A DNA stretch of 64,000 bases from positions 62,001-126,000 of the forward strand of contig JAKAWW010000001.1 in NCBI GenBank assembly GCA_021816895.1, read 5' to 3'. The DNA is from Microcaldota archaeon (lineage in GTDB: Archaea; Micrarchaeota; Micrarchaeia; Micrarchaeales; Micrarchaeaceae). Below the pieces are notes generated by a model that ran no database searches, had not been told where the DNA came from, and saw only the letters and a program-made list of their open reading frames with translations. This document shows, piece by piece, positions 1 to 64,000 of this stretch. The position numbers were made by a program, and so were the translations under genes. The number at the start of each line of letters is the position of its first letter. Positions within the stretch are counted from its first letter, which is position 1.

Positions 1-309
1 AACAAGAAGGTTCTTGTATGTCTTGAGTGCATATAGTGATTTTGATATCGGCGAGCCGTATCTTGTCAGGTATACTTTTTTGTAGGGCACCTTGGATTTT
101 ATGTAGTTCATGTAGTTTCTGGTGAAGTTTACTGTAAACCTGCCTCCCCATTTTGAGTTAAGCGATGCTATCATGCGCTTTATGTGCTTGTCCTCAGCGC
201 TTGCGAATGTTATTTCAGAGGCACCGAATGCGCGCGCTGTCTCTGCAAGGTTCTCCTTGCATTCGCTGTTGCAGCTTCCTATTACTAGCACGCTTATCAA
301 TCTGCCCAC
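1..309 (-). CDS. Probable tRNA ribose 2'-O-methyltransferase, Trm56-like (partial, 5' end only)
   Basis: The reading frame runs off the left edge of the window, so only about the first 100 residues are visible. The translation has an early beta strand (ISVLVIG), then TARAFGA, WGGRF and VYLTRYG, which match in order the N-terminal half of archaeal Trm56, a SPOUT-family enzyme that methylates the ribose of C56 in the tRNA T-loop. The catalytic C-terminal knot lies outside the window. A GTG at 309 and a TTG at 300 are the possible starts, since a stop codon lies just upstream of the GTG. The assignment rests on remembered family patterns; another SPOUT methylase is the main alternative. Confidence 0.6.
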   Translation of the reverse strand, partial: MGRLISVLVIGSCNSECKENLAETARAFGASEITFASAEDKHIKRMIASLNSKWGGRFTVNFTRNYMNYIKSKVPYKKVYLTRYGSPISKSLYALKTYKNLLV

Positions 310-336
310 CCACTAAGATAAATTTGAAAGATAATG

Positions 337-2769
337 CTATATTGCTTGCGGAGCTTCTTGTGTATCTGCTTTCTTTCCCTGCACTATGTGCGCATCAACC
401 ACTTTTGAGCTGCCTTCGAGCTTCATAAGCCTGACGCCGCTCGCACTGCGCCCAGTCTGCCTTACGGACTGCGCCGAGAACGTTATTGACATGCCGTCAG
501 AGCTCATCAATGACAGCCATTCTTCAGGCTTTACCGCAAGCACGCTTACCACCTTGCCTGTCTTTTCGGTTATCTTTATGTTCAGCACGCCCTTCCCGCC
601 GCGCCTCTGAAGCCTATACCTGCTTGCATATGTAATTTTGCCCATTCCCTTCTCTGTTATTGTTGCCACAAGGCTATCTTCATGAACAGGTATTATGTTG
701 ACTACGTAATCGTCGTTTGACAGCCTGACGCCGCGCACGCCGATCGCGCTCCTTCCGGTGGGCCGCAGGTCTGATTCCTTGAACCTGAGCGCCTTGCCGT
801 TCCTTGTGCCTATGAACAGCTGTGAACTGCCATCAGTAAGGCATGCATCTGCAAGCTCGTCGCCCTGCATTGTTATGAAACGCACTCCTGTAGAGCGCGG
901 CCTTGAGAACTTCTCTGCCCTTACCCTCTTTGCAACGCCCTTCCTTGTTATGAAGGTTATGAAAGCGCCGGAGAAGAACGACGTGTTTACAATCTTCTCT
1001 ATCTTCTCCCCTTCTGAGAGCTTTAGCATGTTGACAAGGGCCTTGCCTGCGCTGTACCTGTCGCCCATTGGCACCTCGTATGCCTTGAGCCAGTATGCCC
1101 TGCCCTTGCTTGAAAGAAGCAGCAGGTAATCCTTGAGCATGCATGAGAGAGTTTGCTTTACGTAGTCGCCCTCCTTGAGGCTTATTGATATTACGCCTCG
1201 GCCGCCGCGGTCCTGCTGCCTGTAAAGCGCGGTCTGCGTCCTCTTTATGTAGTTGCTGCCCGTCAATATTATCGTCACTTCCTCGTTCGCTATTAGGCTT
1301 TCGTCGGTCTGCACCTCTGCAGGCGCTGCTTCGATGCGCGTGCGCCTCTCCCGTGCATATGGCTCCTTGAGCGCTTTCGTATCGCTTGCGACGATCTTGT
1401 ATATCTGCTCATCGCTCGCAAGCAGGGAATTGAGCCTTTCTATGCTCTTGCTTAGCTCTTCCGCCTCGCTCTTGAGCGCCCCCACTTCAAGGCTTGTAAG
1501 CTTGCTTAGCTTCATGTCCAGTATGGCGTTGGCCTGCTTTTCGGAAAGCGCATAGGCGCGCATGAGCGCCTGCCTCGCCGCTTTTACGTCTTCGCTCCCT
1601 TTTATGATTGCTATCGCATTGTCTATGTCAGTGACAGCCTTCATCAATCCTTCAACTATGTGCTGCCTCGCCGACGCAACTTCAAGCTCATACTTTGTCC
1701 TGTTCCTTATCACTTCGACCCTGTGGTCTACAAATATCTTTATGAGCTGCCGCAGGTCCATTGTCATGAGCCTGTTGCCCATTACAGCTATGTTCATCAC
1801 GGGCAGCGATACCTGCAGCTTCGTGTGCCTGAAGAGCTTGTTCCTTATTATCTCTGCGTCGGATTCCTGCTTGAGCTCTATCACTATCCTTATGCCTTCC
1901 TTGCCGCTTTCGTCCCTAAGATCATATATGTCTATGACCTTTTCCTTGGCGAGATTAGCAATTTCTGCAACAAGCATTGCCTTGTTTACCCCGTAAGGTA
2001 TCTCATTTATTATTAGTGCTGCCCTATTCTTTACCTTCTCGCTCTCTATTATGCCCCTTATCGTCACGGCGCCCCTGCCCGTCTTGTATGAGGCGAGCAG
2101 GACATCATTGTAGAATACTGTGCCTCCAGTAGGGAAATCCGGGCCCTTTATGTATTCGAGAAGCTGCTCGTTTGTTATGTCCCTGTTTCCTATATAGGCG
2201 AGTATGGCGTCGCACACCTCGCCAAGGTTGTGCGGAAGTATGTTTGTCGCCACTCCAACAGCTATGCCCGAGGAGCCGTTTACCAGAAGGTTTGGCAGTT
2301 TTGAAGGCAGCACCACGGGCTCCTTCTCAGTATTGTCAAAGTTTGGCACGAAAGGCACGGTGCCCTTGTCAAGATCGGCCAGCATCTCTTCGGCGATTTT
2401 TGTAAGCCTGACTTCAGTGTATCTCTGCGCGGCAGGCGGATCCCCGTCTATCGAGCCCATGTTGCCCTGGCCTTCCACAAGTGTGTAGTTCATTGAAAAA
2501 TCCTGGGCCATCCTTACCATTGTGTCGTATACCGCCATGTCGCCGTGCGGATGGTACTTGCCTATGACTTCTCCCACAATCCTTGCGCTCTTCTTCGTTG
2601 GCTGGCTGTGCAGATTGTTGATCATGTACATTGCATAAAGCACTCTGCGCTGCGCAGGCTTGAGGCCATCGCGGGCATCAGGCAGCGCCCTGCCGACTAT
2701 CACGCTCATGGCGTAGTCTATGTAGCTTGTCTGCATCTCCTTCTCTATAGGCGCGTCAATCGTGCTCAT
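337..2769 (-). CDS. gyrA: DNA gyrase subunit A
   Basis: GyrA is the DNA-breaking and wrapping subunit of gyrase, which with GyrB introduces negative supercoils using ATP. The catalytic tyrosine lies in the [10 protein letters not shown] motif (about residue 117). The C-terminal wrapping domain keeps the GyrA box QRRGGKG near residue 720, which separates gyrase from topoisomerase IV. At about 810 residues it has normal length. The ATG at 2769 is preferred over the GTG at 2778 because that GTG shares a base with the gyrB stop. It is the second gene of a gyrB-gyrA operon. Gyrase is bacterial in origin and reached several archaeal lineages by transfer. Confidence 0.96.
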
Positions 2770-2777
2770 CCATACCA

Positions 2778-4691
2778 CTATATGTCAAGGAATGAAACCT
2801 CTGTCGAATGCTCCTCCAAAAAGTGCCTTCTCTGCTCTACATCCAAGCCCATCAGTATAGAGAAAAGCGAATCTGCAAGCTGCGCATCCTTTATGGTCAC
2901 GCGCTTCAGCACGCGCCTCTCAGGGTTCATTGTAGTGCTCCACAGCTGCTCCGGATTCATTTCTCCGAGGCCCTTGTACCTCTGCACGCCCGCATTTTCA
3001 TAAAGCTTGAGCTTCTCCTGGAGCTCGCTATCAGAATAAACATAAATTTCATCCCTTCCTTTTGAGATCCTGTACAGTGGCGGCTGCGCTATGTATATGT
3101 TGCCGCGCTCTATCAGTGGGCGCATGTACCTGTAGAAGAATGTGAGAAGCAGCGTCCTTATGTGGCTTCCATCCACATCGGCATCTGTGAGCAGTATTAT
3201 CTTGCCGTAGCGCACATTAGCTGGATTGAACGTTTCTTTTATGCCTGTGCCGAAAGCCGTTACCATTGTATGCAGCTCAGCGTTGTTGAAAATTTTCTCG
3301 TCTGTGGCTTTTTCCACGTTCAGTATCTTGCCCCTCAGCGGCAGTATTGCCTGGTATCTCCGGTCGCGGCCCTGCTTGCTTGAGCCGGCGGCGCTCTCTC
3401 CTTCTACTATAAATATCTCGGTCTTTGCTGGATCCGATTCGGAGCAATCAGAAAGCTTGCCTGGGAGCACCGCTCCGCCGAATATGTTCTTCTTCCTTGC
3501 CAGCTCGCGCGCCTTGCGCGCGGATTCGCGCGCCTCCGCTGCAGCAACAACCTTGTTGATTATGGCGCTGGCATCTGAAGGGTTCTCTTCCATATATGTC
3601 GAAAGCGCCCCGTATACCGCATTGTCTACGAAGCTTTTTATGGAGGTGTTGCCAAGCCTCTCCTTCGTTTGACCCTCGAATTCGGGATTTTGCATAAGAA
3701 CAGATACTACTGCTATCAACCCTTCCCTTGTGTCCTCGCCCTCCACACCTGAGCTTGCGCCCTTCTTGGCGTTCTTGTCCATATAGCCAAAGATCGCCCT
3801 TGTCAAGGCAGAGTGAAAACCGGCAACGTGCATGCCCCCATCGGCAGTTTTAATCCTGTTTACGAATGATACAACGTTCTCGCTGTAATCGTTTACATAC
3901 TGCAGCGCTACCTCTATTTTCGTGGAATCGGAGCTTTTCGATATCAGTATAGGTTTTGTAAGAGGCTCTTTAGAATCCCTTATGTAGTCTACAAAATCCG
4001 CAATGCCTCTTTCGGAATAGAATGTCTCAACCTTTTTCTCTTCTTCGCGCGCATCTACGAAGGTTATCTTTATCCCAGGATTGAGAAACGCCTGGTATCT
4101 AAGCACCTCGTGGAGTTCAAGCGAATCAAAGCTCCTTGCCGAGAATATTTCAGTGTCAGGCTTGAACTTTATCGTAGTTCCTGTGTCTTTTTGGTCCGTC
4201 TCGCCGATGATTGAAAGCCCTGTGACCGGCTTGCCGCGGCTGAACCTCTGCGAGTAGATCTTTCCGCCGCGCTTCACGGTCACTTCTGTGTATTCGGAAA
4301 GAGAATCAACGACAGTAAGCCCAACACCGTGCAGGCCTCCTGCTACCTTGTAAATGTTGTTGTTGAACTTGGCGCCGGAATGAAGCGAAGTCATTATTAC
4401 CTCCAAGGCCGGCCGGCCTTCTTTTGGAATTGTATCTACTGGTATGCCGCGGCCGTCATCGCTTACCTCGGCGACATCCACGTCGTCTTCCCTTGTAAGC
4501 TTTATTGTTATGTTTTTTGCATAGCCCGCAAGTGCTTCGTCAATTGCATTGTCGATTATCTCGTGAAGGAGGTGCATGTAGCCCTTGCTTCCAGTAGAGC
4601 CTATGTACATTGCAGGCCTTTTTCTGATGCCTTCTGGACCGGAAAGCACCATGATGTCTTTGGCTGTGTAATTGTCTCCACTGTCGCCCAT
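2778..4691 (-). CDS. gyrB: DNA gyrase subunit B
   Basis: GyrB supplies the ATPase and the metal-binding TOPRIM domain of gyrase. The GHKL ATPase shows the N-terminal YIGSTG region, the asparagine box [10 protein letters not shown] and [10 protein letters not shown]. The TOPRIM part has [15 protein letters not shown] (the usual Asp of EGDS is Glu here) and [10 protein letters not shown], and the tail has RYKGLGEMN. The length of about 637 residues is typical of compact GyrB. The ATG at 4691 is preferred over the TTG one codon upstream. A TATA-like element 35-45 nt upstream drives the operon, and gyrA follows immediately. Confidence 0.96.
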
Positions 4692-4724
4692 CAAATCAGC
4701 TGCAAAATTCCCTTAAAACTTGCG

Positions 4725-4736
4725 TTTTATATATGG
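4725..4736 (-). promoter_or_regulatory. TATA box of gyrB-gyrA
   Basis: Read on the minus strand this is CCATATATAAAA, an archaeal TATA element 34-45 nt ahead of the gyrB ATG. It predicts a leader of roughly 10-15 nt. Confidence 0.6.
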
Positions 4737-4824
4737 TTTTTTAGCTTTAAAACCCTTTCTATTATTGCCCTTATTGCCGCAATTCTGATGCCGTAATCAG
4801 CAATGCAGATGCATAAGCAATCAC

Positions 4825-4835
4825 AATTATATATG
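4825..4835 (+). promoter_or_regulatory. TATA box of amrS-valS
   Basis: AATTATATATG lies about 35 nt ahead of the TTG start of amrS. The intervening GTGGTAAT just before the TTG can act as a ribosome binding site. Confidence 0.55.
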
Positions 4836-4865
4836 TAAACAACCAATTGTAATTATAGTGGTAAT

Positions 4866-5921
4866 TTGATAAAGGAAGCAATCCTGTGGAACAAGCTGCA
4901 AGGAGGCAAAGTGGAATGCATTGCCTGCGCAAGGCGCTGCAAGATACCTGAAGGCTCGCACGGCTACTGCTTCGTGAGGCAAAACATAAAGGGCAAGCTC
5001 TACCTGATAAACTATGGCGTGCTTGAAGCCATTCAGCTAGATCCGATAGAGAAAAAGCCCTTCAACCACTTCATGCCTGGCAGCTACGTTCTCGGCGTGG
5101 GCACCTCCTCGTGCAACTGGGGCTGCGCATTCTGCCAGAACCACAACATATCAAAGGAGAGGGAGGTAAAAGGCATTGAGAACACGCCTGAAGCGATCGT
5201 AGAGCTCGCAATTCAGAACGGGGCGCAGGGCATTGCATATACGTACAACGAGCCCACAATATTCATAGAGTACGCACTCGACACCGCAAGGCTTGCACAT
5301 GAAAAAGGCCTGTTCAACGTCTTCGTTACAAACGGCTACGAGACAGAGGAAGCAATAGAAAAGATGAAAGGGCTCATAGATGCGGCAGTGGTGGATTTCA
5401 AGGGCAACGGCGAAGAAAAGTTCCTGAACAAGTACAGCGTGGTGCAATCATCTGCACCAATAAAGAAGGCGCTAATCGCAATGAAAAAGGCAGGCATCCA
5501 CATAGAACTTACAGATCTGATAATACCCAATGTGGGGGATTCGCTCATCGAATGCGATTCTTTGACAAAATGGATTTATGAGAACTTGGGCCCGGATACG
5601 CCGTTGCACTTCACGAGGTTCTACCCTGACTACAAGATGCTTGACCTGCCTCCTACTGATTTCGAGGTGCTCAAGGCGCATTACGACACCGCAAAGAAGA
5701 ACGGGCTCAATTACGTATACATAGGCAACGTTCCTGGGAACAAATACGAGAGCACATACTGCCCCAAGTGTGGGAAGCTGCTTATAGAGAGGAACGGATT
5801 CTACATAACAAAATGGGCACTCACAGCTGACAAAAGGTGCCCAAAGTGCCATGCAAGAATACCAATTGTTGGCAAAAAGCAAAAGGAATTTAGATATGCG
5901 GGGATAACAACATTTTATTGA
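4866..5921 (+). CDS. amrS: AmmeMemoRadiSam-system radical SAM enzyme
   Basis: This is a radical SAM protein of the AmrS (PflA-related) family that accompanies AmmeMemoRadiSam proteins; its substrate is not established. The N-terminus has a CxxC..CxxxxxGYC zinc-like cluster (CIACARRCKIPEGSHGYC). The SAM-binding iron-sulfur motif follows as CNWGCAFCQN (CxxxCxxC) near residue 85. A C-terminal zinc ribbon has CPKCGK and CPKCHA. The start is a TTG preceded by a purine-rich site, and no in-frame ATG fits the conserved N-terminus. It sits 6 nt upstream of valS and is very likely co-transcribed. No other AmmeMemoRadiSam gene is in the window. Confidence 0.88.
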   Translation: MIKEAILWNKLQGGKVECIACARRCKIPEGSHGYCFVRQNIKGKLYLINYGVLEAIQLDPIEKKPFNHFMPGSYVLGVGTSSCNWGCAFCQNHNISKEREVKGIENTPEAIVELAIQNGAQGIAYTYNEPTIFIEYALDTARLAHEKGLFNVFVTNGYETEEAIEKMKGLIDAAVVDFKGNGEEKFLNKYSVVQSSAPIKKALIAMKKAGIHIELTDLIIPNVGDSLIECDSLTKWIYENLGPDTPLHFTRFYPDYKMLDLPPTDFEVLKAHYDTAKKNGLNYVYIGNVPGNKYESTYCPKCGKLLIERNGFYITKWALTADKRCPKCHARIPIVGKKQKEFRYAGITTFY

Positions 5922-5927
5922 CGTTTT

Positions 5928-8300
5928 GTGATTGAAGTGGAAGACAATTATGATCACAGCAGTGCAGAGAAGCGCATTATTGAGCTATGGGAGCATGCCA
6001 ATATATTCGCATTTGATGAAAGCAGCGAAAAGCCCGTATTTTCAATAGACACCCCGCCGCCAACTATATCAGGAGAGCTTCACATGGGCCACATGTTCTC
6101 GTATTCTCATGCTGAATTCATTGCAAGATACAAAAGGATGCGAGGCTTCAACGTGTTCTACCCTTTTGGTATAGACAACAACGGCCTTCCGACAGAGCTG
6201 CTCATAGAGAAGAAATTCAATACTACTGCAGAAGCGCTGGGCAGGGAAAAGTTCGTAAAGCTTGTTTATGACAATATCGGAGCTTACGTAAATGAGTACA
6301 TAGGATTATTCAAGAGGATGGGGCTCAGCATCGACTGGAGCAGGACATATGAAACTATAAGCAGCGACGTGCAGAGGCTGTCCCAGCTCTCGTTCATCAG
6401 GCTTGCCAAGCTTGGCAGGGTATACAGGAACGAGGAGCCTGTGTTATATTGCCCGAAATGCAAGACAGTAGTATCGCAGATGGAGCTTGAAAGCAAGGAG
6501 CTTGAAAGCACTATTTATACAATAAGTTTCGGTAACATAGAGATCGCCACTTCGAGGCCGGAATTGCTGCCTGCATGCGCGGCCGTGCTTGTCAATCCAT
6601 CTGATGCGCGCTACAAAGGCATGGCGGGCAAAACCGTCAAAGTGCCCCTGGCAGGCAGCGAGGTAAAGGTGATAGCCGACGAAGGCGTTGACAAAGATTT
6701 CGGCACCGGCGCAGTGATGTGCTGCACGTTTGGCGATTCAACTGATGTTGAGTGGTACAAAAAGTACAACCTTGACCTGAAGGTTATAATAGATGAAAAC
6801 GGGCGCATGACAAATGGCATTTTCAAAGGCATGACAATAAAGGAGGCGCGCGCCAAGATTGTGGAGGAGCTAAAAAGCAAAGGCCTCGTAAAAGGGGAGA
6901 AAAAGATAATGCACAGCGTGAACACCCACGAGCGCTGCGGCACAGAGATAGAGTTTTTGGTGAAGAAGCAGTGGAAGGTCAAATACCTTGACCTTAAGGA
7001 GAAATTCATAGAGCTTGGCAGGCAGGTAAACTGGCATCCGGAATTCATGCGTATCAGGTATGAAAACTGGGTGAATGGCCTCAAGTGGGACTGGAACCTT
7101 TCAAGGCAGCGCATGTTTGGCGTCAAGTTCCCGGTATGGTACTGCAAAAAGTGCGGCAAGCCAAAATTTGCAAGGGAAGAAGACCTCCCGGTAGATCCGT
7201 TTACTGAAAGCCCCAAAGAGCCTTGCGAGTGCGGTTCAAGCGAATTTGAACCTGAGACAGATGTGATGGACACGTGGGCGACATCGTCGCTTACGCCGCT
7301 AATCAATGCGCATTGGGAATCAAAAGGCAGCCTTATGGGCAAGATATTCCCGATGTCGCTTAGGCCGCAAGCGCACGAGATAATATCGTTCTGGGCGTTT
7401 ACGACCATAGTGAAATCATATTTCCACACTGGAAGCATACCTTGGAGCGACATCATGCTTTCAGGGCACGGCCTTGATCCCAGCGGCAGGCCCATACACA
7501 AGTCGTGGGGCAACGTCATTGTGCCCATGCCATACATAGAGAAATACGGCGCTGATGCGGTGAGGTATTGGGCGTGCACCGCGAGGCTTGGCGACGACAT
7601 CTCTTTCCAGGAGAAGGAGCTCATAACCGCAACGCGCCTTGCAAAGAAGCTCTGGAATGTTGGCAGGTTCATCGACATGCGCAAGAAGCAGCTTGATGAA
7701 AATCAGGAACTGAAGCGCGTTGACGCAATGGAGCTGGAGAGGCTTGATGCCGCAATAAAAGAAGTTACGGACAGCTTTGAAAGCTTCGACTACTTCAAGG
7801 CAAAGATGCGCACCGAGGAATTCTTCTGGGAATTCGCGAACGACTACATGGAGATAGCAAAAGGAAGAATCTACAATGGCGATCAGTCGGCAATCTATAC
7901 AACTGCAAAGGCTTTCATTTCTGTATTAAAGATGCTTGCGCCGATAATGCCTTTTGTCACTGAAGAGATATACCAGAAGCTTTTCTTGCCAAACAAAGAG
8001 CTGTTTAAAGGCATGGACGCATTTCAGCAATCCATACACATGTCGGCATGGCCCGAATACAAAGGCACAAATGGGGATTATAGCAAAAGCATGGACGCAC
8101 TGCTTGAGGTCGTGCATTGCGCCAGGAAGTGGAAGCACGAGCACAGCATGCCACTCAATGCCGAGGTATCCAGGCTTTTGGTAAACGAATCATACAAGGA
8201 TATGCTAAAAGGCTGCGAAGACGACATAAAGAGCGCAGTAAAGGCGCGCCTGATCGATTTTGGAAAGACTGAAAACGCAGCATGCGCCGTCGAGGCTTGA
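5928..8300 (+). CDS. valS: Valyl-tRNA synthetase
   Basis: This class I synthetase charges tRNA-Val. The HIGH signature appears as HMGH in PPPTISGELHMGH near residue 47. An editing domain follows, and WNLSRQRMFG plus the WATSSLTPLI stretch are typical of ValRS. The KMSKS loop is degenerate: GRPIHKSWGN keeps the second lysine, serine and GN but has PIH in place of KMS. At 790 residues it is a compact archaeal form. The start is GTG at 5928, just after amrS. The C-terminal anticodon-binding domain is present and the coiled-coil tail of bacterial ValRS is absent. Confidence 0.94.
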   Translation: MIEVEDNYDHSSAEKRIIELWEHANIFAFDESSEKPVFSIDTPPPTISGELHMGHMFSYSHAEFIARYKRMRGFNVFYPFGIDNNGLPTELLIEKKFNTTAEALGREKFVKLVYDNIGAYVNEYIGLFKRMGLSIDWSRTYETISSDVQRLSQLSFIRLAKLGRVYRNEEPVLYCPKCKTVVSQMELESKELESTIYTISFGNIEIATSRPELLPACAAVLVNPSDARYKGMAGKTVKVPLAGSEVKVIADEGVDKDFGTGAVMCCTFGDSTDVEWYKKYNLDLKVIIDENGRMTNGIFKGMTIKEARAKIVEELKSKGLVKGEKKIMHSVNTHERCGTEIEFLVKKQWKVKYLDLKEKFIELGRQVNWHPEFMRIRYENWVNGLKWDWNLSRQRMFGVKFPVWYCKKCGKPKFAREEDLPVDPFTESPKEPCECGSSEFEPETDVMDTWATSSLTPLINAHWESKGSLMGKIFPMSLRPQAHEIISFWAFTTIVKSYFHTGSIPWSDIMLSGHGLDPSGRPIHKSWGNVIVPMPYIEKYGADAVRYWACTARLGDDISFQEKELITATRLAKKLWNVGRFIDMRKKQLDENQELKRVDAMELERLDAAIKEVTDSFESFDYFKAKMRTEEFFWEFANDYMEIAKGRIYNGDQSAIYTTAKAFISVLKMLAPIMPFVTEEIYQKLFLPNKELFKGMDAFQQSIHMSAWPEYKGTNGDYSKSMDALLEVVHCARKWKHEHSMPLNAEVSRLLVNESYKDMLKGCEDDIKSAVKARLIDFGKTENAACAVEA

Positions 8301-8422
8301 GCTGCTGCCCAGCGCGCATGGGTAAATATAAAAAACATATAAAAATAGGAACTGCAATAAAATAACAGCATCAATTTTGACATTTTGGCTCATGGCATTG
8401 AAGTAATGTTTGCGGTGGTGTA

Positions 8423-9757
8423 ATGGAGACGAAAAATGTGATTATAATAGGTGCAGCTGGAAGGGATTTCCACGACTTTAACGTTCTTTTCAGGAATGAC
8501 AATGACTACAACGTTGTGGCGTTTACGGCTGCGCAGATACCATTCATATCTGATAGGATGTACCCGAAGGAGCTTAGCGGCGCACTGTACCCCAAAGGCA
8601 TAAAAATTTACGACGAGAGCATGCTTGCCGCGCTTATAAAACAGCTGCATGCAGACATATGCGTGCAGGCTTACAGCGACCTACAATATGCAGAAGTGAT
8701 GCACAAGGCGAGCATAGCCAACGCAAATGGCGCGGATTTCTGGCTCGTTGCCCCTGAGAGGACGATGCTGAAGTCGTCAAAGCCTGTAATTGCAGTTTGC
8801 GCCGTAAGGACAGGAAGCGGCAAGAGCCAGACCACCAGGTATATTGCCAGGGCGCTTAAGCGCAAAGGGCTGCGAGCTGTAATAATAAGGCACCCCATGC
8901 CGTATGGCGTGCTCAAGGACCAGGTTGTGGAGAGGTTTGCGAAGCTTTCGGATCTCGCCAAGTATAAGACAACAATAGAAGAGAGGGAAGACTACGAGCC
9001 CCACATAAGGAATGGATTTGTAGTCTATGCTGGAGTGGATTATGAGAAGATACTTCGCATGGCAGAGAAAGAAGCTGATGTGATAATCTGGGATGGGGGC
9101 AACAACGACGCGCCATTCATAAAACCTGATCTTATGATAACAATCGCTGACCCGCTAAGGGCTGGCAACGAGCTTTCATATTATCCTGGCGAAACCGTGG
9201 CAAGAATGGCAGACTTGCTCGTGATAAACAAGGCCAACTCTGCAAACAAGGATGAGCTGAACACCCTTACCGAAAACTTGAAGTCGATAAACCCGAAAGC
9301 CAAGATAATAACCGCCGATTCGGTAATAATGCCTGACAATCCGCACATAATAAAGGGCAGGAGCGTTCTCATAGTGGAAGACGGCCCAACGATAACGCAC
9401 GGAGGCATGCGCTTCGGCGCAGGGACTGTAGCAGCAAAGCTATACAAAGCGGGAAGCATAGTCAGCGCGAAGGATTATGCAGTAGGGCTCATAAAGGAGA
9501 CTTTCAAAAAGTACCCGCTGCTTGACAAGGAGCTTCCGGCAATGGGCTACAGTGGCAAGCAGATAAGGGATCTTGAAAGCACGATAAACAGGGCCGACTG
9601 CGATGTTGTGATATCGGCAACACCCACAAACCTCAGGCGCGTGCTGAATGTGAACAAGCCCATAGTGCAAGTAGGCTACGAACTAAAGCCGCGCGGCAAG
9701 GGCTTTGACAATGCCATTGACAGGTTTGCAGAGCGCATTAAGAGAGGCAAGGTGTAG
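8423..9757 (+). CDS. Cyclic 2,3-diphosphoglycerate synthase-like P-loop protein
   Basis: It resembles the archaeal predicted-GTPase family that includes cyclic 2,3-diphosphoglycerate synthetase, which closes 2,3-diphosphoglycerate with ATP in some methanogens. An N-terminal Rossmann-like part starts VIIIGAAGRDFHDFN. A P-loop GSGKSQTT follows near residue 133, then IWDGGNND and VINKAN. At 444 residues the length fits the family. A GGTGGTG ribosome binding site precedes the ATG. The stop is directly followed by the ATG of the HD phosphohydrolase, so the two form an operon. The true substrate in this lineage is uncertain because many family members belong to organisms without the cyclic compound. 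Confidence 0.72.
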   Translation: METKNVIIIGAAGRDFHDFNVLFRNDNDYNVVAFTAAQIPFISDRMYPKELSGALYPKGIKIYDESMLAALIKQLHADICVQAYSDLQYAEVMHKASIANANGADFWLVAPERTMLKSSKPVIAVCAVRTGSGKSQTTRYIARALKRKGLRAVIIRHPMPYGVLKDQVVERFAKLSDLAKYKTTIEEREDYEPHIRNGFVVYAGVDYEKILRMAEKEADVIIWDGGNNDAPFIKPDLMITIADPLRAGNELSYYPGETVARMADLLVINKANSANKDELNTLTENLKSINPKAKIITADSVIMPDNPHIIKGRSVLIVEDGPTITHGGMRFGAGTVAAKLYKAGSIVSAKDYAVGLIKETFKKYPLLDKELPAMGYSGKQIRDLESTINRADCDVVISATPTNLRRVLNVNKPIVQVGYELKPRGKGFDNAIDRFAERIKRGKV

Positions 9758-10876
9758 ATGTATATAAGAGACCCCATTTACGGCAACGTTGAATTTGATG
9801 ACACTGCGCTGAGGATCATCGAAAGCGCGGAAATGCAGAGGCTGCGCTACATACGCCAGACCGGATTCGCTTTCCTTGTTTACCCTGGCGCAAACCACAC
9901 CCGCTTCGAGCATTCGATAGGCACGATGCACGCCACAAGAGAGATGGAGCATAGCGTAGGCGATGATAACGCAGAGGAATTCATGTATATGGGATTGCTT
10001 CATGACATAGGCCACGGGCCATTCTCACACCAGTCTGAGCCGCTGTTCAAGAGGTATTTGAAGAAGAACCACGAAGACATAGGGAAGGAAGTGATACTGA
10101 AATCAAGCATAAGGGATGCAATAGCCAATTCAAGCGCGTCTCTCAAGCGGGTAATGAGCTACTTCGACAGCAGGGCGAGCAACATCGTAAACTCTACCCT
10201 TGGATCAGATAGGGTGGACTACCTGCTTAGGGATTCCCATTATACAGGAGTGGCATATGGTGTCATAGATTTCCAGCGCATCAAAAGCAAGATTGCGCGA
10301 TACAGGGGCAGGCCGGCGCTGCACAGCCAAGGCATAAGCGCCGCCGAATCATTGCTCATGGCGAGATATTTCATGTTTGAGAACGTATACGGGCACCATG
10401 CGCAGATAATTGCAGGAGAGATGTTCAACAAAGCGGCTGAAAATGCAATTCTTGATAAGGAACTTGATCCTGCAGAGTTCGCGCGCATGACCGACGAAGA
10501 GGCGATGAATGCCTTGCTGCATATAAGAAATTCATCGAGACTGATAAAAAGGGTGCAGGAGCGGCGCCTCTTTAAGCGGGTGTATTACGGCAATATAAAG
10601 AATGGCGCAGCGCCAAGCAAGGCAGAGATAGCAGGTGCACTGGAAAAAGTGGGAATTGGCGCCGATGAGCACATATCGCTTGCTTACAATTTCAGGCTAA
10701 ACGACGCAAAGATACCGGTGCTCGGCAGCGATGGATCTGCAATAGGCGACCTCAGCAGCGTGTCGCCGCTTGTAAAGATGCTCATAGAGACGCTGAGCAA
10801 GAGGGAAATGCTTATAATTGCGACCGACAAAAAACACGTAGAGAAGGCCAGGGCTGCGATAAGCAGGCTTGTCTGA
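9758..10876 (+). CDS. HD-domain phosphohydrolase, SAMHD1/dGTPase-like
   Basis: A metal-dependent phosphohydrolase with the HD signature in order: the first histidine in NHTRFEHSIG (near residue 47), the HD pair in LLHDIGHGPFSH (near 83), and the distal aspartate in LGSDRVDYLLRDS. This pattern is that of the SAMHD1/dGTPase branch, so hydrolysis of nucleotides such as dNTPs is likely but not shown. It starts one base after the upstream gene's stop, which implies translational coupling. The stop is followed by the promoter of tRNA-Lys. Confidence 0.85.
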   Translation: MYIRDPIYGNVEFDDTALRIIESAEMQRLRYIRQTGFAFLVYPGANHTRFEHSIGTMHATREMEHSVGDDNAEEFMYMGLLHDIGHGPFSHQSEPLFKRYLKKNHEDIGKEVILKSSIRDAIANSSASLKRVMSYFDSRASNIVNSTLGSDRVDYLLRDSHYTGVAYGVIDFQRIKSKIARYRGRPALHSQGISAAESLLMARYFMFENVYGHHAQIIAGEMFNKAAENAILDKELDPAEFARMTDEEAMNALLHIRNSSRLIKRVQERRLFKRVYYGNIKNGAAPSKAEIAGALEKVGIGADEHISLAYNFRLNDAKIPVLGSDGSAIGDLSSVSPLVKMLIETLSKREMLIIATDKKHVEKARAAISRLV

Positions 10877-10885
10877 AATACGCAA

Positions 10886-10896
10886 ACATATAAATT
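10886..10896 (+). promoter_or_regulatory. TATA box of tRNA-Lys
   Basis: ACATATAAATT lies about 30 nt upstream of the first base of the tRNA, the usual archaeal spacing. It supports the tRNA gene being expressed despite its unusual insertion. Confidence 0.6.
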
Positions 10897-10922
10897 GATG
10901 AGAGTGGAAGTATATTCCTTGT

Positions 10923-11011
10923 GGGCTCATAGCTCAGCTTGGTAGAGCGGCTGGCTCTTAACCAGTAGGTCGGGGGTCCGAAATCAATCGACGGAAATCC
11001 CCCTGGGCCCG
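10923..11011 (+). tRNA. tRNA-Lys(CUU) with a 15-nt intron in the T-loop
   Basis: Acceptor strands GGGCTCA and TGGGCCC pair over 7 bp (one G-U), the D-stem is GCTC/GAGC, and the anticodon stem GCTGG/CCAGT encloses CTCTTAA, giving anticodon CTT. The T-stem is GGGGG/CCCCC but its loop is 22 nt instead of 7. Removing 15 nt (10983-10997) leaves a 7-nt loop TCCGAAT. The splice region folds as TCCG/CGGA, a 4-bp helix flanked by 3-nt bulges AAA and AAT, the bulge-helix-bulge expected of archaeal introns. The mature loop would carry C at position 55, which is nearly always U. CCA is not encoded. Confidence 0.88.
10983..10997 (+). other. tRNA-Lys T-loop intron (between positions 59 and 60)
   Basis: The sequence ATCAATCGACGGAAA is predicted to be excised. 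Cuts after the second base of each 3-nt bulge (AA^A and AA^T) regenerate a 7-nt T-loop exactly. At 15 nt it is near the lower size limit of known archaeal tRNA introns. The boundaries are inferred from folding, not measured. Confidence 0.75.
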
Positions 11012-11019
11012 CAACGCTT

Positions 11020-11520
11020 TCATTTCATGGAGAAGGGATCAGAAGGCTTGAATATGGGATATTCGTGCATCGCCACGACGCTGCCAGAAACATCAGCGCT
11101 GACAAGCCCGGATGGCACCGCTAGGATATCCTTGTTTACATCGAGTATCTGAACCATCGCTTCAAGCGCATCAAGCTGCGGCCTTATGAATAGCTCGCTG
11201 AGCTTGTGCGGCGGCCGCACTTCAAACAAGCCCAGGAACGCGCTGCCGTTCTGAATACTTTTGTCGCGAGGCGTTTCATCTATGTATGCGAATATTTTGA
11301 ATATCTTGCCTATAGCTACCTTGTCAGAAGAGAAGCACGTGCCCACAAAATCGTTCAGGAACATGTCGTTTGCTATTGGCATCTTCGATATGGAGAAATC
11401 AGCAGTTATGTTAGTAATCGTATCACTGGAGCGCGGATTGCCCTTCCGCATCAGCGCCAGCAGATGGATGTTCTCTGCATCTGAGGCGAACGTTACGCTC
11501 TTCTTGAATAGCAGCACCAC
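11020..11520 (-). CDS. Hypothetical protein
   Basis: I do not recognise this 166-residue protein. It is soluble, with no signal peptide or membrane segment, and has one cysteine near the middle. The GTG start at 11520 fits a leaderless transcript, because a minus-strand TATA element (TTTTATACC, about 11545-11553) lies at the right distance. A second GTG is the next codon. It lies between endA and tRNA-Lys with its own promoter, so it is not clearly part of the radA operon. Confidence 0.6.
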   Translation of the reverse strand: MVLLFKKSVTFASDAENIHLLALMRKGNPRSSDTITNITADFSISKMPIANDMFLNDFVGTCFSSDKVAIGKIFKIFAYIDETPRDKSIQNGSAFLGLFEVRPPHKLSELFIRPQLDALEAMVQILDVNKDILAVPSGLVSADVSGSVVAMHEYPIFKPSDPFSMK

Positions 11521-11587
11521 AATTTTATTTTAGCGTACAGGTATAAAATAGTTTTTGCGCGTTCTGCAATTGTTTAACATGCGCGCT

Positions 11588-12751
11588 TCATGGCTGCATC
11601 CAGTCTATCTCGTAGTATTCATAATTGCTTCCCTGCAGGGATATACGCCTTACCCTGTAATAGGTAACTGCGGTTTCGCGGTCGGCAATCGCTATTATTA
11701 GCTCAAGCTTGCGCTCCTTTGCGGCATTTATTATGGCGGACAGCTCTGCTCCGCCTATGTACTCGTCTTCGCCCAAGGATAGCATGCCGAACCTCGGCTT
11801 GTCCTCGCCTGGCACCTCTATGCCGCCTGCCTTCCTGTGGTAAAGCATGAAATCTATGCCCATGCGCTTCTGCCTGCTCTTTCCAGGTATTGCAAGTATG
11901 AAGGTTTTTCTGACAGAATGCGCAACCCGTATCGCCCTTGCCCATTCAGATATGAGCAATTTAACGTCTCTCGGGAAAACGTGCACCACGTGCCTCGAGT
12001 GCATCCAGTTTGCGTCGTCTTTTACTGGCCTTGCGCCAGGGAAGTATATCCTGAAGTGTGTGCCGAACTTGAATCCGGTTTTTACAACGTAGCCAGCTTT
12101 CCTCCAATCCTTGTACACAGCGTATAGCTTTGCGAAGTCGCACCTTCTTGACTCTGCTATCTTCTCTATCTGGCTCTTTGAGAAGTTCCTGACGCTCAGG
12201 GCGCCCTCCTCCATGAGGAAGAGCGTCTCGAATATGTCAAGCTTGTTGAGCGTGCCGCGCTCGCTGAGCTTGTAGGTGCCGTACTGGCCGAACCACTGCT
12301 CCATGTAGATGCTCTTGCCGTCTTCGCTGCTGTCGACAACTGTTGTCATGTCCGCAGGGAAGAACATGCCGCTAAGCGCGTATTTCTTCAGCTTGAGCTT
12401 TGCCACAGGGTACTTCTTTGTCTGCGTCTCGCCTGCCTGCGCTTCTGTGCGTTCATCGAGCCTGGCCACAAGCCCGCGGTCGCGCCAGTCCTTGTAGGTG
12501 AAATACCGCGCCATAAACTTTTTCCTGCCGCTGAAGCTCGCAGCAGCGTCATTGAAAGAAAGCGCGCCAGCAATGCCAGTGCATTCGGCATTCCTCACAT
12601 CAATGAGGTAGAGCGCCTCTTCAGGGGCAAGCTCAAGGGCATCCCCAACAATGTTGCCGTAATAGCTGCTCCTTAGTATGTCTTTCGTAGACTGGTCTTC
12701 CACTATGAATTTTTTCTGCTTTTCATTGAACAGTATTTGAAGGGCCATCAT
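11588..12751 (-). CDS. endA: tRNA splicing endonuclease, three-unit (epsilon-type) single chain
   Basis: This enzyme cuts bulge-helix-bulge motifs to release tRNA and rRNA introns. At 387 residues it is about twice the usual archaeal EndA and contains two copies of a YKDWR element (near residues 87 and 213), followed by a third C-terminal unit. The catalytic triad is visible in the middle unit: Tyr in FRIY, His in WMHSRH and Lys in VRKTFIL, with His-to-Lys spacing of about 31, as in known EndA. This fused N-alpha, alpha, C-beta plan is the one described for ARMAN archaea, whose enzyme accepts introns at non-canonical positions. Its ATG overlaps the dphB stop by 4 nt. Confidence 0.9.
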   Translation of the reverse strand: MMALQILFNEKQKKFIVEDQSTKDILRSSYYGNIVGDALELAPEEALYLIDVRNAECTGIAGALSFNDAAASFSGRKKFMARYFTYKDWRDRGLVARLDERTEAQAGETQTKKYPVAKLKLKKYALSGMFFPADMTTVVDSSEDGKSIYMEQWFGQYGTYKLSERGTLNKLDIFETLFLMEEGALSVRNFSKSQIEKIAESRRCDFAKLYAVYKDWRKAGYVVKTGFKFGTHFRIYFPGARPVKDDANWMHSRHVVHVFPRDVKLLISEWARAIRVAHSVRKTFILAIPGKSRQKRMGIDFMLYHRKAGGIEVPGEDKPRFGMLSLGEDEYIGGAELSAIINAAKERKLELIIAIADRETAVTYYRVRRISLQGSNYEYYEIDWMQP

Positions 12752-13524
12752 TCATCAACGGTTTTGACATTCAATGCAGCCATCGCTTCAATCTCTATGC
12801 TTTCGAGCCTGGCAGGAAGTATAAGCACAGCTGGACCAGCGCCGAACTCCTGGGCCTTCATTGCTTTTATAGTGCCATAAAGCTTCTGCGAGCCCGGCAT
12901 GCCTATGCTTACCATTGCGATAACCTTTGTGGCTTCGCTTATTAATCCCTTTGCATAGCTCTTTTCAGCCTCGCCCAGTATGCGGAGCGCCTCTGCTATT
13001 GGCATTGATGAGCTGCTTGCGCTGTCATAGTCAAGCAGCATCAGCGAGTGCCAGTTATTGGAATGGTTGCCGTATATGGTTTCGTAGAACGACACCGGCT
13101 TGTAATGCTCCTGCCACATGGGCACCGTGCATACTGCGCCGAACCTGTAGAAGTCCAGGCCGCTTTCACCCTTTGCCGCCGTGGCTATCGAAGCAGAATG
13201 TATTATTTCAAACGCCGCGCCTTGCTTTGCCGCTTCGATTGCGAGTATTTTGTGCGTGGTGGCAACAAGAGGGTCGCCTCCTGCCACGATTGCTATGTCT
13301 GCGCTCATTGCTTCGCCAACGAGCTTGCGCGCGTTTTCTTCCATGTCGTGCCTGGAAAGCGCAATGGCGTCTTTGCCAGACAGGGCTTCTACTGCTTTGA
13401 TACGGTCCTCGCCTATGAACGACGTATACGAATCGACATAAAGCTTGCCGCATTTCTTGAGAACGCTTGCGGCGCGCACTGACAGGTCTTCGCCTGACAA
13501 GCCGATGCCCACCAAAAACAGCAT
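12748..13524 (-). CDS. dphB: Diphthine synthase
   Basis: This SAM-dependent methyltransferase makes diphthine on elongation factor 2 during diphthamide synthesis. It opens with the family's MLFLVGIGLSG and has VDSYTSF, the SAM-site motif AGGDPLVATTH and the SIATA stretch. The ATG at 13524 is chosen because it begins exactly at the conserved N-terminus and lies 11 nt after radA. A longer frame to 13575 would run 40 nt into radA. It is the middle gene of radA-dphB-endA. Confidence 0.93.
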   Translation of the reverse strand: MLFLVGIGLSGEDLSVRAASVLKKCGKLYVDSYTSFIGEDRIKAVEALSGKDAIALSRHDMEENARKLVGEAMSADIAIVAGGDPLVATTHKILAIEAAKQGAAFEIIHSASIATAAKGESGLDFYRFGAVCTVPMWQEHYKPVSFYETIYGNHSNNWHSLMLLDYDSASSSSMPIAEALRILGEAEKSYAKGLISEATKVIAMVSIGMPGSQKLYGTIKAMKAQEFGAGPAVLILPARLESIEIEAMAALNVKTVDE

Positions 13525-13535
13525 GCTATGCACCG

Positions 13536-14486
13536 TCAGTCCTTTATCCCTGCTGGAGTAACCTTTATGACGCATTCGCCTTCAGGCATGTTCGGCGAAT
13601 CGACCAGCCTTACAATCCTCTTGTCCTCCTTGCTCTTGCGCAGGTAAAGCCTTGTAGTAGCTGCATGCGCAAGCACGTTTCCTCCTATGGGTGTTGTAGG
13701 GTCGCCAAACAGTATGCCAGGGTTGTCCATTACCTGGTTTGTCACGAATATTGCGATGTTGAACTTGTCGGCAAGCTGCTGCAACCTGTGCACATGCTGG
13801 TTGAGCTTCTGCTGCCGCTCCCCAAGGGCGCCCCTGCCAATGAATTCGGATCTGAACAAGGAAGTCAGTGAATCGATTATTATGAGCTTTATCCCCTTTT
13901 CAAGGATCAGCTTGTCTGCCCGCTGTATGGTTAGGATTTGCTCATCTGTAGTTATGGCCCTTACTACATATATGTTTTCCAGCACTTTTTTCGTGTCGAG
14001 ACCGGCATCCTTTGCCATTGCTTCTACGCGCTCAGGCCTAAAAGTCCCTTCTGTATCGACAAAGAGCACCGCGCCGTCAAGGCCGCCCTTTTCCTTTGGA
14101 AGCTGCGCATTGACCGCAAGCTGGAATGCCAGCTGGGACTTGCCGCTTGAAAACCTGCCGTATGCCTCGGTTATGGCGTTTGTTTCTATGCCTCCGCCTA
14201 TCATCTCATCGAGATCTTTTGAGCCAGTTGTTATCTTTCCAAGCTCCTTCCTGCGCTCCGATACCGTTTCTGCTGTTTCAAACTTCACGGTTGTCGATTC
14301 CTGCGCCGCCTGTATCGCCTTCTTTGCTGCATCGACGCTCATGCCGGACATGTCGCTGAGCTCATGCGGAGCAAGCGTTGCTATCTTTTCAAGCGTGTCT
14401 ATGCCAAGCCCTTTCAGCTTCTCAGCAGTGGCTTCGCCTATTCCTGGCAGGTCTTCTATACCTTGTATGCTCTTTTCCTTGGCCAT
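13536..14486 (-). CDS. radA: DNA repair and recombination protein RadA
   Basis: RadA is the archaeal RecA/Rad51 recombinase that forms filaments on single-stranded DNA. An N-terminal helix-hairpin-helix domain (DLPGIGEATAEKL) is followed by the ATPase core with Walker A GRFSSGKSQ near residue 110, Walker B LIIIDSLTSLFR, and the DNA-binding region ending in PEGECVIKVTPAGI. At 316 residues it has family length. The ATG at 14486 starts at MAKEKSIQ; the open frame to 14546 lacks similarity. Walker A is slightly off consensus (GEFGSGKTQ in most archaea). It heads the radA-dphB-endA operon. Confidence 0.96.
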   Translation of the reverse strand: MAKEKSIQGIEDLPGIGEATAEKLKGLGIDTLEKIATLAPHELSDMSGMSVDAAKKAIQAAQESTTVKFETAETVSERRKELGKITTGSKDLDEMIGGGIETNAITEAYGRFSSGKSQLAFQLAVNAQLPKEKGGLDGAVLFVDTEGTFRPERVEAMAKDAGLDTKKVLENIYVVRAITTDEQILTIQRADKLILEKGIKLIIIDSLTSLFRSEFIGRGALGERQQKLNQHVHRLQQLADKFNIAIFVTNQVMDNPGILFGDPTTPIGGNVLAHAATTRLYLRKSKEDKRIVRLVDSPNMPEGECVIKVTPAGIKD

Positions 14487-14886
14487 TTTAAACACTCTAA
14501 TTTGCGTGCAGAATGCGCGCAGTATGGCATCTTTGATGCGCACCATATATTAGGCGAATCATGCTTAAATATGTATCTGGATTCCGTTGCTTGGCGCAAA
14601 CTTGCGCTTGGAGAGGCCATGCCTTTGCACGGGCATTCATGCATGCATTGCCGCATCAGCAGAGCGCTGCGCTCTCGCGTTAAGAATAGGTATTTAAAAG
14701 CAGACGTACTAATCTTTATCATTAAACTTGCTGCATTGGAAGGATAAGTGCCAGCGCGAAACCGCGCTGGCAAGGCGACCAGTTCTTCACGACCTTCCTA
14801 CAGTAGAGAACCCGTACTTTAATGTAAACAGTATAGATTTAAAAAGCTTTCTTAATAGCGGAATATTTCATAAAGATGAAATAACT
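14487..14886 (+). other. Intergenic region with a candidate small RNA
   Basis: This 400-nt stretch between divergent radA and the DUF92 gene has no convincing ORF. A TATA-like GTATTTAAAAG at about 14691-14701 lies upstream of a very stable hairpin at 14749-14772. A second TATA-like run (ATAGATTTAAAAAG, about 14832-14845) fits a leaderless start of the DUF92 gene at 14887. Confidence 0.4.
14749..14772 (+). repeat. Perfect 10-bp inverted repeat (hairpin)
   Basis: TGCCAGCGCG and CGCGCTGGCA are separated by the loop AAAC. It lies about 50 nt downstream of a TATA-like box and over 100 nt from the next gene. It is either the 5' stem of a small RNA or a terminator-like element. Confidence 0.6.
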
Positions 14887-15582
14887 ATGAACTTTTTGAC
14901 GTTGGACGAACGCGGTGCCATCGTGGGAATTGCGCTTGTGGTCGCACTCTTCTTGCTTGGCCTGCAATTCGGCGTGCTTTTTGTATCAGCAATGGTAGTC
15001 TTCCTTGTCATGTCTGCGATAGCTACGCAGGCAGGCAAGAGGCGCAAGCAGAAGCTCAGGCTTTATGAGAAAAGCAGAGGCATACGGAACGTCGTTGCTA
15101 ACGGTCTAGCGCCGCTCATAATGGCCACGGTGTTCTATGTTACGGCTGCTCGCGGCATGGGCATGCTTGAGCTGCTCGCAGTGATAGGATTTATGGGCAG
15201 CGTTGCCGCCATCACTTCGGACAAATTTGCCAGCGAGATAGGCGTGCTGGGCCCGAAGCCAAGGATGCTCGTTACAATGAAGAAGGTGGACAGGGGCACA
15301 TCAGGCGGCGTAAGCTACGTGGGCATTGCGGCAAGCGCAGCCGCCTCCATAGTGATATCGCTGATGGTCCTGCCATATGCCGGCACGCTTGCCCAGCTGG
15401 CGGGCAGTATAGAAGGCTTTGCTGCCGTAGCAAGCATCGCCTTGGGCGGCTTCCTGGGCAACATCATAGATTCGGCATTGGGCTATTACGAAGAAAAAGG
15501 CATCGGAAACAAATTCTCCACAAACTTCATATGCAGCATCAGCGGCGCGGTATTGGCAATGATAATATACCTGGCGCTCTGA
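14887..15582 (+). CDS. DUF92 family integral membrane protein
   Basis: A 231-residue membrane protein of the DUF92 family, which includes plant phytyl-phosphate kinase VTE6; the archaeal function is not established. It has about six hydrophobic segments and the family's polar motif ITSDKFASEIGVLG followed by KKVDRGTSGGVS, then GFLGNIIDSALGY. The ATG at 14887 is preferred because the frame upstream (from 14728) crosses a TATA-like run and has no membrane character. It faces away from radA, and the PAC2 gene converges on it. Confidence 0.8.
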   Translation: MNFLTLDERGAIVGIALVVALFLLGLQFGVLFVSAMVVFLVMSAIATQAGKRRKQKLRLYEKSRGIRNVVANGLAPLIMATVFYVTAARGMGMLELLAVIGFMGSVAAITSDKFASEIGVLGPKPRMLVTMKKVDRGTSGGVSYVGIAASAAASIVISLMVLPYAGTLAQLAGSIEGFAAVASIALGGFLGNIIDSALGYYEEKGIGNKFSTNFICSISGAVLAMIIYLAL

Positions 15583-15645
15583 CTTCTGCGAGGATTGCCG
15601 CCATAATGGCAGCCGCCCCGCCCACTCATTGATGGGCAACGCTGG

Positions 15646-16407
15646 CTACCTTATATAGGTAGGCTTCTGCCCTTCCTTTGATTCGGGAAACATCGTGCTC
15701 TGCTCAAGCTCCTTCAGCATCTTGGCTGTGCTTTCTATCATCTTGTCCAGGTTCTCAGTGTTTATCTTGAGCCCGAGCTTCTTTGAGAGGACGAGCAGCA
15801 CTGCCTTGGCGGCTGCAGGATCTACGTCAAGGAGCCCTGTTTCGCCCATTAGGCAGATGCCATCTATCTTGCTCATTTTGGCGAACGCTATGAGCAGGCC
15901 TGCTGAGCCCCATATTGCGCCTTTGGTTTTGCCGAACTGCACATCTGCGCCTGCGAACTGGGCTATCACTTTCTTTGAGGTTGCATTAGCGAAAACTCTT
16001 GGCTTGCTCACGAACGCGTCTGCTTCGGAGTAGCCGCCTATCGTGTATACAAAAGTGCCCTTGAGCACCTCCTTGAAGAACTTTATGATCTTTGCGTTGA
16101 CCTCGTACTGGCCTTCCGGCGTAACGGCCTGCACGTCTCCTGTCAATATGACAAGGTCATGCGAGCCTGATTTCTGCTTTATGTAGTAGAAGCTGTTGCT
16201 CACCAGCTTTATACCGCCGTCGCTGCGCATCATCACCTGGTGAGGGAAATGCGGCGAATACAAAGTTGCAAATCGCTCTGCCTTGAACTCCTTGCGCAGG
16301 TGCTCAACAACGAGCTTGCCCACGCTGCCTATGCCAGGCAGGCCTACCACCAGTATCGGCTTATTCAGCTCCACGCCCTTCTTCATCCTTATTATTGTTT
16401 TTTCCAT
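15646..16407 (-). CDS. PAC2 family proteasome assembly chaperone (PbaB-like)
   Basis: Proteins of this family help assemble archaeal and eukaryotic 20S proteasomes. The N-terminus has the family motif LVVGLPGIGSVGKLVVEHL, and ILTGDVQ, YTIGGY and GETGLLDVDP follow at the usual places. The chain ends PTYIR, reminiscent of but not identical to the C-terminal HbYX tail of PbaB that docks into proteasome pockets. The ATG at 16407 is preferred over a TTG two codons upstream. It is the last gene of gins-eL42-aIF2alpha-PAC2, a gene order common in archaea. Confidence 0.85.
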   Translation of the reverse strand: MEKTIIRMKKGVELNKPILVVGLPGIGSVGKLVVEHLRKEFKAERFATLYSPHFPHQVMMRSDGGIKLVSNSFYYIKQKSGSHDLVILTGDVQAVTPEGQYEVNAKIIKFFKEVLKGTFVYTIGGYSEADAFVSKPRVFANATSKKVIAQFAGADVQFGKTKGAIWGSAGLLIAFAKMSKIDGICLMGETGLLDVDPAAAKAVLLVLSKKLGLKINTENLDKMIESTAKMLKELEQSTMFPESKEGQKPTYIR

Positions 16408-16413
16408 CTGCAA

Positions 16414-17214
16414 TCACGTATCGAATATGCTTTCCTTCTCCTTTTTCAGCTTTTCCTTCTCAAGCTCGACGAAGCCTCCTGGCAAAGAGCTGCGCAGCGC
16501 TGCCTCCGCTTTCTTTATCTTGCCTTCCGCGTCGCTGTAATCAGTACCTGCTGCCATTATCCTGTATTTTGGCGCACTGATGTACTTTATGTCGACACCG
16601 GTTTTTGCAGCCTTGCCTAGCGCATTCCTGAGATCTGTGGCGCCGTTCATCGCGTTGGTTGTATATACGGTAGCGATATAGGAAACCTCGTATTTCTTGT
16701 TTTTCTGTATGTGCTCCAGCTGTTCGAGAAATGATTCCTTTACCTTCTTCGGCAGCTTTGACGATTTGAACTCTGCCGTATCAGACAGGGCGTTTTCAGC
16801 AAAATTTACATAGCTGCCGAACTCGCTCAGCAGCTGCTCTTTTATGCGCGCTTCGTCTGAATCGGCGTGCTGCGATTTCAGCACCTGGTGGAGCATAGCC
16901 TGGAGACGCTTCTCCAGATTATACTGCCTTATCTTCTCCTTCGCCTTGCCCTGCGGCACCTTTTTTATGGAAACGTCAACAGTATTGCGCTCCTTGTCGT
17001 AATACGCGACGGTGCATACGACCATCTGCCCCTCGCGGATGAATTCGTGTATATTCTTTATCCAGCCGGAAGAGATCTCTTTTATCGGCAGGAACACCTC
17101 TAGGTTGTTGTACTCGGGAAGCGTGCAGTATGCTCCGAAAGGCATGACCTTGGATATCTGCGCTATTATGAATTCGCCGATTTTCGGCATTCTTGCGTTT
17201 GTGCCTGTTTGCAT
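16414..17214 (-). CDS. eif2a: Translation initiation factor aIF2, alpha subunit
   Basis: This is the alpha subunit of the trimeric factor that brings initiator tRNA to the small ribosomal subunit. It starts with an S1/OB-fold (GEFIIAQISKVMPFGAYC, then VFLPIKEIS), followed by a helical middle and a C-terminal alpha-beta domain. At 266 residues it has family length. The ATG at 17214 is 2 nt from the eL42 stop; the frame further upstream lies in eL42 and is discarded. The serine region phosphorylated in eukaryotes is not obvious. Confidence 0.93.
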   Translation of the reverse strand: MQTGTNARMPKIGEFIIAQISKVMPFGAYCTLPEYNNLEVFLPIKEISSGWIKNIHEFIREGQMVVCTVAYYDKERNTVDVSIKKVPQGKAKEKIRQYNLEKRLQAMLHQVLKSQHADSDEARIKEQLLSEFGSYVNFAENALSDTAEFKSSKLPKKVKESFLEQLEHIQKNKKYEVSYIATVYTTNAMNGATDLRNALGKAAKTGVDIKYISAPKYRIMAAGTDYSDAEGKIKKAEAALRSSLPGGFVELEKEKLKKEKESIFDT

Positions 17215-17216
17215 GA

Positions 17217-17498
17217 TTACGCCTTCAGCTCTATCTTTTTCTTTGTTCGCGAGCCAACTACCCTCTCTACCACGTAATGGCAATCCTTGCACTCGAGCAG
17301 CACCACCTGGTGTTTGCCTGTCTTCTTGGTCGCAGGCTTTGGCTCTACGCTGCCCACATACCCTTTTATAGCGCGGTTGTGGCGTCTTGTGGCCTTGCTC
17401 ATCGTGCGCTGCGGGCTCCTTGATGGCATTTTAACAGTGTGCACAGTGTGCTTGCCGCATTTCGGGCAGTATGTCGTTATTTCTCTTGGCATTTCCAT
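17217..17498 (-). CDS. rpl44e: Ribosomal protein eL42 (L44e)
   Basis: A small zinc-binding protein of the large subunit near the E site. It has the two CxxC pairs (YCPKCGKHT and ECKDCHY) and the basic SRSPQRTMSKATRRHNR stretch between them. The ATG at 17498 (MEMPREI) is chosen because it follows the GINS stop by 11 nt; the open frame to 17525 would overlap that gene. It is 93 residues long and sits before aIF2-alpha, as in many archaea. Confidence 0.95.
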   Translation of the reverse strand: MEMPREITTYCPKCGKHTVHTVKMPSRSPQRTMSKATRRHNRAIKGYVGSVEPKPATKKTGKHQVVLLECKDCHYVVERVVGSRTKKKIELKA

Positions 17499-17509
17499 TT
17501 GTATCACTG

Positions 17510-18016
17510 CTATATCTTTTCGCATATTGTGTTGTTGAGCAGGAAATTCATGTCTTCATTGAGCGATTCAACTTCTATTATGCCGCCTTTCTCCAGCGGC
17601 CCTATCTTGCTGCCTGAAGGCAGCATTATCTCAGGTATGTCCTTCACTACCTTGAGCACTATTTTCGCATGCTTGTCTTCCGTCAGGTCCAGCCTTTCTG
17701 CTTTTACTATCTTTATCATGCTGTTGTAAAATTCCATCTCTTGTGCGTCTACCTGCTGGGGCAGCTGTCTGTCGTACGCGATGTACAGCATTATCTTCTG
17801 CTTGCGCCTCTCGAACAGCTCCAGCAGAATTTTCGCCACGTTTGTCTTTTCATTGTCGGCCTGATCGTTGCCAGTGCTGCTTCTTTGCATTAATTTGGTT
17901 GCGCTACTATAAAAATCTTTGGCAATAGGGAGCAGCACGTTTGTCTGCTTTTCTTCCTGGAGCAATTTCCAAAGATAGCTGTAGTCAATGCGATCAGGCA
18001 AGCATACACCCCGCAC
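17510..18016 (-). CDS. DNA replication complex GINS subunit (Gins51/15-like)
   Basis: GINS joins MCM and GAN/RecJ in the archaeal replicative helicase complex. The 168-residue protein has the helical A domain first (YLWKLLQEEKQ..LPIAKDFY) and the small beta-rich B domain last (DIPEIMLPSGSKIGPLEKGGII), the order of the Sld5/Psf1-like subunit. The GTG start at 18016 fits a leaderless transcript from a minus-strand TATAAAAAG near 18040; a TTG at 18001 is the alternative. It heads the operon with eL42, aIF2-alpha and the PAC2 chaperone. Confidence 0.85.
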   Translation of the reverse strand: MRGVCLPDRIDYSYLWKLLQEEKQTNVLLPIAKDFYSSATKLMQRSSTGNDQADNEKTNVAKILLELFERRKQKIMLYIAYDRQLPQQVDAQEMEFYNSMIKIVKAERLDLTEDKHAKIVLKVVKDIPEIMLPSGSKIGPLEKGGIIEVESLNEDMNFLLNNTICEKI

Positions 18017-18174
18017 TTCCGGTATTCGCGCGCTTTTTATATTATATGCATATCAATTAAAAAACTATTATGTTTTTCACGGGAAATTCTTTGTAGCGTT
18101 AAAAGTTCACAACCCAATAGCGGCACTTTGGGGTGTTTATGCAAGGTGCTTGGCATGGCAGTCAAACAACACAA

Positions 18175-18249
18175 TAGCGAGGAGTGGATTTGAACCACCG
18201 ATCTCCGGGTTATGAGCCCGGCGGGCACTCCATACTACCCTACCTCGCT
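18175..18249 (-). tRNA. Initiator tRNA-Met(CAU)
   Basis: The acceptor pairs AGCGAGG/CCTCGCT and starts with A1-T72, as archaeal initiators do. The anticodon stem CCGGG/CCCGG contains the three G-C pairs diagnostic of initiators around loop CTCATAA. The T-arm is GGTGG-TTCAAAT-CCACT. There is no intron. A TATA-like element lies about 25-35 nt upstream on the minus strand. CCA is not encoded. Confidence 0.95.
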
Positions 18250-18419
18250 TTCATGATCAAAAACCAAAACACAAATAATATTGACGCTAACAAATAAATA
18301 ACAGATGTCTTAGTTGGTTTTCCGTTGCAACAAAGCCATTGCTGCATTTCGCTTGTTTTGCAATGCTGCACGGCGCTCCGCTCATGCATCAAAGCATGCC
18401 AAATGATTTGGAACGGGTA

Positions 18420-19145
18420 CTACACACGGCTTATGTCTTCTAGCGGCTTCTTGGCAGCGTTTTCTGGCTTGCGGGTGAGTGCTTCTACATCTGCCCTGTC
18501 GACACGCTCAAGCTTGGCGTTGCAGCTCTTGCACTTAAAACCAGCCTCGAAGGCGGCGTCAAAAGTATACACAAACTTCTCCGAGTCGAAGCATTTCTTG
18601 CAGATGAAGTAATCATTGCAGTTGCTGTCTATTACCTCATTCTCCTTGGTGACTTCGCTTACATATTCAATGAAAGAAGGCAGCTTGTTGGCATTTATGT
18701 ACCACCCAAACGAGAGCCAGCCGTTGTTGTTCTTTGAGATGTGGTAATTAGTTACACCGTAGCCCTGCATTATGTTAAGTATGCGCCTTACTGCATTGAC
18801 TTTTAACCCAAGCTGGTCCGCGATGTACTCGTCGGTCCTGGGATAAGCAAGAAGATTTACAACATCCAAAGCCCTCTTGCTTACGTTCTTCTTCAAGTAG
18901 TCCACGATTTTCTCGTTAGCCATTATCGCATCTATAAGCTTCTTGGCATCCTCATGGGGTATTATGTTAGTTTCTTTCTTTGCGGCTTTTTTCTGGGCTC
19001 TTGCGTATGAAATCTTACTGCCAAGCTTGCTGCTCGCCCTTCTTGGCTTGCTCGCCTTTGCAGCGCTCCTATGCGTTGCTGCCTTATTGACCCTTGCCTT
19101 GCTTTTGGCCTTCTTTGCCGCCTTTCTGGTTTTTCTGACCGCCAT
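18420..19145 (-). CDS. tfe: Transcription factor E (TFE, TFIIE-alpha-like) with a basic N-terminal tail
   Basis: TFE stimulates promoter opening by archaeal RNA polymerase. A winged helix (residues about 75-155, with NLLAYPRTDEYIADQLGLKVNAVRRILN) is followed by a zinc ribbon (FICKKC and FKCKSC). The first 60 residues are unusual: almost only Ala, Lys, Arg and Ser, like a histone H1 tail, where typical archaeal TFE begins with the winged helix. The ATG at 19145 is chosen because the TATA box (TATAAATA, about 19178-19185) sits about 35 nt upstream and inside any longer frame. Confidence 0.88.
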   Translation of the reverse strand: MAVRKTRKAAKKAKSKARVNKAATHRSAAKASKPRRASSKLGSKISYARAQKKAAKKETNIIPHEDAKKLIDAIMANEKIVDYLKKNVSKRALDVVNLLAYPRTDEYIADQLGLKVNAVRRILNIMQGYGVTNYHISKNNNGWLSFGWYINANKLPSFIEYVSEVTKENEVIDSNCNDYFICKKCFDSEKFVYTFDAAFEAGFKCKSCNAKLERVDRADVEALTRKPENAAKKPLEDISRV

Positions 19146-19240
19146 GAACATCAACAAGTATATTTCCTCTCTTTGCATATTTATACATTATGTTTTTTTG
19201 CATTTAATTATACCTGTATTGAAGATTTGCAAAACCCCCT

Positions 19241-19261
19241 GCCAGCCCTAGCCAGGCTGGC
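19241..19261 (-). terminator. Hairpin with T-run (candidate terminator)
   Basis: GCCAGCC and GGCTGGC form a 7-bp stem around a 7-nt loop. On the minus strand it is followed by GGGGGTTTT, just after the SDR remnant's stop. Confidence 0.4.
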
Positions 19262-19264
19262 GCA

Positions 19265-19504
19265 CTACACAGAGTGGGTGAGGTAGTCTACCTTGCCCCA
19301 GTCAACTACTATGGCATGGTCCGTAATGAAATCAGAGTTGATAGAAGCCATGAATAGTACTACCTTTGCTATATCTTCGGGTTTCCCAATCCTACCTAGC
19401 GTGGTTTTGGCTGCCATCTCATTTATCCTGGAGTCAAGATAGTAGCCAAAGAACAGCACGCCTATTATGCCAATGATCCATGGCAACACGCCGAATACCA
19501 GCAA
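19265..19504 (-). pseudogene. Short-chain dehydrogenase/reductase C-terminal remnant joined to a hydrophobic segment
   Basis: From about residue 30 this 79-residue frame reads like the C-terminal end of an SDR enzyme of the FabG type (TTLGRIGKPEDIAKVVLFMAS, then SDFITDHAIVVDWG). The cofactor-binding half and the YxxxK active site are absent. The first 26 residues are instead a hydrophobic, membrane-like stretch unrelated to SDRs. I read it as the tail of a decayed gene fused by chance to upstream sequence. An expressed small membrane protein is possible but unlikely. Confidence 0.6.
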
Positions 19505-19622
19505 TGCAGCCGTGTTTTAGCAAAAGCTGTTTTAGGTAAAAACAATGATAGAATTATAAATATAACGGAAGTAAATATTATAACTTCTCAGTAAGTATCG
19601 ATTGAGCAATCACTATATTGAA

Positions 19623-19632
19623 TGTATATAAT
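19623..19632 (+). promoter_or_regulatory. TATA box upstream of the eL15 micro-ORF
   Basis: TGTATATAAT lies 20-29 nt ahead of the ATG at 19652, the spacing expected when transcription starts at that ATG. Confidence 0.6.
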
Positions 19633-19651
19633 CATAGTGTCTTGACTGGGC

Positions 19652-19717
19652 ATGTACAAAAAATTGGAGCGATTCGCTTCTGTTTCAGGCATAAAATGTT
19701 CAAAGTTGGTTAAATGA
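19652..19717 (+). CDS. 21-codon upstream ORF overlapping the eL15 start
   Basis: The peptide starts MYKKLERF and ends CSKLVK. Its TGA overlaps the eL15 ATG as ATGA, the usual archaeal coupling overlap, and its own ATG lies about 25 nt from a TATA box, so the mRNA probably begins at this codon. I recognise no family. It could be a leader peptide that makes eL15 translation depend on reinitiation, or simply a gap without selection on the peptide. Only the arrangement is seen. Confidence 0.45.
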   Translation: MYKKLERFASVSGIKCSKLVK

Positions 19718-20280
19718 GCACATACGATCATATCAAAGAGACGTTCCAAAACGAGTACAAGGAGAGGAACAGTGAATACAAAGGCAGACTTACTAGGTGG
19801 AGCGCAGAGCCTCCGATCGTCAGAGTGCCAAGGCCAACCAACATAGCAAGGGCAAGGGAGCTCGGCTACAAGGCAAAAGAAGGCATCGACATAGTGCGCG
19901 TGATGGTGCGCGGCGGCAGCAGCAAGCGCAAGCAGCATGGCGGCGGCCGCAAACCATCGAAGAGCGGAAGGTATTTCACGAGGGCAAAGTCGCTGCAGGC
20001 CATAGCAGAAGGCCGCGCAGCTCAGGCATATAAGAATTATGAGGTGCTCAATTCATATTTCGTTGGCAAGGCAGGAACCAAGGAATATTACGAAGTGATA
20101 ATGCTGAACAGGCAGTCAAAGGTGCTCGCCTCCGACCCGTATTACAGCGCGATACTCTCCCAGACGGGCAGGGCGCTCCGCGGGCTCACAAGCGCAGGCA
20201 GGAAGCACAGGGGCATAGTGAGGAAAAGCTACGGCTCAATAACGTTGAGGCCAAGCAAGCGTGCAAGCATGCACAGGTAA
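19714..20280 (+). CDS. rpl15e: Ribosomal protein eL15
   Basis: A large-subunit protein of archaea and eukaryotes that sits deep in 23S rRNA. The 188-residue chain has the family's basic motifs PRPTNIARARELGYKAKEG, GGRKPSKSGRYF and the ending RPSKRASMHR. The start is the ATG within the ATGA overlap of the upstream micro-ORF, with only a weak ribosome binding site, which fits coupled translation. pcc1 follows 21 nt after its stop. Confidence 0.96.
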   Translation: MSTYDHIKETFQNEYKERNSEYKGRLTRWSAEPPIVRVPRPTNIARARELGYKAKEGIDIVRVMVRGGSSKRKQHGGGRKPSKSGRYFTRAKSLQAIAEGRAAQAYKNYEVLNSYFVGKAGTKEYYEVIMLNRQSKVLASDPYYSAILSQTGRALRGLTSAGRKHRGIVRKSYGSITLRPSKRASMHR

Positions 20281-20301
20281 TAATGTGCGCTGCGTGATCA
20301 A

Positions 20302-20580
20302 ATGCCCGCAAAATACGACGGCATCAATGCTGTAATAACTGTGAAAGGCAAGGATTACAGTAAGATACTCGCGCTAAAGAACGATTCAAGGTACAAAAGG
20401 AGCACGATGAAGTCGGCCACAAAGGGCGGCGCCCTTATCGTGCGCATAGACGCAAGCGACATAACGGCGCTGCGCGCAACTGTGAATTCAGTGCTGCGCG
20501 ACCTCCAGGTCGCAAGCGCCATAATTCCGATAAACCATAGAAAAGGTAAAAGTATAAAAAGATATACAAGCAATAAATAG
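20302..20580 (+). CDS. pcc1: KEOPS complex subunit Pcc1
   Basis: Pcc1 is the small dimerising subunit of KEOPS, which makes the t6A modification of tRNAs reading ANN codons. The 92-residue protein has the family core LKNDSRYKRST, a beta strand (GALIVRIDA), then DITALRATVNSVLRDL. A basic tail follows. It lies between eL15 and uL3, and the promoter of the uL3 operon is embedded in its last 30 bases. Confidence 0.85.
   Translation: MPAKYDGINAVITVKGKDYSKILALKNDSRYKRSTMKSATKGGALIVRIDASDITALRATVNSVLRDLQVASAIIPINHRKGKSIKRYTSNK
20552..20561 (+). promoter_or_regulatory. TATA box of the uL3 operon, inside pcc1
   Basis: GTATAAAAAG is a good archaeal TATA element within the pcc1 3' end. It would start a transcript near 20585, leaving a leader of about 75-80 nt before uL3. 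Confidence 0.5.
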
Positions 20581-20619
20581 AGAATATCCGAATGCGTACT
20601 TAGCGTACGATGACAAGAA

Positions 20620-20649
20620 AGCAAGACTTCGCGCGTGCTTCTTCTTGCT
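20620..20649 (+). promoter_or_regulatory. Hairpin in the uL3 leader
   Basis: AGCAAGA (20620-20626) and TCTTGCT (20643-20649) pair around a 16-nt loop, ending 14 nt before the uL3 ATG. The position suits autoregulation by a ribosomal protein, but nothing in the sequence proves it. Confidence 0.35.
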
Positions 20650-20663
20650 CTCAAGGTTTTGAA

Positions 20664-21620
20664 ATGCACAAAGGCTCTCTTCAGTATTGGCATCACCGGC
20701 GCGCTTACAGGCGCCTGCCTAGGCTGCGCGCTATGCCCCAATTGAGCGAGCAGTCGCTTACAAACATAGTCGCGTTCAAGGTGGGCATGACTCACGTTGG
20801 CGTTATCGACAATACCGAATCTGCTTCAAAGGGCACAGAGGTCTTCAGGGCGTGCACCGTGCTCGAAATACCACAGATGGAAGTATACGGCATAAGGCTT
20901 TACAAGCTAGACGACAACTTTTACAGCAATTCGAGCATTGTGATATACAGCAAGGAGCTCGCGGCAAAGCTCAAGATGAAAAACATAAAGAACGACGAAT
21001 CTAAAATTGCCGATATAAAGCAGAAGCTTGAAGGCTATTCAGATGTGCGCATACTAGTTGCAGCATATCCCAAAAGCGTCGGTCTCGGCAGGCACCCGAT
21101 AAGGTTCGAAGCGGGCGCAGGCGGCAAGAGCGTTGCGGAAAAATTTGAATTCGCTTCTAGTGTATTGGGCAAGCAGGTAAGCGCGCAGCAGTATTTCAAG
21201 AATGGCGAATACGTTGATGTTTTATCAATCTCAAAAGGGAAGGGCTGGCAGGGCCCGATAAAAAGGTTCGGCACAGCAAGGCTGTCCCACAAGGCAACTC
21301 AGAAGACAAGGCACATTGGCACATTGGGCCCGTTCAAGCCGCCTAAGGTGCTCTTTACGGTGCCGCAGGCAGGCCAGCTTGGCTTCAACTACCGCACCGA
21401 GCACAACAAGCTCATACTTAAGATGGGCGCGAAGAGCGAAGCAGGACAGATAAACAAGCAGGGCGGCTTTACCAACTATGGCGTTGTAAAGAGCGATTAC
21501 ATCGTATTGCAGGGTTCGGTTCCAGGCCCGGCGAAGAGATTGCTGCAGATAAGGAAATCGATAATGAACAGGAACGCCAATGGGATAAAAGAGCCAAAGA
21601 TTACGTATATAACAAAGTGA
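20664..21620 (+). CDS. rpl3: Ribosomal protein uL3
   Basis: An early-assembling large-subunit protein next to the peptidyl transferase centre. The ATG at 20664 is chosen because MHKGSLQYWHHRRAYR matches the conserved N-terminus; the frame upstream is leader. Further motifs are FKVGMTH, ISKGKGWQGPIKRFG, RKSIMNR and the central TRHIGTLGP. It has 318 residues and an AAGGT site upstream. It is the first gene of uL3-uL4-uL23-uL2-uS19-uL22-uS3. Confidence 0.95.
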   Translation: MHKGSLQYWHHRRAYRRLPRLRAMPQLSEQSLTNIVAFKVGMTHVGVIDNTESASKGTEVFRACTVLEIPQMEVYGIRLYKLDDNFYSNSSIVIYSKELAAKLKMKNIKNDESKIADIKQKLEGYSDVRILVAAYPKSVGLGRHPIRFEAGAGGKSVAEKFEFASSVLGKQVSAQQYFKNGEYVDVLSISKGKGWQGPIKRFGTARLSHKATQKTRHIGTLGPFKPPKVLFTVPQAGQLGFNYRTEHNKLILKMGAKSEAGQINKQGGFTNYGVVKSDYIVLQGSVPGPAKRLLQIRKSIMNRNANGIKEPKITYITK

Positions 21621-21624
21621 TAGC

Positions 21625-22410
21625 ATGTATAATGTTTTCAAGCTTGACGGCAGTGTTGCAAAATCGATAGAGCTGCCAAGCATCTTCAGCATGCAGGTCA
21701 ACCTGCCTGTGATAAGGCGCGCAGTTGTCGCAGAGATGTCAGCGCGCCTGCAGCCTCAAGGGCACTACATCCTTGCAGGAATGCAGACTACCGCAGCTTA
21801 CTACGGCGCGATGAGCTCCTACAGGACAGGGAGGCACATGGGAATAGCGATAAGGCCAAGGGAAAAGCTCGGCGGCGGCACGCAGGGCAAGGTGAAAAGG
21901 ATACCTTCTGCCGTGAAAGGAAAGCGCGCGCACCCGCACATGATCGAAAAGCGCCTTGCAGAGCAGATAAACAAAAAGGAATACCAGAAGGCGATAGCAA
22001 GCGCCATTGCAGCGACAAGGCGCGAGGCCGTCGGCTCAGGCAGGAGCTTCCCGCTTATACTTAGCGACGATGTAGAAAAAATAGCAAAGACGAAGGAGCT
22101 CATGGCGGTGCTGAAAAAGCTAGGCATGCAGGGCTACATAGATGCAAGCAGGAATCCGTCCATAAGGAAAGGGCTTAGGCGCTCTTCAAGGGTAAGAATA
22201 TACAAGAAGTCACTGCTGTTCATATTCAGCAAGGGCGCCCCAGCAATAAAGGCAGCGCGCAACATACCAGGCGCAGATGCGTGCGACATATATTCGCTCA
22301 CAGCGAACATGCTCGCAGGCGGCGGCAATCCGGGCAGGATAACGGTATGGAGCGAATCAGCGATAAACGGCGTAGAAAGCGCAATTAAAAATTATAATGT
22401 CAAAAGGTAA
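21625..22410 (+). CDS. rpl4: Ribosomal protein uL4
   Basis: A large-subunit protein whose loop lines the exit tunnel. It shows the family's IRRAVVAEMSAR, the loop region RTGRHMGIAIRPREKLGGGTQGKVKRIPSA, and the C-terminal ITVWSESAI. It has 261 residues and starts 5 nt after the uL3 stop. The uL23 reading frame is open across its 3' end. Confidence 0.95.
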   Translation: MYNVFKLDGSVAKSIELPSIFSMQVNLPVIRRAVVAEMSARLQPQGHYILAGMQTTAAYYGAMSSYRTGRHMGIAIRPREKLGGGTQGKVKRIPSAVKGKRAHPHMIEKRLAEQINKKEYQKAIASAIAATRREAVGSGRSFPLILSDDVEKIAKTKELMAVLKKLGMQGYIDASRNPSIRKGLRRSSRVRIYKKSLLFIFSKGAPAIKAARNIPGADACDIYSLTANMLAGGGNPGRITVWSESAINGVESAIKNYNVKR

Positions 22411-22411
22411 T

Positions 22412-22666
22412 ATGATGAGTGTGCTCATGTATCCGCTTGCAACAGAAAAGGCAATAGGCAAGGTGGAGAAGGAGAATGTAATAACATACATAGTGAGCAA
22501 TACCGCCACTAAAGCCAGCATAAAAGAGGAATTCGAGAAGGCTTTTGAGGTGAAGGTAAGCAGGGTAAACACTGAAAACCTGCCGACCAACACAAAGAAG
22601 GCATACATAAAGCTAGCAAAGGGATTCAAGGCATCTGACGTTGCAGTCAAGCTAAAGCTTGTATAG
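22412..22666 (+). CDS. rpl23: Ribosomal protein uL23
   Basis: A large-subunit protein at the tunnel exit that contacts the signal recognition particle. It has the family pattern YPLATEKAIGKVEKENVITYIV, then FEVKVSRVNT and KKAYIKLAKG. The ATG at 22412 (or the adjacent one at 22415) is chosen because an AAGGT ribosome binding site precedes it and it follows the uL4 stop. A start at 22397 would overlap uL4 by 14 nt. The product is about 84 residues. Confidence 0.94.
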   Translation: MMSVLMYPLATEKAIGKVEKENVITYIVSNTATKASIKEEFEKAFEVKVSRVNTENLPTNTKKAYIKLAKGFKASDVAVKLKLV

Positions 22667-22705
22667 GTTGTGCTTTAAACATAATAATCACAGCAAGGTA
22701 TATGA

Positions 22706-23407
22706 ATGGGAAAGAAACTGAGGCAGCAAAGGAGAGGGAAGGGAAGCAACGTATATACGAAGCTCCCAGGCACTTTTGATATCAGCGTGGGCTATGGCAA
22801 GAGCGGCGCAGTCGGCGAGGTAGTTGGCATAATAAACCACACAGGCCACAGCGCTCCATTGATGAAACTGCAGTATGACGATTTTTCATATTCATACATG
22901 ATAGCCCCAGAAGGCATAAAGATCGGGGACAAGGTGTATATAAATACAAAGGGGTTTGCGCTCGGCAACGTTCTGCTGCTCGCCGATATACCGGAGGGAA
23001 TTCCAATTTACAATATAGAGTCTGCCCCGGGTGACGGCGGCAAGTATGTAAGGTCTGCAGGCAGTTCTGCAGTGGTCGCATCCCATATCGGCGACAAAGC
23101 GATAGTCGTGATGCCTTCTAAGGTTGAAGTGACCCTCAGCGCTAGCAGCAGGGCCCAGCTTGGCGTGGTGTCAGGCGGCGGCATTACAGAGCAGCCCCTA
23201 ATGAAAGCAGGAAAGAACTTCTACCGCATGCATTCTGTAAACAGGACATGGCCTACAAACCGCGGAGTGAAGATGAATCCAGTCGACCATCCGTTCGGTG
23301 GCAAGCAGCACCACAAGGGCAAGAGCTCGATGACTTCAAGGAATGCACCGCCAGGGAGGAAGGTGGGTCACATCGCTGCGCGCCGCACAGGCAGGAGGAA
23401 GAAGTGA
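22706..23407 (+). CDS. rpl2: Ribosomal protein uL2
   Basis: A universal large-subunit protein needed for subunit joining and peptidyl transfer. It shows GKKLRQQRRGKGS at the start, the SH3-like core, and the conserved C-terminal NPVDHPFGGKQHHKGK containing the functionally important histidine. It has 233 residues, and the ATG follows uL23 by 39 nt. uS19 follows 8 nt after its stop. Confidence 0.96.
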   Translation: MGKKLRQQRRGKGSNVYTKLPGTFDISVGYGKSGAVGEVVGIINHTGHSAPLMKLQYDDFSYSYMIAPEGIKIGDKVYINTKGFALGNVLLLADIPEGIPIYNIESAPGDGGKYVRSAGSSAVVASHIGDKAIVVMPSKVEVTLSASSRAQLGVVSGGGITEQPLMKAGKNFYRMHSVNRTWPTNRGVKMNPVDHPFGGKQHHKGKSSMTSRNAPPGRKVGHIAARRTGRRKK

Positions 23408-23415
23408 GTGATTGA

Positions 23416-23808
23416 ATGGCTGAAAGAATAGCATTTAGGGGAAAGACGCCTTCGGAATTGGCGCAGCTTAGCGATCAGGATTATGTAAATCTTGTAAGGT
23501 CGAGGGAGCGCCGCAGCATAAAGCGCAATGGCCTCGCATACAAGAAGCTGCTCGAGAAAGTAGCGGCAGCAAAAGCAAAAGGCGCAGGCAAGATGATAAA
23601 GACCCATGTGCGCGAAGCTGTGATAATGCCATCTTGGCTCGGCATGAAGTTTTCTGTATACAACGGCAAGGAATTCGTGCCAATAGAAATAAACGCCGGC
23701 ATGCTCGGCCACAGGCTGGGCGAATTCGTATATACGACAAAGCGCGTCATTCATTCCGCTCCGGGCATAAAGGCAACGCGCGGAAGCAAGTTCCTATCGG
23801 TGAAGTAA
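23416..23808 (+). CDS. rps19: Ribosomal protein uS19
   Basis: A small-subunit head protein near the A-site finger bridge. It has the archaeal/eukaryotic form with an N-terminal extension (FRGKTPSELAQLSDQDYVNLV), KTHVREAVIMPSWLG, VYNGKEFVPIEI and GHRLGEFVYT. It has 130 residues. Its TAA stop is directly followed by the TTG start of uL22. Confidence 0.96.
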   Translation: MAERIAFRGKTPSELAQLSDQDYVNLVRSRERRSIKRNGLAYKKLLEKVAAAKAKGAGKMIKTHVREAVIMPSWLGMKFSVYNGKEFVPIEINAGMLGHRLGEFVYTTKRVIHSAPGIKATRGSKFLSVK

Positions 23809-24507
23809 TTGAAGTACTCATACAACCTGGATAAAAAGGATATAGTGTTCGCGGGAGCCACAGAGCTCAACGCGAGCTTCAAGGACCTTGCAGCGGTATG
23901 CGACTTCATACGCTACAAGAAGGTCAACACCGCAATAGCAATGCTCGATTCTGTGATAAAGGGCGGCACTCCAATCGAGTACAGGAAGTTCAGCAAGGGC
24001 ATGGGCTCGCGCCGCGAACTTCACGGCAGAAAGGGGCGCTATCCGTCAAAGGCCGCAATGCTCGTGAAGAAGGTCGTTCAGAACGCATATGCAAACGCTA
24101 ACAACAAAGGTTATCTACCGGATGACATGTATGTAGTGCATGCTTCTGCCAACCAGGGTGCAATAAATAGGAGATATCCACCGAAGGGCGTGAGGACTGT
24201 AATGCGCGGCGGCTATGGCTATGCAACGATGCGCAGGAGCGATCTTGTGTTTGCCAAAGTGGAGATAGGGCTGTCAAGCGATTACAGCAGCAAGAGCCGC
24301 AGGTTTTCACGCATATTCAATGCAGTGAAAATGCAGGAGTCGCGCCACGCGGTCAAACCTGCTGGCAAGCAGGTGCCGCCTGCAAAGAAGGCAGCGCCGC
24401 AAAAGAAAAAGCCTCTAGAAGCGCCAAGGCCCGCTACAAAGGAAGCGGAGAAAGCAGTTGCGGGCAAGGAAAGCACAAAAGAGAGCAAGGAGAATGTTGA
24501 ACACTAG
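23809..24507 (+). CDS. rpl22: Ribosomal protein uL22, with a Lys/Ala/Pro-rich tail
   Basis: A large-subunit protein of the exit tunnel. It has the core LKDLAAVCDFIRYKKVN, GMGSRRELHGRKGRYPSKAA, DDMYVVHASANQG and the loop end RMMRGGYGYA-like segment TVMRGGYGYA. The start is a TTG abutting the uS19 stop, since no ATG fits. About 55 residues at the C-terminus are a low-complexity Lys/Ala/Pro/Glu tail (for example PPAKKAAPQKKKP) that ordinary archaeal uL22 lacks. Confidence 0.92.
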   Translation: MKYSYNLDKKDIVFAGATELNASFKDLAAVCDFIRYKKVNTAIAMLDSVIKGGTPIEYRKFSKGMGSRRELHGRKGRYPSKAAMLVKKVVQNAYANANNKGYLPDDMYVVHASANQGAINRRYPPKGVRTVMRGGYGYATMRRSDLVFAKVEIGLSSDYSSKSRRFSRIFNAVKMQESRHAVKPAGKQVPPAKKAAPQKKKPLEAPRPATKEAEKAVAGKESTKESKENVEH

Positions 24508-24515
24508 GTGACATA

Positions 24516-25139
24516 TTGACAATAGAAAGGAAATTTATAGAGGATTCGAAGATAAAGCTCAGCATAGCCAAATTCCTGGGCAGCGAGCTTTCAAGGGCTG
24601 GATTTTCAAGGGTAGAGATACAGAAGACGCCTGTGCTCACAAGGATCACCATATATGTGCTCAATCCCGGCAGGGTGATAGGCCGCGCAGGTAGGACGGT
24701 TGACCTAATAACAGAGACGCTTAAAAAGAAGTTCAAAATAGAAAACCCGCAGATAAACGTAATAGAGGTAGAAAACCGCATGCTTGAGCCGCTCCTTGTC
24801 GCAAAGAGCATAACAGAGAAATTCGAGCGGGGCATCAACGCCAGAAAAGTAATACAGATGACCCTCAAGGATATAATACAGAACGGTGCAATCGGCGCAG
24901 AAATAATTGCCAGCGGAAAGCTTGCCGCCAAGGGTGCAAGGTCAAAAACAATAAGGAAGAGCGTCGGCTACATACCAAAGGCCGGCGACGTTACAAACCT
25001 AGTGAGGGAAGCAGTAGCAACAGCATATCCTAAATATGGCGCAATCGGCGTAAAGGTCAGGATAGTACCGGCGGGCACCAAGTTCCCTGACAGGGAAGTA
25101 AAGGCGCTTGAGGTGCCCAAGGCGATACTGAACAGCTAA
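24516..25139 (+). CDS. rps3: Ribosomal protein uS3
   Basis: A small-subunit protein at the mRNA entry channel. It starts TIERKFIEDSKIKL, has a type-II KH domain (VLNPGRVIGRAGRTVDLITE) and the C-terminal domain (SGKLAAKGARSKTIRKSVGYIPKAGD). The start is TTG at 24516, 8 nt after uL22. It has 207 residues. In most archaea uL29 and further ribosomal genes follow, whereas here aglB follows 5 nt later. Confidence 0.94.
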   Translation: MTIERKFIEDSKIKLSIAKFLGSELSRAGFSRVEIQKTPVLTRITIYVLNPGRVIGRAGRTVDLITETLKKKFKIENPQINVIEVENRMLEPLLVAKSITEKFERGINARKVIQMTLKDIIQNGAIGAEIIASGKLAAKGARSKTIRKSVGYIPKAGDVTNLVREAVATAYPKYGAIGVKVRIVPAGTKFPDREVKALEVPKAILNS

Positions 25140-25144
25140 AGTGC

Positions 25145-28100
25145 ATGTTTATGCTAGGCATAATAGGTGCCATAATCGTAGCTTTTCTCTCCCTATTCAT
25201 ACCTGGGCTTCTTTTCTCGTTGGCGCTCTTCAAGGGCACAGACCTAAGCAAGTTCGAGGTTGTAACGATAGGATTCATCTTCGGCCTCATCGCAACACCG
25301 ACGCTCACATGGCTTGAGAGCTATGTTGACAGCTATGTGCATGCTTTCAGCTTTTCGCTAACGCTTTTCGAGGCAAATGCAGTGCTGCTTAGCATAATAG
25401 GCATACTTCTGTGCATTTACGAGGGCGTATTCTCATTGAATGGCCTGCGCGGCAGGCGCAATAAGGCTACAACTGAAGCACAGCCAGAACCCGTCAGCGC
25501 CGGCAAGGAGTACGCGCAAATGCTAGACGAGCAGCGCGCCCAGATAAAGAATATGGGCAGCGCCCAGGAAATGATAAATGTTCATGTAAGGGAAGAGCAG
25601 GAGCTGCTCGCGAAGCAGCAATCGGAATTTTCCCTGGTGAACCTGACAGACGAAGAAAAAGCGAAGGTGGAAGAGCTGCACAAGAAGGCGTATGAGGACC
25701 TTGCCAAGAAGCATTTTGAGGAAGAGCGCAAATACGTGCATAACGAGAAAGAAGACAAAAGCGATATTGCCCATGAAAAGAGCAAGGTCAACATCAAGCA
25801 GGCTGCGGTGACAAATTGGTACTGGATAGCGCTGCTTGTGCTGATGCTCGTGGCTTTCGGCACAAGGATAGCCAATATAGCAGTTTCGCCCACATACTTT
25901 GAGTTCGACCCTTATTTCGACATGATTGATGCAGAATACGTGATCACGTTCGGCCACCAGCTGCTTCTTGATCCATCCGCGTGGCCGGTTGTAATAGGCG
26001 GCACAAACCATCGCATACAGCCTCTAATACCTTACATGGAAGCATACTGGTACGACCTTGCAAATGTGATGAAGTTCCACTATACCACATTCAGTACATC
26101 CCTCATGAGCTACGTGAGCAGTTTCTATCCGCCCATAACGGCAGCGCTGCTAGTCTTTGTGATATTCATGCTGCTTTACCATGAGTACGGCAAGCATATA
26201 GCGATAATAGGCGCATCGCTTACTGCAATGATGCCTGTGCTCATAACAACGTTCATAGCAGGCGAGCAGCTTCTCGAGCCATGGGGCATATTCTCGCTGT
26301 TCTTCTTCTTTGCAGCATACCTTCTCGCTGTGAAGGATCCGCACAACGTTCGCTACGCAATACTTGCTGGAGTGGCGTTTGCGTCAACGTTCCTTGGCGC
26401 GCACTATTATACTGTCGATGCAGGCGTGCTCGCTATCTACATACTGGTCCAGGGCGTAATATCAGTGCTGAGGAAGGAAGAAACAAGGGGCTTCTACAAG
26501 ATGAACATAATAGTCATAGCGATAATAGCGGTATTCTACCTGCTTTACGCTCCTTACTCCGCAACGCTTACCGGCAGGATACCTAGCATATTGCACATAC
26601 CGATAATAATCTCGCTGCCGCTGTTCGCGCTGGTGCTGGTAGCCCTATTCGAATACATACCAAAGCTAGCTGAAAAATACCGCATAGCTGGCATCAAGGC
26701 GTCATTTTCCACCTACATATTGTGGATGGTTGTGCTGCTTATCATAATATTTGCACTGATATTCGCTACTCCAATAGGCAAGCCGCTGCGCGCATACGTG
26801 AACCTAAGCGAAAGGTTCACAACGCCGGCAACGCCATTGTTCATGACGGTGCAGGAATTTGAGCCGACCGGCATGCTGTTCAACTTCGGCAGCGCGGGCT
26901 TCGGCGCGCTCGGATATACGCTGAGCTTTACCAATGCTGCAGGAACCACAACAAGCATACCAATAGCGGTATTGCTGATAGCCGGCATTGCAACGATACT
27001 TATACTTATAAGCGTGTTCTACAGGAACAGCAAGAGCGGCATATTCTATCTTGCAATAGCGTTCCCCCTGATGTTCGCTGGGTTCTCAGAAGTAAAATAC
27101 CTTCCGCACTTTGGTGTTGCCGAAATAATGCTCCTCGGCATAATAATGGGAGAGCTGATGTTCCTCGCGCAGAACCACTATCGGCTCAAGACTGATGATT
27201 CCAGGACAGACAGTATCTTGAGCACCACATTCAAGGAGCACAAGACGATGTTTCATTTTGTCATAATACTCGGCCTATTCTTCGTGTTCGGAAGGGCCAT
27301 ACTCTTGGTTTTGCTTGTTTACTTCCTTGTATACCTGTACATATACAAAAAGGAGCGCGGCAGGTACATAAACTACATGCTAGCAATAACAATACTGCTT
27401 GCGATAGCGTCGCTTGCGTCGGCGCAGTTCGCGATAGGCGAAAGCTCTCCGCTCCTGCAGGTGTTTGCAGCTTCTTACAACTATGCGGCGCATGGTGCAA
27501 GCGCCTGCACTGCAATCGCAAACAACGGCAATTCTGTCGGTTACGACATGTTCTGCAACCAGGTGCCCGCTTATTGGATAAGCGCAGCAGCATGGATGCG
27601 CAGCAATGTCGGTCCATATGCGCCCAGAATACTTGCTTGGTGGGATTATGGCGATTGGATAAACTGGTTCGGCAACAGCAACGCCGTGATTAGGGGAGAC
27701 AACGCTGTCGATTCTGAAGACTATGCGACAGCTGCGAACCTCGTGCTAGGGCCTTCATACAACTACACTCCGAGCGCGCTTGCCAACTTCATGAACACGA
27801 ACCAGACCAAATACCTGCTTGTAGACCAGGGCCTAATACAGAAATGGCAGGCGCTTGACTTCCTTGCCTGCATACACATCAATGCGACAAGCGAGGCATA
27901 TGCCAAGGCCCAGGGCGCGCTGCAGACGCCACCAGTGCCGTATGTGCTCGGAACCTCGCAGTGCGAGATTTCCCACGACCCAGAGTTTGCGCTAGTGCCG
28001 CTCGCAGCCCTTGTCCCAACAAATTCATCGCAGAACATAAACTACTACTGCTCCATATCAAACGCAACTGCAACGTACGCAAAGTCTTACCTGGTAATAG

Positions 28101-28519
28101 GAAATTCGCTTTCGAACCAGACAGCCTGCGTAAATATAAAGCCAAACAGTAAGGGTGTTTTGAACGTGTACAGTGGCAACGGCACCAAGATCAATGCAGT
28201 GATACAATCAAGCGATTATGAGGGTATAGTGAATGTGCAGGGCATACAATTTGTAGAGTACCTTATGGTATACGTGCCAGGAGCAAACGGTACCGTGCAG
28301 AATGCCCCGTCGCTGTTCTACAATTCGAATTTCTACCGCGCATACGTGCTTGGCAACCTGCCTGGATTCACACAAGTATATCCTGCGAACGCTACAGGGA
28401 TAAACTTTGTCAACGGCACATATCCGATAAGAATATTCGCATTGGACAACTTCACCGGATCGCTGCCTCAGGTGCCTCAGAAGCCATCGTGGGTGCACAA
28501 CAACTACACAATGCCATAA
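25145..28519 (+). CDS. aglB: Oligosaccharyltransferase AglB (STT3 family) with an extra N-terminal membrane and coiled-coil unit
   Basis: AglB transfers lipid-linked glycans to asparagines of secreted proteins. The catalytic GT-C core starts near residue 225, with the acidic FEFDPYFDMIDAEY loop, about a dozen membrane helices and the acceptor-binding WWDYG motif near residue 832, followed by a globular domain full of N-x-S/T sequons. The first ~220 residues are unusual: three membrane segments (DUF1616-like) and a charged coiled coil (about 110-215) rich in Glu and Lys. At 1124 residues it is longer than many AglB. Its position directly after uS3 suggests co-transcription with ribosomal genes. 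Confidence 0.93.
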   Translation: MFMLGIIGAIIVAFLSLFIPGLLFSLALFKGTDLSKFEVVTIGFIFGLIATPTLTWLESYVDSYVHAFSFSLTLFEANAVLLSIIGILLCIYEGVFSLNGLRGRRNKATTEAQPEPVSAGKEYAQMLDEQRAQIKNMGSAQEMINVHVREEQELLAKQQSEFSLVNLTDEEKAKVEELHKKAYEDLAKKHFEEERKYVHNEKEDKSDIAHEKSKVNIKQAAVTNWYWIALLVLMLVAFGTRIANIAVSPTYFEFDPYFDMIDAEYVITFGHQLLLDPSAWPVVIGGTNHRIQPLIPYMEAYWYDLANVMKFHYTTFSTSLMSYVSSFYPPITAALLVFVIFMLLYHEYGKHIAIIGASLTAMMPVLITTFIAGEQLLEPWGIFSLFFFFAAYLLAVKDPHNVRYAILAGVAFASTFLGAHYYTVDAGVLAIYILVQGVISVLRKEETRGFYKMNIIVIAIIAVFYLLYAPYSATLTGRIPSILHIPIIISLPLFALVLVALFEYIPKLAEKYRIAGIKASFSTYILWMVVLLIIIFALIFATPIGKPLRAYVNLSERFTTPATPLFMTVQEFEPTGMLFNFGSAGFGALGYTLSFTNAAGTTTSIPIAVLLIAGIATILILISVFYRNSKSGIFYLAIAFPLMFAGFSEVKYLPHFGVAEIMLLGIIMGELMFLAQNHYRLKTDDSRTDSILSTTFKEHKTMFHFVIILGLFFVFGRAILLVLLVYFLVYLYIYKKERGRYINYMLAITILLAIASLASAQFAIGESSPLLQVFAASYNYAAHGASACTAIANNGNSVGYDMFCNQVPAYWISAAAWMRSNVGPYAPRILAWWDYGDWINWFGNSNAVIRGDNAVDSEDYATAANLVLGPSYNYTPSALANFMNTNQTKYLLVDQGLIQKWQALDFLACIHINATSEAYAKAQGALQTPPVPYVLGTSQCEISHDPEFALVPLAALVPTNSSQNINYYCSISNATATYAKSYLVIGNSLSNQTACVNIKPNSKGVLNVYSGNGTKINAVIQSSDYEGIVNVQGIQFVEYLMVYVPGANGTVQNAPSLFYNSNFYRAYVLGNLPGFTQVYPANATGINFVNGTYPIRIFALDNFTGSLPQVPQKPSWVHNNYTMP

Positions 28520-28558
28520 TTATTTAAATAAATCAAATCAAATAGTAAGCATAACAAT

Positions 28559-28633
28559 GGGCTTGTAGCTCAGCCTGGTCAGAGCGGCGGTCTTATAAGC
28601 CGTAGGTCGAGAGTTCAAATCTCTCCAGGCCCA
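28559..28633 (+). tRNA. tRNA-Ile(UAU)
   Basis: The acceptor pairs GGGCTTG/CAGGCCC, the D-stem is GCTC/GAGC, the anticodon stem GCGGT/GCCGT surrounds CTTATAA (anticodon TAT), and the T-arm is GAGAG-TTCAAAT-CTCTC. The discriminator is A and CCA is not encoded. A TATA-like ATTTAAATAAATC lies about 30 nt upstream, and a run of six T follows the gene. Most archaea read AUA with an agmatidine-modified CAU anticodon; a genuine UAU is known only in a few lineages. No intron. Confidence 0.93.
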
Positions 28634-28658
28634 TTTTTTGAAATGCGAGAGTCATTTG

Positions 28659-29129
28659 ATGTTGCACAAAAGCAAAATCTGGCGCGGATCATTTGTCTGC
28701 GTATTTAACAAAGGGATTACCAAGGTGCTGATGCTCCAGCGCAACTGGGAAAAAAAGAAAAAAGAAGGCAAGATATGGGAGCGCAGATCCATGTGGGGCA
28801 ATGTTGGCGGCTCAGTGGAGAAAGGTGAAACTCCAAAGCAAGCTGTTATAAGGGAAGCAGGAGAGGAGATAGGCTTAAAGCTAAATCAGAAAGCCGTTAT
28901 TGCTGCATTCACAAGGGATCACCGTTCAGCGGAAAAGCCATATACAGTACACTTCTATGCGACATCAATTGAAGAAAGCACAAAGATAAAGCTTAACGAC
29001 GAATCATGCAGCTACAAATGGTTCAGCACGAAAAAGCTACCTTCAAACATGCTTGATAAGAAAGAAGATGTCATTAAATGTATGCACATTGCCATCGCAA
29101 AGATTGGCAAATCAAGCGCAAGCAGGTAA
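28659..29129 (+). CDS. Nudix hydrolase
   Basis: Nudix enzymes hydrolyse nucleoside diphosphates linked to another group. The Nudix box is complete: GGSVEKGETPKQAVIREAGEEIG fits G-x5-E-x7-REUxEExGU and lies near residue 55. The preceding MWGNVGG and the following beta strand are typical. The substrate cannot be read from the sequence. The ATG at 28659 is chosen; a TTG at 28638 would start only 4 nt after the tRNA. The HIT gene follows 5 nt downstream, forming a small nucleotide-cleaning operon. Confidence 0.88.
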   Translation: MLHKSKIWRGSFVCVFNKGITKVLMLQRNWEKKKKEGKIWERRSMWGNVGGSVEKGETPKQAVIREAGEEIGLKLNQKAVIAAFTRDHRSAEKPYTVHFYATSIEESTKIKLNDESCSYKWFSTKKLPSNMLDKKEDVIKCMHIAIAKIGKSSASR

Positions 29130-29134
29130 AATAA

Positions 29135-29536
29135 ATGAACGATTGCATATTTTGCGAGCTCAGAGAAGACAAAAGCGCAATAATATATCAGAACAAAGAG
29201 TGTTTTGTGGTTCTTGACAAGTATCCAATAGAGGAAGGCCATCTCCTTATAATATCGAACGATCACTACGCAGACATGATAGAGGCTCCTGATGATATTG
29301 TCTCAAAAATGTTCGTAGTCGCAAAAAAATTTGCCGAAAAGCAGCGCGCTGTCCTTGGCGCAGCAGGCATAAACATAGGCGCCAACATAGGGAAGGAAGC
29401 GGGCCAGGCCGTAATGCACTTTCACATACACGTTATACCAAGGTATCCCGGCAAGGGCAGGAGCTTTGATTTCGGTCACAACAGGAAGCTCAGCCCCGAA
29501 AAAGAGAAGGAGCTCGTAGAGAAGCTAAGGCAGTGA
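29135..29536 (+). CDS. HIT family nucleotide hydrolase or transferase
   Basis: The catalytic triad motif HFHIHVIP (HxHxH) is near residue 96, and the N-terminal zinc pair CIFC is present. FVVLDKYPIEEGHLLII is the family's central strand. HIT proteins act on nucleotides such as adenosine phosphoramidates or dinucleoside polyphosphates. It has 133 residues, and its 3' end overlaps rnp4 by 12 nt tail to tail. Co-transcribed with the Nudix gene. Confidence 0.9.
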   Translation: MNDCIFCELREDKSAIIYQNKECFVVLDKYPIEEGHLLIISNDHYADMIEAPDDIVSKMFVVAKKFAEKQRAVLGAAGINIGANIGKEAGQAVMHFHIHVIPRYPGKGRSFDFGHNRKLSPEKEKELVEKLRQ

Positions 29537-29860
29537 CCTGCCCTTGTAAAAAATGTGCTTTTCATAGCCGCAGTTGTCGCACTTTAGCGCTATGTATGAA
29601 TGTGAGCTTGCCAGCCTTACATGTGCGTTCAAGCCAGGAATGAGCACAGTGTTGCATCTGGCGCATATGCTGTCCTTCACGCGCTTGGGAAGCTTCACCT
29701 TGTAGTGCATGCTTATAAGTAGGATCTTCTTGACATAGCTCCTTGCCAGGTTCCTGCTAATGCCTGTATTTTCAATGGTGCTCTTTTTCGCAAGGTCAAA
29801 CAATATCGCTATGCGCTCTTCTGCAATGCCCCTGACAAGCTCCTTGTGGTCTTTTGGCAT
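29525..29860 (-). CDS. rnp4: RNase P protein component 4 (Rpp21)
   Basis: Rpp21 is the zinc-ribbon protein partner of archaeal RNase P, which makes mature tRNA 5' ends. An N-terminal helical region (ARSYVKKILLISMHYKVKLPKRVKDSIC) leads into a ribbon with CARC and CDNC pairs around LIPGLNAHVRL. At 111 residues the length is typical. It converges on the HIT gene and lies 2 nt downstream of the DJ-1-like gene, so it is the second gene of a minus-strand pair. Confidence 0.88.
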   Translation of the reverse strand: MPKDHKELVRGIAEERIAILFDLAKKSTIENTGISRNLARSYVKKILLISMHYKVKLPKRVKDSICARCNTVLIPGLNAHVRLASSHSYIALKCDNCGYEKHIFYKGRSLP

Positions 29861-29862
29861 GG

Positions 29863-30396
29863 TCAGCTCACGCCCAGATGTGACAGCACCTTGCCCATAA
29901 CCTCATCCATGTCGTCAGAATCACGTATCGTGACAAGATTGTCTGCAATGCTGACGCTTTCATCTGCAATTACCCCATGGAAAAGCAGCACAAGCCTCCT
30001 TATCTCATTGTCATCTGGCGCGGTGACGCGCTTGCCGTTTATTACGTTTGCCCTTGCAAGAATCTTCACCGCGTTGCCCACCGCAATGATGTGCTTGCGC
30101 GCGTCATTGAATTTCATAACAAGGTCAAGGAGCGGCCTGTATTCATATATCTTGTAAGCTTCAATTCCTTCTCCATCTACAAGCACTATACCGTCGAAAT
30201 CAAGTGCAGTGACCTTCGATGCATTGACTTCCGGCTTGTAAACCGCGCCGTGGCGGCCAACGCATTCGTTGTTTGTATAGCTGCCTATCTTGTACTCCAC
30301 GCCCCACTTGTCGAAAAACAGCTTTAGCCCTGAAACAGTCTCGTCCTTGAAATCCCTGGGCGTCACAAGCACAAGCAATCGCACTAAAACCACCAC
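29863..30396 (-). CDS. DJ-1/PfpI family protein lacking the nucleophilic cysteine
   Basis: The fold is recognisable from LLVLVTPRDFKDET at the start, VGRHGAVYKPEV and ALDFDGIVLVDGEGI. In active members the next nucleophile elbow has a cysteine (for example AICAGP); here it reads IIAVGNAVKIL, with no cysteine. The only cysteine is in NNECVGR. The histidine-bearing segment is also changed. It is probably a binding or structural protein rather than a protease or deglycase. The GTG start at 30396 is 25-36 nt from a TATA box, so the transcript is likely leaderless. It is upstream of rnp4. Confidence 0.72.
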   Translation of the reverse strand: MVVLVRLLVLVTPRDFKDETVSGLKLFFDKWGVEYKIGSYTNNECVGRHGAVYKPEVNASKVTALDFDGIVLVDGEGIEAYKIYEYRPLLDLVMKFNDARKHIIAVGNAVKILARANVINGKRVTAPDDNEIRRLVLLFHGVIADESVSIADNLVTIRDSDDMDEVMGKVLSHLGVS

Positions 30397-30420
30397 TCGG
30401 TACAGACTTATATCAGAGCA

Positions 30421-30432
30421 AATATTTATATA
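30421..30432 (-). promoter_or_regulatory. TATA box of the DJ-1-like/rnp4 pair
   Basis: On the minus strand it reads TATATAAATATT, with the GTG start at 30396 in leaderless position. Being nearly symmetric it might also fire toward 30445 on the plus strand. Confidence 0.55.
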
Positions 30433-30444
30433 CGTTAGGAATAA

Positions 30445-30498
30445 GCCAGAGTGGCAGAACGCTCGCGCTTTGCTGGCTACGTGGCAAGCTAAGGATGC
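30445..30498 (+). other. Structured intergenic stretch resembling a tRNA 5' half
   Basis: It begins GCCAGAGTGGCAGAAC, similar to the first bases of long-arm tRNAs, and contains a second pairing GCTTTGC (30467-30473) with GCAAGC (30484-30489). No D-loop GG, no T-arm and no matching 3' acceptor strand is present, so it is not a complete tRNA. It lies 13 nt downstream of a near-symmetric TATA box and just before the 3' end of the PCNA gene. Confidence 0.25.
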
Positions 30499-31239
30499 TC
30501 AGCTCTCCATGTACGGGGCAAGGTAATACGCTATGGAAGCATCGCCTATCTTGTAATCGACGCGTATGGGCTCCTCGCTCTTGAGAGAAAGCATAATGGA
30601 AGAATTCTGCGGGCAGGCCGAGATTATCCTCTGCAGGTAATCGAGGTTGAACGTTGCGTTTGACGCCTTTGAAACATCAAGCTTCTTTATTATCTCTGCG
30701 TTGTTTTCGTGCTCCTCCTCGAGCTCTCCTGCATCGCCCTTCGCTATCACAAAGAACGAGTTCTTTTCCGCCTTGAAACCTATGTACGTGGAAAGCAGAG
30801 CGGCATCCTTGAGGATCTCCTTGAACATATCAGACTTCACTTCAACTGTGGCTTCGAAGTCTATCTTGGGCTCCTTCTCCACCTCCTTCTTGACATCTAT
30901 GAGCGGCAGCTTGTAGCGCCTCCTGCTGTTCTGCCCTATGAACTCTATGAGCAGCTTGCTGTCTGTTTCCTTCATCACCAGCTGCTCGTTCTGCCTCGCG
31001 CTTGCGAGTATCTTGTCAAAGTTTTCGAGGTTCAGGCCTATAGAGGCATTCTTGTCTACGTCATACTTTGAGAACGCCTTGTTTGGCATGTAGAAAGAGA
31101 CCATGCTTATGCCGCTAGGGTCCATCGCCTTGAGGGATATGCCATCCTTCGCAATGGCGAACGTGCCCTCGTCTATGAGGTTAACAATTGAGTCAACGCA
31201 ATTCTTCCAATACCTTGCATCATCTATCTTTATTTCCAT
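30499..31239 (-). CDS. pcn: DNA polymerase sliding clamp (PCNA)
   Basis: PCNA forms the trimeric ring that tethers polymerase and other replication proteins to DNA. Family motifs are the N-terminal ARYWKNCVDSIVNLIDEGTF, DPSGISMVSFYMP, IGLNLENF, the interdomain loop region near IDVKKEVEKEPK, and the C-terminal SEEPIRVDYKI..IAYYLAPYMES. It has 246 residues from the ATG at 31239; the frame extends six codons further without similarity. It stands alone, with MetRS upstream on the same strand. Confidence 0.96.
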   Translation of the reverse strand: MEIKIDDARYWKNCVDSIVNLIDEGTFAIAKDGISLKAMDPSGISMVSFYMPNKAFSKYDVDKNASIGLNLENFDKILASARQNEQLVMKETDSKLLIEFIGQNSRRRYKLPLIDVKKEVEKEPKIDFEATVEVKSDMFKEILKDAALLSTYIGFKAEKNSFFVIAKGDAGELEEEHENNAEIIKKLDVSKASNATFNLDYLQRIISACPQNSSIMLSLKSEEPIRVDYKIGDASIAYYLAPYMES

Positions 31240-31319
31240 AGTACCACTTGCAAGCACAAGCCTCTAGGGTATATATTGATTCTAAATAAATAAAAACATA
31301 TTGTATTGCGCAACATGCA

Positions 31320-32966
31320 CTACTTCAAGGAATAAAGTTTCCTTATCTGCTCCTCGCTCAGCTTGCTGAATATGGGCTTTACGAGCTCTTTGTTTATGTG
31401 CACGCTTTCTACAATGCCCTCCTTTGCGCGCGCAAGGCTTGGCTCGTCAGCATATTCAAACACTTCAAGAAGCCTTGCGCTTGAAGCTGGCACAAACGGG
31501 TACAGAAGCATTGCCATTCTATACACAACATCCAAAGCTGTGTAGACAATCTCGTTGAGCTCCTTGCTGCCATTGGCATTGCCATATTTCCATGGCTCAG
31601 TCGCGCTTATGTAAGAGTTGCCAAGCGCGGCAATTTCAAGCACGTCATGAAGTGCTTCCCTTATCTGGACCTTCTCAAAATGCTCTTCGTACGCGCTTAT
31701 AAGACTGTTTACCTTTTTGACCAGATCGGCTGAAGCGCCTGTCAAGGCTTCAGGCCTCTTTGCCTCGATGCTCTTTGCGAGCGAAAGCACCCTGTGCGCA
31801 AAATTGCCAATATTGTTATTCATGTCATTGTCTATGATCTCTATCAAGCGCTCCACCGAAAAGTCTGTATCAGATGTCTCGGGCAGCAGCATTGCAAGCG
31901 CAAAGCGCCAGTAATCAGGATGTGCTATCTCGATAGCGCTCTCCAGGTTTAATCCAATGCCCCTGCTTTTGGAAAATTTTATGCCTTTTGAAAGAAGGTA
32001 CTCATATGCGATGATCGTATGCGGCAGCACAAAGCCGAGTCCGCTCCCTATGAGTATGCCAGGCCACATCAGCGTATGGAACTCTATGTTATCCTTGCCC
32101 ATGAACTGTATCAATATTGTTTCACTGTCTTTCCAGTATCTCTCCCAAGCATCGCTCCACGACCTGGTTATGCCTATATAACCTATCACAGCGTCGAACC
32201 ATACGTAGAACACCTTGTCTTCGAAGCCCTTATATGGTACCTTGAACCCGAACTTCAGGTCCCTTGTTATCTCCCTTGGCTCAAGCCCTCTTTTTATGTA
32301 TCCCAGGCTGTGCGTAACCGCTATCTTGCTCCAGTTGTTGTCCTTGTTGCCGTTTATGAAAGCTTCTATCTTGCCCTGCAGCGCAGCAAGGTCAAGCGCA
32401 AGGTTTCTGGTTTCCTTGAATACGATATTAGTGCCGTTGCAGATGACACAGTGCGGCTTTATGAGCTCCTTTGGTGTTAGTAGGTGCCCGCAATGGTCGC
32501 ACTGGTCGCCGCGCGCCTGGTCGTAGCCGCAGTACGGGCATGTGCCCTCAATAAACCTGTCGCTGATGAATCTTTGGTCTGTGTTGCAATATGCAAGCTC
32601 GCTCTGTGTCTCTATTATATACTTGTTCTTTATCAATGCTTCAAATATCTCATCAACAGTGAGCTCGTTCTCCTTGCTGTTTGTGTTTCCATACATGGTA
32701 AAAGTGCATTCGAATTTTTCAAGCACCTCTTTTACCTCATGATGCAGCTTATCCGCAAGTTCCGAGGGCTCGACACCCTTTTTCAATGCCTGCAGTTCTA
32801 TCGGGGTTCCATGCTGGTCTGACCCGCATATGAATATGGCATCTTCCCTTTTCAAGAGCATGAACTTGTAAAATATGTCTGCGGGCAATACCGATCCTAC
32901 AAAGTTCCCCAAATGTGGCACGCCTTCAACATATGGCAATGCGGATGTGATTATATACCTGGCCAT
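31320..32966 (-). CDS. metG: Methionyl-tRNA synthetase
   Basis: This class I enzyme charges initiator and elongator tRNA-Met. The HIGH signature is HLGN in YVEGVPHLGNFVGS near residue 20; the zinc knuckle has CPYCGYDQARGDQCDHCG; the KMSKS loop is KFSKSRGIGL near residue 330. The anticodon domain follows. At about 548 residues it lacks the C-terminal EMAP-like tRNA-binding domain found in many bacterial enzymes. The start is the ATG at 32966, with an alternative three codons upstream. Confidence 0.95.
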   Translation of the reverse strand: MARYIITSALPYVEGVPHLGNFVGSVLPADIFYKFMLLKREDAIFICGSDQHGTPIELQALKKGVEPSELADKLHHEVKEVLEKFECTFTMYGNTNSKENELTVDEIFEALIKNKYIIETQSELAYCNTDQRFISDRFIEGTCPYCGYDQARGDQCDHCGHLLTPKELIKPHCVICNGTNIVFKETRNLALDLAALQGKIEAFINGNKDNNWSKIAVTHSLGYIKRGLEPREITRDLKFGFKVPYKGFEDKVFYVWFDAVIGYIGITRSWSDAWERYWKDSETILIQFMGKDNIEFHTLMWPGILIGSGLGFVLPHTIIAYEYLLSKGIKFSKSRGIGLNLESAIEIAHPDYWRFALAMLLPETSDTDFSVERLIEIIDNDMNNNIGNFAHRVLSLAKSIEAKRPEALTGASADLVKKVNSLISAYEEHFEKVQIREALHDVLEIAALGNSYISATEPWKYGNANGSKELNEIVYTALDVVYRMAMLLYPFVPASSARLLEVFEYADEPSLARAKEGIVESVHINKELVKPIFSKLSEEQIRKLYSLK

Positions 32967-33081
32967 AAAATTCAATGTGATTCAACTTTTATAAGTGTTC
33001 TCTTTATTTCTAGAAAGTTGACAATTTCAAGCATCATAAGCAATATATACTTGGTGCGTCTCATATCTGTGGGGTAATGGC

Positions 33082-34620
33082 ATGTCAGCAATATCAAAGA
33101 CTGTGGGAAAATTTGAAAATAACACGATAAAGACATTATTAGAGAAATATAAAACATTATATGCACTGAATTATGCTAACGATGTGCTTGACTGGGACAC
33201 TCAGGTATACATGCCTAAAGCCGGCATTGTGGAAAGAGGTACCGCAAACGCGCAAATATCATTATTGTATCAAAAATTTTTCATGAGCGATGATTTTAGG
33301 CGCGCTTTGGATGAGGCAAACAAGCAGAAAGACCTTAATGATTATGAAAATGGCGTTGTAAGGGCGCTTAACAGGCAAATGAAAGTGATGAGCCTTCCGC
33401 CAAAACTCATAGAAGAAGAAGCAATGATGGCTACAGAGGGATTTGTTGCGTGGGAGAAAGCAAAGAAGAACTCAGATTTCAATAAGTTTAAGCCCTACCT
33501 GGAAAGGATAATAGAAATAAACAGGGAAAAAGCAGAGAAGCTTGGATATGAAGGGCACCCATACAATGCTCTGGTTGATTTGAATGAGGAGGGCATCACG
33601 GTAAATGATTTAGACGCCATATTCTCGCAGATGATACCAAAGCTCAAGGCCATTTTAAAAAGTGTCACTGATTCTGGCATATTCACAAAGGAGTACAAGC
33701 TCGCAGAGATTGCATATGATAAAGAAGCCGCGAAGAGTGCGAATGAGGAAATACTAAAGATCATGGGCTTCGATATGGCGAGGTTCAGAATGGACGTATC
33801 AACACATCCGTTCACAATGCCGATAAGCGTAAACGATACAAGGATAACTACAAGGTACGAAGGCATCAATTTTAAGAACACACTATTTTCAACAATACAC
33901 GAGGGTGGCCATGCCATATACCAGCTTCAAGGTGACCCAGATTTGACCATAACGCCCATAAATGATGGTGCATCATTGGGGCTGCACGAATCACAATCGA
34001 GGTTCTTTGAGAACATTATAGGAAGAAGCCGGGAATTCGTCCATGCAATAACACCGATGCTAAGAAGCAAGTTCTACTTCCTGAAGGATTACAGCGAAGA
34101 GGATCTTTACTACTACTTTAATCAGGTCAAGCCCGGATGCATCAGGGTTGATGCGGATGAGCTTACCTACAACTTCCACATAGTGTTGAGGTACGAGTTG
34201 GAGAAACAACTTATAGAAGGAAAAATCAATGCAAACGAATTGCCTGAATTATGGGACTCAAAAATGGAGGAATACCTTGGGATAAGGCCAAGGAACGATG
34301 GGGAGGGCGTTCTACAAGACGTGCACTGGAGCAGCGGATTTGGCTATTTCCCTACGTACAGCCTGGGCAATATTGCAGCCGCGCTTATACTGTATAAGGT
34401 GCGTGCTGAGAACAGCAATTTCGATAGCGAAATACGAGCCGCTAACCTAACACCAATAAAGGAATGGCTAAAAGAAAAGATACACAGGTTTGACGGCGTT
34501 TATACACCAAAGGAACTGTTAAGAAGGTCGTTTAATGAGGGCTATAACCCGGAATACCTGATAAGCTATCTTAGAGAAAAATTCACAATGTCAAGCGAAA
34601 GTTGGAAGCCGAGAGCCTGA
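33082..34620 (+). CDS. Carboxypeptidase Taq family metallopeptidase (M32)
   Basis: M32 enzymes are soluble zinc carboxypeptidases that remove C-terminal residues. The zinc site HEGGH (HExxH) is in TIHEGGHAIYQLQ near residue 273, the downstream glutamate is in LHESQSRFFEN, and the family's DWDTQVYMP, IRVDADELTYNFHI and GYFPTYSLGNIAA are all present. At 512 residues it is full length. A TATA-like CAATATATAC at 33041-33050 lies about 35 nt upstream and GGGGTA precedes the ATG. It probably serves peptide recycling. Confidence 0.94.
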   Translation: MSAISKTVGKFENNTIKTLLEKYKTLYALNYANDVLDWDTQVYMPKAGIVERGTANAQISLLYQKFFMSDDFRRALDEANKQKDLNDYENGVVRALNRQMKVMSLPPKLIEEEAMMATEGFVAWEKAKKNSDFNKFKPYLERIIEINREKAEKLGYEGHPYNALVDLNEEGITVNDLDAIFSQMIPKLKAILKSVTDSGIFTKEYKLAEIAYDKEAAKSANEEILKIMGFDMARFRMDVSTHPFTMPISVNDTRITTRYEGINFKNTLFSTIHEGGHAIYQLQGDPDLTITPINDGASLGLHESQSRFFENIIGRSREFVHAITPMLRSKFYFLKDYSEEDLYYYFNQVKPGCIRVDADELTYNFHIVLRYELEKQLIEGKINANELPELWDSKMEEYLGIRPRNDGEGVLQDVHWSSGFGYFPTYSLGNIAAALILYKVRAENSNFDSEIRAANLTPIKEWLKEKIHRFDGVYTPKELLRRSFNEGYNPEYLISYLREKFTMSSESWKPRA

Positions 34621-34684
34621 AATCCTTAATATGTTAAGCATTCTATTCGGTAATGCGCAGTGCTATTGCTCTGTTAATAAATAT

Positions 34685-34741
34685 CGGTTAACCGAAACAT
34701 TTAAATATTTATTTTACTATTAGATATCATATAAGTGATAT
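34685..34741 (+). promoter_or_regulatory. Promoter and possible operator of the PadR operon
   Basis: Three elements are close together: the 10-bp palindrome CGGTTAACCG (34685-34694), a TATA-like TTAAATATTT (34701-34710), and an inverted repeat ATATCA-6 nt-TGATAT (34724-34741) ending just before the first ATG. The repeat position suits a repressor that blocks initiation, possibly the PadR protein itself. Confidence 0.45.
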
Positions 34742-34742
34742 A

Positions 34743-34859
34743 ATGCCTAGGACAGATAAGAGCAAGTTGCAGTTTAAAAGCATCGACAGCATGCCTTTTG
34801 ACATGCTTTTGCAGCTTTATATTGACATAAGAAAAGGCAAAAATAAAAAGGTGATATAA
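34743..34859 (+). CDS. 38-residue protein co-transcribed with the PadR regulator
   Basis: A short frame starting MPRTDKSKLQFKS and ending KGKNKKVI. Its TAA shares its last base with the ATG of the PadR gene, and it sits at leaderless distance from the operon's TATA element, so it is probably translated and coupled to the regulator. It is basic with an amphipathic middle (SMPFDMLLQLYIDI). I recognise no family; it might be a small partner of the regulator. Confidence 0.5.
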   Translation: MPRTDKSKLQFKSIDSMPFDMLLQLYIDIRKGKNKKVI

Positions 34860-35380
34860 TGAACGGAAACGAAGACGGAAACGAATATGGCCATCGCATG
34901 GGCGGAAGGGGCATGATGCACGGAATGCATGGCATGCACGGAATGCATGAGCATATGCATCCTTACGGCATGGCTTTTGGAAGGCGGGGCGCGCTAAGGC
35001 CGATAGTGCTGAGCCTACTCAACGAATCCCCGAAGAATGGGGCAGAGCTTTCCGATGCTATAGAAAGCATGTATGAATGGCGCCCATCGCCAGGAGCGCT
35101 CTATCCATTGCTGGAAGAGCTTGAAAGTGAAGGCGTTATAAGGAAGAAGGGCGAAAGGTATGAGCTTGCCGATAACGCAAAAGCAGGAGAGTTCTGGCCC
35201 CATGGGCTTGGAAGGCCAGCTTCGACCTTTGACATAATCTCTAGGATAGATGCGTGGATCAGCTACTTCGAAGACATGCAAAAGCGCAATCCCAAAGGCT
35301 TTGATGCATATGCTGACAAGCTAGAAGAGATAAGCACAAGACTGGCAGCGCTTATCGGAAAAGTGCAGAAGAAGCAATAA
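34859..35380 (+). CDS. PadR-family transcriptional regulator with a His/Met-rich N-terminus
   Basis: PadR proteins are winged-helix repressors. The DNA-binding domain spans about residues 42-105, with LRPIVLSLLNESPKNGAELSDAI, the PSPGALYPLLEELESEGVI recognition region and KGERYELAD; a C-terminal dimerisation helix follows. Residues 13-42 are unusual: HRMGG then repeated MHG units and HEHMHPYGM, giving about eight histidines and as many methionines, a composition typical of copper or nickel binding. It may sense a metal. It forms an operon with the 38-residue gene, and VKOR converges from downstream. Confidence 0.85.
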   Translation: MNGNEDGNEYGHRMGGRGMMHGMHGMHGMHEHMHPYGMAFGRRGALRPIVLSLLNESPKNGAELSDAIESMYEWRPSPGALYPLLEELESEGVIRKKGERYELADNAKAGEFWPHGLGRPASTFDIISRIDAWISYFEDMQKRNPKGFDAYADKLEEISTRLAALIGKVQKKQ

Positions 35381-35391
35381 TAATGCATTTT

Positions 35392-35901
35392 TTATCTTAG
35401 GTCAAGGTACTTTTCTGCCTTTCCTGAGAAAAGGAAATACGAAACAATGATGAAATCTATTATTATTGCGGCGTGCATTACTGTGCAGTAGATGCATATG
35501 GAATGCACCACGAAGAACTCCAAATAAAGCAGGTACGGCACTATTATAAGGCCGAAGAAACGCCAGCCGAAGAGCACGTCAAGGAGCCTCTTGGCGCTGG
35601 CAGAGCTGCCAAAGCTTATCATGCATACAAGGCAGATGTTGATGATGAACCACAGCGCAGCAAGTAATTCAAGTGGAAAGTGAATGCCAAGAACATCAAT
35701 GTTAGAATAGGAGCTTTCAAGCACTGTTGCGCAGTTTATCGGCGTGCCTAAGAACTCTGCATGACCGCCAAGAGTGCAAAAAGGAGGCAAGTTGCCGAGC
35801 ACCTGGAATTCATAAAGCACAGTGAGTGCAGAAGCTAGCCCTATTATTGACATTATCACTAGCACTATGAATATACGTTTCGTTACGCGCATTTCAACCA
35901 T
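35392..35901 (-). CDS. VKOR family thiol oxidoreductase
   Basis: VKOR homologues reoxidise a periplasmic-type disulfide donor using quinones. The 169-residue protein has four hydrophobic helices, the loop cysteines C42 and C57 (PPFCTLGG and PINCATVLES) and the active-site CIYC (about 136-139) in the fourth helix. The G-x-P-IN-C-A-x-V context is typical. It would make disulfides in proteins outside the membrane, which fits the secreted proteins nearby. No thioredoxin-like partner is adjacent. Confidence 0.88.
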   Translation of the reverse strand: MVEMRVTKRIFIVLVIMSIIGLASALTVLYEFQVLGNLPPFCTLGGHAEFLGTPINCATVLESSYSNIDVLGIHFPLELLAALWFIINICLVCMISFGSSASAKRLLDVLFGWRFFGLIIVPYLLYLEFFVVHSICIYCTVMHAAIIIDFIIVSYFLFSGKAEKYLDLR

Positions 35902-35995
35902 ATCATTTTTCTAGTAAAGATATAAAAATTTGCAGCATGGAAAAGCGGCATTATTCGCTAATGGCTCTAAATTTACCACTCTCTGAAACAAAGCA

Positions 35996-36068
35996 TGGGG
36001 CTGCCGAGATTTGAACTCGGATAACCAGCGCCCGAGGCTGGCAGTCTGCCAGGTTAGCATACAGCCCC
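35996..36068 (-). tRNA. tRNA-Pro(CGG) with a poorly paired D-stem
   Basis: The acceptor GGGGCTG/CAGCCCC, the anticodon stem CCAGC/GCTGG with loop CTCGGGC, and the T-arm CCGAG-TTCAAAT-CTCGG are perfect, giving anticodon CGG. The D-arm keeps A14, G18-G19 and A21, but its stem (TGCT against GACT) has U10-U25 and C12-A23 mismatches. The bases CTGGCAG-A-CTGCCAG form a competing palindrome. A TATA box lies about 28 nt upstream on the minus strand, so the gene looks expressed. Confidence 0.82.
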
Positions 36069-36094
36069 GCAATAACATTATTAATCCGAACAGC

Positions 36095-36104
36095 ATATAT
36101 AAAA
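36095..36104 (-). promoter_or_regulatory. TATA box of tRNA-Pro
   Basis: On the minus strand TTTTATATAT begins about 27 nt ahead of the tRNA 5' end. It also lies just before the primase gene on the other strand but is too close to serve it. Confidence 0.5.
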
Positions 36105-36106
36105 TT

Positions 36107-37060
36107 ATGCAGTTTGATGATGCAAAACTTGATTTTGCCTACAAATACCCATTTTCCAATGCTGCAAAGGAAATAATCAGCGCCGCAGGCATTTCAAAGA
36201 TAAGCTATGCTTATCTGAGCTCGGCGCGCGGCCACCTCGAGCTAGCCATTTCGGGCAAGCTGGAATACAAGCGCACGAGCATAAGCTCTGTGAAAGTTGA
36301 CTACCTGGTAAATTACGCATATTGCAGGATGCTTGCAAGCGCGTATTCGAGCATTTCTGTGACAAGCAAATACGCCGAGGCCGAAGCAGCTAGGTCCGCA
36401 GAAGCCCTGAGCACCAGTACCATCGAAGAGCTTGTATCACTAGGCAGCGAGCTCAACATGAAAATAGCGAAGAGGTTTAAGCCTGAATCAAGCAGCGAAC
36501 TTGTCATGTATTTTAACGATTTCCTGAGGTATTCACCTGGCGTGAAGGGCCTCGAGCTTGTGAACCAGAAGCTGAGCGACGGTGCAGTGGTACTTGATTG
36601 GAATACTGCTGTGCGGCTGGTGCAATCGGCTTCAAGGAGCAAGATAATGGAGGGCCTGCCCATAAAGGCTTCGCAGCTGCCCCAGGAAGTAATAAGCTTT
36701 GCAAAAAGCTACAGAATATCAATGCCAAGTACAGCAGCAAGGGCGCCTGGCGCCATCGCAGGCCAAAGAGATTGGATAGAGAAGCTGCTTAATACGCCAA
36801 TACCTGACGTGCGCCACCGCACGGTAAACCTTATACTCGCGCCGTATCTTGTAACGGTAAAGGGCATGAGCCCTGAAGAAGCTTCAAAGGTCATAAACGA
36901 CTACATAGCAAAGTGCAAGCTCATCAATCCAGACACAAAGATAACAGAAAGGTATGTCGAGTATCAGTGCAACTATGCAAAGAAAAAGGGCATGAAGCCG
37001 CTCTCCCAGGCAAGGGCGAAAGAGCTGCTTGGCGGGATTGTTGACCTGTGGAATGATTGA
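36107..37060 (+). CDS. DNA primase large-subunit (PriL)-like protein without the iron-sulfur cysteines
   Basis: The N-terminus (LDFAYKYPFSNAAKEIISAAG) and following helices resemble archaeal PriL, the regulatory subunit that supports primer synthesis by PriS. The C-terminal part (PDVRHRTVNLILAPYLVTVKGMSPEEA, then YVEYQCNYAKKKGMKPLS) matches the conserved end of compact PriL/PriX-type proteins. Usual PriL carries four cysteines binding a 4Fe-4S cluster; here only two cysteines occur in that half, so the cluster is probably lost. The ATG at 36107 is chosen because the frame upstream overlaps tRNA-Pro. PriS is not in the window. Confidence 0.6.
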   Translation: MQFDDAKLDFAYKYPFSNAAKEIISAAGISKISYAYLSSARGHLELAISGKLEYKRTSISSVKVDYLVNYAYCRMLASAYSSISVTSKYAEAEAARSAEALSTSTIEELVSLGSELNMKIAKRFKPESSSELVMYFNDFLRYSPGVKGLELVNQKLSDGAVVLDWNTAVRLVQSASRSKIMEGLPIKASQLPQEVISFAKSYRISMPSTAARAPGAIAGQRDWIEKLLNTPIPDVRHRTVNLILAPYLVTVKGMSPEEASKVINDYIAKCKLINPDTKITERYVEYQCNYAKKKGMKPLSQARAKELLGGIVDLWND

Positions 37061-37069
37061 GGTTTGAAA

Positions 37070-37234
37070 ATGGCTGAGATATACACACTTTGCTACATAT
37101 GCGGCAAGCCTGCAAAGCATGTCTGCAAGCTCTGCGGCAAGCACGTATGCGACGATCATTACATAACTGAGCTTGGCATATGCACAAGCTGCGCCCGGGG
37201 CAGGCGCTTTCACAAGGCAAAGGGCAGCAGCTGA
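37070..37234 (+). CDS. 54-residue zinc-finger protein
   Basis: A very small Cys/His-rich protein. It starts MAEIYTLCYICGKPAKHVC and has pairs CYIC, CKLC, CDDH and CTSC, enough for two zinc sites in a cross-brace like B-box or HIT-type fingers. A basic tail (RGRRFHKAK) follows. A GAGGTTT ribosome binding site precedes its ATG, 10 nt after the primase-like gene, so the two are probably translated from one mRNA. The function is unknown; it may bind nucleic acid or protein. Confidence 0.7.
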   Translation: MAEIYTLCYICGKPAKHVCKLCGKHVCDDHYITELGICTSCARGRRFHKAKGSS

Positions 37235-37324
37235 ATGGGCATGCTTGGCTGAATAGTATTTTATATTTTTACAACTAATAATATCGCTGAAGCATAAAGC
37301 ACTGTCAATCGCAAATATGATTAA

Positions 37325-38308
37325 ATGGCTGTTTATGGTCTGAAGGCAAGAATGTACATCGTATTGGCATTGATATTAGCCATAGGCTTCGGAGTTATCT
37401 ACGCATTGCTATACGTGCTTGGCGTTTCCGCGGCAGGAATGCTTGCATTTGCTGCAATATACTTCGCATTCCAGTGGTATATCTCGCCAAAGGTCATATC
37501 ATTATTCTCTAGGCTTAAATACATAAGTGATGCTGAATACCCAGATATGCATAGAATGGTGACAGAGCTTGCTAATGAGGCTCAGGTGCCTGTGCCAAGG
37601 ATAGCTATAAGCCCGTCAAAGGAGCCTAATGCGTTTGTTTTTGGCCGGACAAGGAAGAGCGCAACGCTAGCAGTGCACCAGGGTCTCTTGAACATACTTG
37701 ACAGAGAAGAGCTAAAGGCCGTGCTGGCTCATGAAATAGGCCACATAAAGCACAGCGACTTTGCAGTAATGACCTTCATATCGTTCATACCAATGCTTGC
37801 TATGCTTATAGCTGAATACTTCCTGTTCTTCGGCATGTTCGGCAACAGCAGGCAAGGCACAGGCTACCTTGCGCTGTTCGGCACCGGAGCCTTCGTGATA
37901 TATGTGATAACAGAGCTCTTCATGCTTAGCCTTTCACGTTCCAGGGAGCTTTACGCGGACAACTACTCTGCAACAGCCACGCAAAAGCCTGAATACCTTG
38001 CAAGGGCGCTTGTCAAGATAACTTACGGCCAGGCAGCCTCGCCGCAGCAAAATGCGGCGCCCCAGGCGGCAAGATCCCTCTACATTGCAGATAGCACCCA
38101 CGCAAGAAAAGAGGCGGAAGAGCTGATAAAGCACAAGGATGAGATATCCAAGATACTTTCAAATGCCGAGATAGAAAGGCTAATGTCAAGCATTTCTGCT
38201 CAAAGGCGCGGCAGCTTCATTTCAAGCATATTCTCAACACATCCTTCCACATATACAAGGCTCTTGCTATTGGCAAAAGCTAAAGGCGATATTGATGCAG
38301 GCAGATAA
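37325..38308 (+). CDS. htpX: HtpX-like membrane metalloprotease (M48)
   Basis: A membrane zinc protease that removes damaged membrane proteins. Two N-terminal membrane helices are followed by PVPRIAISPSKEPNAFVFG, the zinc site HEIGH in VLAHEIGHIKHSD near residue 138, two further helices, and the third ligand in the RSRELYADNYS segment. At 327 residues it is somewhat longer than bacterial HtpX, with a C-terminal soluble part. The gene after it overlaps its end by 14 nt. Confidence 0.92.
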   Translation: MAVYGLKARMYIVLALILAIGFGVIYALLYVLGVSAAGMLAFAAIYFAFQWYISPKVISLFSRLKYISDAEYPDMHRMVTELANEAQVPVPRIAISPSKEPNAFVFGRTRKSATLAVHQGLLNILDREELKAVLAHEIGHIKHSDFAVMTFISFIPMLAMLIAEYFLFFGMFGNSRQGTGYLALFGTGAFVIYVITELFMLSLSRSRELYADNYSATATQKPEYLARALVKITYGQAASPQQNAAPQAARSLYIADSTHARKEAEELIKHKDEISKILSNAEIERLMSSISAQRRGSFISSIFSTHPSTYTRLLLLAKAKGDIDAGR

Positions 38309-38666
38309 ATCCCGGCAAGTTGATACAATAAGCGTGCCAGCGCTGCGCAGCGACGATGAAGCAAAGGAATTCAGCGAACTTGCAAAAGAGGCACGAAAGG
38401 CGTCTGGCGCGGCGCAAGAAGAGCTGCTGGGGCAGATAATGGAAAAGGTTTTGGAAGATCCTAAAAAATGGAGCAACGAAGCAGTAACGCTGCTTGCCGG
38501 GATAATGCAAGACTCTGTACTGGAAAACAGCAAAAATCTGAGTGATATAGAGGAAGCACTAACCTTGGTGTGTGTTATGCTAGAGCCATTTATTGACAAG
38601 TCAACAAAGGCAAGAATCAATGAGATAACCTTGAAGGACGGCTTTGTCATAGGATGGCGGGAATAA
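38295..38666 (+). CDS. Hypothetical protein overlapping htpX
   Basis: A soluble, helical, acidic protein of about 123 residues that I do not recognise. It has no cysteine cluster or membrane segment; its one cysteine is in LVCVML. The ATG at 38295 lies inside the htpX 3' end, in another frame, which suggests coupled translation. It may be a partner of the protease. A helix-repeat fold is possible given the regular Leu/Ala spacing. Confidence 0.6.
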   Translation: MQADKSRQVDTISVPALRSDDEAKEFSELAKEARKASGAAQEELLGQIMEKVLEDPKKWSNEAVTLLAGIMQDSVLENSKNLSDIEEALTLVCVMLEPFIDKSTKARINEITLKDGFVIGWRE

Positions 38667-38697
38667 TGCGCGCGCCGGCAAAGAATTGTTACCTTAT

Positions 38698-40410
38698 TTA
38701 GCGCTTCCTCTTTCTGCGCTTTGTCTTGGGCCTGCCTGCACGATCAAGCGCTTTTGAGATGGCGAAATACAGCGCAGCTATTATCAAGTATGCTGCAAGA
38801 ACAAAGCCTACAATCTTTGCAATGCTTACATTGGGCTTCTGGTCAAATCCTTGCTCAATTGTTGCAATAATGCCTGGGGTTGCAGTTGCACCTGGCGAAA
38901 CCGTTGTTGCTGCAGTTGTGGTAGTGGTAGTAATTTTTATTACCTTTATGCTGGATATTGTCATGTTCGTGCCTATGATTGAGTAAGGTTTAGAATAGCC
39001 AATTATTTTTACCCCTGCAAGATCTATGTTTGAATAAGCGGCATTTATTGCTATATTTGAGGCGTTGTTGGCGTAAAGCGTGGAGTTTTGCAGTGTTATA
39101 CCGCTAGAATGTGAAACGTTTAGCGCATTGCCGTATATGTTGCAGTTTTCTATTGTAACGTTTTTAACGCTTGACAATGATATGCTATCCTCTGTCGAAT
39201 TAATTGTGCCGCCTTCGCAGTTTATTGCCACATTGCTTGCCCGTATTATGAGCGGCATTGCACATGTCTGGTTGGTGATCCAAAAAGTACGGAGCATGTG
39301 CAGCGACCCATAGGTGAGCGAATAATATCCAGGAAGCATTATTGGCGGCTCGCCATCGGTGCAGAAGGAAAGCCCCACCCCATATGTCTCTGTAGTTGAG
39401 TTGTCATGCTCCATAAACTGCGGAGATTTCAGCACCGCAATAGTCTCATGTACCCCAAGCGATTGCACTCCCCTATCGTATGATACGTTTCCATTTGTGG
39501 CATTGCGTAATATCGCCATGACTTTTCCATCTGGTGCTACCTGGTAGCCTTTCCAAAAGTACAGTGTCATGTTTGGTGCATTGTCATATTTAATTATTGT
39601 ATAGTTCCAGAAGATGTTTGTATTGTCAGGATACTGTATATTCTCAAGCATGTCTGGATAAATCAATGTTGGCGTAAAATTCATGTTTCCATAAATGTAG
39701 AATGTCTTGAATGTGAGCTCGTCCCATCCCCAGAAAGGGCAGATAAACCAATATGGCTCATAGCTAATGGTTTTATTTTTGTATACCTGCTCTGTTTCTA
39801 GCTTGAACGTTGCTACTTTGCCATTGGTTACCGGGCCAGGCGCATACACCCCGAACCGCGGCAGTAAATAGTTGCTAATGTTTGCAGCTTTAACTAGTTC
39901 GCTTTGTGTGGTCCCCTGCGTCTGGGCAAGACCAAAGCTCTTCTGCTCCAAACTATAAGGCATCACTGAAGCAAATCCCTGCGTGCCTATGTTTCCATTT
40001 TCATCAAGCGGTATAAAATTGAAATAATAGCCAAGCGCTATGTTGGAATAGTTATCTTCAAATGAAAAATTGTATGTGCCGTATGGGCTTATAATGTTAT
40101 TCATTGCGCGGCGCAAGCTTGAAATTTTTGCACTGGCAAAAACACAGTTGTACATTGTGTTGTTGAAAGTGCCATTGCCGAATGTCACATTTGCCACAAT
40201 GAAGCTGTCTTTGCAGTAAAAACTGTTCTGCGAGGCGTTGTTTTCAAAGACTATGGCAGCGTTTGTGCATGATGCATTGCCAAAGTATGTGTTGTTGCTG
40301 CCCGCTATCACGTAATTGCACAACCCCTGCGCCGCAGCGGCCTGGCTATGCGCTACAACTGCGAGAAGCATCAGGGCAAGCACTATTAACACACTTTTTT
40401 GCACGATCAT
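38698..40410 (-). CDS. Secreted, C-terminally anchored surface protein with a beta-helix-like region
   Basis: A signal peptide (residues about 1-27, VLIVLALMLLAVVAHS), a long extracellular part with more than twenty N-x-S/T sequons, and a C-terminal membrane segment (IVGFVLAAYLIIAALYFAI) ending in KTKRRKRKR mark it as an anchored surface protein facing outside. Residues about 390-480 contain short repeating strands (NVTIENCNIYGNAL, HSSGITLQNSTLYANN) as in right-handed parallel beta helices. A threonine-rich stretch precedes the anchor. It is the last gene of a minus-strand operon with a GT-C-like enzyme and is likely an AglB substrate. Confidence 0.8.
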   Translation of the reverse strand: MIVQKSVLIVLALMLLAVVAHSQAAAAQGLCNYVIAGSNNTYFGNASCTNAAIVFENNASQNSFYCKDSFIVANVTFGNGTFNNTMYNCVFASAKISSLRRAMNNIISPYGTYNFSFEDNYSNIALGYYFNFIPLDENGNIGTQGFASVMPYSLEQKSFGLAQTQGTTQSELVKAANISNYLLPRFGVYAPGPVTNGKVATFKLETEQVYKNKTISYEPYWFICPFWGWDELTFKTFYIYGNMNFTPTLIYPDMLENIQYPDNTNIFWNYTIIKYDNAPNMTLYFWKGYQVAPDGKVMAILRNATNGNVSYDRGVQSLGVHETIAVLKSPQFMEHDNSTTETYGVGLSFCTDGEPPIMLPGYYSLTYGSLHMLRTFWITNQTCAMPLIIRASNVAINCEGGTINSTEDSISLSSVKNVTIENCNIYGNALNVSHSSGITLQNSTLYANNASNIAINAAYSNIDLAGVKIIGYSKPYSIIGTNMTISSIKVIKITTTTTTAATTVSPGATATPGIIATIEQGFDQKPNVSIAKIVGFVLAAYLIIAALYFAISKALDRAGRPKTKRRKRKR

Positions 40411-40415
40411 AAATC

Positions 40416-42086
40416 CTACTTTACATAATATATATTTGTAGGTATATAAACCATATCAGGCTCTTCAGACGTAATATAGCTTTCTGGTATGCCTTTAACA
40501 GGGGGCATTGTGTATACGCTTATCCAGTTGCTGCAATGCGGCGGCCCTGACCAGACAACATAACTTCCTGCCTGGAACGATGTGCAGCTGGTGGTATTGG
40601 TAATGTCAAATATGACCTTAGATGTCGAAGGATCCCCATAATAGCTGTCAAAATTTGCCCCTGTATATGTTACTGTAGCATTATGCCAATACGCTTCAAG
40701 GTATATTAGCGCACTGTGGTTTACTGTTGCATTGTACCTAAGGAAGTTTGCGGCTGGCATAACCAAGCTTTCCTGGTAATACTGCCAGTAATACCAATAC
40801 TGGGTGGTAGCAATGCTATTGAAATAAAGCACGCCAAGCAGGAAAACGGCAAATACCGCCCCAATCGCAACGAGGTACTTGCTCTTGAATTCTAAGAGCT
40901 TTGATATCGCAATGCCTATAACCGCAGACATGGCTGGAGCTGTTATCATCATGAATCTTCCGAGCCTGTATGTGAGCAGGTAGTGTATTGCAAAGGGGTG
41001 CACAGATATGCTTACTGACATGGGCCCAAATTCAAGGAATACGAACATGAACGCGTACCAGGCCAGGATAAAGTAGGAGCGCCTGTCCCTTAGTGCCAAT
41101 AAAACCACAGCAGCAGCAATAAAATAATAAAAATATACTCCAAAATCGCTAGGGTTTTGCGTAAAAAGCATATTGCCCGCAGTGCTTAAGTTGGAAATGA
41201 TGTTGGGCGTCTGCGTCAATACTCCAAGCAAATGGTATTGGAAGAACAAGTTTGGGTAGAATGCAAGGTTAGTATTTGTTGTGGGTATCGTAGGTAGGCC
41301 ATTTATCCTAGTACCGACTGCACTGTAGAATTCGACATTCCTTGTAATAGTCAGGAAAGGTTGCGGCGGCACACTGGTATAGTAGCTGAATATGAAGGTT
41401 AGCAGAAAACTGACAGCAATGCCGTAAATGAAAAAGATGCTGCTCCTGTCAATCTTTATGCGTTTCCTCGCCAGCTCCACAACAGCATACAAAAGCACGA
41501 ATGCTATTATGATTCCGGCTTCGTAGCTTATGAGCCAGGCTACGACAAGCATGGCGCCAGATGCGAAATAATACGCTTTTTTGCCGTTTCGTTCCGCATA
41601 AAGGAACATGAGTACCGCTAGAATCCCTGCAAACGTGAGCGTCGGGTCCTCACCAGTATTCACAGCAAACTTTGTTATAAGAGGGTATATGCTGACTATG
41701 AAGCCGCTCAACAGGGCAGCCTTATATCCATAAAACAGCTTTACAATAAGGTATGTGGTTACTATTATACCGATATACGCTACAATGTCCCAAAGCGTGG
41801 AAGTAAGGTTGGATATCCCAAACAGTTCATAGAACAGCGCAGTTGGAAAGAACTGCATTATGCGCATAGAGAATATATAGCCTGCATTCATGTGGTATGC
41901 GCCTTCTATGAATGAGCTTGCAAGGTAAAGGTAGTTTGGGTCATCGCCGTACGCGCTTGGACCCTCAAAATGTGTAAATGTGTAGTATGCTGCGTTGGCT
42001 AATATTGCCAGCAGAAGCACCATTGCTATGATCCTCTCGCGCTTTGCAGAAGCCATGCTGCCATAAAGATGTTTTGTGCTATGCAT
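40416..42086 (-). CDS. GT-C-type membrane glycosyltransferase (PMT/ArnT-like)
   Basis: A 556-residue protein with about 11-13 membrane helices. The first external loop has the acidic pair GDDPNYLYLASSF, as in GT-C enzymes that use dolichol-phosphate sugars (families GT39/GT83), and a soluble C-terminal domain carries sequons. It probably adds a sugar from a lipid carrier outside the membrane; donor and acceptor cannot be read. Its start overlaps the preceding gene by 8 nt, and the beta-helix protein gene follows 5 nt after its stop. Confidence 0.75.
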   Translation of the reverse strand: MHSTKHLYGSMASAKRERIIAMVLLLAILANAAYYTFTHFEGPSAYGDDPNYLYLASSFIEGAYHMNAGYIFSMRIMQFFPTALFYELFGISNLTSTLWDIVAYIGIIVTTYLIVKLFYGYKAALLSGFIVSIYPLITKFAVNTGEDPTLTFAGILAVLMFLYAERNGKKAYYFASGAMLVVAWLISYEAGIIIAFVLLYAVVELARKRIKIDRSSIFFIYGIAVSFLLTFIFSYYTSVPPQPFLTITRNVEFYSAVGTRINGLPTIPTTNTNLAFYPNLFFQYHLLGVLTQTPNIISNLSTAGNMLFTQNPSDFGVYFYYFIAAAVVLLALRDRRSYFILAWYAFMFVFLEFGPMSVSISVHPFAIHYLLTYRLGRFMMITAPAMSAVIGIAISKLLEFKSKYLVAIGAVFAVFLLGVLYFNSIATTQYWYYWQYYQESLVMPAANFLRYNATVNHSALIYLEAYWHNATVTYTGANFDSYYGDPSTSKVIFDITNTTSCTSFQAGSYVVWSGPPHCSNWISVYTMPPVKGIPESYITSEEPDMVYIPTNIYYVK

Positions 42087-42858
42087 ATACCTTCACATAT
42101 GCGCATGTTCTTGATATGCGGTTTATTACGGTGCTATTGCTTACGTTTGTTTTTGTATAGGTAACATTATTGAATACGCTTACCCATTTCGTATTGTTTG
42201 AAAACGCCTCGAAAAATCCACCGCAAAACACCCATGTTTTGCCTGCTGCGGCAGCAGTGGGTTTAATACTTACCAGCATTCCCGTTGCACTATTTGCGGC
42301 CATGCCTGCAGGTGAGAACGCCTTTGGCGTTGCGTTTTCTACAAAATACTTTGTGGCATTGGGCTTGTTGTAATATACAAGCATGCCAGTAGTGCCGTTT
42401 GCGTAGTAGCCAAAATACTGTATATCCACAGTGTTCTCTATAAAAGGCTGCGTGTAATATATGTCAAAGTTGAATACGCCTGTGTAGACAAGTGAGAGAT
42501 TTAGTGTGTTCCCCACTTTGACAGTGTTTGCGCTCGGCGTTATTGTTATATTGTCCACAGTCTCTATTGGAACATTCTGGTAAAGCTTGCCATCCTTGAA
42601 AAAGTAACTCTCATAGCTTAAGTTTTTCAGAACCACGTTGTATTGCAATTGCTGTGCTATTATTGCCGGAGTAGTGTTGCCTACATTGCTATTGCTGGGC
42701 CTATTGCTGTACCTGAAGGCTCCTGGAAAGGCCATCGCTGCCGCAAGAAAAAGTGCAAGCAGCACTACAAATATACTAGTGCCGATGAACCACTTATCAC
42801 TTTTGATGCTTTGGAGCACAAAATCCCCTAACTTAAGATAATTAATAAGAATTAACAT
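42079..42858 (-). CDS. Single-pass anchored surface protein
   Basis: A short cytoplasmic segment is followed by one membrane helix (FIGTSIFVVLLALFLAAAMA, about residues 24-43) and about 210 residues outside with many N-x-S/T sequons. There is no recognisable domain; the external part looks beta-rich. Two conserved-looking cysteines are present (FCGGF, TCAYV). The ATG at 42858 is preferred; a frame to the GTG at 42954 adds 32 residues of unlikely composition. It heads the operon with the GT-C-like enzyme and the beta-helix protein, suggesting a joint surface structure. Confidence 0.65.
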   Translation of the reverse strand: MLILINYLKLGDFVLQSIKSDKWFIGTSIFVVLLALFLAAAMAFPGAFRYSNRPSNSNVGNTTPAIIAQQLQYNVVLKNLSYESYFFKDGKLYQNVPIETVDNITITPSANTVKVGNTLNLSLVYTGVFNFDIYYTQPFIENTVDIQYFGYYANGTTGMLVYYNKPNATKYFVENATPKAFSPAGMAANSATGMLVSIKPTAAAAGKTWVFCGGFFEAFSNNTKWVSVFNNVTYTKTNVSNSTVINRISRTCAYVKVYA

Positions 42859-43036
42859 TTTTAAGCCCTTTCCTGCATGGGCATCATGAGGCAAAGCAAT
42901 CCAAATGCATCGTCGTTTGCTAGCTTTTATCACCTCAAGGCGTATTGCACCCACTTTGCGTATAAATTCACAGTATTTTGCTGACTCATGGAAACATATT
43001 TAAACATTAGTTGTTACTACTTACTATGGTGATGCT

Positions 43037-43666
43037 ATGAAAAATGCAATCTACCTGGTTTCACTTTTAGCGTTTACAATGATGCTTGCAGTGTCTTTTG
43101 CAAGCAGCGCAATTGGCGTTTCATTTCCAAAAGTTGCACCAAGCCATGTGACATTATACCTGAATGACTCCACAACTGTGGCGTTTTCCTTCGTTTTGTA
43201 CAATGGCACGGCAGGCACTACCTGCATAGGGATACCAAATTCGCCGCAGCTGCAAGCCAATGGCACGTATACAAGCGTAAGCCCGCCATCTGGCGTGCCT
43301 CCATTCAATGGAACCATGTATATAACAACAAAGCCAAATGCAGTGCCTGGCAACTATACAGTGCAGCTTGCTGGCGGGTGCGCTGATCCTACAAACCACG
43401 GTATTGCTGTCGTGTACCTGACTGTGCTGCCGCAGCAGAAGCCCGTTACCATCACAACAACAGTAGCAACAACCACGGTGCCTTCAAACAGCATAACCTC
43501 TTCAGTACCGCCAACCACAACACCGCCAACTACGATAGCCACAGTTGTACCCCCGCCAATAACCACAACTAACAACACTACCTTGGTATACATACTGGTA
43601 GTGATAATAGTAATCGCGATAATAGTGATAATAGCGGCATTTTATAAAATGAGGCACAGATACTGA
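43037..43666 (+). CDS. Surface protein with signal peptide, Thr-rich stalk and C-terminal anchor
   Basis: The 209-residue protein has a signal peptide (residues 1-24, ending FASSA), an Ig-like beta domain (about 25-135) containing two cysteines and several sequons, a threonine/proline-rich stalk (about 140-180, with TTTVATTTVPS and PPTTTPPTT) suited to O-glycosylation, and a membrane anchor (YILVVIIVIAIIVIIAAFY) before a short basic end. GGTGATGCT is a strong ribosome binding site. It is divergent from the operon at 42858, sharing a control region with TATA CATATTTAAAC. Confidence 0.75.
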   Translation: MKNAIYLVSLLAFTMMLAVSFASSAIGVSFPKVAPSHVTLYLNDSTTVAFSFVLYNGTAGTTCIGIPNSPQLQANGTYTSVSPPSGVPPFNGTMYITTKPNAVPGNYTVQLAGGCADPTNHGIAVVYLTVLPQQKPVTITTTVATTTVPSNSITSSVPPTTTPPTTIATVVPPPITTTNNTTLVYILVVIIVIAIIVIIAAFYKMRHRY

Positions 43667-43736
43667 ATCTGGGCCTTTCATTTTTTGCAGTTTAGATTAA
43701 CAGCAAATGCCTCATTAGCCGTGCGCTTTGTTTTAT

Positions 43737-43747
43737 CTATATATAAT
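43737..43747 (+). promoter_or_regulatory. TATA box of the GT-C/GT2/GT4 operon
   Basis: CTATATATAAT lies 20-30 nt ahead of the ATG at 43767, predicting a leaderless transcript. Confidence 0.6.
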
Positions 43748-43766
43748 TTGTCATTGCATTACAATT

Positions 43767-45797
43767 ATGGCTTTCTACCAGATTGTAGCGGCGCTGGTAT
43801 TTGCAGCCCCTTTAGTGTTTGGCGTCTACCTCATGTCAAGAATGCGTTTCCTTAATACCTGGCTTGAGGCTGCGGCATTCGGCATGCCTGCCGGGATAGC
43901 ACTCTTTACCGCGTTCCTGTTTTTGCTCTACGCAATCGCAGGAGACTTTTCAATGCTCATAGTATACATGGCACTAGCCGTTTTCCTGCTACCCGTAATA
44001 GCTGATATATCGCTCAGGCTTTGGCATAAAGGTCCAAGCCTGCGCGGCGCGCGCCGCGTGGAAAAAGCGATGCCTTTACTTGGCCTAAATACAAAATTGT
44101 TGTTGACGATACTTGTACTTTTTATGGTGATATCAAGCATATTCATATTTTCTGTTTCAAGAAGTGGCAATACAATATACTGCATTGATGCTGGCTGTTC
44201 TGATACCTTGTACCATATAGGCCTGGGCAATTCATTGATATACACAGGATTTCCGCCAAAATATCCATTTGCCATAGGAACAACCAATGTATACCCGTTC
44301 ATGAATGACATGTTCGCCATGCTGCTCAATTACTTGGGCTTCGGATTGGTGGCATCTATAATAGTACCAGACATATTGATGGTATTCTCTTTTGTTACGA
44401 TATCAGTGCTGTTTGCATACAAGGTTACCAAAAGTTCTGGCGCCGCAATCGCATCTGTAGCAGTATTCTGGTTTGGCGGTAATGGGCTGATGAAGCTCAT
44501 AGACGTGCCTTTTGCCACATATCTTTCGAAATTTATGCAGCCCATACACCTTATCCCGCAGGAGCTCTCTTACATGCCGCATGCTACTGTGCTTCAGTAT
44601 GCTTCCTCTCTGCTCCAGATGAGTGCAATATCAATAACCTACTGGACTACAATAATAAACGACATGCTCATAGCGCAGCACGACTTTATGCTTGGCCTGC
44701 CCATGGGCCTTGCCCTGCTGTATCTGCTATACATGTTTGTATTTGAAAAGGGCAAAGACCATAAATTTGGGGCAAGGGAGCTTATCCTAATAGGCGTGCT
44801 TGCCGGGCTTCTGCCCCTAATCCATCCAACTACCCTAGTGGTGCTTATCGTAGTGGGCATTTTTTTCCTTGCCTACTCCATGATTATAAAGGAAAAGAGG
44901 GGCATACTGCTAAAATGGCTTTATGTGGTAATACCGCTGCTGCTGCTTGCAGTGCCTGAGCTCTATTTCATGAACATGCAGCACCGCAGCTCGAACTGGT
45001 TCTTCCCTAACTATGGCGGATTCGTCATACATACCCATGTGGCTGCGCTCACTTACCTTTACACGTTTGCCAACATCGTGTTCTTCTGGATAGAGGTAGC
45101 AAGCCTCCCGATAATATTGGGATTCGTCGCGCTTTTGTTTGTGAAGAGAGATGTGCGGCTTCTGTTCGTGCCATTTTTTGTGCTCCTTGCAACAATAACC
45201 CTGTATTCGCCTTTGCCTAATCCTGCCGATTCCAACAAAATATTCGTGTACATATTCTTCGTTCTTAGCTTACTAACAGGCATGCTACTGGAGCGCATCT
45301 ACAGGCACAAGGGCATGGTGCTTAAGATAGCAGCAATAATAATATTGCTATTGATAGTGTTCAACTTTGCATATGTTTACCTGTCAGACATAGTTCAAGG
45401 CATGCAAATATTGGTGAGCAGCGCCCAAATGTCCGCTGCGGAATTCATACTCTACAATACACCCATCAATGCCGTATTCGCCGAGAACGGCTACAATTCC
45501 TACTTCAGCCCTATCGCTTCGACTTTAGGGGCAAGAGTCACCCTTATATCTTATGACGTGTATGTAGGTGGAATATTCAAGTATACCCCAAGCACCCTTG
45601 AAGCATACAACAAAGAAATATTCAGCTCTGGCAGCTGCAGCCTGATACGGCAGTTCAACATATCCTACATATACCTTCAAACGCCAAATACAACCGCAGC
45701 CAAAGTGTTTGACAATTCTAACTTCAGCAAGGTTTACAGCACATATGACAATCAGAAAAACCAGTATATCTACATCTATAAAACATATTGTGACTGA
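43767..45797 (+). CDS. Large multi-pass membrane protein, GT-C glycosyltransferase-like
   Basis: A 676-residue protein with about 13 membrane helices and a soluble C-terminal domain. The loop after an early helix carries IDAGCSDTLYHIGLGNSLIYTG, where an aspartate pair near a His resembles GT-C catalytic loops; a second external loop has HRSSNWFFPNYGGF. The sugar and acceptor are unknown. The ATG at 43767 is chosen because the TATA box is at leaderless distance. It precedes GT2 and GT4 genes by a few bases, and the three probably build one glycan. Confidence 0.68.
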   Translation: MAFYQIVAALVFAAPLVFGVYLMSRMRFLNTWLEAAAFGMPAGIALFTAFLFLLYAIAGDFSMLIVYMALAVFLLPVIADISLRLWHKGPSLRGARRVEKAMPLLGLNTKLLLTILVLFMVISSIFIFSVSRSGNTIYCIDAGCSDTLYHIGLGNSLIYTGFPPKYPFAIGTTNVYPFMNDMFAMLLNYLGFGLVASIIVPDILMVFSFVTISVLFAYKVTKSSGAAIASVAVFWFGGNGLMKLIDVPFATYLSKFMQPIHLIPQELSYMPHATVLQYASSLLQMSAISITYWTTIINDMLIAQHDFMLGLPMGLALLYLLYMFVFEKGKDHKFGARELILIGVLAGLLPLIHPTTLVVLIVVGIFFLAYSMIIKEKRGILLKWLYVVIPLLLLAVPELYFMNMQHRSSNWFFPNYGGFVIHTHVAALTYLYTFANIVFFWIEVASLPIILGFVALLFVKRDVRLLFVPFFVLLATITLYSPLPNPADSNKIFVYIFFVLSLLTGMLLERIYRHKGMVLKIAAIIILLLIVFNFAYVYLSDIVQGMQILVSSAQMSAAEFILYNTPINAVFAENGYNSYFSPIASTLGARVTLISYDVYVGGIFKYTPSTLEAYNKEIFSSGSCSLIRQFNISYIYLQTPNTTAAKVFDNSNFSKVYSTYDNQKNQYIYIYKTYCD

Positions 45798-45799
45798 AA

Positions 45800-46594
45800 A
45801 TGCACATATACATGATAATGCCCGCCCACATGGAGTCTGAACGCATATCAAACGCGATAAGCGATTACAGTAGTTCGCTGTGCAGCAAATACCGCAACTC
45901 CATAAGAATAATTATTGTCACAGACAGGGAAGGGGATACGGCGATGACAGCATCGAGGCTCACCAAGGGCAAGAAGAATTTCAGCGTAATGGCAAGCGAG
46001 CGCCGCGAGGGCAAGGGCGGCGCCATAATACATACCCTGAGAATGCTCTGCGGCAAGGCACGCCTTGACAGAAGCGACACTGTAATATTCGTTGATGCTG
46101 ACGATTCAGTTAAAGGCACCCAGATAAGCAAGCTCATAGAGCAGCTCGAATCTGGCAAGTATGATGCAGTTATCGGATCAAGGTATATTAAAGGGAGCAA
46201 AATAATAGGCAAAATAACAATGGGCAGGTATGTGGCGAGCAGGGCATACAATGCGCTTGTAAGGATGCTGTTTGGCATCAACCTGAAAGACACGCAGTGC
46301 GGCATAAAGCTTTTCAAGGCCGGTGCTTTGTGCAGTGTTCTGCCAAGGCTCGCCCTCGTAGACATGAGCTTCGACGTAAACGTGCTGTACGAGCTCAAGG
46401 TTTCTGGCGCTACAATACACGAGGCGCCTATAACGTTCTACCAAAAGAACGAGGGGAGCAAGGTGAATCTGGCTAGGCAGTCGCCGCAAATGTTCCTCAC
46501 GACACTTGGATTCCGCATATCGCGTTCAAGATTCAACGCGCTTGTGCCTGTCAAGCTAAAAGGATTCATATATGAAATAGTCAAAGGGTGGTAG
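45800..46594 (+). CDS. Family 2 glycosyltransferase (dolichyl-phosphate sugar synthase-like)
   Basis: A soluble GT-A fold enzyme of 264 residues. It begins MHIYMIMPAHMESERI, has the metal-binding DxD as VDADDS near residue 97, VIGSRYIKGS, and the DTQCGIKLFK motif typical of polyprenyl-phosphate mannosyl/glucosyl transferases. It likely loads a sugar onto dolichol phosphate, providing donors for the GT-C enzymes beside it. It starts 2 nt after the upstream stop. Confidence 0.87.
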   Translation: MHIYMIMPAHMESERISNAISDYSSSLCSKYRNSIRIIIVTDREGDTAMTASRLTKGKKNFSVMASERREGKGGAIIHTLRMLCGKARLDRSDTVIFVDADDSVKGTQISKLIEQLESGKYDAVIGSRYIKGSKIIGKITMGRYVASRAYNALVRMLFGINLKDTQCGIKLFKAGALCSVLPRLALVDMSFDVNVLYELKVSGATIHEAPITFYQKNEGSKVNLARQSPQMFLTTLGFRISRSRFNALVPVKLKGFIYEIVKGW

Positions 46595-46607
46595 AATAAA
46601 CATTCTT

Positions 46608-47720
46608 GTGCTCAACTGGCGCGACATAAGCAATCCTTCTGCAGGCGGCGCCGAAGTGGTAGTTGATAATATCATTGAATTCCTGCGCAAAGGCAATAAA
46701 ATAACTTTTTTCACATCATATTTTCCAGGATCAAGGCATATTGAGCAGCACGGCAGCCTGCGTATCTTGCGCCGCGGAAGCATGTTTACTGTGTACCTGC
46801 ATGCCTTGCTGTACCTGCTAAAGAATAGAAGGAATTTTGACGCAGTGGTCGAAAGCGTGAGCACCGTGCCTTTCTTCACCCCTTTAGTATTCAACAAGAA
46901 GAAGGTAATAATAGTGCACCACTTTATGGGCAGGCGCGTATTCCTTGAGCTCCCATTCTACAAGGCGTTTGCAGCATACATTGCAGAGAAGCTTATCCCA
47001 GTGCTTTACAAAAAGAGCTTTTTCATAGCTATGTCAGGGAGCGTGGCCGAAGAGCTGAAAAACGCTCATGTGAGAGGAGTGCGCATATCTGTTTGTAATC
47101 CTGATGCGAGCTTCAGGTTCAACGAGATGTGCAAGGCGCGGCACTACAAGAAATTCGCGCTGCCTACAATAGTGACCGTTTCGAGGCTTATGAGGTACAA
47201 GAGGGTCGGGCTTCTGATACAGCTATTCAGCAAGCTTCCAAAAGAGCTTGGTGCAAGGCTTATCATAATCGGCTCAGGCAAGGAGGAGCATGCGCTTAAG
47301 CTATTGTCAAAAAGACTCAATATAGGCAACAAAATAAAATTCGCGGGAGCGGTTTCGGAGCGCGAAAAGACAAAATACCTCAAGAAGGCATGGGTATTTG
47401 CTACTGCCAGCAGCATGGAAGGCTTCGGTTTAAGTGTGCTTGAGGCTGAAAAATGCGGCACGCCTGCCGTAGTGTTCGGCGTGGGTGGAATAAGTGAAGC
47501 GCTAAGAAACAACTATAGCGGGTTTGTGGTAAGGGAAGGCGATTATGGCTCATACGTGTCAAAGCTTCACAAGCTTTTGGCCGATCAGGAATTAAGATCA
47601 AAGATGTCATCGAATGCGCTTGTTTACGGCAGGAAGTTTAACAGCGCCAAACTGCCAAAGCACATAATGTCAATGATAAGACACAGAAAAGGCCTGCGCA
47701 GGGCGCAGGCCCCTGGGTAA
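46608..47720 (+). CDS. Family 4 glycosyltransferase
   Basis: A GT-B fold retaining glycosyltransferase of 370 residues. The N-terminus has NWRDISNPSAGGAEVVVDNI, the second domain begins TIVTVSRLMRYKRVGLLI, and the donor-site motif is ATASSMEGFGLSVLEAEKCGTPAV with the usual EGFG-x7-E. The GTG at 46608 gives a protein that starts at LNW, trimming the first beta strand. Codons before it (ATA AAC ATT CTT) would restore the strand, but no standard start is available there before a stop at 46578-46580. It is the last gene of the operon. Confidence 0.85.
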   Translation: MLNWRDISNPSAGGAEVVVDNIIEFLRKGNKITFFTSYFPGSRHIEQHGSLRILRRGSMFTVYLHALLYLLKNRRNFDAVVESVSTVPFFTPLVFNKKKVIIVHHFMGRRVFLELPFYKAFAAYIAEKLIPVLYKKSFFIAMSGSVAEELKNAHVRGVRISVCNPDASFRFNEMCKARHYKKFALPTIVTVSRLMRYKRVGLLIQLFSKLPKELGARLIIIGSGKEEHALKLLSKRLNIGNKIKFAGAVSEREKTKYLKKAWVFATASSMEGFGLSVLEAEKCGTPAVVFGVGGISEALRNNYSGFVVREGDYGSYVSKLHKLLADQELRSKMSSNALVYGRKFNSAKLPKHIMSMIRHRKGLRRAQAPG

Positions 47721-47736
47721 GCCAAGAAACCTTGGC
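47721..47736 (+). terminator. Hairpin directly after the GT4 stop
   Basis: GCCAAG and CTTGGC pair around the loop AAAC, starting one base after the TAA. There is no immediate T-run, so it may protect the 3' end rather than terminate. Confidence 0.35.
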
Positions 47737-47880
47737 ACTGTAACATACGTAATAAAAATATTTAAATCTTTACTTTTCTCCTTTTATGTTTATTTAAATA
47801 TACACAATTATAGTAAAGTATATATACTTTGCCGCAGTAAATTAAACCAGGAAGTTGCGCGTGCCAGCGCTATAAAAGTC

Positions 47881-47917
47881 GGCTCCTGCAAAAGGACACG
47901 GGCTCCTGGGCAAAAGG
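47881..47917 (+). repeat. Imperfect tandem repeat in the leader of the next gene
   Basis: GGCTCCTG followed by CAAAAGG occurs twice (47881-47895 and 47901-47917), the second copy with two extra G. The repeats end 9 nt before the ATG at 47927, so they lie in the mRNA leader. Confidence 0.55.
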
Positions 47918-47926
47918 GGTAAGCCA

Positions 47927-48226
47927 ATGAAATCTGGGCTAGAGCGCGAGCTCTCGGTGTGGATAGACATGGCTATGGAGCGCATGGGTGACCTGAGCGA
48001 ATACGGAACGCACCTGTCCGAAGAGGAAGAGCTTGATGAAAAGCTGAACGACATAGAATTCAGGGACCGCCTGGTAGAAGCTACAATTTCCACGCTGGGC
48101 GAAGCAGTAAGGTGCAAGAAGCTAGCGAAGGCATTGGAGACTGTTGGCCTCAAAAAGGCCTACGAGCTAAGGCTGCGGGTCTATCCAGATAGTCTCGAAA
48201 AGCTGCCTCCAATCCATGTGCAATAG
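47927..48226 (+). CDS. Hypothetical protein
   Basis: A 99-residue, acidic, helical protein of unknown family starting MKSGLERELSVWID. It contains an Asp/Glu-rich segment (THLSEEEELDEKLNDIEF) and one cysteine. GGGGT precedes the ATG as ribosome binding site. It is isolated, with a tandem-repeat leader and a strong T-rich terminator after its stop, so it is likely a single-gene transcript rather than part of the KaiC operon. Confidence 0.6.
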   Translation: MKSGLERELSVWIDMAMERMGDLSEYGTHLSEEEELDEKLNDIEFRDRLVEATISTLGEAVRCKKLAKALETVGLKKAYELRLRVYPDSLEKLPPIHVQ

Positions 48227-48228
48227 CC

Positions 48229-48259
48229 TTTTTCTTTTCTTTTTATTTTTTTTGTTTTA
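48229..48259 (+). terminator. T-rich transcription terminator
   Basis: About 25 of 31 bases are T in several runs, directly after the upstream stop; this is the typical archaeal termination signal. The next 140 nt hold a TATA-like CTTTTATAAATG (about 48335-48346) and a leader, with no gene. Confidence 0.6.
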
Positions 48260-48402
48260 TGCATGAATGTGCGTGCATTTCGCATAGTTATTACAAAGAA
48301 AGGTACAATCTAAAATCAATGGCTTTAATAGTAACTTTTATAAATGTTATAAGAAATGCTGTAATATAACAAGCAGTAGGATCCTGCAGAGCGTGTAGTT
48401 TT

Positions 48403-49143
48403 GTGAGAGCGCGTATCCAATTAGGCATAAAGAACATGGATTCAATGGTCTACGGTGGCATACCCGAAGGCAACCAAGTGGCATTGGCAGGCGGGCCTGG
48501 AACCGGAAAGACCCTCATGGGCTTCGAATATTTGTACCACAATGCAAAAGGCGGAAATATAGGCATATTGTTTTCAGTAGAAGAGCACACAGACAAAATC
48601 ATTGAAAATGCTAAATCCGCATTTTCTGATTTTACTGATATAGACGACCTTATAAAGAGCGAGAAGCTAATCATTTACGGTTCTGAAGAAAGTGAAATGT
48701 TCATGAAACGAGACTTGGAACGGAGCACGTATGTGTTCACAGAGTGGGTGTCCAATATGCAGGCAATGATATCCCACTACCATGCCACAAGGGTCGTAAT
48801 AGACGCAATAAGTGTAATGAAGATGCTCATAAGCAATCCATTTGATTACAGGGATATGACAATGAGCCTTATAGGGGTGCTAAAGGAGCTCAGCGCAACA
48901 TCACTCATAATAGTAGAGCTGGAGACTGCAGAGAAGGAAAAACTTGTCTTCACTCCGGAATTCTTCATGTATGACGGAATTATCGCTTTGTACTTGTCTG
49001 GAGAAGGCAGTAGCAGGATACAATCAATGGAAATTATAAAGATGAGGGGCACTGCGCACAGCTTCAATACACTACCATATGAAATAACCTCATCAGGGAT
49101 ACGCGTGCTGGAGCTGCCTCACGGCGAAGATATGGAACTGTAG
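48403..49143 (+). CDS. KaiC-like RecA-superfamily ATPase, single domain (1)
   Basis: A 246-residue ATPase of the archaeal KaiC family. Walker A is GGPGTGKT near residue 30, the catalytic glutamate pair is in FSVEEHTDK, and Walker B is RVVIDAISVM. The C-terminal MRGTAHSFNTLPYEI is typical. Archaeal single-domain KaiC proteins take part in signalling and motility control; no specific role is visible. The start is GTG. A second KaiC-like gene and a stalk-like gene follow on the same strand with short gaps, forming an operon. Confidence 0.88.
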   Translation: MRARIQLGIKNMDSMVYGGIPEGNQVALAGGPGTGKTLMGFEYLYHNAKGGNIGILFSVEEHTDKIIENAKSAFSDFTDIDDLIKSEKLIIYGSEESEMFMKRDLERSTYVFTEWVSNMQAMISHYHATRVVIDAISVMKMLISNPFDYRDMTMSLIGVLKELSATSLIIVELETAEKEKLVFTPEFFMYDGIIALYLSGEGSSRIQSMEIIKMRGTAHSFNTLPYEITSSGIRVLELPHGEDMEL

Positions 49144-49180
49144 TCTATGGTTGTGCTGTTGTAACATTGAGATGATATGT

Positions 49181-49894
49181 ATGGAGAATATGGGGGTCAT
49201 AAAAAGGATAAAAACCGGCATTGCTGGCTTGGATCAGTTAATCTCAGGGGGCGTGCCTGTAGGATCTCAAGTGCTCATAATGGGAAGTCCAGGTGCAGGA
49301 AAGACCCTTATGTCAATAGAGATGCTCTATCATAATGCGAAGCTCGAAGTGCCGAGTACCTTCATAACAACAGAAGAGATGAAAGAGTCAATCATAAGCA
49401 ATGTTGAAAACGCCTTCTACGCCTTCGAGGAGTTCGAAGATATACTAGAAAAGAATACCATACAGCTGATTCACAAGCCGATAATAGATGATTTCAAGTC
49501 TCGTGAAAACTTTGAGAAGTTCATTGCAGAAATCGTTGAAGCAATGAATGCGAACAAGTCCAGAATACTTGTATTTGATTCTCTTAGCAGCCTTAGGACC
49601 GTAATGCCTGATGACAGGACATTCACAAGATCAGCAGCGTATATGACCGAAGTTTTCAGGGAGGCATCATTGACAACTTTCATTACAATGGAAGCAGACC
49701 CAAAACAGGATATAATAAGATCTGGCATCTACGGCACTTCTATGTTTGATGGGCTAATAAAGCTCTATATCAACAAGGCTGTGGGCACATCGCAGTATAT
49801 GATAGAGATACCAAAGCTGCGCAACTCAGCGCATAAGCTATCAGACGTGCCGTTCCAGATAACTTCCAAAGGCTTTGACGTGCTTGCTGATTGA
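49181..49894 (+). CDS. KaiC-like RecA-superfamily ATPase, single domain (2)
   Basis: A paralogue of the preceding gene, with Walker A GSPGAGKT, the glutamate pair TTEEMKES and Walker B ILVFDSLSSL. The C-terminal half carries KLRNSAHKLSDVPFQIT. The two copies differ clearly, so this is an old duplication; they may form a mixed ring. The ATG at 49181 is preferred because GAGATGAT lies 4-12 nt upstream; ATGs at 49172 and 49190 are alternatives. The stalk-like gene starts 12 nt after its stop. Confidence 0.87.
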   Translation: MENMGVIKRIKTGIAGLDQLISGGVPVGSQVLIMGSPGAGKTLMSIEMLYHNAKLEVPSTFITTEEMKESIISNVENAFYAFEEFEDILEKNTIQLIHKPIIDDFKSRENFEKFIAEIVEAMNANKSRILVFDSLSSLRTVMPDDRTFTRSAAYMTEVFREASLTTFITMEADPKQDIIRSGIYGTSMFDGLIKLYINKAVGTSQYMIEIPKLRNSAHKLSDVPFQITSKGFDVLAD

Positions 49895-49906
49895 AGGCTG
49901 ATACAA

Positions 49907-50386
49907 ATGGGTGAAGAAAACGAAACATTGCAAGGGTTTCTTGAAAATGCAATAAAGCTCTCTACTGATGCAGCCCAGTACCTGTTAGAAAAAGAGGTCA
50001 ACAAGGGGCTTGGCATGATAAACAAGATCATACCAATGGGGCTGACGAATAAGCTATTGCCCTATTTTGCGGCTGCAGGGATACTTGACCTTTCTGGCAA
50101 AGATATAACAAAGAGCGACATAGAAAGGCTTTTGAACGCTGGGGACGTAGATGTAAACAGGACCCTCCTTGAAGGCATCGGGATGCTGCACTACAGGAAC
50201 CACCTGGTGTACATTCTGGGGATAGTGCTGCTCGTTTCAGCCGAAAAGGAAGTTACAATGGAAAGGTTGCTCAATGTGGCAATAGCGCTTGACATAGATC
50301 CTGATGTAGGGGTTGCGCGCGAAGCCGCAGATGTATACAACGAACTTGCGCCAAAGCACGGTTTTCCTGCTATACCTAAGATATGA
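49907..50386 (+). CDS. Protein with two tandem ribosomal-stalk (P1/L12e)-like domains
   Basis: A 159-residue protein I do not know by name. Two segments repeat the pattern of the archaeal P1 stalk N-terminal domain: YFAAAGILDLSGKDITKSDI (near residue 50) then ERLLNAGDVDV, and VYILGIVLLVSAEKEVTMER (near 100) then LLNVAIALDIDPD. In P1 this helical unit dimerises. The usual acidic hinge and the C-terminal factor-binding tail of P1 are missing, so it is not a normal stalk protein. It follows two KaiC-like genes closely and probably works with them. The repeat assignment is by eye. Confidence 0.55.
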   Translation: MGEENETLQGFLENAIKLSTDAAQYLLEKEVNKGLGMINKIIPMGLTNKLLPYFAAAGILDLSGKDITKSDIERLLNAGDVDVNRTLLEGIGMLHYRNHLVYILGIVLLVSAEKEVTMERLLNVAIALDIDPDVGVAREAADVYNELAPKHGFPAIPKI

Positions 50387-50526
50387 GCAACCATCACCAT
50401 AGGGGCATTGTTCACGCTATTATTGCCCGCGAAGCAGCGTAATCATCGCGCCAGACTTCCTTAAAAAGCACGGCTAAGCAAGCTTCCAAAAGAGCGTGCA
50501 ATGCCATTGAGCACCGCACAACTGCA

Positions 50527-50535
50527 ACATATATC
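50527..50535 (+). promoter_or_regulatory. TATA box of the small exported protein gene
   Basis: ACATATATC lies 23-31 nt ahead of the ATG at 50558, giving a probable leaderless mRNA and deciding against the longer frame from 50501. Confidence 0.5.
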
Positions 50536-50557
50536 TATCTTTTTGCGCATTCCATAT

Positions 50558-51097
50558 ATGTTTGAAATGCCCTCTCAAAAACCCAGCATAATAATAGCTG
50601 CGGTGGTAGCAGCCCTTGTAGTATCTGGTGTATACACTGTAATAGCAACCCATATGATTGAGTTTCCAATTGTCAAATATGTAAGCCAAGGTAGCGCAGG
50701 CATAGACGCTGTAATAAATGCGCATGGCTATGTTGAAAGCAATATCAAAGTAAGCGTGTCTGGCAGTGGCACCAGCCTTTCTGTGCCAGTGAGCATAATA
50801 AGCAGGTGCTTTGTTACAAGCGCAGCAGCAATACAGGAAAATGCATCGCAGCAAACTATCCGTATAATAACAACTACGATACCCGGAACGTATATAGAGC
50901 CGTGCAACATGACGGAGCACGTCGTATTCGCAGGGCTAAAGCCCTATTCCATGTACAATGTATCAATAAACGGAAGCGAAAGCCCTTATTGCCCCCCTGG
51001 CGTATTCTGCCCGTTTTTCATTTTGCGGGTGCAAAAAAGCTTTGATGTAGAGACCGCGGCGAACGGCAGCATAATTAACGTGACCTTTGGTGTCTAA
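50558..51097 (+). CDS. Small exported or membrane-anchored protein
   Basis: About 179 residues with one N-terminal hydrophobic helix (IIIAAVVAALVVSGVYTVIA) and a beta-rich external domain that contains five cysteines, two in the CPPGVFC segment, and several sequons. The cysteines would suit oxidation by the VKOR system. No family is recognised. It converges on the Ntn-hydrolase gene, with only 2 nt between their ends. Confidence 0.6.
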   Translation: MFEMPSQKPSIIIAAVVAALVVSGVYTVIATHMIEFPIVKYVSQGSAGIDAVINAHGYVESNIKVSVSGSGTSLSVPVSIISRCFVTSAAAIQENASQQTIRIITTTIPGTYIEPCNMTEHVVFAGLKPYSMYNVSINGSESPYCPPGVFCPFFILRVQKSFDVETAANGSIINVTFGV

Positions 51098-51099
51098 CT

Positions 51100-51879
51100 C
51101 TATTTTGCCTTGTCCTTATATTGCAAATTTGGTGCAATGGCGCTCTCTTTTGCGCTGGTTCCTGTCAAACCCCTGAGCATTTTCAGCGCCTCGTCCATTG
51201 CAAGCGTGCTCTTTTTTCTGTAAAGCCTGTAGCCACTGTCAAAAAAGTCAAGTATTTTTGAATCAGGTACTTGCTGCATGCTGGCTTTGTCCCCATCCTT
51301 TTTAATCTCCCATATGGCTATACCAGAGCCTACTGTCAGTATGCCGCTATCAGATATATCAGCAACGGCCGTATAAACAAGGAATTCGGCATCCTGCATT
51401 GTAATCTGTTGCCCTGTTTTGTTTATGTATTCAAGATAAGGAATTATCTTGCTGTTCATCGTGTTCAACCCCATTACTGTTTCTCCTACTACGTCATTGT
51501 CCATATGCAGCGATTCTATTGACAATCTCCTATTCTTCTTATCTGCGATAAATTCTATCATATCTATTTTGTTGTTGGTAATGCCGCAGAATAGCGCCTG
51601 TATATCGATATCGATATTCCTTATTTCGTTTCTTAGCTTCTTCAGCGTCCCAAGTAGGTCTCTATCGAGTTCCGAAGAATTATTTCTTAGCAGGATTATC
51701 AGGTCGTTTACGTTCTCGGTGTCGCCGCTGAAGCCGAATAAGGTGTTATTGCCTATGCCAATTAGCTTGTCGAATTTAGTAGAAAAGGTATCGCCATCGG
51801 CCATTGTCACCGTGGCTCTCCTATCGGCGCCGATCACTGCCCAGTCCTTGCTCTTAAACGCTATTACAATGGACAACAT
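51100..51879 (-). CDS. Divergent proteasome-beta-like Ntn hydrolase with Ser at the Thr1 position
   Basis: The N-terminal 70 residues follow a proteasome subunit: SIVIAFKSKDWAVIGADRRAT, then KFDKLIGI, GNNTLFGFSGDTENV. If Ser3 (start at 51879) is set as residue 1, Asp, Arg and Lys fall at 17, 19 and 33, exactly the catalytic spacing of active beta subunits (Thr1, Asp17, Arg19, Lys33). Thus Ser may replace Thr1 after loss of Met-Leu. Later, ADISDSGILTVGSG resembles the region holding the second serine. The length is 259 residues. The start is supported by a TATA-like TTAAACATTA about 25 nt upstream. Its role in this cell is unknown. Confidence 0.62.
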   Translation of the reverse strand: MLSIVIAFKSKDWAVIGADRRATVTMADGDTFSTKFDKLIGIGNNTLFGFSGDTENVNDLIILLRNNSSELDRDLLGTLKKLRNEIRNIDIDIQALFCGITNNKIDMIEFIADKKNRRLSIESLHMDNDVVGETVMGLNTMNSKIIPYLEYINKTGQQITMQDAEFLVYTAVADISDSGILTVGSGIAIWEIKKDGDKASMQQVPDSKILDFFDSGYRLYRKKSTLAMDEALKMLRGLTGTSAKESAIAPNLQYKDKAK

Positions 51880-52041
51880 ACCACAATTGTAAATAATGTT
51901 TAAGTTTCTTAATGTTATGTTTTTAACCAAAACTTTGCCTTCCTTATGCTTGCGCAATGAACTTGGCTATCATGCAGTGGTTTCCTGTACGTTCATGGCT
52001 TGTGAAAGTAATATCTGTTCAAAATGCGCCATAAAAAGATG

Positions 52042-53037
52042 CTACTGGTTATGCAAAGTGCTCTTGCTGCCGCTATAAGCGCCAATAAACGTATGCCACG
52101 CTGCGCTTTGGGCGCCTGTCCCAGGATTCGAAAGGTTAAGCAGGCCGAAATTGTTGCCTAGCGTGCCATCCGAAAGCCCCCACAAATCGTACCAGTAAAC
52201 TCTCTTCACGAAGCCTATGTTGCCGAAAAGCGCAAGGCCCTGCTCCATGAATGCGCTTTGCAGCGATTGAGTATACCCTTGCGTTTCAACTGATGATGAT
52301 GGCATTCCGAATTCAGTAATCCATATCGGCACGTGCGTAAAGTTTTCATACGCGTAGAGGCTTGCCTTCCATGCCTGCTCCTGCGAGCCGCTCAGTAACT
52401 CGGGACCGTACGGATAAGCGTGTATCGAAACAGCATTGCAGTACTTATATGCGCCGTAGCTCCATACCTGCTCGTACCAAAGCATGGCCTGGTAATCTGC
52501 AATAGGCGCGCCGCCGAAGCACACTATTGTTGCATTGGGCTCTTTTGCCTTTATCACCTTTGAAGCGCTCCTTATGAGCATGTAGTAGTTGTAGGCGCTG
52601 CCGTTCATGTAACCTGTCTGAAACTGCTTCACAAGCGGCTCGTTCCATATCTCCCACGTATCAATCCACGGGTATGCCGCAATGGCGCTCGCAACGCTCG
52701 CGTTCCATTCATTGAGGCTCCAGTTCTTGTTGGAAGAGCCTCCTGGCAGGGTTTCATAATCCAATATACCAAGATAGCTTGCATTATATGCGCTGTGCTC
52801 TGCGCCAAGCAGTGCTTCCTGGCTCTTTCCAAGGCTTATATCTGTGCGGAAATATCTGACTCCATTCTCAAGTGCATATGACTCGGAGCTCTCGTTGCCG
52901 TGTGTGCATACCCCAAGCACAAAGCCCAGGTGCCTTGGCGCAGATACGCTGTTGAAGTTGACCACCTCGGACAGCACGGCAATCAATACCGCCGCTGCCA
53001 CTATCAGCGCAATGGCAAGCATGCTGCGCTTTCTCAT
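52042..53037 (-). CDS. Exported glycoside hydrolase, clan GH-A type
   Basis: An N-terminal membrane or signal segment (SMLAIALIVAAAVLIAVLS) is followed by a TIM-barrel hydrolase. The acid/base glutamate is in WEIWNEP near residue 126 and the nucleophile in WITEFGMP near 240, the two-glutamate layout of retaining clan GH-A enzymes such as GH5, GH39 and GH53. Several sequons suggest glycosylation. The substrate is unknown; it could trim extracellular glycans from the host or its own surface. The ATG at 53037 is chosen; the small gene upstream ends 4 nt before it. Confidence 0.78.
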   Translation of the reverse strand: MRKRSMLAIALIVAAAVLIAVLSEVVNFNSVSAPRHLGFVLGVCTHGNESSESYALENGVRYFRTDISLGKSQEALLGAEHSAYNASYLGILDYETLPGGSSNKNWSLNEWNASVASAIAAYPWIDTWEIWNEPLVKQFQTGYMNGSAYNYYMLIRSASKVIKAKEPNATIVCFGGAPIADYQAMLWYEQVWSYGAYKYCNAVSIHAYPYGPELLSGSQEQAWKASLYAYENFTHVPIWITEFGMPSSSVETQGYTQSLQSAFMEQGLALFGNIGFVKRVYWYDLWGLSDGTLGNNFGLLNLSNPGTGAQSAAWHTFIGAYSGSKSTLHNQ

Positions 53038-53041
53038 CTGC

Positions 53042-53206
53042 TCACTGCTTCTCCACAAGCTTGAATGTGTAGCTTTCAAGCATCCCATATGCGTCTTCGA
53101 GCTTCTTCCTGTCTACGCCTGCTGGCAGGCTTTGCGTGCTTTGGAGCATATCCAAGAGCTTCTTGTGCCAGTCTATCATCCTGGCTATCTTGTCCTCATG
53201 GTTCAT
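53042..53206 (-). CDS. 54-residue hypothetical protein
   Basis: A small helical protein starting MNHEDKIARMIDWHKKLLDML and ending KLVEKQ. The ATG at 53206 is preferred because a minus-strand TATA-like TTTATAAATTC lies about 20-30 nt upstream; a longer frame to 53272 runs through that element. It is upstream of, and probably co-transcribed with, the glycoside hydrolase. No family is recognised. Confidence 0.5.
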   Translation of the reverse strand: MNHEDKIARMIDWHKKLLDMLQSTQSLPAGVDRKKLEDAYGMLESYTFKLVEKQ

Positions 53207-53400
53207 GAAATCACATTTACTATTGAATGAATTTATAAAACTCTTTCTAGACTGTACAGATAGCATGAGCAAGTATTAAAGAGATAAATGTCACTTCACT
53301 GTTTGCCTTAATCATACATAACTTATTTATATTACAGTAGACTATAATCATATACCTGTTTAGCCCGTTTTTCCTTTATGGAAGGAGGGGACTTCACGCT

Positions 53401-53727
53401 ATGCAGAGAAAGTGCACAGTGCAAAATAATATCGGCGAGTCAATGCACATAAGAAAACATGAACAGGAATTCATAGAGTGCCCAAACTGTCATGAGGACT
53501 TAGACAATTTAGAAGTTCCAGAATTGGAGACAGAAACAAGATCGGTGTTTGTTGGTAGTAATGGCGTTTATGATGCGTTCGGGTTTATGGGAGAGATGGA
53601 GCATATAACACCAAAGCATAATCCTACACAGTTTACTTGCCCTAGTTGCGGTACTATAATAGCCACTAATGAAAAAGAAGCAATGGACTTTCTTAAGGGC
53701 AAACCAAAAAAGCTAAGGAGCATATGA
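53401..53727 (+). CDS. Hypothetical protein with two zinc-ribbon-like Cys pairs
   Basis: A 108-residue protein with CPNC near residue 29 and CPSC near 83, far enough apart for one zinc ribbon with a long insert or two half-sites. It ends with KGKPKKLRSI. An extremely strong GGAGGGG ribosome binding site precedes it by about 10 nt, and a TATA-like ACTTATTTATATT lies at about 53320-53332. Its codons look more AT-rich than the neighbours, hinting at recent arrival. The function is unknown. Confidence 0.6.
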   Translation: MQRKCTVQNNIGESMHIRKHEQEFIECPNCHEDLDNLEVPELETETRSVFVGSNGVYDAFGFMGEMEHITPKHNPTQFTCPSCGTIIATNEKEAMDFLKGKPKKLRSI

Positions 53728-53858
53728 AACTTCTGGGCGAGTAAATCGTTGATACTGGCATCTGCAGGGATGTTGTTGCGGACTTGCCAGCGACATGAAT
53801 TCAAATCCGCGATTGCACCTCTTTATCTGAAGCCGCAATCCTTCAGCCTAAGCGCATG

Positions 53859-54116
53859 CTACATTTTAATATGAGCAGATGCCCATGCAGCAACCTTCTT
53901 TGCCAAGGCATCACGCTTGCCGGCGAATACGTGGTCGGCGCCCTCTATCAAAAGCGCGTCTAACTGCCTTATAGCACCAACGCTTTCGGGCTCCTTCAGG
54001 TGCTGGCTTGTTGTCTAAGGTGCAAGCTGGAAGGCTTCTGCACTCTGGCTCATGGTCCTTGGTTTCTCCTTTATGTAATCCAGAATCTTGTTTTCTGTTT
54101 CAAGCGTCTTGCTCAT
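53859..54116 (-). pseudogene. HTH plus alpha/beta-hydrolase-tail chimera with one in-frame stop
   Basis: Reading from the ATG at 54116, 33 codons encode the first half of a winged helix (KILDYIKEKPRTMSQSAEAF), then comes TAG, then the frame continues without a shift into TTSQHLKEPESVGAI, the recognition half, and at once into DALLIEGADHVFAGKRDALAKK, the C-terminal end of an alpha/beta hydrolase, to a stop at 53859. A good TATA box lies upstream (54145-54156). It looks like a deletion fusion of two genes followed by a nonsense mutation. Confidence 0.6.
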
Positions 54117-54144
54117 TTAACCACCGAATTATTTAGCCTAAAAC

Positions 54145-54156
54145 ATTTAAATATAT
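54145..54156 (-). promoter_or_regulatory. TATA box of the HTH/hydrolase remnant
   Basis: On the minus strand ATATATTTAAAT lies about 30-40 nt ahead of the ATG at 54116; the promoter seems to have outlived the gene. Confidence 0.4.
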
Positions 54157-54251
54157 GTTATCAGTGCTTAGGTTTTGTTTCGGTTTTTCCTCGTAAAGCT
54201 ATCGCAGGAAATCTAATGTCAGGGCAAACTGCAAAAAGCGTTCCAATAAAT

Positions 54252-54602
54252 TTATTTGTGCCGCAGAGATGTTTTTGTAGGCTGGCTTATTTCCTGGTCA
54301 GGTTTGGTGTTAACAACAAGTGCGAAGTGCCGTTCCAGAAGCTTCTCAGCACGCTTCCAATACACCAAGCCGTCTTTTGTGCGTCCTCTTCTGTCCAGCT
54401 CCTCTGCCCTGTCGTGCATCTTTGCAGCCTTAATCCTGTAGCCTACAGCCCGCATCGCCATTGAATAGGGCATGTCGAACTGCAGCCGGTATTCCTTGGC
54501 CATGAACTCGGTTGCCTTTCCAAAATCCTTGCGGCCATGCCAGATCCACCAACCCACCTCGTACCTGGCGAGCAGCCTTGCCTTGCTTGTTGCATTCATC
54601 AT
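54252..54602 (-). CDS. Hypothetical protein downstream of tRNA-Ser
   Basis: A basic 116-residue protein with many Arg, Lys and aromatic residues (RYEVGWWIWHGRKDFGKATEF, then KRAEKLLERHF), probably helical and TPR-like. The ATG at 54602 follows a GGTGGG site. It begins only 17 nt after the 3' end of tRNA-Ser on the same strand, so it could be read from the tRNA promoter. I do not recognise the family. A gene placed directly at a tRNA 3' end is also the usual site of integrated elements. Confidence 0.55.
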   Translation of the reverse strand: MMNATSKARLLARYEVGWWIWHGRKDFGKATEFMAKEYRLQFDMPYSMAMRAVGYRIKAAKMHDRAEELDRRGRTKDGLVYWKRAEKLLERHFALVVNTKPDQEISQPTKTSLRHK

Positions 54603-54619
54603 CCCACCAAAACCTCATT

Positions 54620-54740
54620 CGCCAGGGTTGGGATTTGAACCCAAAATTCCCGAAGGAAACCGGTTGCCTTGTTTGCATCACAGATCAGCTCTTGAGCCAA
54701 AACTCAAGACCGGCGCGTTACCGGATTCCGCCACCCTGGC
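54620..54740 (-). tRNA. tRNA-Ser(UGA) with a 37-nt intron
   Basis: The acceptor GCCAGGG/CCCTGGC with discriminator G, the T-arm TTGGG-TTCAAAT-CCCAA, and a long variable arm (TTTCC/GGGAA) identify a serine tRNA. The anticodon stem CCGGT/ACCGG encloses C-T-TGA-G, then a 37-nt insert, then A. The insert lies at the canonical site between positions 37 and 38, and CTTG pairs with CAAG to make a 4-bp helix with bulges AGT and GCA. CCA is not encoded. Confidence 0.93.
54666..54702 (-). other. Intron of tRNA-Ser(UGA)
   Basis: It is bounded by AG^T and GC^A cuts of a strict bulge-helix-bulge; the inner helix is TTTG/CAAA. The intron also contains CTCAAG, which can pair with CTTGAG of the anticodon region in a competing hairpin. 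Confidence 0.85.
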
Positions 54741-54791
54741 ATAATACCAATTTAGGCAATCCGCTTTATATTGTTTGCGTTTGGTGATGTT

Positions 54792-56495
54792 ATGAAAATA
54801 AACCTAGTGGAAAAATTTTATAATCTGGTCAAAAAAGAACAAAATGGAGCATTTTCGATTCAGATAGGCTTCTCAAAAGCGGTGCTCAAAAAAGTGCACG
54901 GCATAAGCTTCCAGTACCAAAAGGCGCCAGTGCACGAATACTCTTACAGATGGAAGCGCTTTAAGAAGCGCATAGGCATCTGCCCGGAAAGCGAGCCGAA
55001 CCCCCATATGGTAATAGCAGGCATGAGCGGCGAGGGTAAAAGCACGCTGCTCAGGTCGATGCTTACAGACATGAAAAAATGGAACGTGTCATGCCTGCTT
55101 TTCGATTCAAACAACGAGCACGAAGCCCTTGTGAAAAGCATAGGCGGCACTGTAATCGATGCATCGCGCGAGGGCATAAACCTTCTCGAGCTTGGCGGCA
55201 GCACAATCGGCGACAGGATTGACGAGCTTACCAGCCTTTTCAAAAGCGTATTCAACTTGGGCTACCTGCAGGCGATGAAGCTCAATTCGTGCCTGTGGTA
55301 CACGTATATGCGCAAGGGCGCAAGGAGCCGCAGCGAAGCATTCATGGAGCGCGAGCCGACCGTATACGACCTGCTCGAAGAGCTCAGCGTTTTCATAAAG
55401 CTCTCGAAAAGCGTGCAGGAAAGCAACAGCCTGCGCAGCATGTACCAAAAGCTTGCAACATTGCAGAGAGGCGCCTTCAGGAATAGCGGCATAAGCATGG
55501 GCAAGATAGCACATGGCATAAGCTCGTTCTCCCTTGCCAGGATAGGCAATGAAAGGGCAAGGCTCATATACATAACAGAGCTGGTAAAGAGGCTTTACAG
55601 CTACATGCATACTGTGGGCAGGGAGCACGGCATATCAATGTATGTGGTGCTCGACGAATCGCAGCTCATACTCGGCGACGAAAGCGGCGCGAGGCTAATG
55701 GGCAATATAATAGAGGAGGGTAGGAAGTTCGGCTTCGGCGCCATAATAGTGTCGCACATGGCAAGCAAGCTTGACAGGCGCATCATTGCTAATGCCTCTA
55801 CATTCATGAGCTTCTACGCGAAAGAGCCAGGAGAGGTGAGCTACGTGGCAAGCCTGCTTTCAGGAGCCTTGCCAGACATGCAGAACGCGATAAAGGAAAA
55901 GCTGCGCACCCTGGGCAAGCACGAAGCGCTGCTGACTAGCAGTTCGCACAGGATGCCTGTACTGGTGAGCACAGCGCGCCTACTGGGCAGCGATAGCACG
56001 ACTGGCGCTGAAGACGCGCGTATCATTAGCATGCTTGCGCAGCCGATGAAGCGCAAGGCCCTAGAAGCGCTTGTAGGCGCTCCAAGCACAGAAAGCGCAT
56101 TGCAAAGGCTTACTATAGGCAAAGCTGTAGACTCTTTTGTGGCTGACGGGGAGGAGTGGCTCATGCGGCACAGCACTGCGCTGAGCATAGAGCATGAAGT
56201 GCGCATAAGGAAGATTGCGGAAAAGCTGCAAAGGTGTGGCATAGAGTGCAGGATAAACACCTCTTACAAAGGCCCTGACATTGTCGCGCGCGCAGTAGCA
56301 ATAGAGTATGAAACGGGGCTCAAGAGCATAGATTCGACAAAGCGCATGGTTGCAAGCAGGTCAGGCTTTAGGAAAACGATCGTAATAGTAAACGACACGC
56401 GTGCTGAAGCGTACAAAAGCATAAGCAATTCACTGCCATACAGTGCTTTCATCGAGATGGATTGCACTGCACTGCATAGACTGCTTTCCCCATAG
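54792..56495 (+). CDS. HerA/VirB4-like ATPase with a C-terminal PD-(D/E)xK-like domain
   Basis: A 567-residue P-loop ATPase related to HerA/TraC translocases. Walker A is GMSGEGKST near residue 77, Walker B is YVVLDES near 285, and the later SHMASKLDRRIIANAS fits the arginine-finger region. After a helical linker (about 420-485) the end reads GPDIVARAVAIEYETG near 500, then KTIVIVND, a pattern of a restriction-like nuclease core (Asp, then Glu-x-Glu in place of ExK). The ATG at 54792 has GGTGATG upstream. Such fusions occur on archaeal plasmids and integrated elements. It lies beside tRNA-Ser, divergent from it. Confidence 0.7.
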   Translation: MKINLVEKFYNLVKKEQNGAFSIQIGFSKAVLKKVHGISFQYQKAPVHEYSYRWKRFKKRIGICPESEPNPHMVIAGMSGEGKSTLLRSMLTDMKKWNVSCLLFDSNNEHEALVKSIGGTVIDASREGINLLELGGSTIGDRIDELTSLFKSVFNLGYLQAMKLNSCLWYTYMRKGARSRSEAFMEREPTVYDLLEELSVFIKLSKSVQESNSLRSMYQKLATLQRGAFRNSGISMGKIAHGISSFSLARIGNERARLIYITELVKRLYSYMHTVGREHGISMYVVLDESQLILGDESGARLMGNIIEEGRKFGFGAIIVSHMASKLDRRIIANASTFMSFYAKEPGEVSYVASLLSGALPDMQNAIKEKLRTLGKHEALLTSSSHRMPVLVSTARLLGSDSTTGAEDARIISMLAQPMKRKALEALVGAPSTESALQRLTIGKAVDSFVADGEEWLMRHSTALSIEHEVRIRKIAEKLQRCGIECRINTSYKGPDIVARAVAIEYETGLKSIDSTKRMVASRSGFRKTIVIVNDTRAEAYKSISNSLPYSAFIEMDCTALHRLLSP

Positions 56496-56546
56496 CGTAT
56501 TGGAAAGTATTATTATGTTTGTATGAGAATGCTCTGTGGTGGTTTT

Positions 56547-57239
56547 ATGCAGTACGAGATAATAGGCAACAACATGCAGGCTGTGAGGATCACGCTCGGT
56601 GCAGGGGAAAAGATATTTACCGATTCGGGAAAGCTGGTAAGCAAAAGCAGCAACATGAAGATGCAGCCGCGCCTCGTTGGCGGAATAATCGGCGCAATCG
56701 AGCGCAAGGCAACCGGCGCAACAGGCATGCTTACGGAATTCGAGGCGCAGGGCGCGCCAGGCAACGTGTCTGTTTCAGGAATCCTTCCCGGAAAGATATA
56801 CGTAATTAAACTCAACCAGGGAGAGCAGTTCATTGCCGAGCACGATGCATTCCTTGCTGCGGAAAGCACGGTGAAATTTACAATAGCTACTGTAAGCATA
56901 GGCGCGGCGTTCTTTGGCGGCGCTGGATTGATACTCCAGAAATTCGACGGCCCAGGCACTGTATTCCTGCACATCGTTGGCGATGTGATAGAGTACAACC
57001 TTGACGGAACGACACCGCTTGAGATCGATCCCGGGCATGTCGCCGGTTTTGACGTTTCGCTAAAATACAAGATCACCTTTGTGGATAACATCAAAACCAT
57101 GATGTTTGGCGGTGTCGGGATGTTTCTTGCCGAATTTACCGGAAAGGGCAAGGTTGTTGCGCATTCTGTGTCAAAGCTCAAGCTTTCCAGCGAGATCTAT
57201 TTGGATGGGCGCTCGCAAGTACCCAGCAACGAGAGATAG
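56547..57239 (+). CDS. AIM24 / TIGR00266 family protein
   Basis: A beta-rich protein of 230 residues in the family that includes mitochondrial AIM24; the biochemical role is unknown. It shows the repeated family features GEKIFTDSGKLVS, GGIIGAIERKATG, FFGGAGLILQKFDGPGTVFLH and GGVGMFLAEFTGKGKV. The ATG at 56547 is chosen because GGTGGTTTT precedes it directly. RibB starts 1 nt after its stop, so the two are co-transcribed. Confidence 0.88.
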   Translation: MQYEIIGNNMQAVRITLGAGEKIFTDSGKLVSKSSNMKMQPRLVGGIIGAIERKATGATGMLTEFEAQGAPGNVSVSGILPGKIYVIKLNQGEQFIAEHDAFLAAESTVKFTIATVSIGAAFFGGAGLILQKFDGPGTVFLHIVGDVIEYNLDGTTPLEIDPGHVAGFDVSLKYKITFVDNIKTMMFGGVGMFLAEFTGKGKVVAHSVSKLKLSSEIYLDGRSQVPSNER

Positions 57240-57240
57240 C

Positions 57241-57927
57241 ATGGCTGGCATAGAAGAAGCATTGCAGGAGCTAAGGCTTGGAAAGCCTGTGCTCGTGTTT
57301 GATTCCGAAGCAAGGGAGCGCGAGACTGACATAGTAATAGCAGCCCAGTTTGCAACAAGCGAAGCAATACGCACAATGCGCAAGGATGGCGGCGGTCTAA
57401 TCTGCCAGACCATGCCTTATGAAGTAGCGCAATCCATAGGCCTAAGGTATCTTGCCGATATTTTCATGGATTCACGGCTTGAAGTGTTCAAGCTCCTCGA
57501 GCCCAATGACATACCATATGGCGACAAATCTGCATTTTCGGCGACAATAAATCACAGGAAGACCTTTACAGGAATATCAGACCGCGACAGGGCGCTCACC
57601 ATAAGCTCCTTTGCAAAGTTAGTTGAAAAGGCGCAAAGCGACAAAGGCGCAGCTCTTTCAATGCTCAGGGAGCAGTTCAGGAGCCCGGGCCACGTATTCC
57701 TGCTCATTGCGGCAGAAGGCCTGCTATCAAGCAGGCGCGGGCACACCGAGCTATCAACATATCTTGTGTCAAAGGCGGGGCTCATCCCCTCTGCGGCAAT
57801 CGTGGAAATGCTCGGCGATGACGGCGCTTCGCTGAGCAAGAAGCTTGCAATGGAATACGCTGCAAGCAACGGCCTTGTTTTTGTAGAAGGTAGCGACATA
57901 ATAGCGCATTTCAACCAGAAACCGTAA
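57241..57927 (+). CDS. ribB: 3,4-dihydroxy-2-butanone 4-phosphate synthase
   Basis: RibB makes the four-carbon precursor of riboflavin from ribulose 5-phosphate. The metal and substrate motif DSEARERETD (family D-S-E-x-R-E-x-E-x-D) is near residue 21, GGGLICQTM follows, and RGHTELSTYLVSKAGLIPSAAIVEMLGDDG gives the C-terminal active site. It has 228 residues from the ATG at 57241; the frame upstream belongs to AIM24. Its end overlaps the convergent membrane gene by 17 nt. No other riboflavin gene is in the window. Confidence 0.95.
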   Translation: MAGIEEALQELRLGKPVLVFDSEARERETDIVIAAQFATSEAIRTMRKDGGGLICQTMPYEVAQSIGLRYLADIFMDSRLEVFKLLEPNDIPYGDKSAFSATINHRKTFTGISDRDRALTISSFAKLVEKAQSDKGAALSMLREQFRSPGHVFLLIAAEGLLSSRRGHTELSTYLVSKAGLIPSAAIVEMLGDDGASLSKKLAMEYAASNGLVFVEGSDIIAHFNQKP

Positions 57928-60088
57928 AGTTGTCTATTCCGAAAATGGTGCTGTTGACAGCATCGACTAGCACTATCTGGTTTACTCCCTGGCCAAGGCT
58001 TGCATTGAACGTGTATGTGCTTTCGCTTGTGTTGAATGGCACCCTGCTTACAAGGCTGGCGTCATCATATACGTATACAAGCGTCGGCCTAGGATATGCC
58101 ATCGTGAGCATGCTTATCCTTGCCGTGGTGCGCGCTGGAGCATATATATTAATGAAAGCGTATTTGCTCTGCGACCACCATACCGATTTGAACGTATTGT
58201 TGCAGTACGGGCTGCTGCCGCAAAGCACTGATCCGGGCTGCCACATGCTGTATGCATAACCGGCGATTGCTGGCGTGTATGCGACGGGCGTGCTTATGCT
58301 TGTGCTTGAAATGGCGTTATAAGTTGAAAACACTATGGTGGAATTGCTTACATATACTGGGCTGCCGAGGAAGCTTCCTAGGTATCCGACAAGCTCGTTG
58401 AGAGCCTGTGAGCTATATGCGCTCCTTGCAATTGAAACGAACCTGGTGCCGTATGCGTCTAGCAGGAAGAGGTCAGTCTTTGTGAAGTTCTCATTTAGCG
58501 GCGTATAATAAGCGCTTGTATTAGACTGCAGGTAAGTGCCAATCCCTATAAGGGGCATGCTCTCCAACACATACTGCTGCGTGCTGTTGAATCGTGTGGT
58601 GTAACCCCCAACCAGAGGCTTCTTCATCGCCGTTTGGTAGTAAAGCTCCAGTCCCGGATAGTAGTTTGGGGCCGCGCTTGTCAGGTTAGGCAGCGCAGGC
58701 AGCACAAGCACGGAAAAGTTGCCCGTAATGTTGCCTATTTCTGTATACGCCTTGGGTATATACGCAATGCCATATTTTGCGGCAAGGCTTCCCATTGGTA
58801 TGGCATTGTATTCTATCAGCAGCAGTATGACCACAACCGCAAAGGCAGCATATGCACTGCTCCTGCTCTTGAGCCTCTGCTCAACACCTCTGAACCCGAA
58901 GGCCGCAAGCACAGCCACAAACAGCATGGCCACCATGTCAAACCTGCCCGGCTCCCTGAGGCTGTTGATAAGAGGTATATAATGGTATGCAAGATACAGG
59001 CCAGGCAGCTTCGTTACCACGCCATTTACCTGAAGGTACGGCCCGTATGAAAGCAGAAGCAGCACCGCTGCCAGGAATATGAAAATCCCGGTATTCTTAA
59101 GCTTGTTTTTCCTGTCGTAGAAAATGCCCAGCAGGGCCAATACTATTACAGTATACCCAAGATACGCGGTGCGCTCCGTAGGGTCTGCCGCAAATATATA
59201 ATACACGTTGCTTGTGAGGCCGCTGAATAGCATATTCATAGGGCCTGGCACGAAGAAGGAAAGCAGGTCAGGGCTGTAGAGCACATTGTAGTTCAGGCTT
59301 GACTGCAGCTGCGTCTGCGCGAAAGCCGGCGAGGCCACAAATTTCAATATATATAAGAAGAAAGGCGATCCAAGAATTGCAACAGTCGCAACAAGCACCA
59401 CCGCTCCTACTATCACTTTTTTGTTGAGAATAAGTTTCCTGCTTACTGCGAGCACATATACCACTGCAAGGAATGCTACAAGCGCCGCGATGATGCCCTG
59501 CTCTATGTCGCCCATGAACGTGAGCAGCACGAATGATATGCCAGCGTATGCCGCATATGATGGCTTCTTCTCTTCTGCGAGCTTCACCATGAAAAGCAGG
59601 AACAGCGGTATGAACCCTATGCTTATCCACTGCAGGTGCGAATAAGACTGGGCTATGTGCATCGGCGCAAAAGTGTATATGAAGCCTGCTGCAAGGGATC
59701 CGAGCTTGCTGTGCGTGAAATGGAATGCAAGCATGTACGCAAACAGGCCTGAGAGCGCGAAGCTCACCACTATGAATATGTTGAGCTCTGCAGGAAGCCC
59801 AAGCGCCTGGAGCGGGGCGAAGAAAATGCCTGCCAGCGGCGCAAGGGTTTGCGTTGCAAGGTTAGCTCCCACAGGGAAATACACGAAAAGCGTGAAATAC
59901 GGCTGCGCATGGAGCGTGAAGAGCGAAAACGGCACCCACCAAAGCTCCCACATGCTCTGCGCCGTATCGCCGCCAATGCCAGTGCTCTTACCTGCCATGA
60001 TTGGCCAGAAAAACGCAAGCGTGATAAGCAGGTACGCGATTGCTATATAGGTATATTCCTTGTATACGGAGCGCATATTATCATGCAT
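57911..60088 (-). CDS. Large multi-pass membrane protein, GT-C-like
   Basis: A 725-residue protein with about 12-13 membrane helices and an external C-terminal domain with many sequons. The first external loop has GIGGDTAQSMWELWW, where GGDT occupies the place of the acidic catalytic residue of GT-C enzymes; FIYTFAPMHIAQSYSHLQ is a second conserved-looking segment. It is most like archaeal YfhO/GT-C membrane proteins. Donor and acceptor are unknown. It starts at the ATG at 60088, divergent from the GT4 gene at 60202, so both may belong to one glycan pathway. Confidence 0.7.
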   Translation of the reverse strand: MHDNMRSVYKEYTYIAIAYLLITLAFFWPIMAGKSTGIGGDTAQSMWELWWVPFSLFTLHAQPYFTLFVYFPVGANLATQTLAPLAGIFFAPLQALGLPAELNIFIVVSFALSGLFAYMLAFHFTHSKLGSLAAGFIYTFAPMHIAQSYSHLQWISIGFIPLFLLFMVKLAEEKKPSYAAYAGISFVLLTFMGDIEQGIIAALVAFLAVVYVLAVSRKLILNKKVIVGAVVLVATVAILGSPFFLYILKFVASPAFAQTQLQSSLNYNVLYSPDLLSFFVPGPMNMLFSGLTSNVYYIFAADPTERTAYLGYTVIVLALLGIFYDRKNKLKNTGIFIFLAAVLLLLSYGPYLQVNGVVTKLPGLYLAYHYIPLINSLREPGRFDMVAMLFVAVLAAFGFRGVEQRLKSRSSAYAAFAVVVILLLIEYNAIPMGSLAAKYGIAYIPKAYTEIGNITGNFSVLVLPALPNLTSAAPNYYPGLELYYQTAMKKPLVGGYTTRFNSTQQYVLESMPLIGIGTYLQSNTSAYYTPLNENFTKTDLFLLDAYGTRFVSIARSAYSSQALNELVGYLGSFLGSPVYVSNSTIVFSTYNAISSTSISTPVAYTPAIAGYAYSMWQPGSVLCGSSPYCNNTFKSVWWSQSKYAFINIYAPARTTARISMLTMAYPRPTLVYVYDDASLVSRVPFNTSESTYTFNASLGQGVNQIVLVDAVNSTIFGIDNFTVSG

Positions 60089-60201
60089 GGAATGCTTTTA
60101 GATTTGAATGGAAAGTATTTATTCATATGTGAGCATTTATTCATAGGCGCGCGCTTTGCACGCAAGCAAATGCTTGCAACGCTCTGCGCTGGGTAGTTCA
60201 A

Positions 60202-61269
60202 ATGCGCGTTGGCTTGGTTGGAGTTGAGGGGGATTTTGACACTCCTGACATTTCAGACATCAAAAAGCGCAGCAACAACCGCTACATGTCACAACTTTAC
60301 TCCTCATTATATAATTTGAACGCCAAAGGGCCTCAAGTCGATAAAATAGAAGTGCCTCACATGCCAGTAGGTTTGGGGTTCTCACTGATGTTTGGCACTA
60401 TGTTCAAGAATTTATCCGATTATGACATATTGCATAACCCAGACTCGAAGCCGTTCTTTCCGAAAAATAAAGGAAGGGCTATTGTAGTGTCTACCGCCCA
60501 TGGCTTCGAGTTTATATTCGATGTAAAAAAAGATGTGGACAGATCAAGCGTAAAGGGCATTTTTAGACACAGCGTCATCATACCCCTGGCATACTGGTCG
60601 TTAAAGAGGTCAGATTATATGATAGCAATATCCTCACTAACAAAGAATGATGCGATAAGGTGGGGCTATGACAAAGACAGGATATTCGTGGTAAACCACG
60701 GCATAGATGCAAAATTCATAGATGCGAAAAAATCGACAAGGAAGGAGCACAGCAAGTTCAAAATAGGTTATATAGGCACGTTCAGGATAAGGAAGAACCT
60801 CGGCATGGCCATCGAGGCAATAAAAAAGATTGACGATGCAAACATTGTGTTCGAGGTGTGGGGCAAGCGCATGTTCCAATATGAACTTTTTGCAAGGCAA
60901 GCCCGGGGAGACGGCCGCATAATGTTCATGGGCCCTGCTCCAGAAGACCGCATAGTGCAGACATATGACAGCTTCGACGCATTCGTGTTCCCCACAACCT
61001 ACGAGAGCTTCGGATTTCCAATAATAGAGGCCCAGGCGCGCGGACTTCCAGTAATCATAAATAAGCATGGAAGGGTGTCCGCAGAGGTTAGAAAATACTG
61101 TCTAAAGGCAGAAAGCCCTGAGCACATGGCACAGATAATAGAAGATTTGAAGGAAAACGGCTACAATGAAAAATTGAGAAAAAAGGCAACAGAATATGCA
61201 AAAAGCTTCACGTGGGAAAAATGTGCTGAAGAAACATTCAATGTGTACAAAACCATATCTGGGAAATAG
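60202..61269 (+). CDS. Family 4 glycosyltransferase
   Basis: A GT-B fold enzyme of 355 residues. The second domain starts KIGYIGTFRIRKNLGMAIEA, and the donor-site motif is FPTTYESFGFPIIEAQARGLPVI with ESFG-x7-E. The first domain contains HGFEFIFD and NHGIDAKF. It has a normal ATG with an AGTTCAA leader and is divergent from the GT-C-like gene. It probably transfers a nucleotide-sugar unit onto a lipid carrier in the cytoplasm. Confidence 0.87.
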   Translation: MRVGLVGVEGDFDTPDISDIKKRSNNRYMSQLYSSLYNLNAKGPQVDKIEVPHMPVGLGFSLMFGTMFKNLSDYDILHNPDSKPFFPKNKGRAIVVSTAHGFEFIFDVKKDVDRSSVKGIFRHSVIIPLAYWSLKRSDYMIAISSLTKNDAIRWGYDKDRIFVVNHGIDAKFIDAKKSTRKEHSKFKIGYIGTFRIRKNLGMAIEAIKKIDDANIVFEVWGKRMFQYELFARQARGDGRIMFMGPAPEDRIVQTYDSFDAFVFPTTYESFGFPIIEAQARGLPVIINKHGRVSAEVRKYCLKAESPEHMAQIIEDLKENGYNEKLRKKATEYAKSFTWEKCAEETFNVYKTISGK

Positions 61270-61298
61270 GCGCATGCATGGCAGCACCGCCGAGCAAC

Positions 61299-61308
61299 AA
61301 TTATAAAT
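61299..61308 (+). promoter_or_regulatory. TATA box of the CDP-alcohol phosphotransferase
   Basis: AATTATAAAT lies 29-38 nt ahead of the ATG at 61337 and overlaps the alternative ATG at 61307, which argues for the shorter protein. Confidence 0.5.
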
Positions 61309-61336
61309 GTCGCGATTTGATAATAACCTGTTCAAA

Positions 61337-61987
61337 ATGTGTGATGCAATGAGAAGCGCAGACATGCTTACAATATTGCGCGTATTGCTTGTAATATTGG
61401 TAATCTATCTTGTAATAGCTAAATTCAACCCATGGATTTCAATAATCATTTTTGCAATAGCCCTCGCCATGGATGGGCTGGATGGTTTTGCGGCGCTGCA
61501 CGAGATAAGCAAAGGCGAGGTAAGCTTCTACAAGTACATGCTTTATGCATTGCACAAGCTTCCCGCAAAGGAGCAAGAATCTGTAAAGGCTTACAAGCAG
61601 CAGATAAGCGCAAAGTTTGCATATGGGCCAAGGATGGATGTTGCCGGAGACCGCGCAGTTGAGTATTCCCTCTGGGTTGCGTTCACTTTCCTGCACGTAA
61701 TACCCCTTTTCGTAATACTTATCATAATAATAAGGCATTCTTTTGTAGATGCGCTCATGGTGGCAAAGGGCACGTCATCAAAGCTAAAGACCGGCTTTGC
61801 CAACGCTGTGTACGGCTCAAATATAAGCCGCGCCGGCATAAATATAGCAAAGTTCGTTGCTTTCTCCTACTTGATGCTCATCTATGTGCTTGACTACCCT
61901 GCAATAATAGGATACGCGCTGGTCGCGCTGCTTGTCGCATATATACTTGTCAGGGGCGCCGCTGAGGCATACGAGGCATTTGCTTAG
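61337..61987 (+). CDS. CDP-alcohol phosphatidyltransferase family protein with an interrupted signature
   Basis: These membrane enzymes exchange CMP for an alcohol to make phospholipids. The normal signature D-G-x2-A-R-x8-G-x3-D-x3-D is split here: MDGLDGFAAL stands near residue 45 and YGPRMDVAGD near 97, with about 40 extra residues containing a Lys/Gln-rich segment (LPAKEQESVKAYKQQ) between them. The second part fits G-x3-D-x3-D exactly, and the Arg of the first part is Leu. Several membrane helices follow. It may be an active but rewired enzyme. It overlaps ftsZ by 38 nt tail to tail. Confidence 0.72.
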   Translation: MCDAMRSADMLTILRVLLVILVIYLVIAKFNPWISIIIFAIALAMDGLDGFAALHEISKGEVSFYKYMLYALHKLPAKEQESVKAYKQQISAKFAYGPRMDVAGDRAVEYSLWVAFTFLHVIPLFVILIIIIRHSFVDALMVAKGTSSKLKTGFANAVYGSNISRAGINIAKFVAFSYLMLIYVLDYPAIIGYALVALLVAYILVRGAAEAYEAFA

Positions 61988-63074
61988 GTTCGATGTCTTC
62001 GCCGAAAATCTCGTCAAGGTCAACATTGTTGTCTATCTTCTCTATGCGCTTCGCTATACCTTCTTCTGTGTATTCTGGAAAGTCGACTCCGCTTACAACT
62101 ATCATGACCCTTAGCGTGTCCTTGCGCATGTCAGGCTCTATCCTTGCGCCCCACTTTAGCAGTGCGTCCTTGTTTATCCTGCTCGCAATGTCCTGGAAGA
62201 CGGTTTCGGCCTCGCGCAGGCTTAGGTTTTCACCTCCAATTATGTTTATCAAGGCCTTCTTCGCGTTTGAAAGGTCCGCATCGAGCAGCGGGCTCTTGAC
62301 TGCATTTTCAAGAGCAACTATCGCCCTGCTCGTGCCGTCGCTGGTGCCCACTCCCTCGCCGGTTCCTATCACGGCAAAACCGGAATCGCGGAGCACGCTC
62401 CTCAGGTCTGCAAAGTCTATGTTTACCATTCCTGGCTTTGTGACCATCTCCACTATGCCCTTTGTAGCGCTTGCGAGCACCTCGTCGCTTACTCTGAAGG
62501 CCATGTTGAGCGGCAAGTCTGGCGCAATGCTGAGCAGCTTGTCATTAGGTATTATTATAACAGTATCAGCAACCTTCCTGAGCTTTGAAAGCCCCTCAAG
62601 GGCGTTATGCATCCTGGTTCGCCCCTCACTTGTGAACGGCAGCGTGACTATCGCCACGGTAAGCGCCCCGGATTCCTTGGCCTCGTGCACTATTGTGCTT
62701 ATTGCCCCAGTGCCGGTTCCGCCTCCAAGGCCACAAGTCACAAACACAAGGTTAGAATCGCTTAGCAGGTGCCTTATCTCGTCCTTGCTTTCAAGAGCGG
62801 CTTCCTCTCCCACTTTTATGTCGCTCCCGGCGCCAAGCCCGCGCGTTACCTTTTTGCCTAGCAGAAGCTTGCGCTCCGATCTCGTCTTGACAAGATGCGC
62901 TGCATCGGTGTTAGCTGCGACAAGCGTGGCTCCTTGAATGCCTATGCTGTAAAGCCTGGTTATTGTGTTGCTTCCGCTTCCTCCAGCTCCAACCACATAT
63001 ATTTTCGGCTTAGCGCCCTCTATAAACTTTAGAATATCTTCGTCATCGGGGCTTATTTGCTCAATCTGGTCCAT
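61950..63074 (-). CDS. ftsZ: Cell division protein FtsZ
   Basis: A tubulin-like GTPase that polymerises at mid-cell. GTP-binding motifs are clear: VVGAGGSGSNT, the tubulin signature GGGTGTG near residue 115, and the T7 loop FADLRSVL..GFAVIGTG. At 374 residues it includes a short C-terminal tail (PKQMPRMPQRRP). The ATG at 63074 is chosen; the longer frame to 63167 runs through AT-rich promoter sequence. No second FtsZ, SepF or ESCRT gene is nearby. Confidence 0.96.
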   Translation of the reverse strand: MDQIEQISPDDEDILKFIEGAKPKIYVVGAGGSGSNTITRLYSIGIQGATLVAANTDAAHLVKTRSERKLLLGKKVTRGLGAGSDIKVGEEAALESKDEIRHLLSDSNLVFVTCGLGGGTGTGAISTIVHEAKESGALTVAIVTLPFTSEGRTRMHNALEGLSKLRKVADTVIIIPNDKLLSIAPDLPLNMAFRVSDEVLASATKGIVEMVTKPGMVNIDFADLRSVLRDSGFAVIGTGEGVGTSDGTSRAIVALENAVKSPLLDADLSNAKKALINIIGGENLSLREAETVFQDIASRINKDALLKWGARIEPDMRKDTLRVMIVVSGVDFPEYTEEGIAKRIEKIDNNVDLDEIFGEDIEPKQMPRMPQRRP

Positions 63075-63094
63075 AAAATCACTGGTCGCAGTTC

Positions 63095-63120
63095 TATAAT
63101 AAAAGTAAAAAGATATAAAA
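63095..63120 (-). promoter_or_regulatory. ftsZ promoter region (two TATA-like elements)
   Basis: On the minus strand TTTTATATCT (63111-63120) and TTTTATTATAG (63094-63104) lie 37-46 and 20-30 nt ahead of the ftsZ ATG. Either could serve; the nearer one would give a leaderless mRNA. Confidence 0.45.
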
Positions 63121-63356
63121 CTATTTGAAAATTGCACATAATGGCCAAGCAAGTCATTGCCATCCACAAATCCACAGCTAAAACATCATACTGCATTATA
63201 CAGGTATAGCACAGCTGACCAATCTCCCAAAAACGTAGGCTCCAAATATTCAAAGATTCAAAGCTGGCGTGAACATTTGTGTATGGAAAAGCGGGTGACG
63301 CGCTGCTTTATGCAAATTCTTAAATCTTTGTGTCTAATCATATAAATGGCGAGAAA

Positions 63357-63590
63357 ATGCCTGCCAACGAAAAGAAGTCAGATAAGCAATCAAGCAATGA
63401 AGAGAACGATATAGTACTGGTACCACTATTGTTAAGGGGAGGGTCTAAATCTCAAGTACCAGAAGCACAGCGCACAGTAAATCTACCGGGTGCAAAGGTA
63501 AGCAAGAAAGAGTTCAAAGAGATAATCAGGGTGTCAATAGAAATGGATCAGCACTATCTCAAGCAGTTCCGCGAAAGGAATCGATTCTAA
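63357..63590 (+). CDS. Small hypothetical protein
   Basis: About 77 residues, hydrophilic, starting MPANEKKSDKQSSNEEND and ending QFRERNRF, with a short hydrophobic strand (IVLVPLLLRGG). The ATG at 63357 lies about 35 nt from a TATA-like TTCTTAAATC; a GTG at 63330 is an upstream option. I recognise no family. The 280 nt between ftsZ and this gene hold promoters and no other convincing ORF. Confidence 0.45.
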   Translation: MPANEKKSDKQSSNEENDIVLVPLLLRGGSKSQVPEAQRTVNLPGAKVSKKEFKEIIRVSIEMDQHYLKQFRERNRF

Positions 63591-63678
63591 AACAACCGAA
63601 AAATATCAAGCGATATACAAATTCAGACAGAAGCTTGATTTAACAGATTAAATGGTTTTGGATCTATTATTGCAAAAA

Positions 63679-63751
63679 GCGGGTATAGTCTAGCCTGGTA
63701 GGACACGGCCTTCCCAAGGCTGTAGCCCGGGTTCAAATCCCGGTGCCCGCA
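63679..63751 (+). tRNA. tRNA-Gly(CCC)
   Basis: The acceptor GCGGGTA/TGCCCGC, D-stem GTCT/GGAC, anticodon stem CGGCC/GGCTG with loop TTCCCAA (anticodon CCC), and T-arm CCGGG-TTCAAAT-CCCGG are all well paired. The discriminator is A, CCA is not encoded and there is no intron. Confidence 0.94.
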
Positions 63752-63795
63752 TTCATGCTTTACCAGGAAGGCATGTTATAGTTTCATGTGCAATG

Positions 63796-64000
63796 TTAAT
63801 ATTGCACGCCAATCTTCCCATGTATGGAATCTTGCATCTCTTTCCTCAGCTCTTGCCCTATTCTATTCTTGAGCTCTTCGGTTACCTTTATTCCTCTTCC
63901 CTCAAACATTTTCACCATATCATTCATATAACGTTCAAAAAATAGCTTCTCAAGTCCGTCTGTAACGATGTCAGAAATTGCTGATCTTAATGCCAATCTT
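63796..64000 (-). CDS. Hypothetical protein (partial, 5' end outside the window)
   Basis: The frame is open to the right edge, and the only start in sight is a TTG at 63996, so the protein probably begins beyond the window. The visible 66 residues are charged and helical (SDIVTDGLEKLFFERYMNDMVKMF, then EELKNRIGQELRKEM) with no recognised domain. Confidence 0.45.
   Translation of the reverse strand, partial: RLALRSAISDIVTDGLEKLFFERYMNDMVKMFEGRGIKVTEELKNRIGQELRKEMQDSIHGKIGVQY

Follow-up and report, generated by a model that had tools for sequence, protein, structure and literature searches.

Introns bounded by bulge-helix-bulge (BHB) motifs have been mentioned for archaea in the T-loop, the D-loop and the acceptor stem of tRNAs, namely in Thermoproteales and Caldiarchaeum (PMC6379350, PMC3293823, PMC12397907). 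The T-loop is also where the halves of permuted tRNAs meet, those of Thermofilum pendens and Cyanidioschyzon merolae having their junction at position 59/60 (PMC3218864). In C. merolae, cmPus4 made no pseudouridine 55 (Psi55) in vitro in pre-tRNAs with a T-arm intron, and cmPus1 modified U55 in the fully intron-containing precursor (PMC9602550). Among splicing enzymes, the ARMAN-2 endonuclease is a homodimer with broad BHB specificity, for which the catalytic residues Y236, H251 and K282 and the lysine K161 of the ARMAN-specific loop (ASL) have been named (PMC6379350), and it accepts unusual BHB motifs and positions (PMC6379350, PMC12397907).

Here we describe a micrarchaeote whose sole tRNA-Lys(CUU) gene almost certainly contains a 15-nt BHB intron, situated between positions 59 and 60. 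As in the T-loop introns of Thermoproteales and Caldiarchaeum, the BHB lies in the T-loop, removal falls to the archaeal endonuclease (predicted here), and several tRNAs of the genome are concerned; unlike them, this intron has a micrarchaeote host, is very short (15 nt, and 13 nt in siblings), and has a central helix (H helix) whose compensatory changes follow a T-loop variant with C55 and G57. The 59/60 junction is that of the permuted tRNAs, but the exons of Lys(CUU) stand in ordinary order within one gene. The T-intron of C. merolae tRNA-Ile(UAU) likewise forms an hBHBh′ motif in the T-loop, whereas that gene is eukaryotic, has three introns and carries U55 where Lys(CUU) has C55 (PMC9602550). 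T-loop splice sites and the epsilon2 class of endonuclease being already known, the Lys(CUU) intron adds a further case, in a lineage known for a broad-specificity endonuclease.

The tRNA-Lys(CUU) gene and its T-loop insert

The window analyzed is a 64-kb stretch that matches exactly within a single-contig genome of 928,770 bp (G000, contig C1). By direct reading, the gene runs GGGCTCA-TA-GCTC-AGCTTGGTA-GAGC-G-GCTGG-CTCTTAA-CCAGT-AGGTC-GGGGG-[TCCGAAATCAATCGACGGAAAT]-CCCCC-TGGGCCC-G, with all four stems formed. Its T-loop extends over 22 nt (10977-10998), in the order TCCG-AAA-TCAATCGA-CGGA-AAT. All four pairs of the H helix TCCG/CGGA are formed; the helix stacks on the GGGGG/CCCCC T-stem, and each strand has a single 3-nt bulge, which makes a strict BHB. 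Excision of 15 nt leaves a normal 7-nt T-loop, TCCGAAT. The reading of the sequence, with four stems and a CTT anticodon, bears out the initial annotation of a complete tRNA with a 22-nt T-loop. The features, in window coordinates, are the following:

10887..10896 (+): putative TATA-box-like element CATATAAATT, 27-36 nt 5′ of the tRNA start, a putative archaeal promoter by position and composition
10923..11011 (+), genome C1:72923-73011: tRNA-Lys(CUU) gene, complete cloverleaf including the discriminator G, CCA not encoded (sequence, cloverleaf finder, Rfam tRNA)
10923..10982 (+): 5′ exon, tRNA positions 1-59 (BHB cut rule AA^A; mature loop as in intronless orthologues)
10957..10959 (+): anticodon CTT (CUU) (sequence)
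10977..10980 (+): TCCG, T-loop positions 54-57 and 5′ strand of the BHB central helix (fold, covariation)
10981..10983 (+): 5′ bulge AAA, predicted cut after the second A (fold)
10983..10997 (+): 15-nt intron, position 59/60 (strict BHB; product TCCGAAT matches intronless relatives)
10992..10995 (+): CGGA, 3′ strand of the BHB central helix (fold; covaries with positions 55 and 57 across relatives)
10996..10998 (+): 3′ bulge AAT, predicted cut after the second A (fold)
10998..11011 (+): 3′ exon, position 60 to the discriminator (BHB cut rule, sequence)

Free folding of the whole precursor RNA gave exactly this BHB in the T-arm. A point against the intron is its inner stem, which has only two pairs. 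When the insert was shuffled, four in-register H pairs arose in 0.8% of cases. Archaeal BHB motifs are usually cut two nucleotides into each bulge. We propose that, in the precursor, U54-C55-C56-G57 would be held in a helix with the CGGA close to the intron's 3′ end instead of making the T-loop. An ARMAN-2-type endonuclease would cut both bulges and RtcB would ligate the exons, restoring the T-loop UCCGAAU at a spliced junction of ...GGGGGUCCGAA joined to UCCCCC. Transcription, cleavage and ligation of the precursor are predictions of this model. Modification of the T-loop would, as the initial annotation proposed, probably come after splicing; the nearest precedent is the work on cmPus4 and cmPus1 of C. 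merolae cited above.

The gene escapes standard tools: ARAGORN did not report a Lys(CUU) gene at 10923-11011, and the Rfam tRNA model, its alignment being disrupted at the T-loop, gave it 28.7 bits, just short of the 29-bit cut-off. Across the 928,770-bp genome, ARAGORN, the Rfam tRNA model, an intron-tolerant cloverleaf finder and a search for CUU anticodon arms found no second Lys(CUU) gene, and they located one gene for Lys(UUU) (C1 783788-783862). The initial annotation had named another intact tRNA-Lys(CUU) in the genome as evidence that would count against the intron; by these four types of search, the gene is the sole one.

Orthologues with and without the intron

The comparison set consisted of 40 searched relatives (G001-G040) and of a pattern scan of named genomes, in which the close loci belong to Micrarchaeota. 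Seven of the 23 same-family relatives with a readable locus have a T-loop intron in Lys(CUU) (G008, G009, G010, G014, G017, G021 and G023), as do 10 of the 49 named Micrarchaeota loci, a set that overlaps the first. In the same family, most intronless genes show the loop TCCGAAT or TCCAAAT, and the loop is exactly TCCGAAT in five of them (G001, G007, G012, G013 and G015). The introns of the relatives span 13 nt (locus L176) to 41 nt (locus L140) and differ in inner sequence, with both splice sites kept.

The H helix is mostly retained in the intron-bearing orthologues while both of its strands change (TCCG/CGGA, TCCA/TGGA, TTCA/TGAA). C55 faces a G of the intron in all but one case (TGGA, CGGA, AGGA); U55 faces A or G, and G57 has C or U as its partner. 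In a set of 15 distinct T-arms, 96.3% of the cells were paired, compared with 33-70% when the partners were slid, and at the pairs formed by positions 55 and 57 both sides change between species, in a compensatory manner. The helix is imperfect in three relatives, G021 having a C55-A mismatch and G010 and G023 three pairs out of four. This covariation is direct support for the predicted use of the H helix. The comparison with Lys(CUU) of related Micrarchaeota that had been suggested at the outset thus came out in favor of the intron, the intronless genes carrying the predicted spliced loop and the intron-bearing ones covarying. On a poorly resolved tree of the endonuclease, intron-bearing and intronless relatives are interleaved, requiring six gain or loss changes, no better than with shuffled labels; 2 of the 21 branches of this tree are well supported.

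Splicing enzymes, further T-loop introns and alternative readings

The genome encodes one splicing endonuclease, located in the window as follows:

11588..12751 (−): three-unit (epsilon-type) tRNA-splicing endonuclease, 387 aa (PDB 4fz2 alignment; Pfam PF01974, PF02778)

The PF01974 match lies at C1:73660-74136, and RtcB is encoded at C1:356894-358198. The predicted endonuclease matches the ARMAN-2 epsilon2 enzyme from one end to the other (PDB 4fz2, 9w2k; E 6e-166 over residues 3-387 for 4fz2), with the equivalents of the catalytic triad Y236, H251 and K282 and of the ASL lysine K161 conserved in the 4fz2 alignment. It is the enzyme expected to cut the Lys(CUU) intron. Unlike in the ARMAN-2 system, its gene adjoins an intron-bearing tRNA, lying about 580 bp beyond tRNA-Lys(CUU) in convergent orientation. 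A 166-aa open frame without a Pfam match (window 11020-11520, −) stands between the two. We considered a functional or regulatory link between the endonuclease gene and the intron and rejected it as unsupported, the proximity being independent of the intron: the two genes are less than 2 kb apart in 15 of the 25 family genomes, usually convergent, with or without the intron, so that shared gene order suffices.

T-loop introns of 13-33 nt are present in at least seven tRNA genes of G000, and six of them show the strict motif at 59/60. The inserts, obtained with the intron-tolerant cloverleaf finder, are those of Lys(CUU) (15 nt), Ala(GGC) (25 nt), Arg(CCU) (16 nt), Leu(CAA) (13 nt), Ser(GGA) (16 nt), Arg(UCG) (19 nt) and Arg(UCU) (33 nt); Ser(GGA) has an additional intron in the anticodon loop. 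In six of them all four H pairs form in the strict register, an outcome that shuffled inserts reach in 0.8-2.7% of cases each, so that chance is excluded for the six jointly. The motif of Leu(CAA) is looser (TTC/GAA, with a longer 3′ bulge), and a 13-nt T-loop insert in this tRNA was also found in G008 and G027. In G008, a second genome available in full (952,257 bp), seven T-loop introns were counted, and six of these fall in isoacceptors that also have one in G000; G027, of the sister family, has three. The view that T-loop introns are rare does not hold in this group, with at least seven in G000 and seven in G008, and 15 nt is not the minimum length, given the 13-nt T-loop introns of G000 and its relatives; a literature search yielded no source on which archaeal tRNA intron is the shortest reported. 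Nearly every T-loop has UUCR or UCCR adjoining the T-stem. Since this motif makes up half of a BHB, an insert needs merely the complementary YGRA three bases before the T-stem, and with half of the BHB supplied by the T-loop itself, introns of 13-16 nt are workable and the same site can serve in at least six tRNAs of G000.

Further observations concern other tRNA genes of this genome. The anticodon-loop introns of Ala(UGC), Thr(UGU), Ile(GAU), Thr(CGU) and Phe (C1 260163-260274, 301145-301252, 438717-438827, 523759-523867 and 607436-607546) have a similar hairpin in common, e.g. AAGCTTCTT...AAGAAGCTT, and may be spreading introns; a similar hairpin, outside any tRNA, directly follows tRNA-Ala on its 3′ side (just after C1 260274). 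tRNA-Thr(GGU) (C1 399888-400003) appears to combine a D-loop insert with an anticodon-loop intron, and has C55. A tRNA-Ile with anticodon UAU is found at window 28558-28634, and likewise in G008 and G027; in most archaea, AUA is decoded by a modified CAU anticodon. Two near-identical tRNA-Gln(CUG) genes (C1 411558-411630 and 412942-413014) lie about 1.4 kb apart, one of them with a damaged T-stem (ATCAG/CTGGC).

Given that some tRNAs tolerate odd loops, the tRNA might function unspliced, its 22-nt loop being kept as an enlarged T-loop. We hold this to be very improbable: the 7-nt loop expected from splicing is precisely the one that intronless orthologues have, the H helix shows covariation from lineage to lineage, the length and inner sequence of the insert vary freely among relatives while both splice sites are kept, and the splicing endonuclease and RtcB are both encoded. 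The failure of standard finders to see the gene could also point to a degenerate tRNA pseudogene or an integration scar, with extra sequence inserted in the T-loop, but this is scarcely credible for a gene with all its stems intact and a normal anticodon and discriminator, the only one for its codon (AAG, lysine), with orthologues conserved across genera and inserts at the same kind of site in seven genes of G000.

The position of the cut within a BHB intron is a separate matter, as two adjacent splice registers give the identical product TCCGAAT. Removal of 10981-10995 or 10982-10996, i.e. a cut one or two nucleotides earlier, at 57/58 or 58/59, would produce the same mature sequence; the standard cut, after the second nucleotide of either 3-nt bulge, falls at 59/60, where the permuted tRNAs of Thermofilum pendens and C. 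merolae are also joined (PMC3218864), and we consider the earlier cut unlikely. Taken together, these results indicate that the T-loop intron of Lys(CUU) at 59/60 is real and very probably functional. The 15-nt strict-BHB intron put forward in the initial annotation is thus backed by the fold, by the intronless orthologues, by the compensatory changes and by the genes for the endonuclease and RtcB.

Position 55 and the pseudouridine synthases

U55/Psi55 and its pairing with G18 are near-universal in tRNAs. When the splice registers of Lys(CUU) were enumerated by hand, none gave U55. The initial annotation had added that C55 would remove the target of Psi55 formation; C55 is indeed real, although it is neither caused by the intron nor linked to it, and no Psi55 synthase was found in G000. 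We rejected any connection of C55 with the intron, as intronless relatives have C55 and the intron-bearing G009, G023 and G014 have T55. C55 is found in 37 of the 49 Lys(CUU) loci of Micrarchaeota that have the same anticodon core (Marsarchaeota-labelled loci being counted as Micrarchaeota), and T55 is present in all eight readable loci titled Nitrososphaeria, Nitrososphaerales, Nitrosocaldus, Conexivisphaerales or Thaumarchaeota. C55 is shared in G000 by the tRNAs for Asn, His, Val(CAC), Lys(UUU), Leu(CAG) and Thr(GGU), and two tRNAs, including Ala(CGC), have G55. In the ARAGORN sets, C or G occupies position 55 in 7 of 35 tRNAs of G000, 14 of 35 of G008 and 9 of 42 of G027.

In archaea, Psi55 is made mainly by Pus10 and possibly by Cbf5 (PMC7912444), and Sulfolobus acidocaldarius does without Pus10 (PMC7668247). 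Neither Pus10 nor TruB/Cbf5 gave a match in the G000 genome, and neither gave one over the cut-off in the 40 relatives; no TruA was found in G000, and TruD was the sole Pus type that E. coli queries found in three genomes. The same models matched TruB/Cbf5 in 67 of the 146 genomes of the phylum, all in other families. Matches to the Pus10 model occurred in 70 of these 146 genomes, 45 of them over the cut-off; apart from one hit in family f2, all of these matches lie in other families, and many of the weaker ones fall on Cbf5 genes. The exception, in G102, is strong (7e-91), while the f2 genomes among the 40 relatives have none over the cut-off, and it represents either a retained gene or contamination. 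For the Cbf5-bearing families, the single tRNA looked at, the tRNA-Ala of locus L304, has T55. Our literature search on the loss of Cbf5 or Pus10 in DPANN returned nothing relevant.

This distribution suggests that the lineage has lost the enzymes that modify T-loop position 55, as it seems from the genomes searched. We give about even chances to a broader scenario, in which the whole order would have lost Psi55, with Pus10 and Cbf5/TruB gone, between a fifth and two fifths of the tRNAs having drifted at position 55 to C or G, and the freed T-loop hosting many short BHB introns. Alternatively, Psi55 could be made by an unknown synthase.

As a case of T-loop splicing, the Lys(CUU) intron is clear, unusually short and relatively well supported, with orthologues that have and lack the intron and a splice helix that covaries. 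Standard finders lose tRNA genes with such introns (at least seven here), so that micrarchaeal tRNA sets seem incomplete when they are complete. The most novel part of this work, computed from sequence, is the apparent double loss of synthases together with C or G at position 55. If the broader scenario is true, such cells could either dispense with U55/Psi55 and its pairing with G18 or have something in their place. The absence of detectable Psi55 synthases combined with C/G55 would make it possible to test what the T-loop/D-loop elbow needs when it has no pseudouridine 55.
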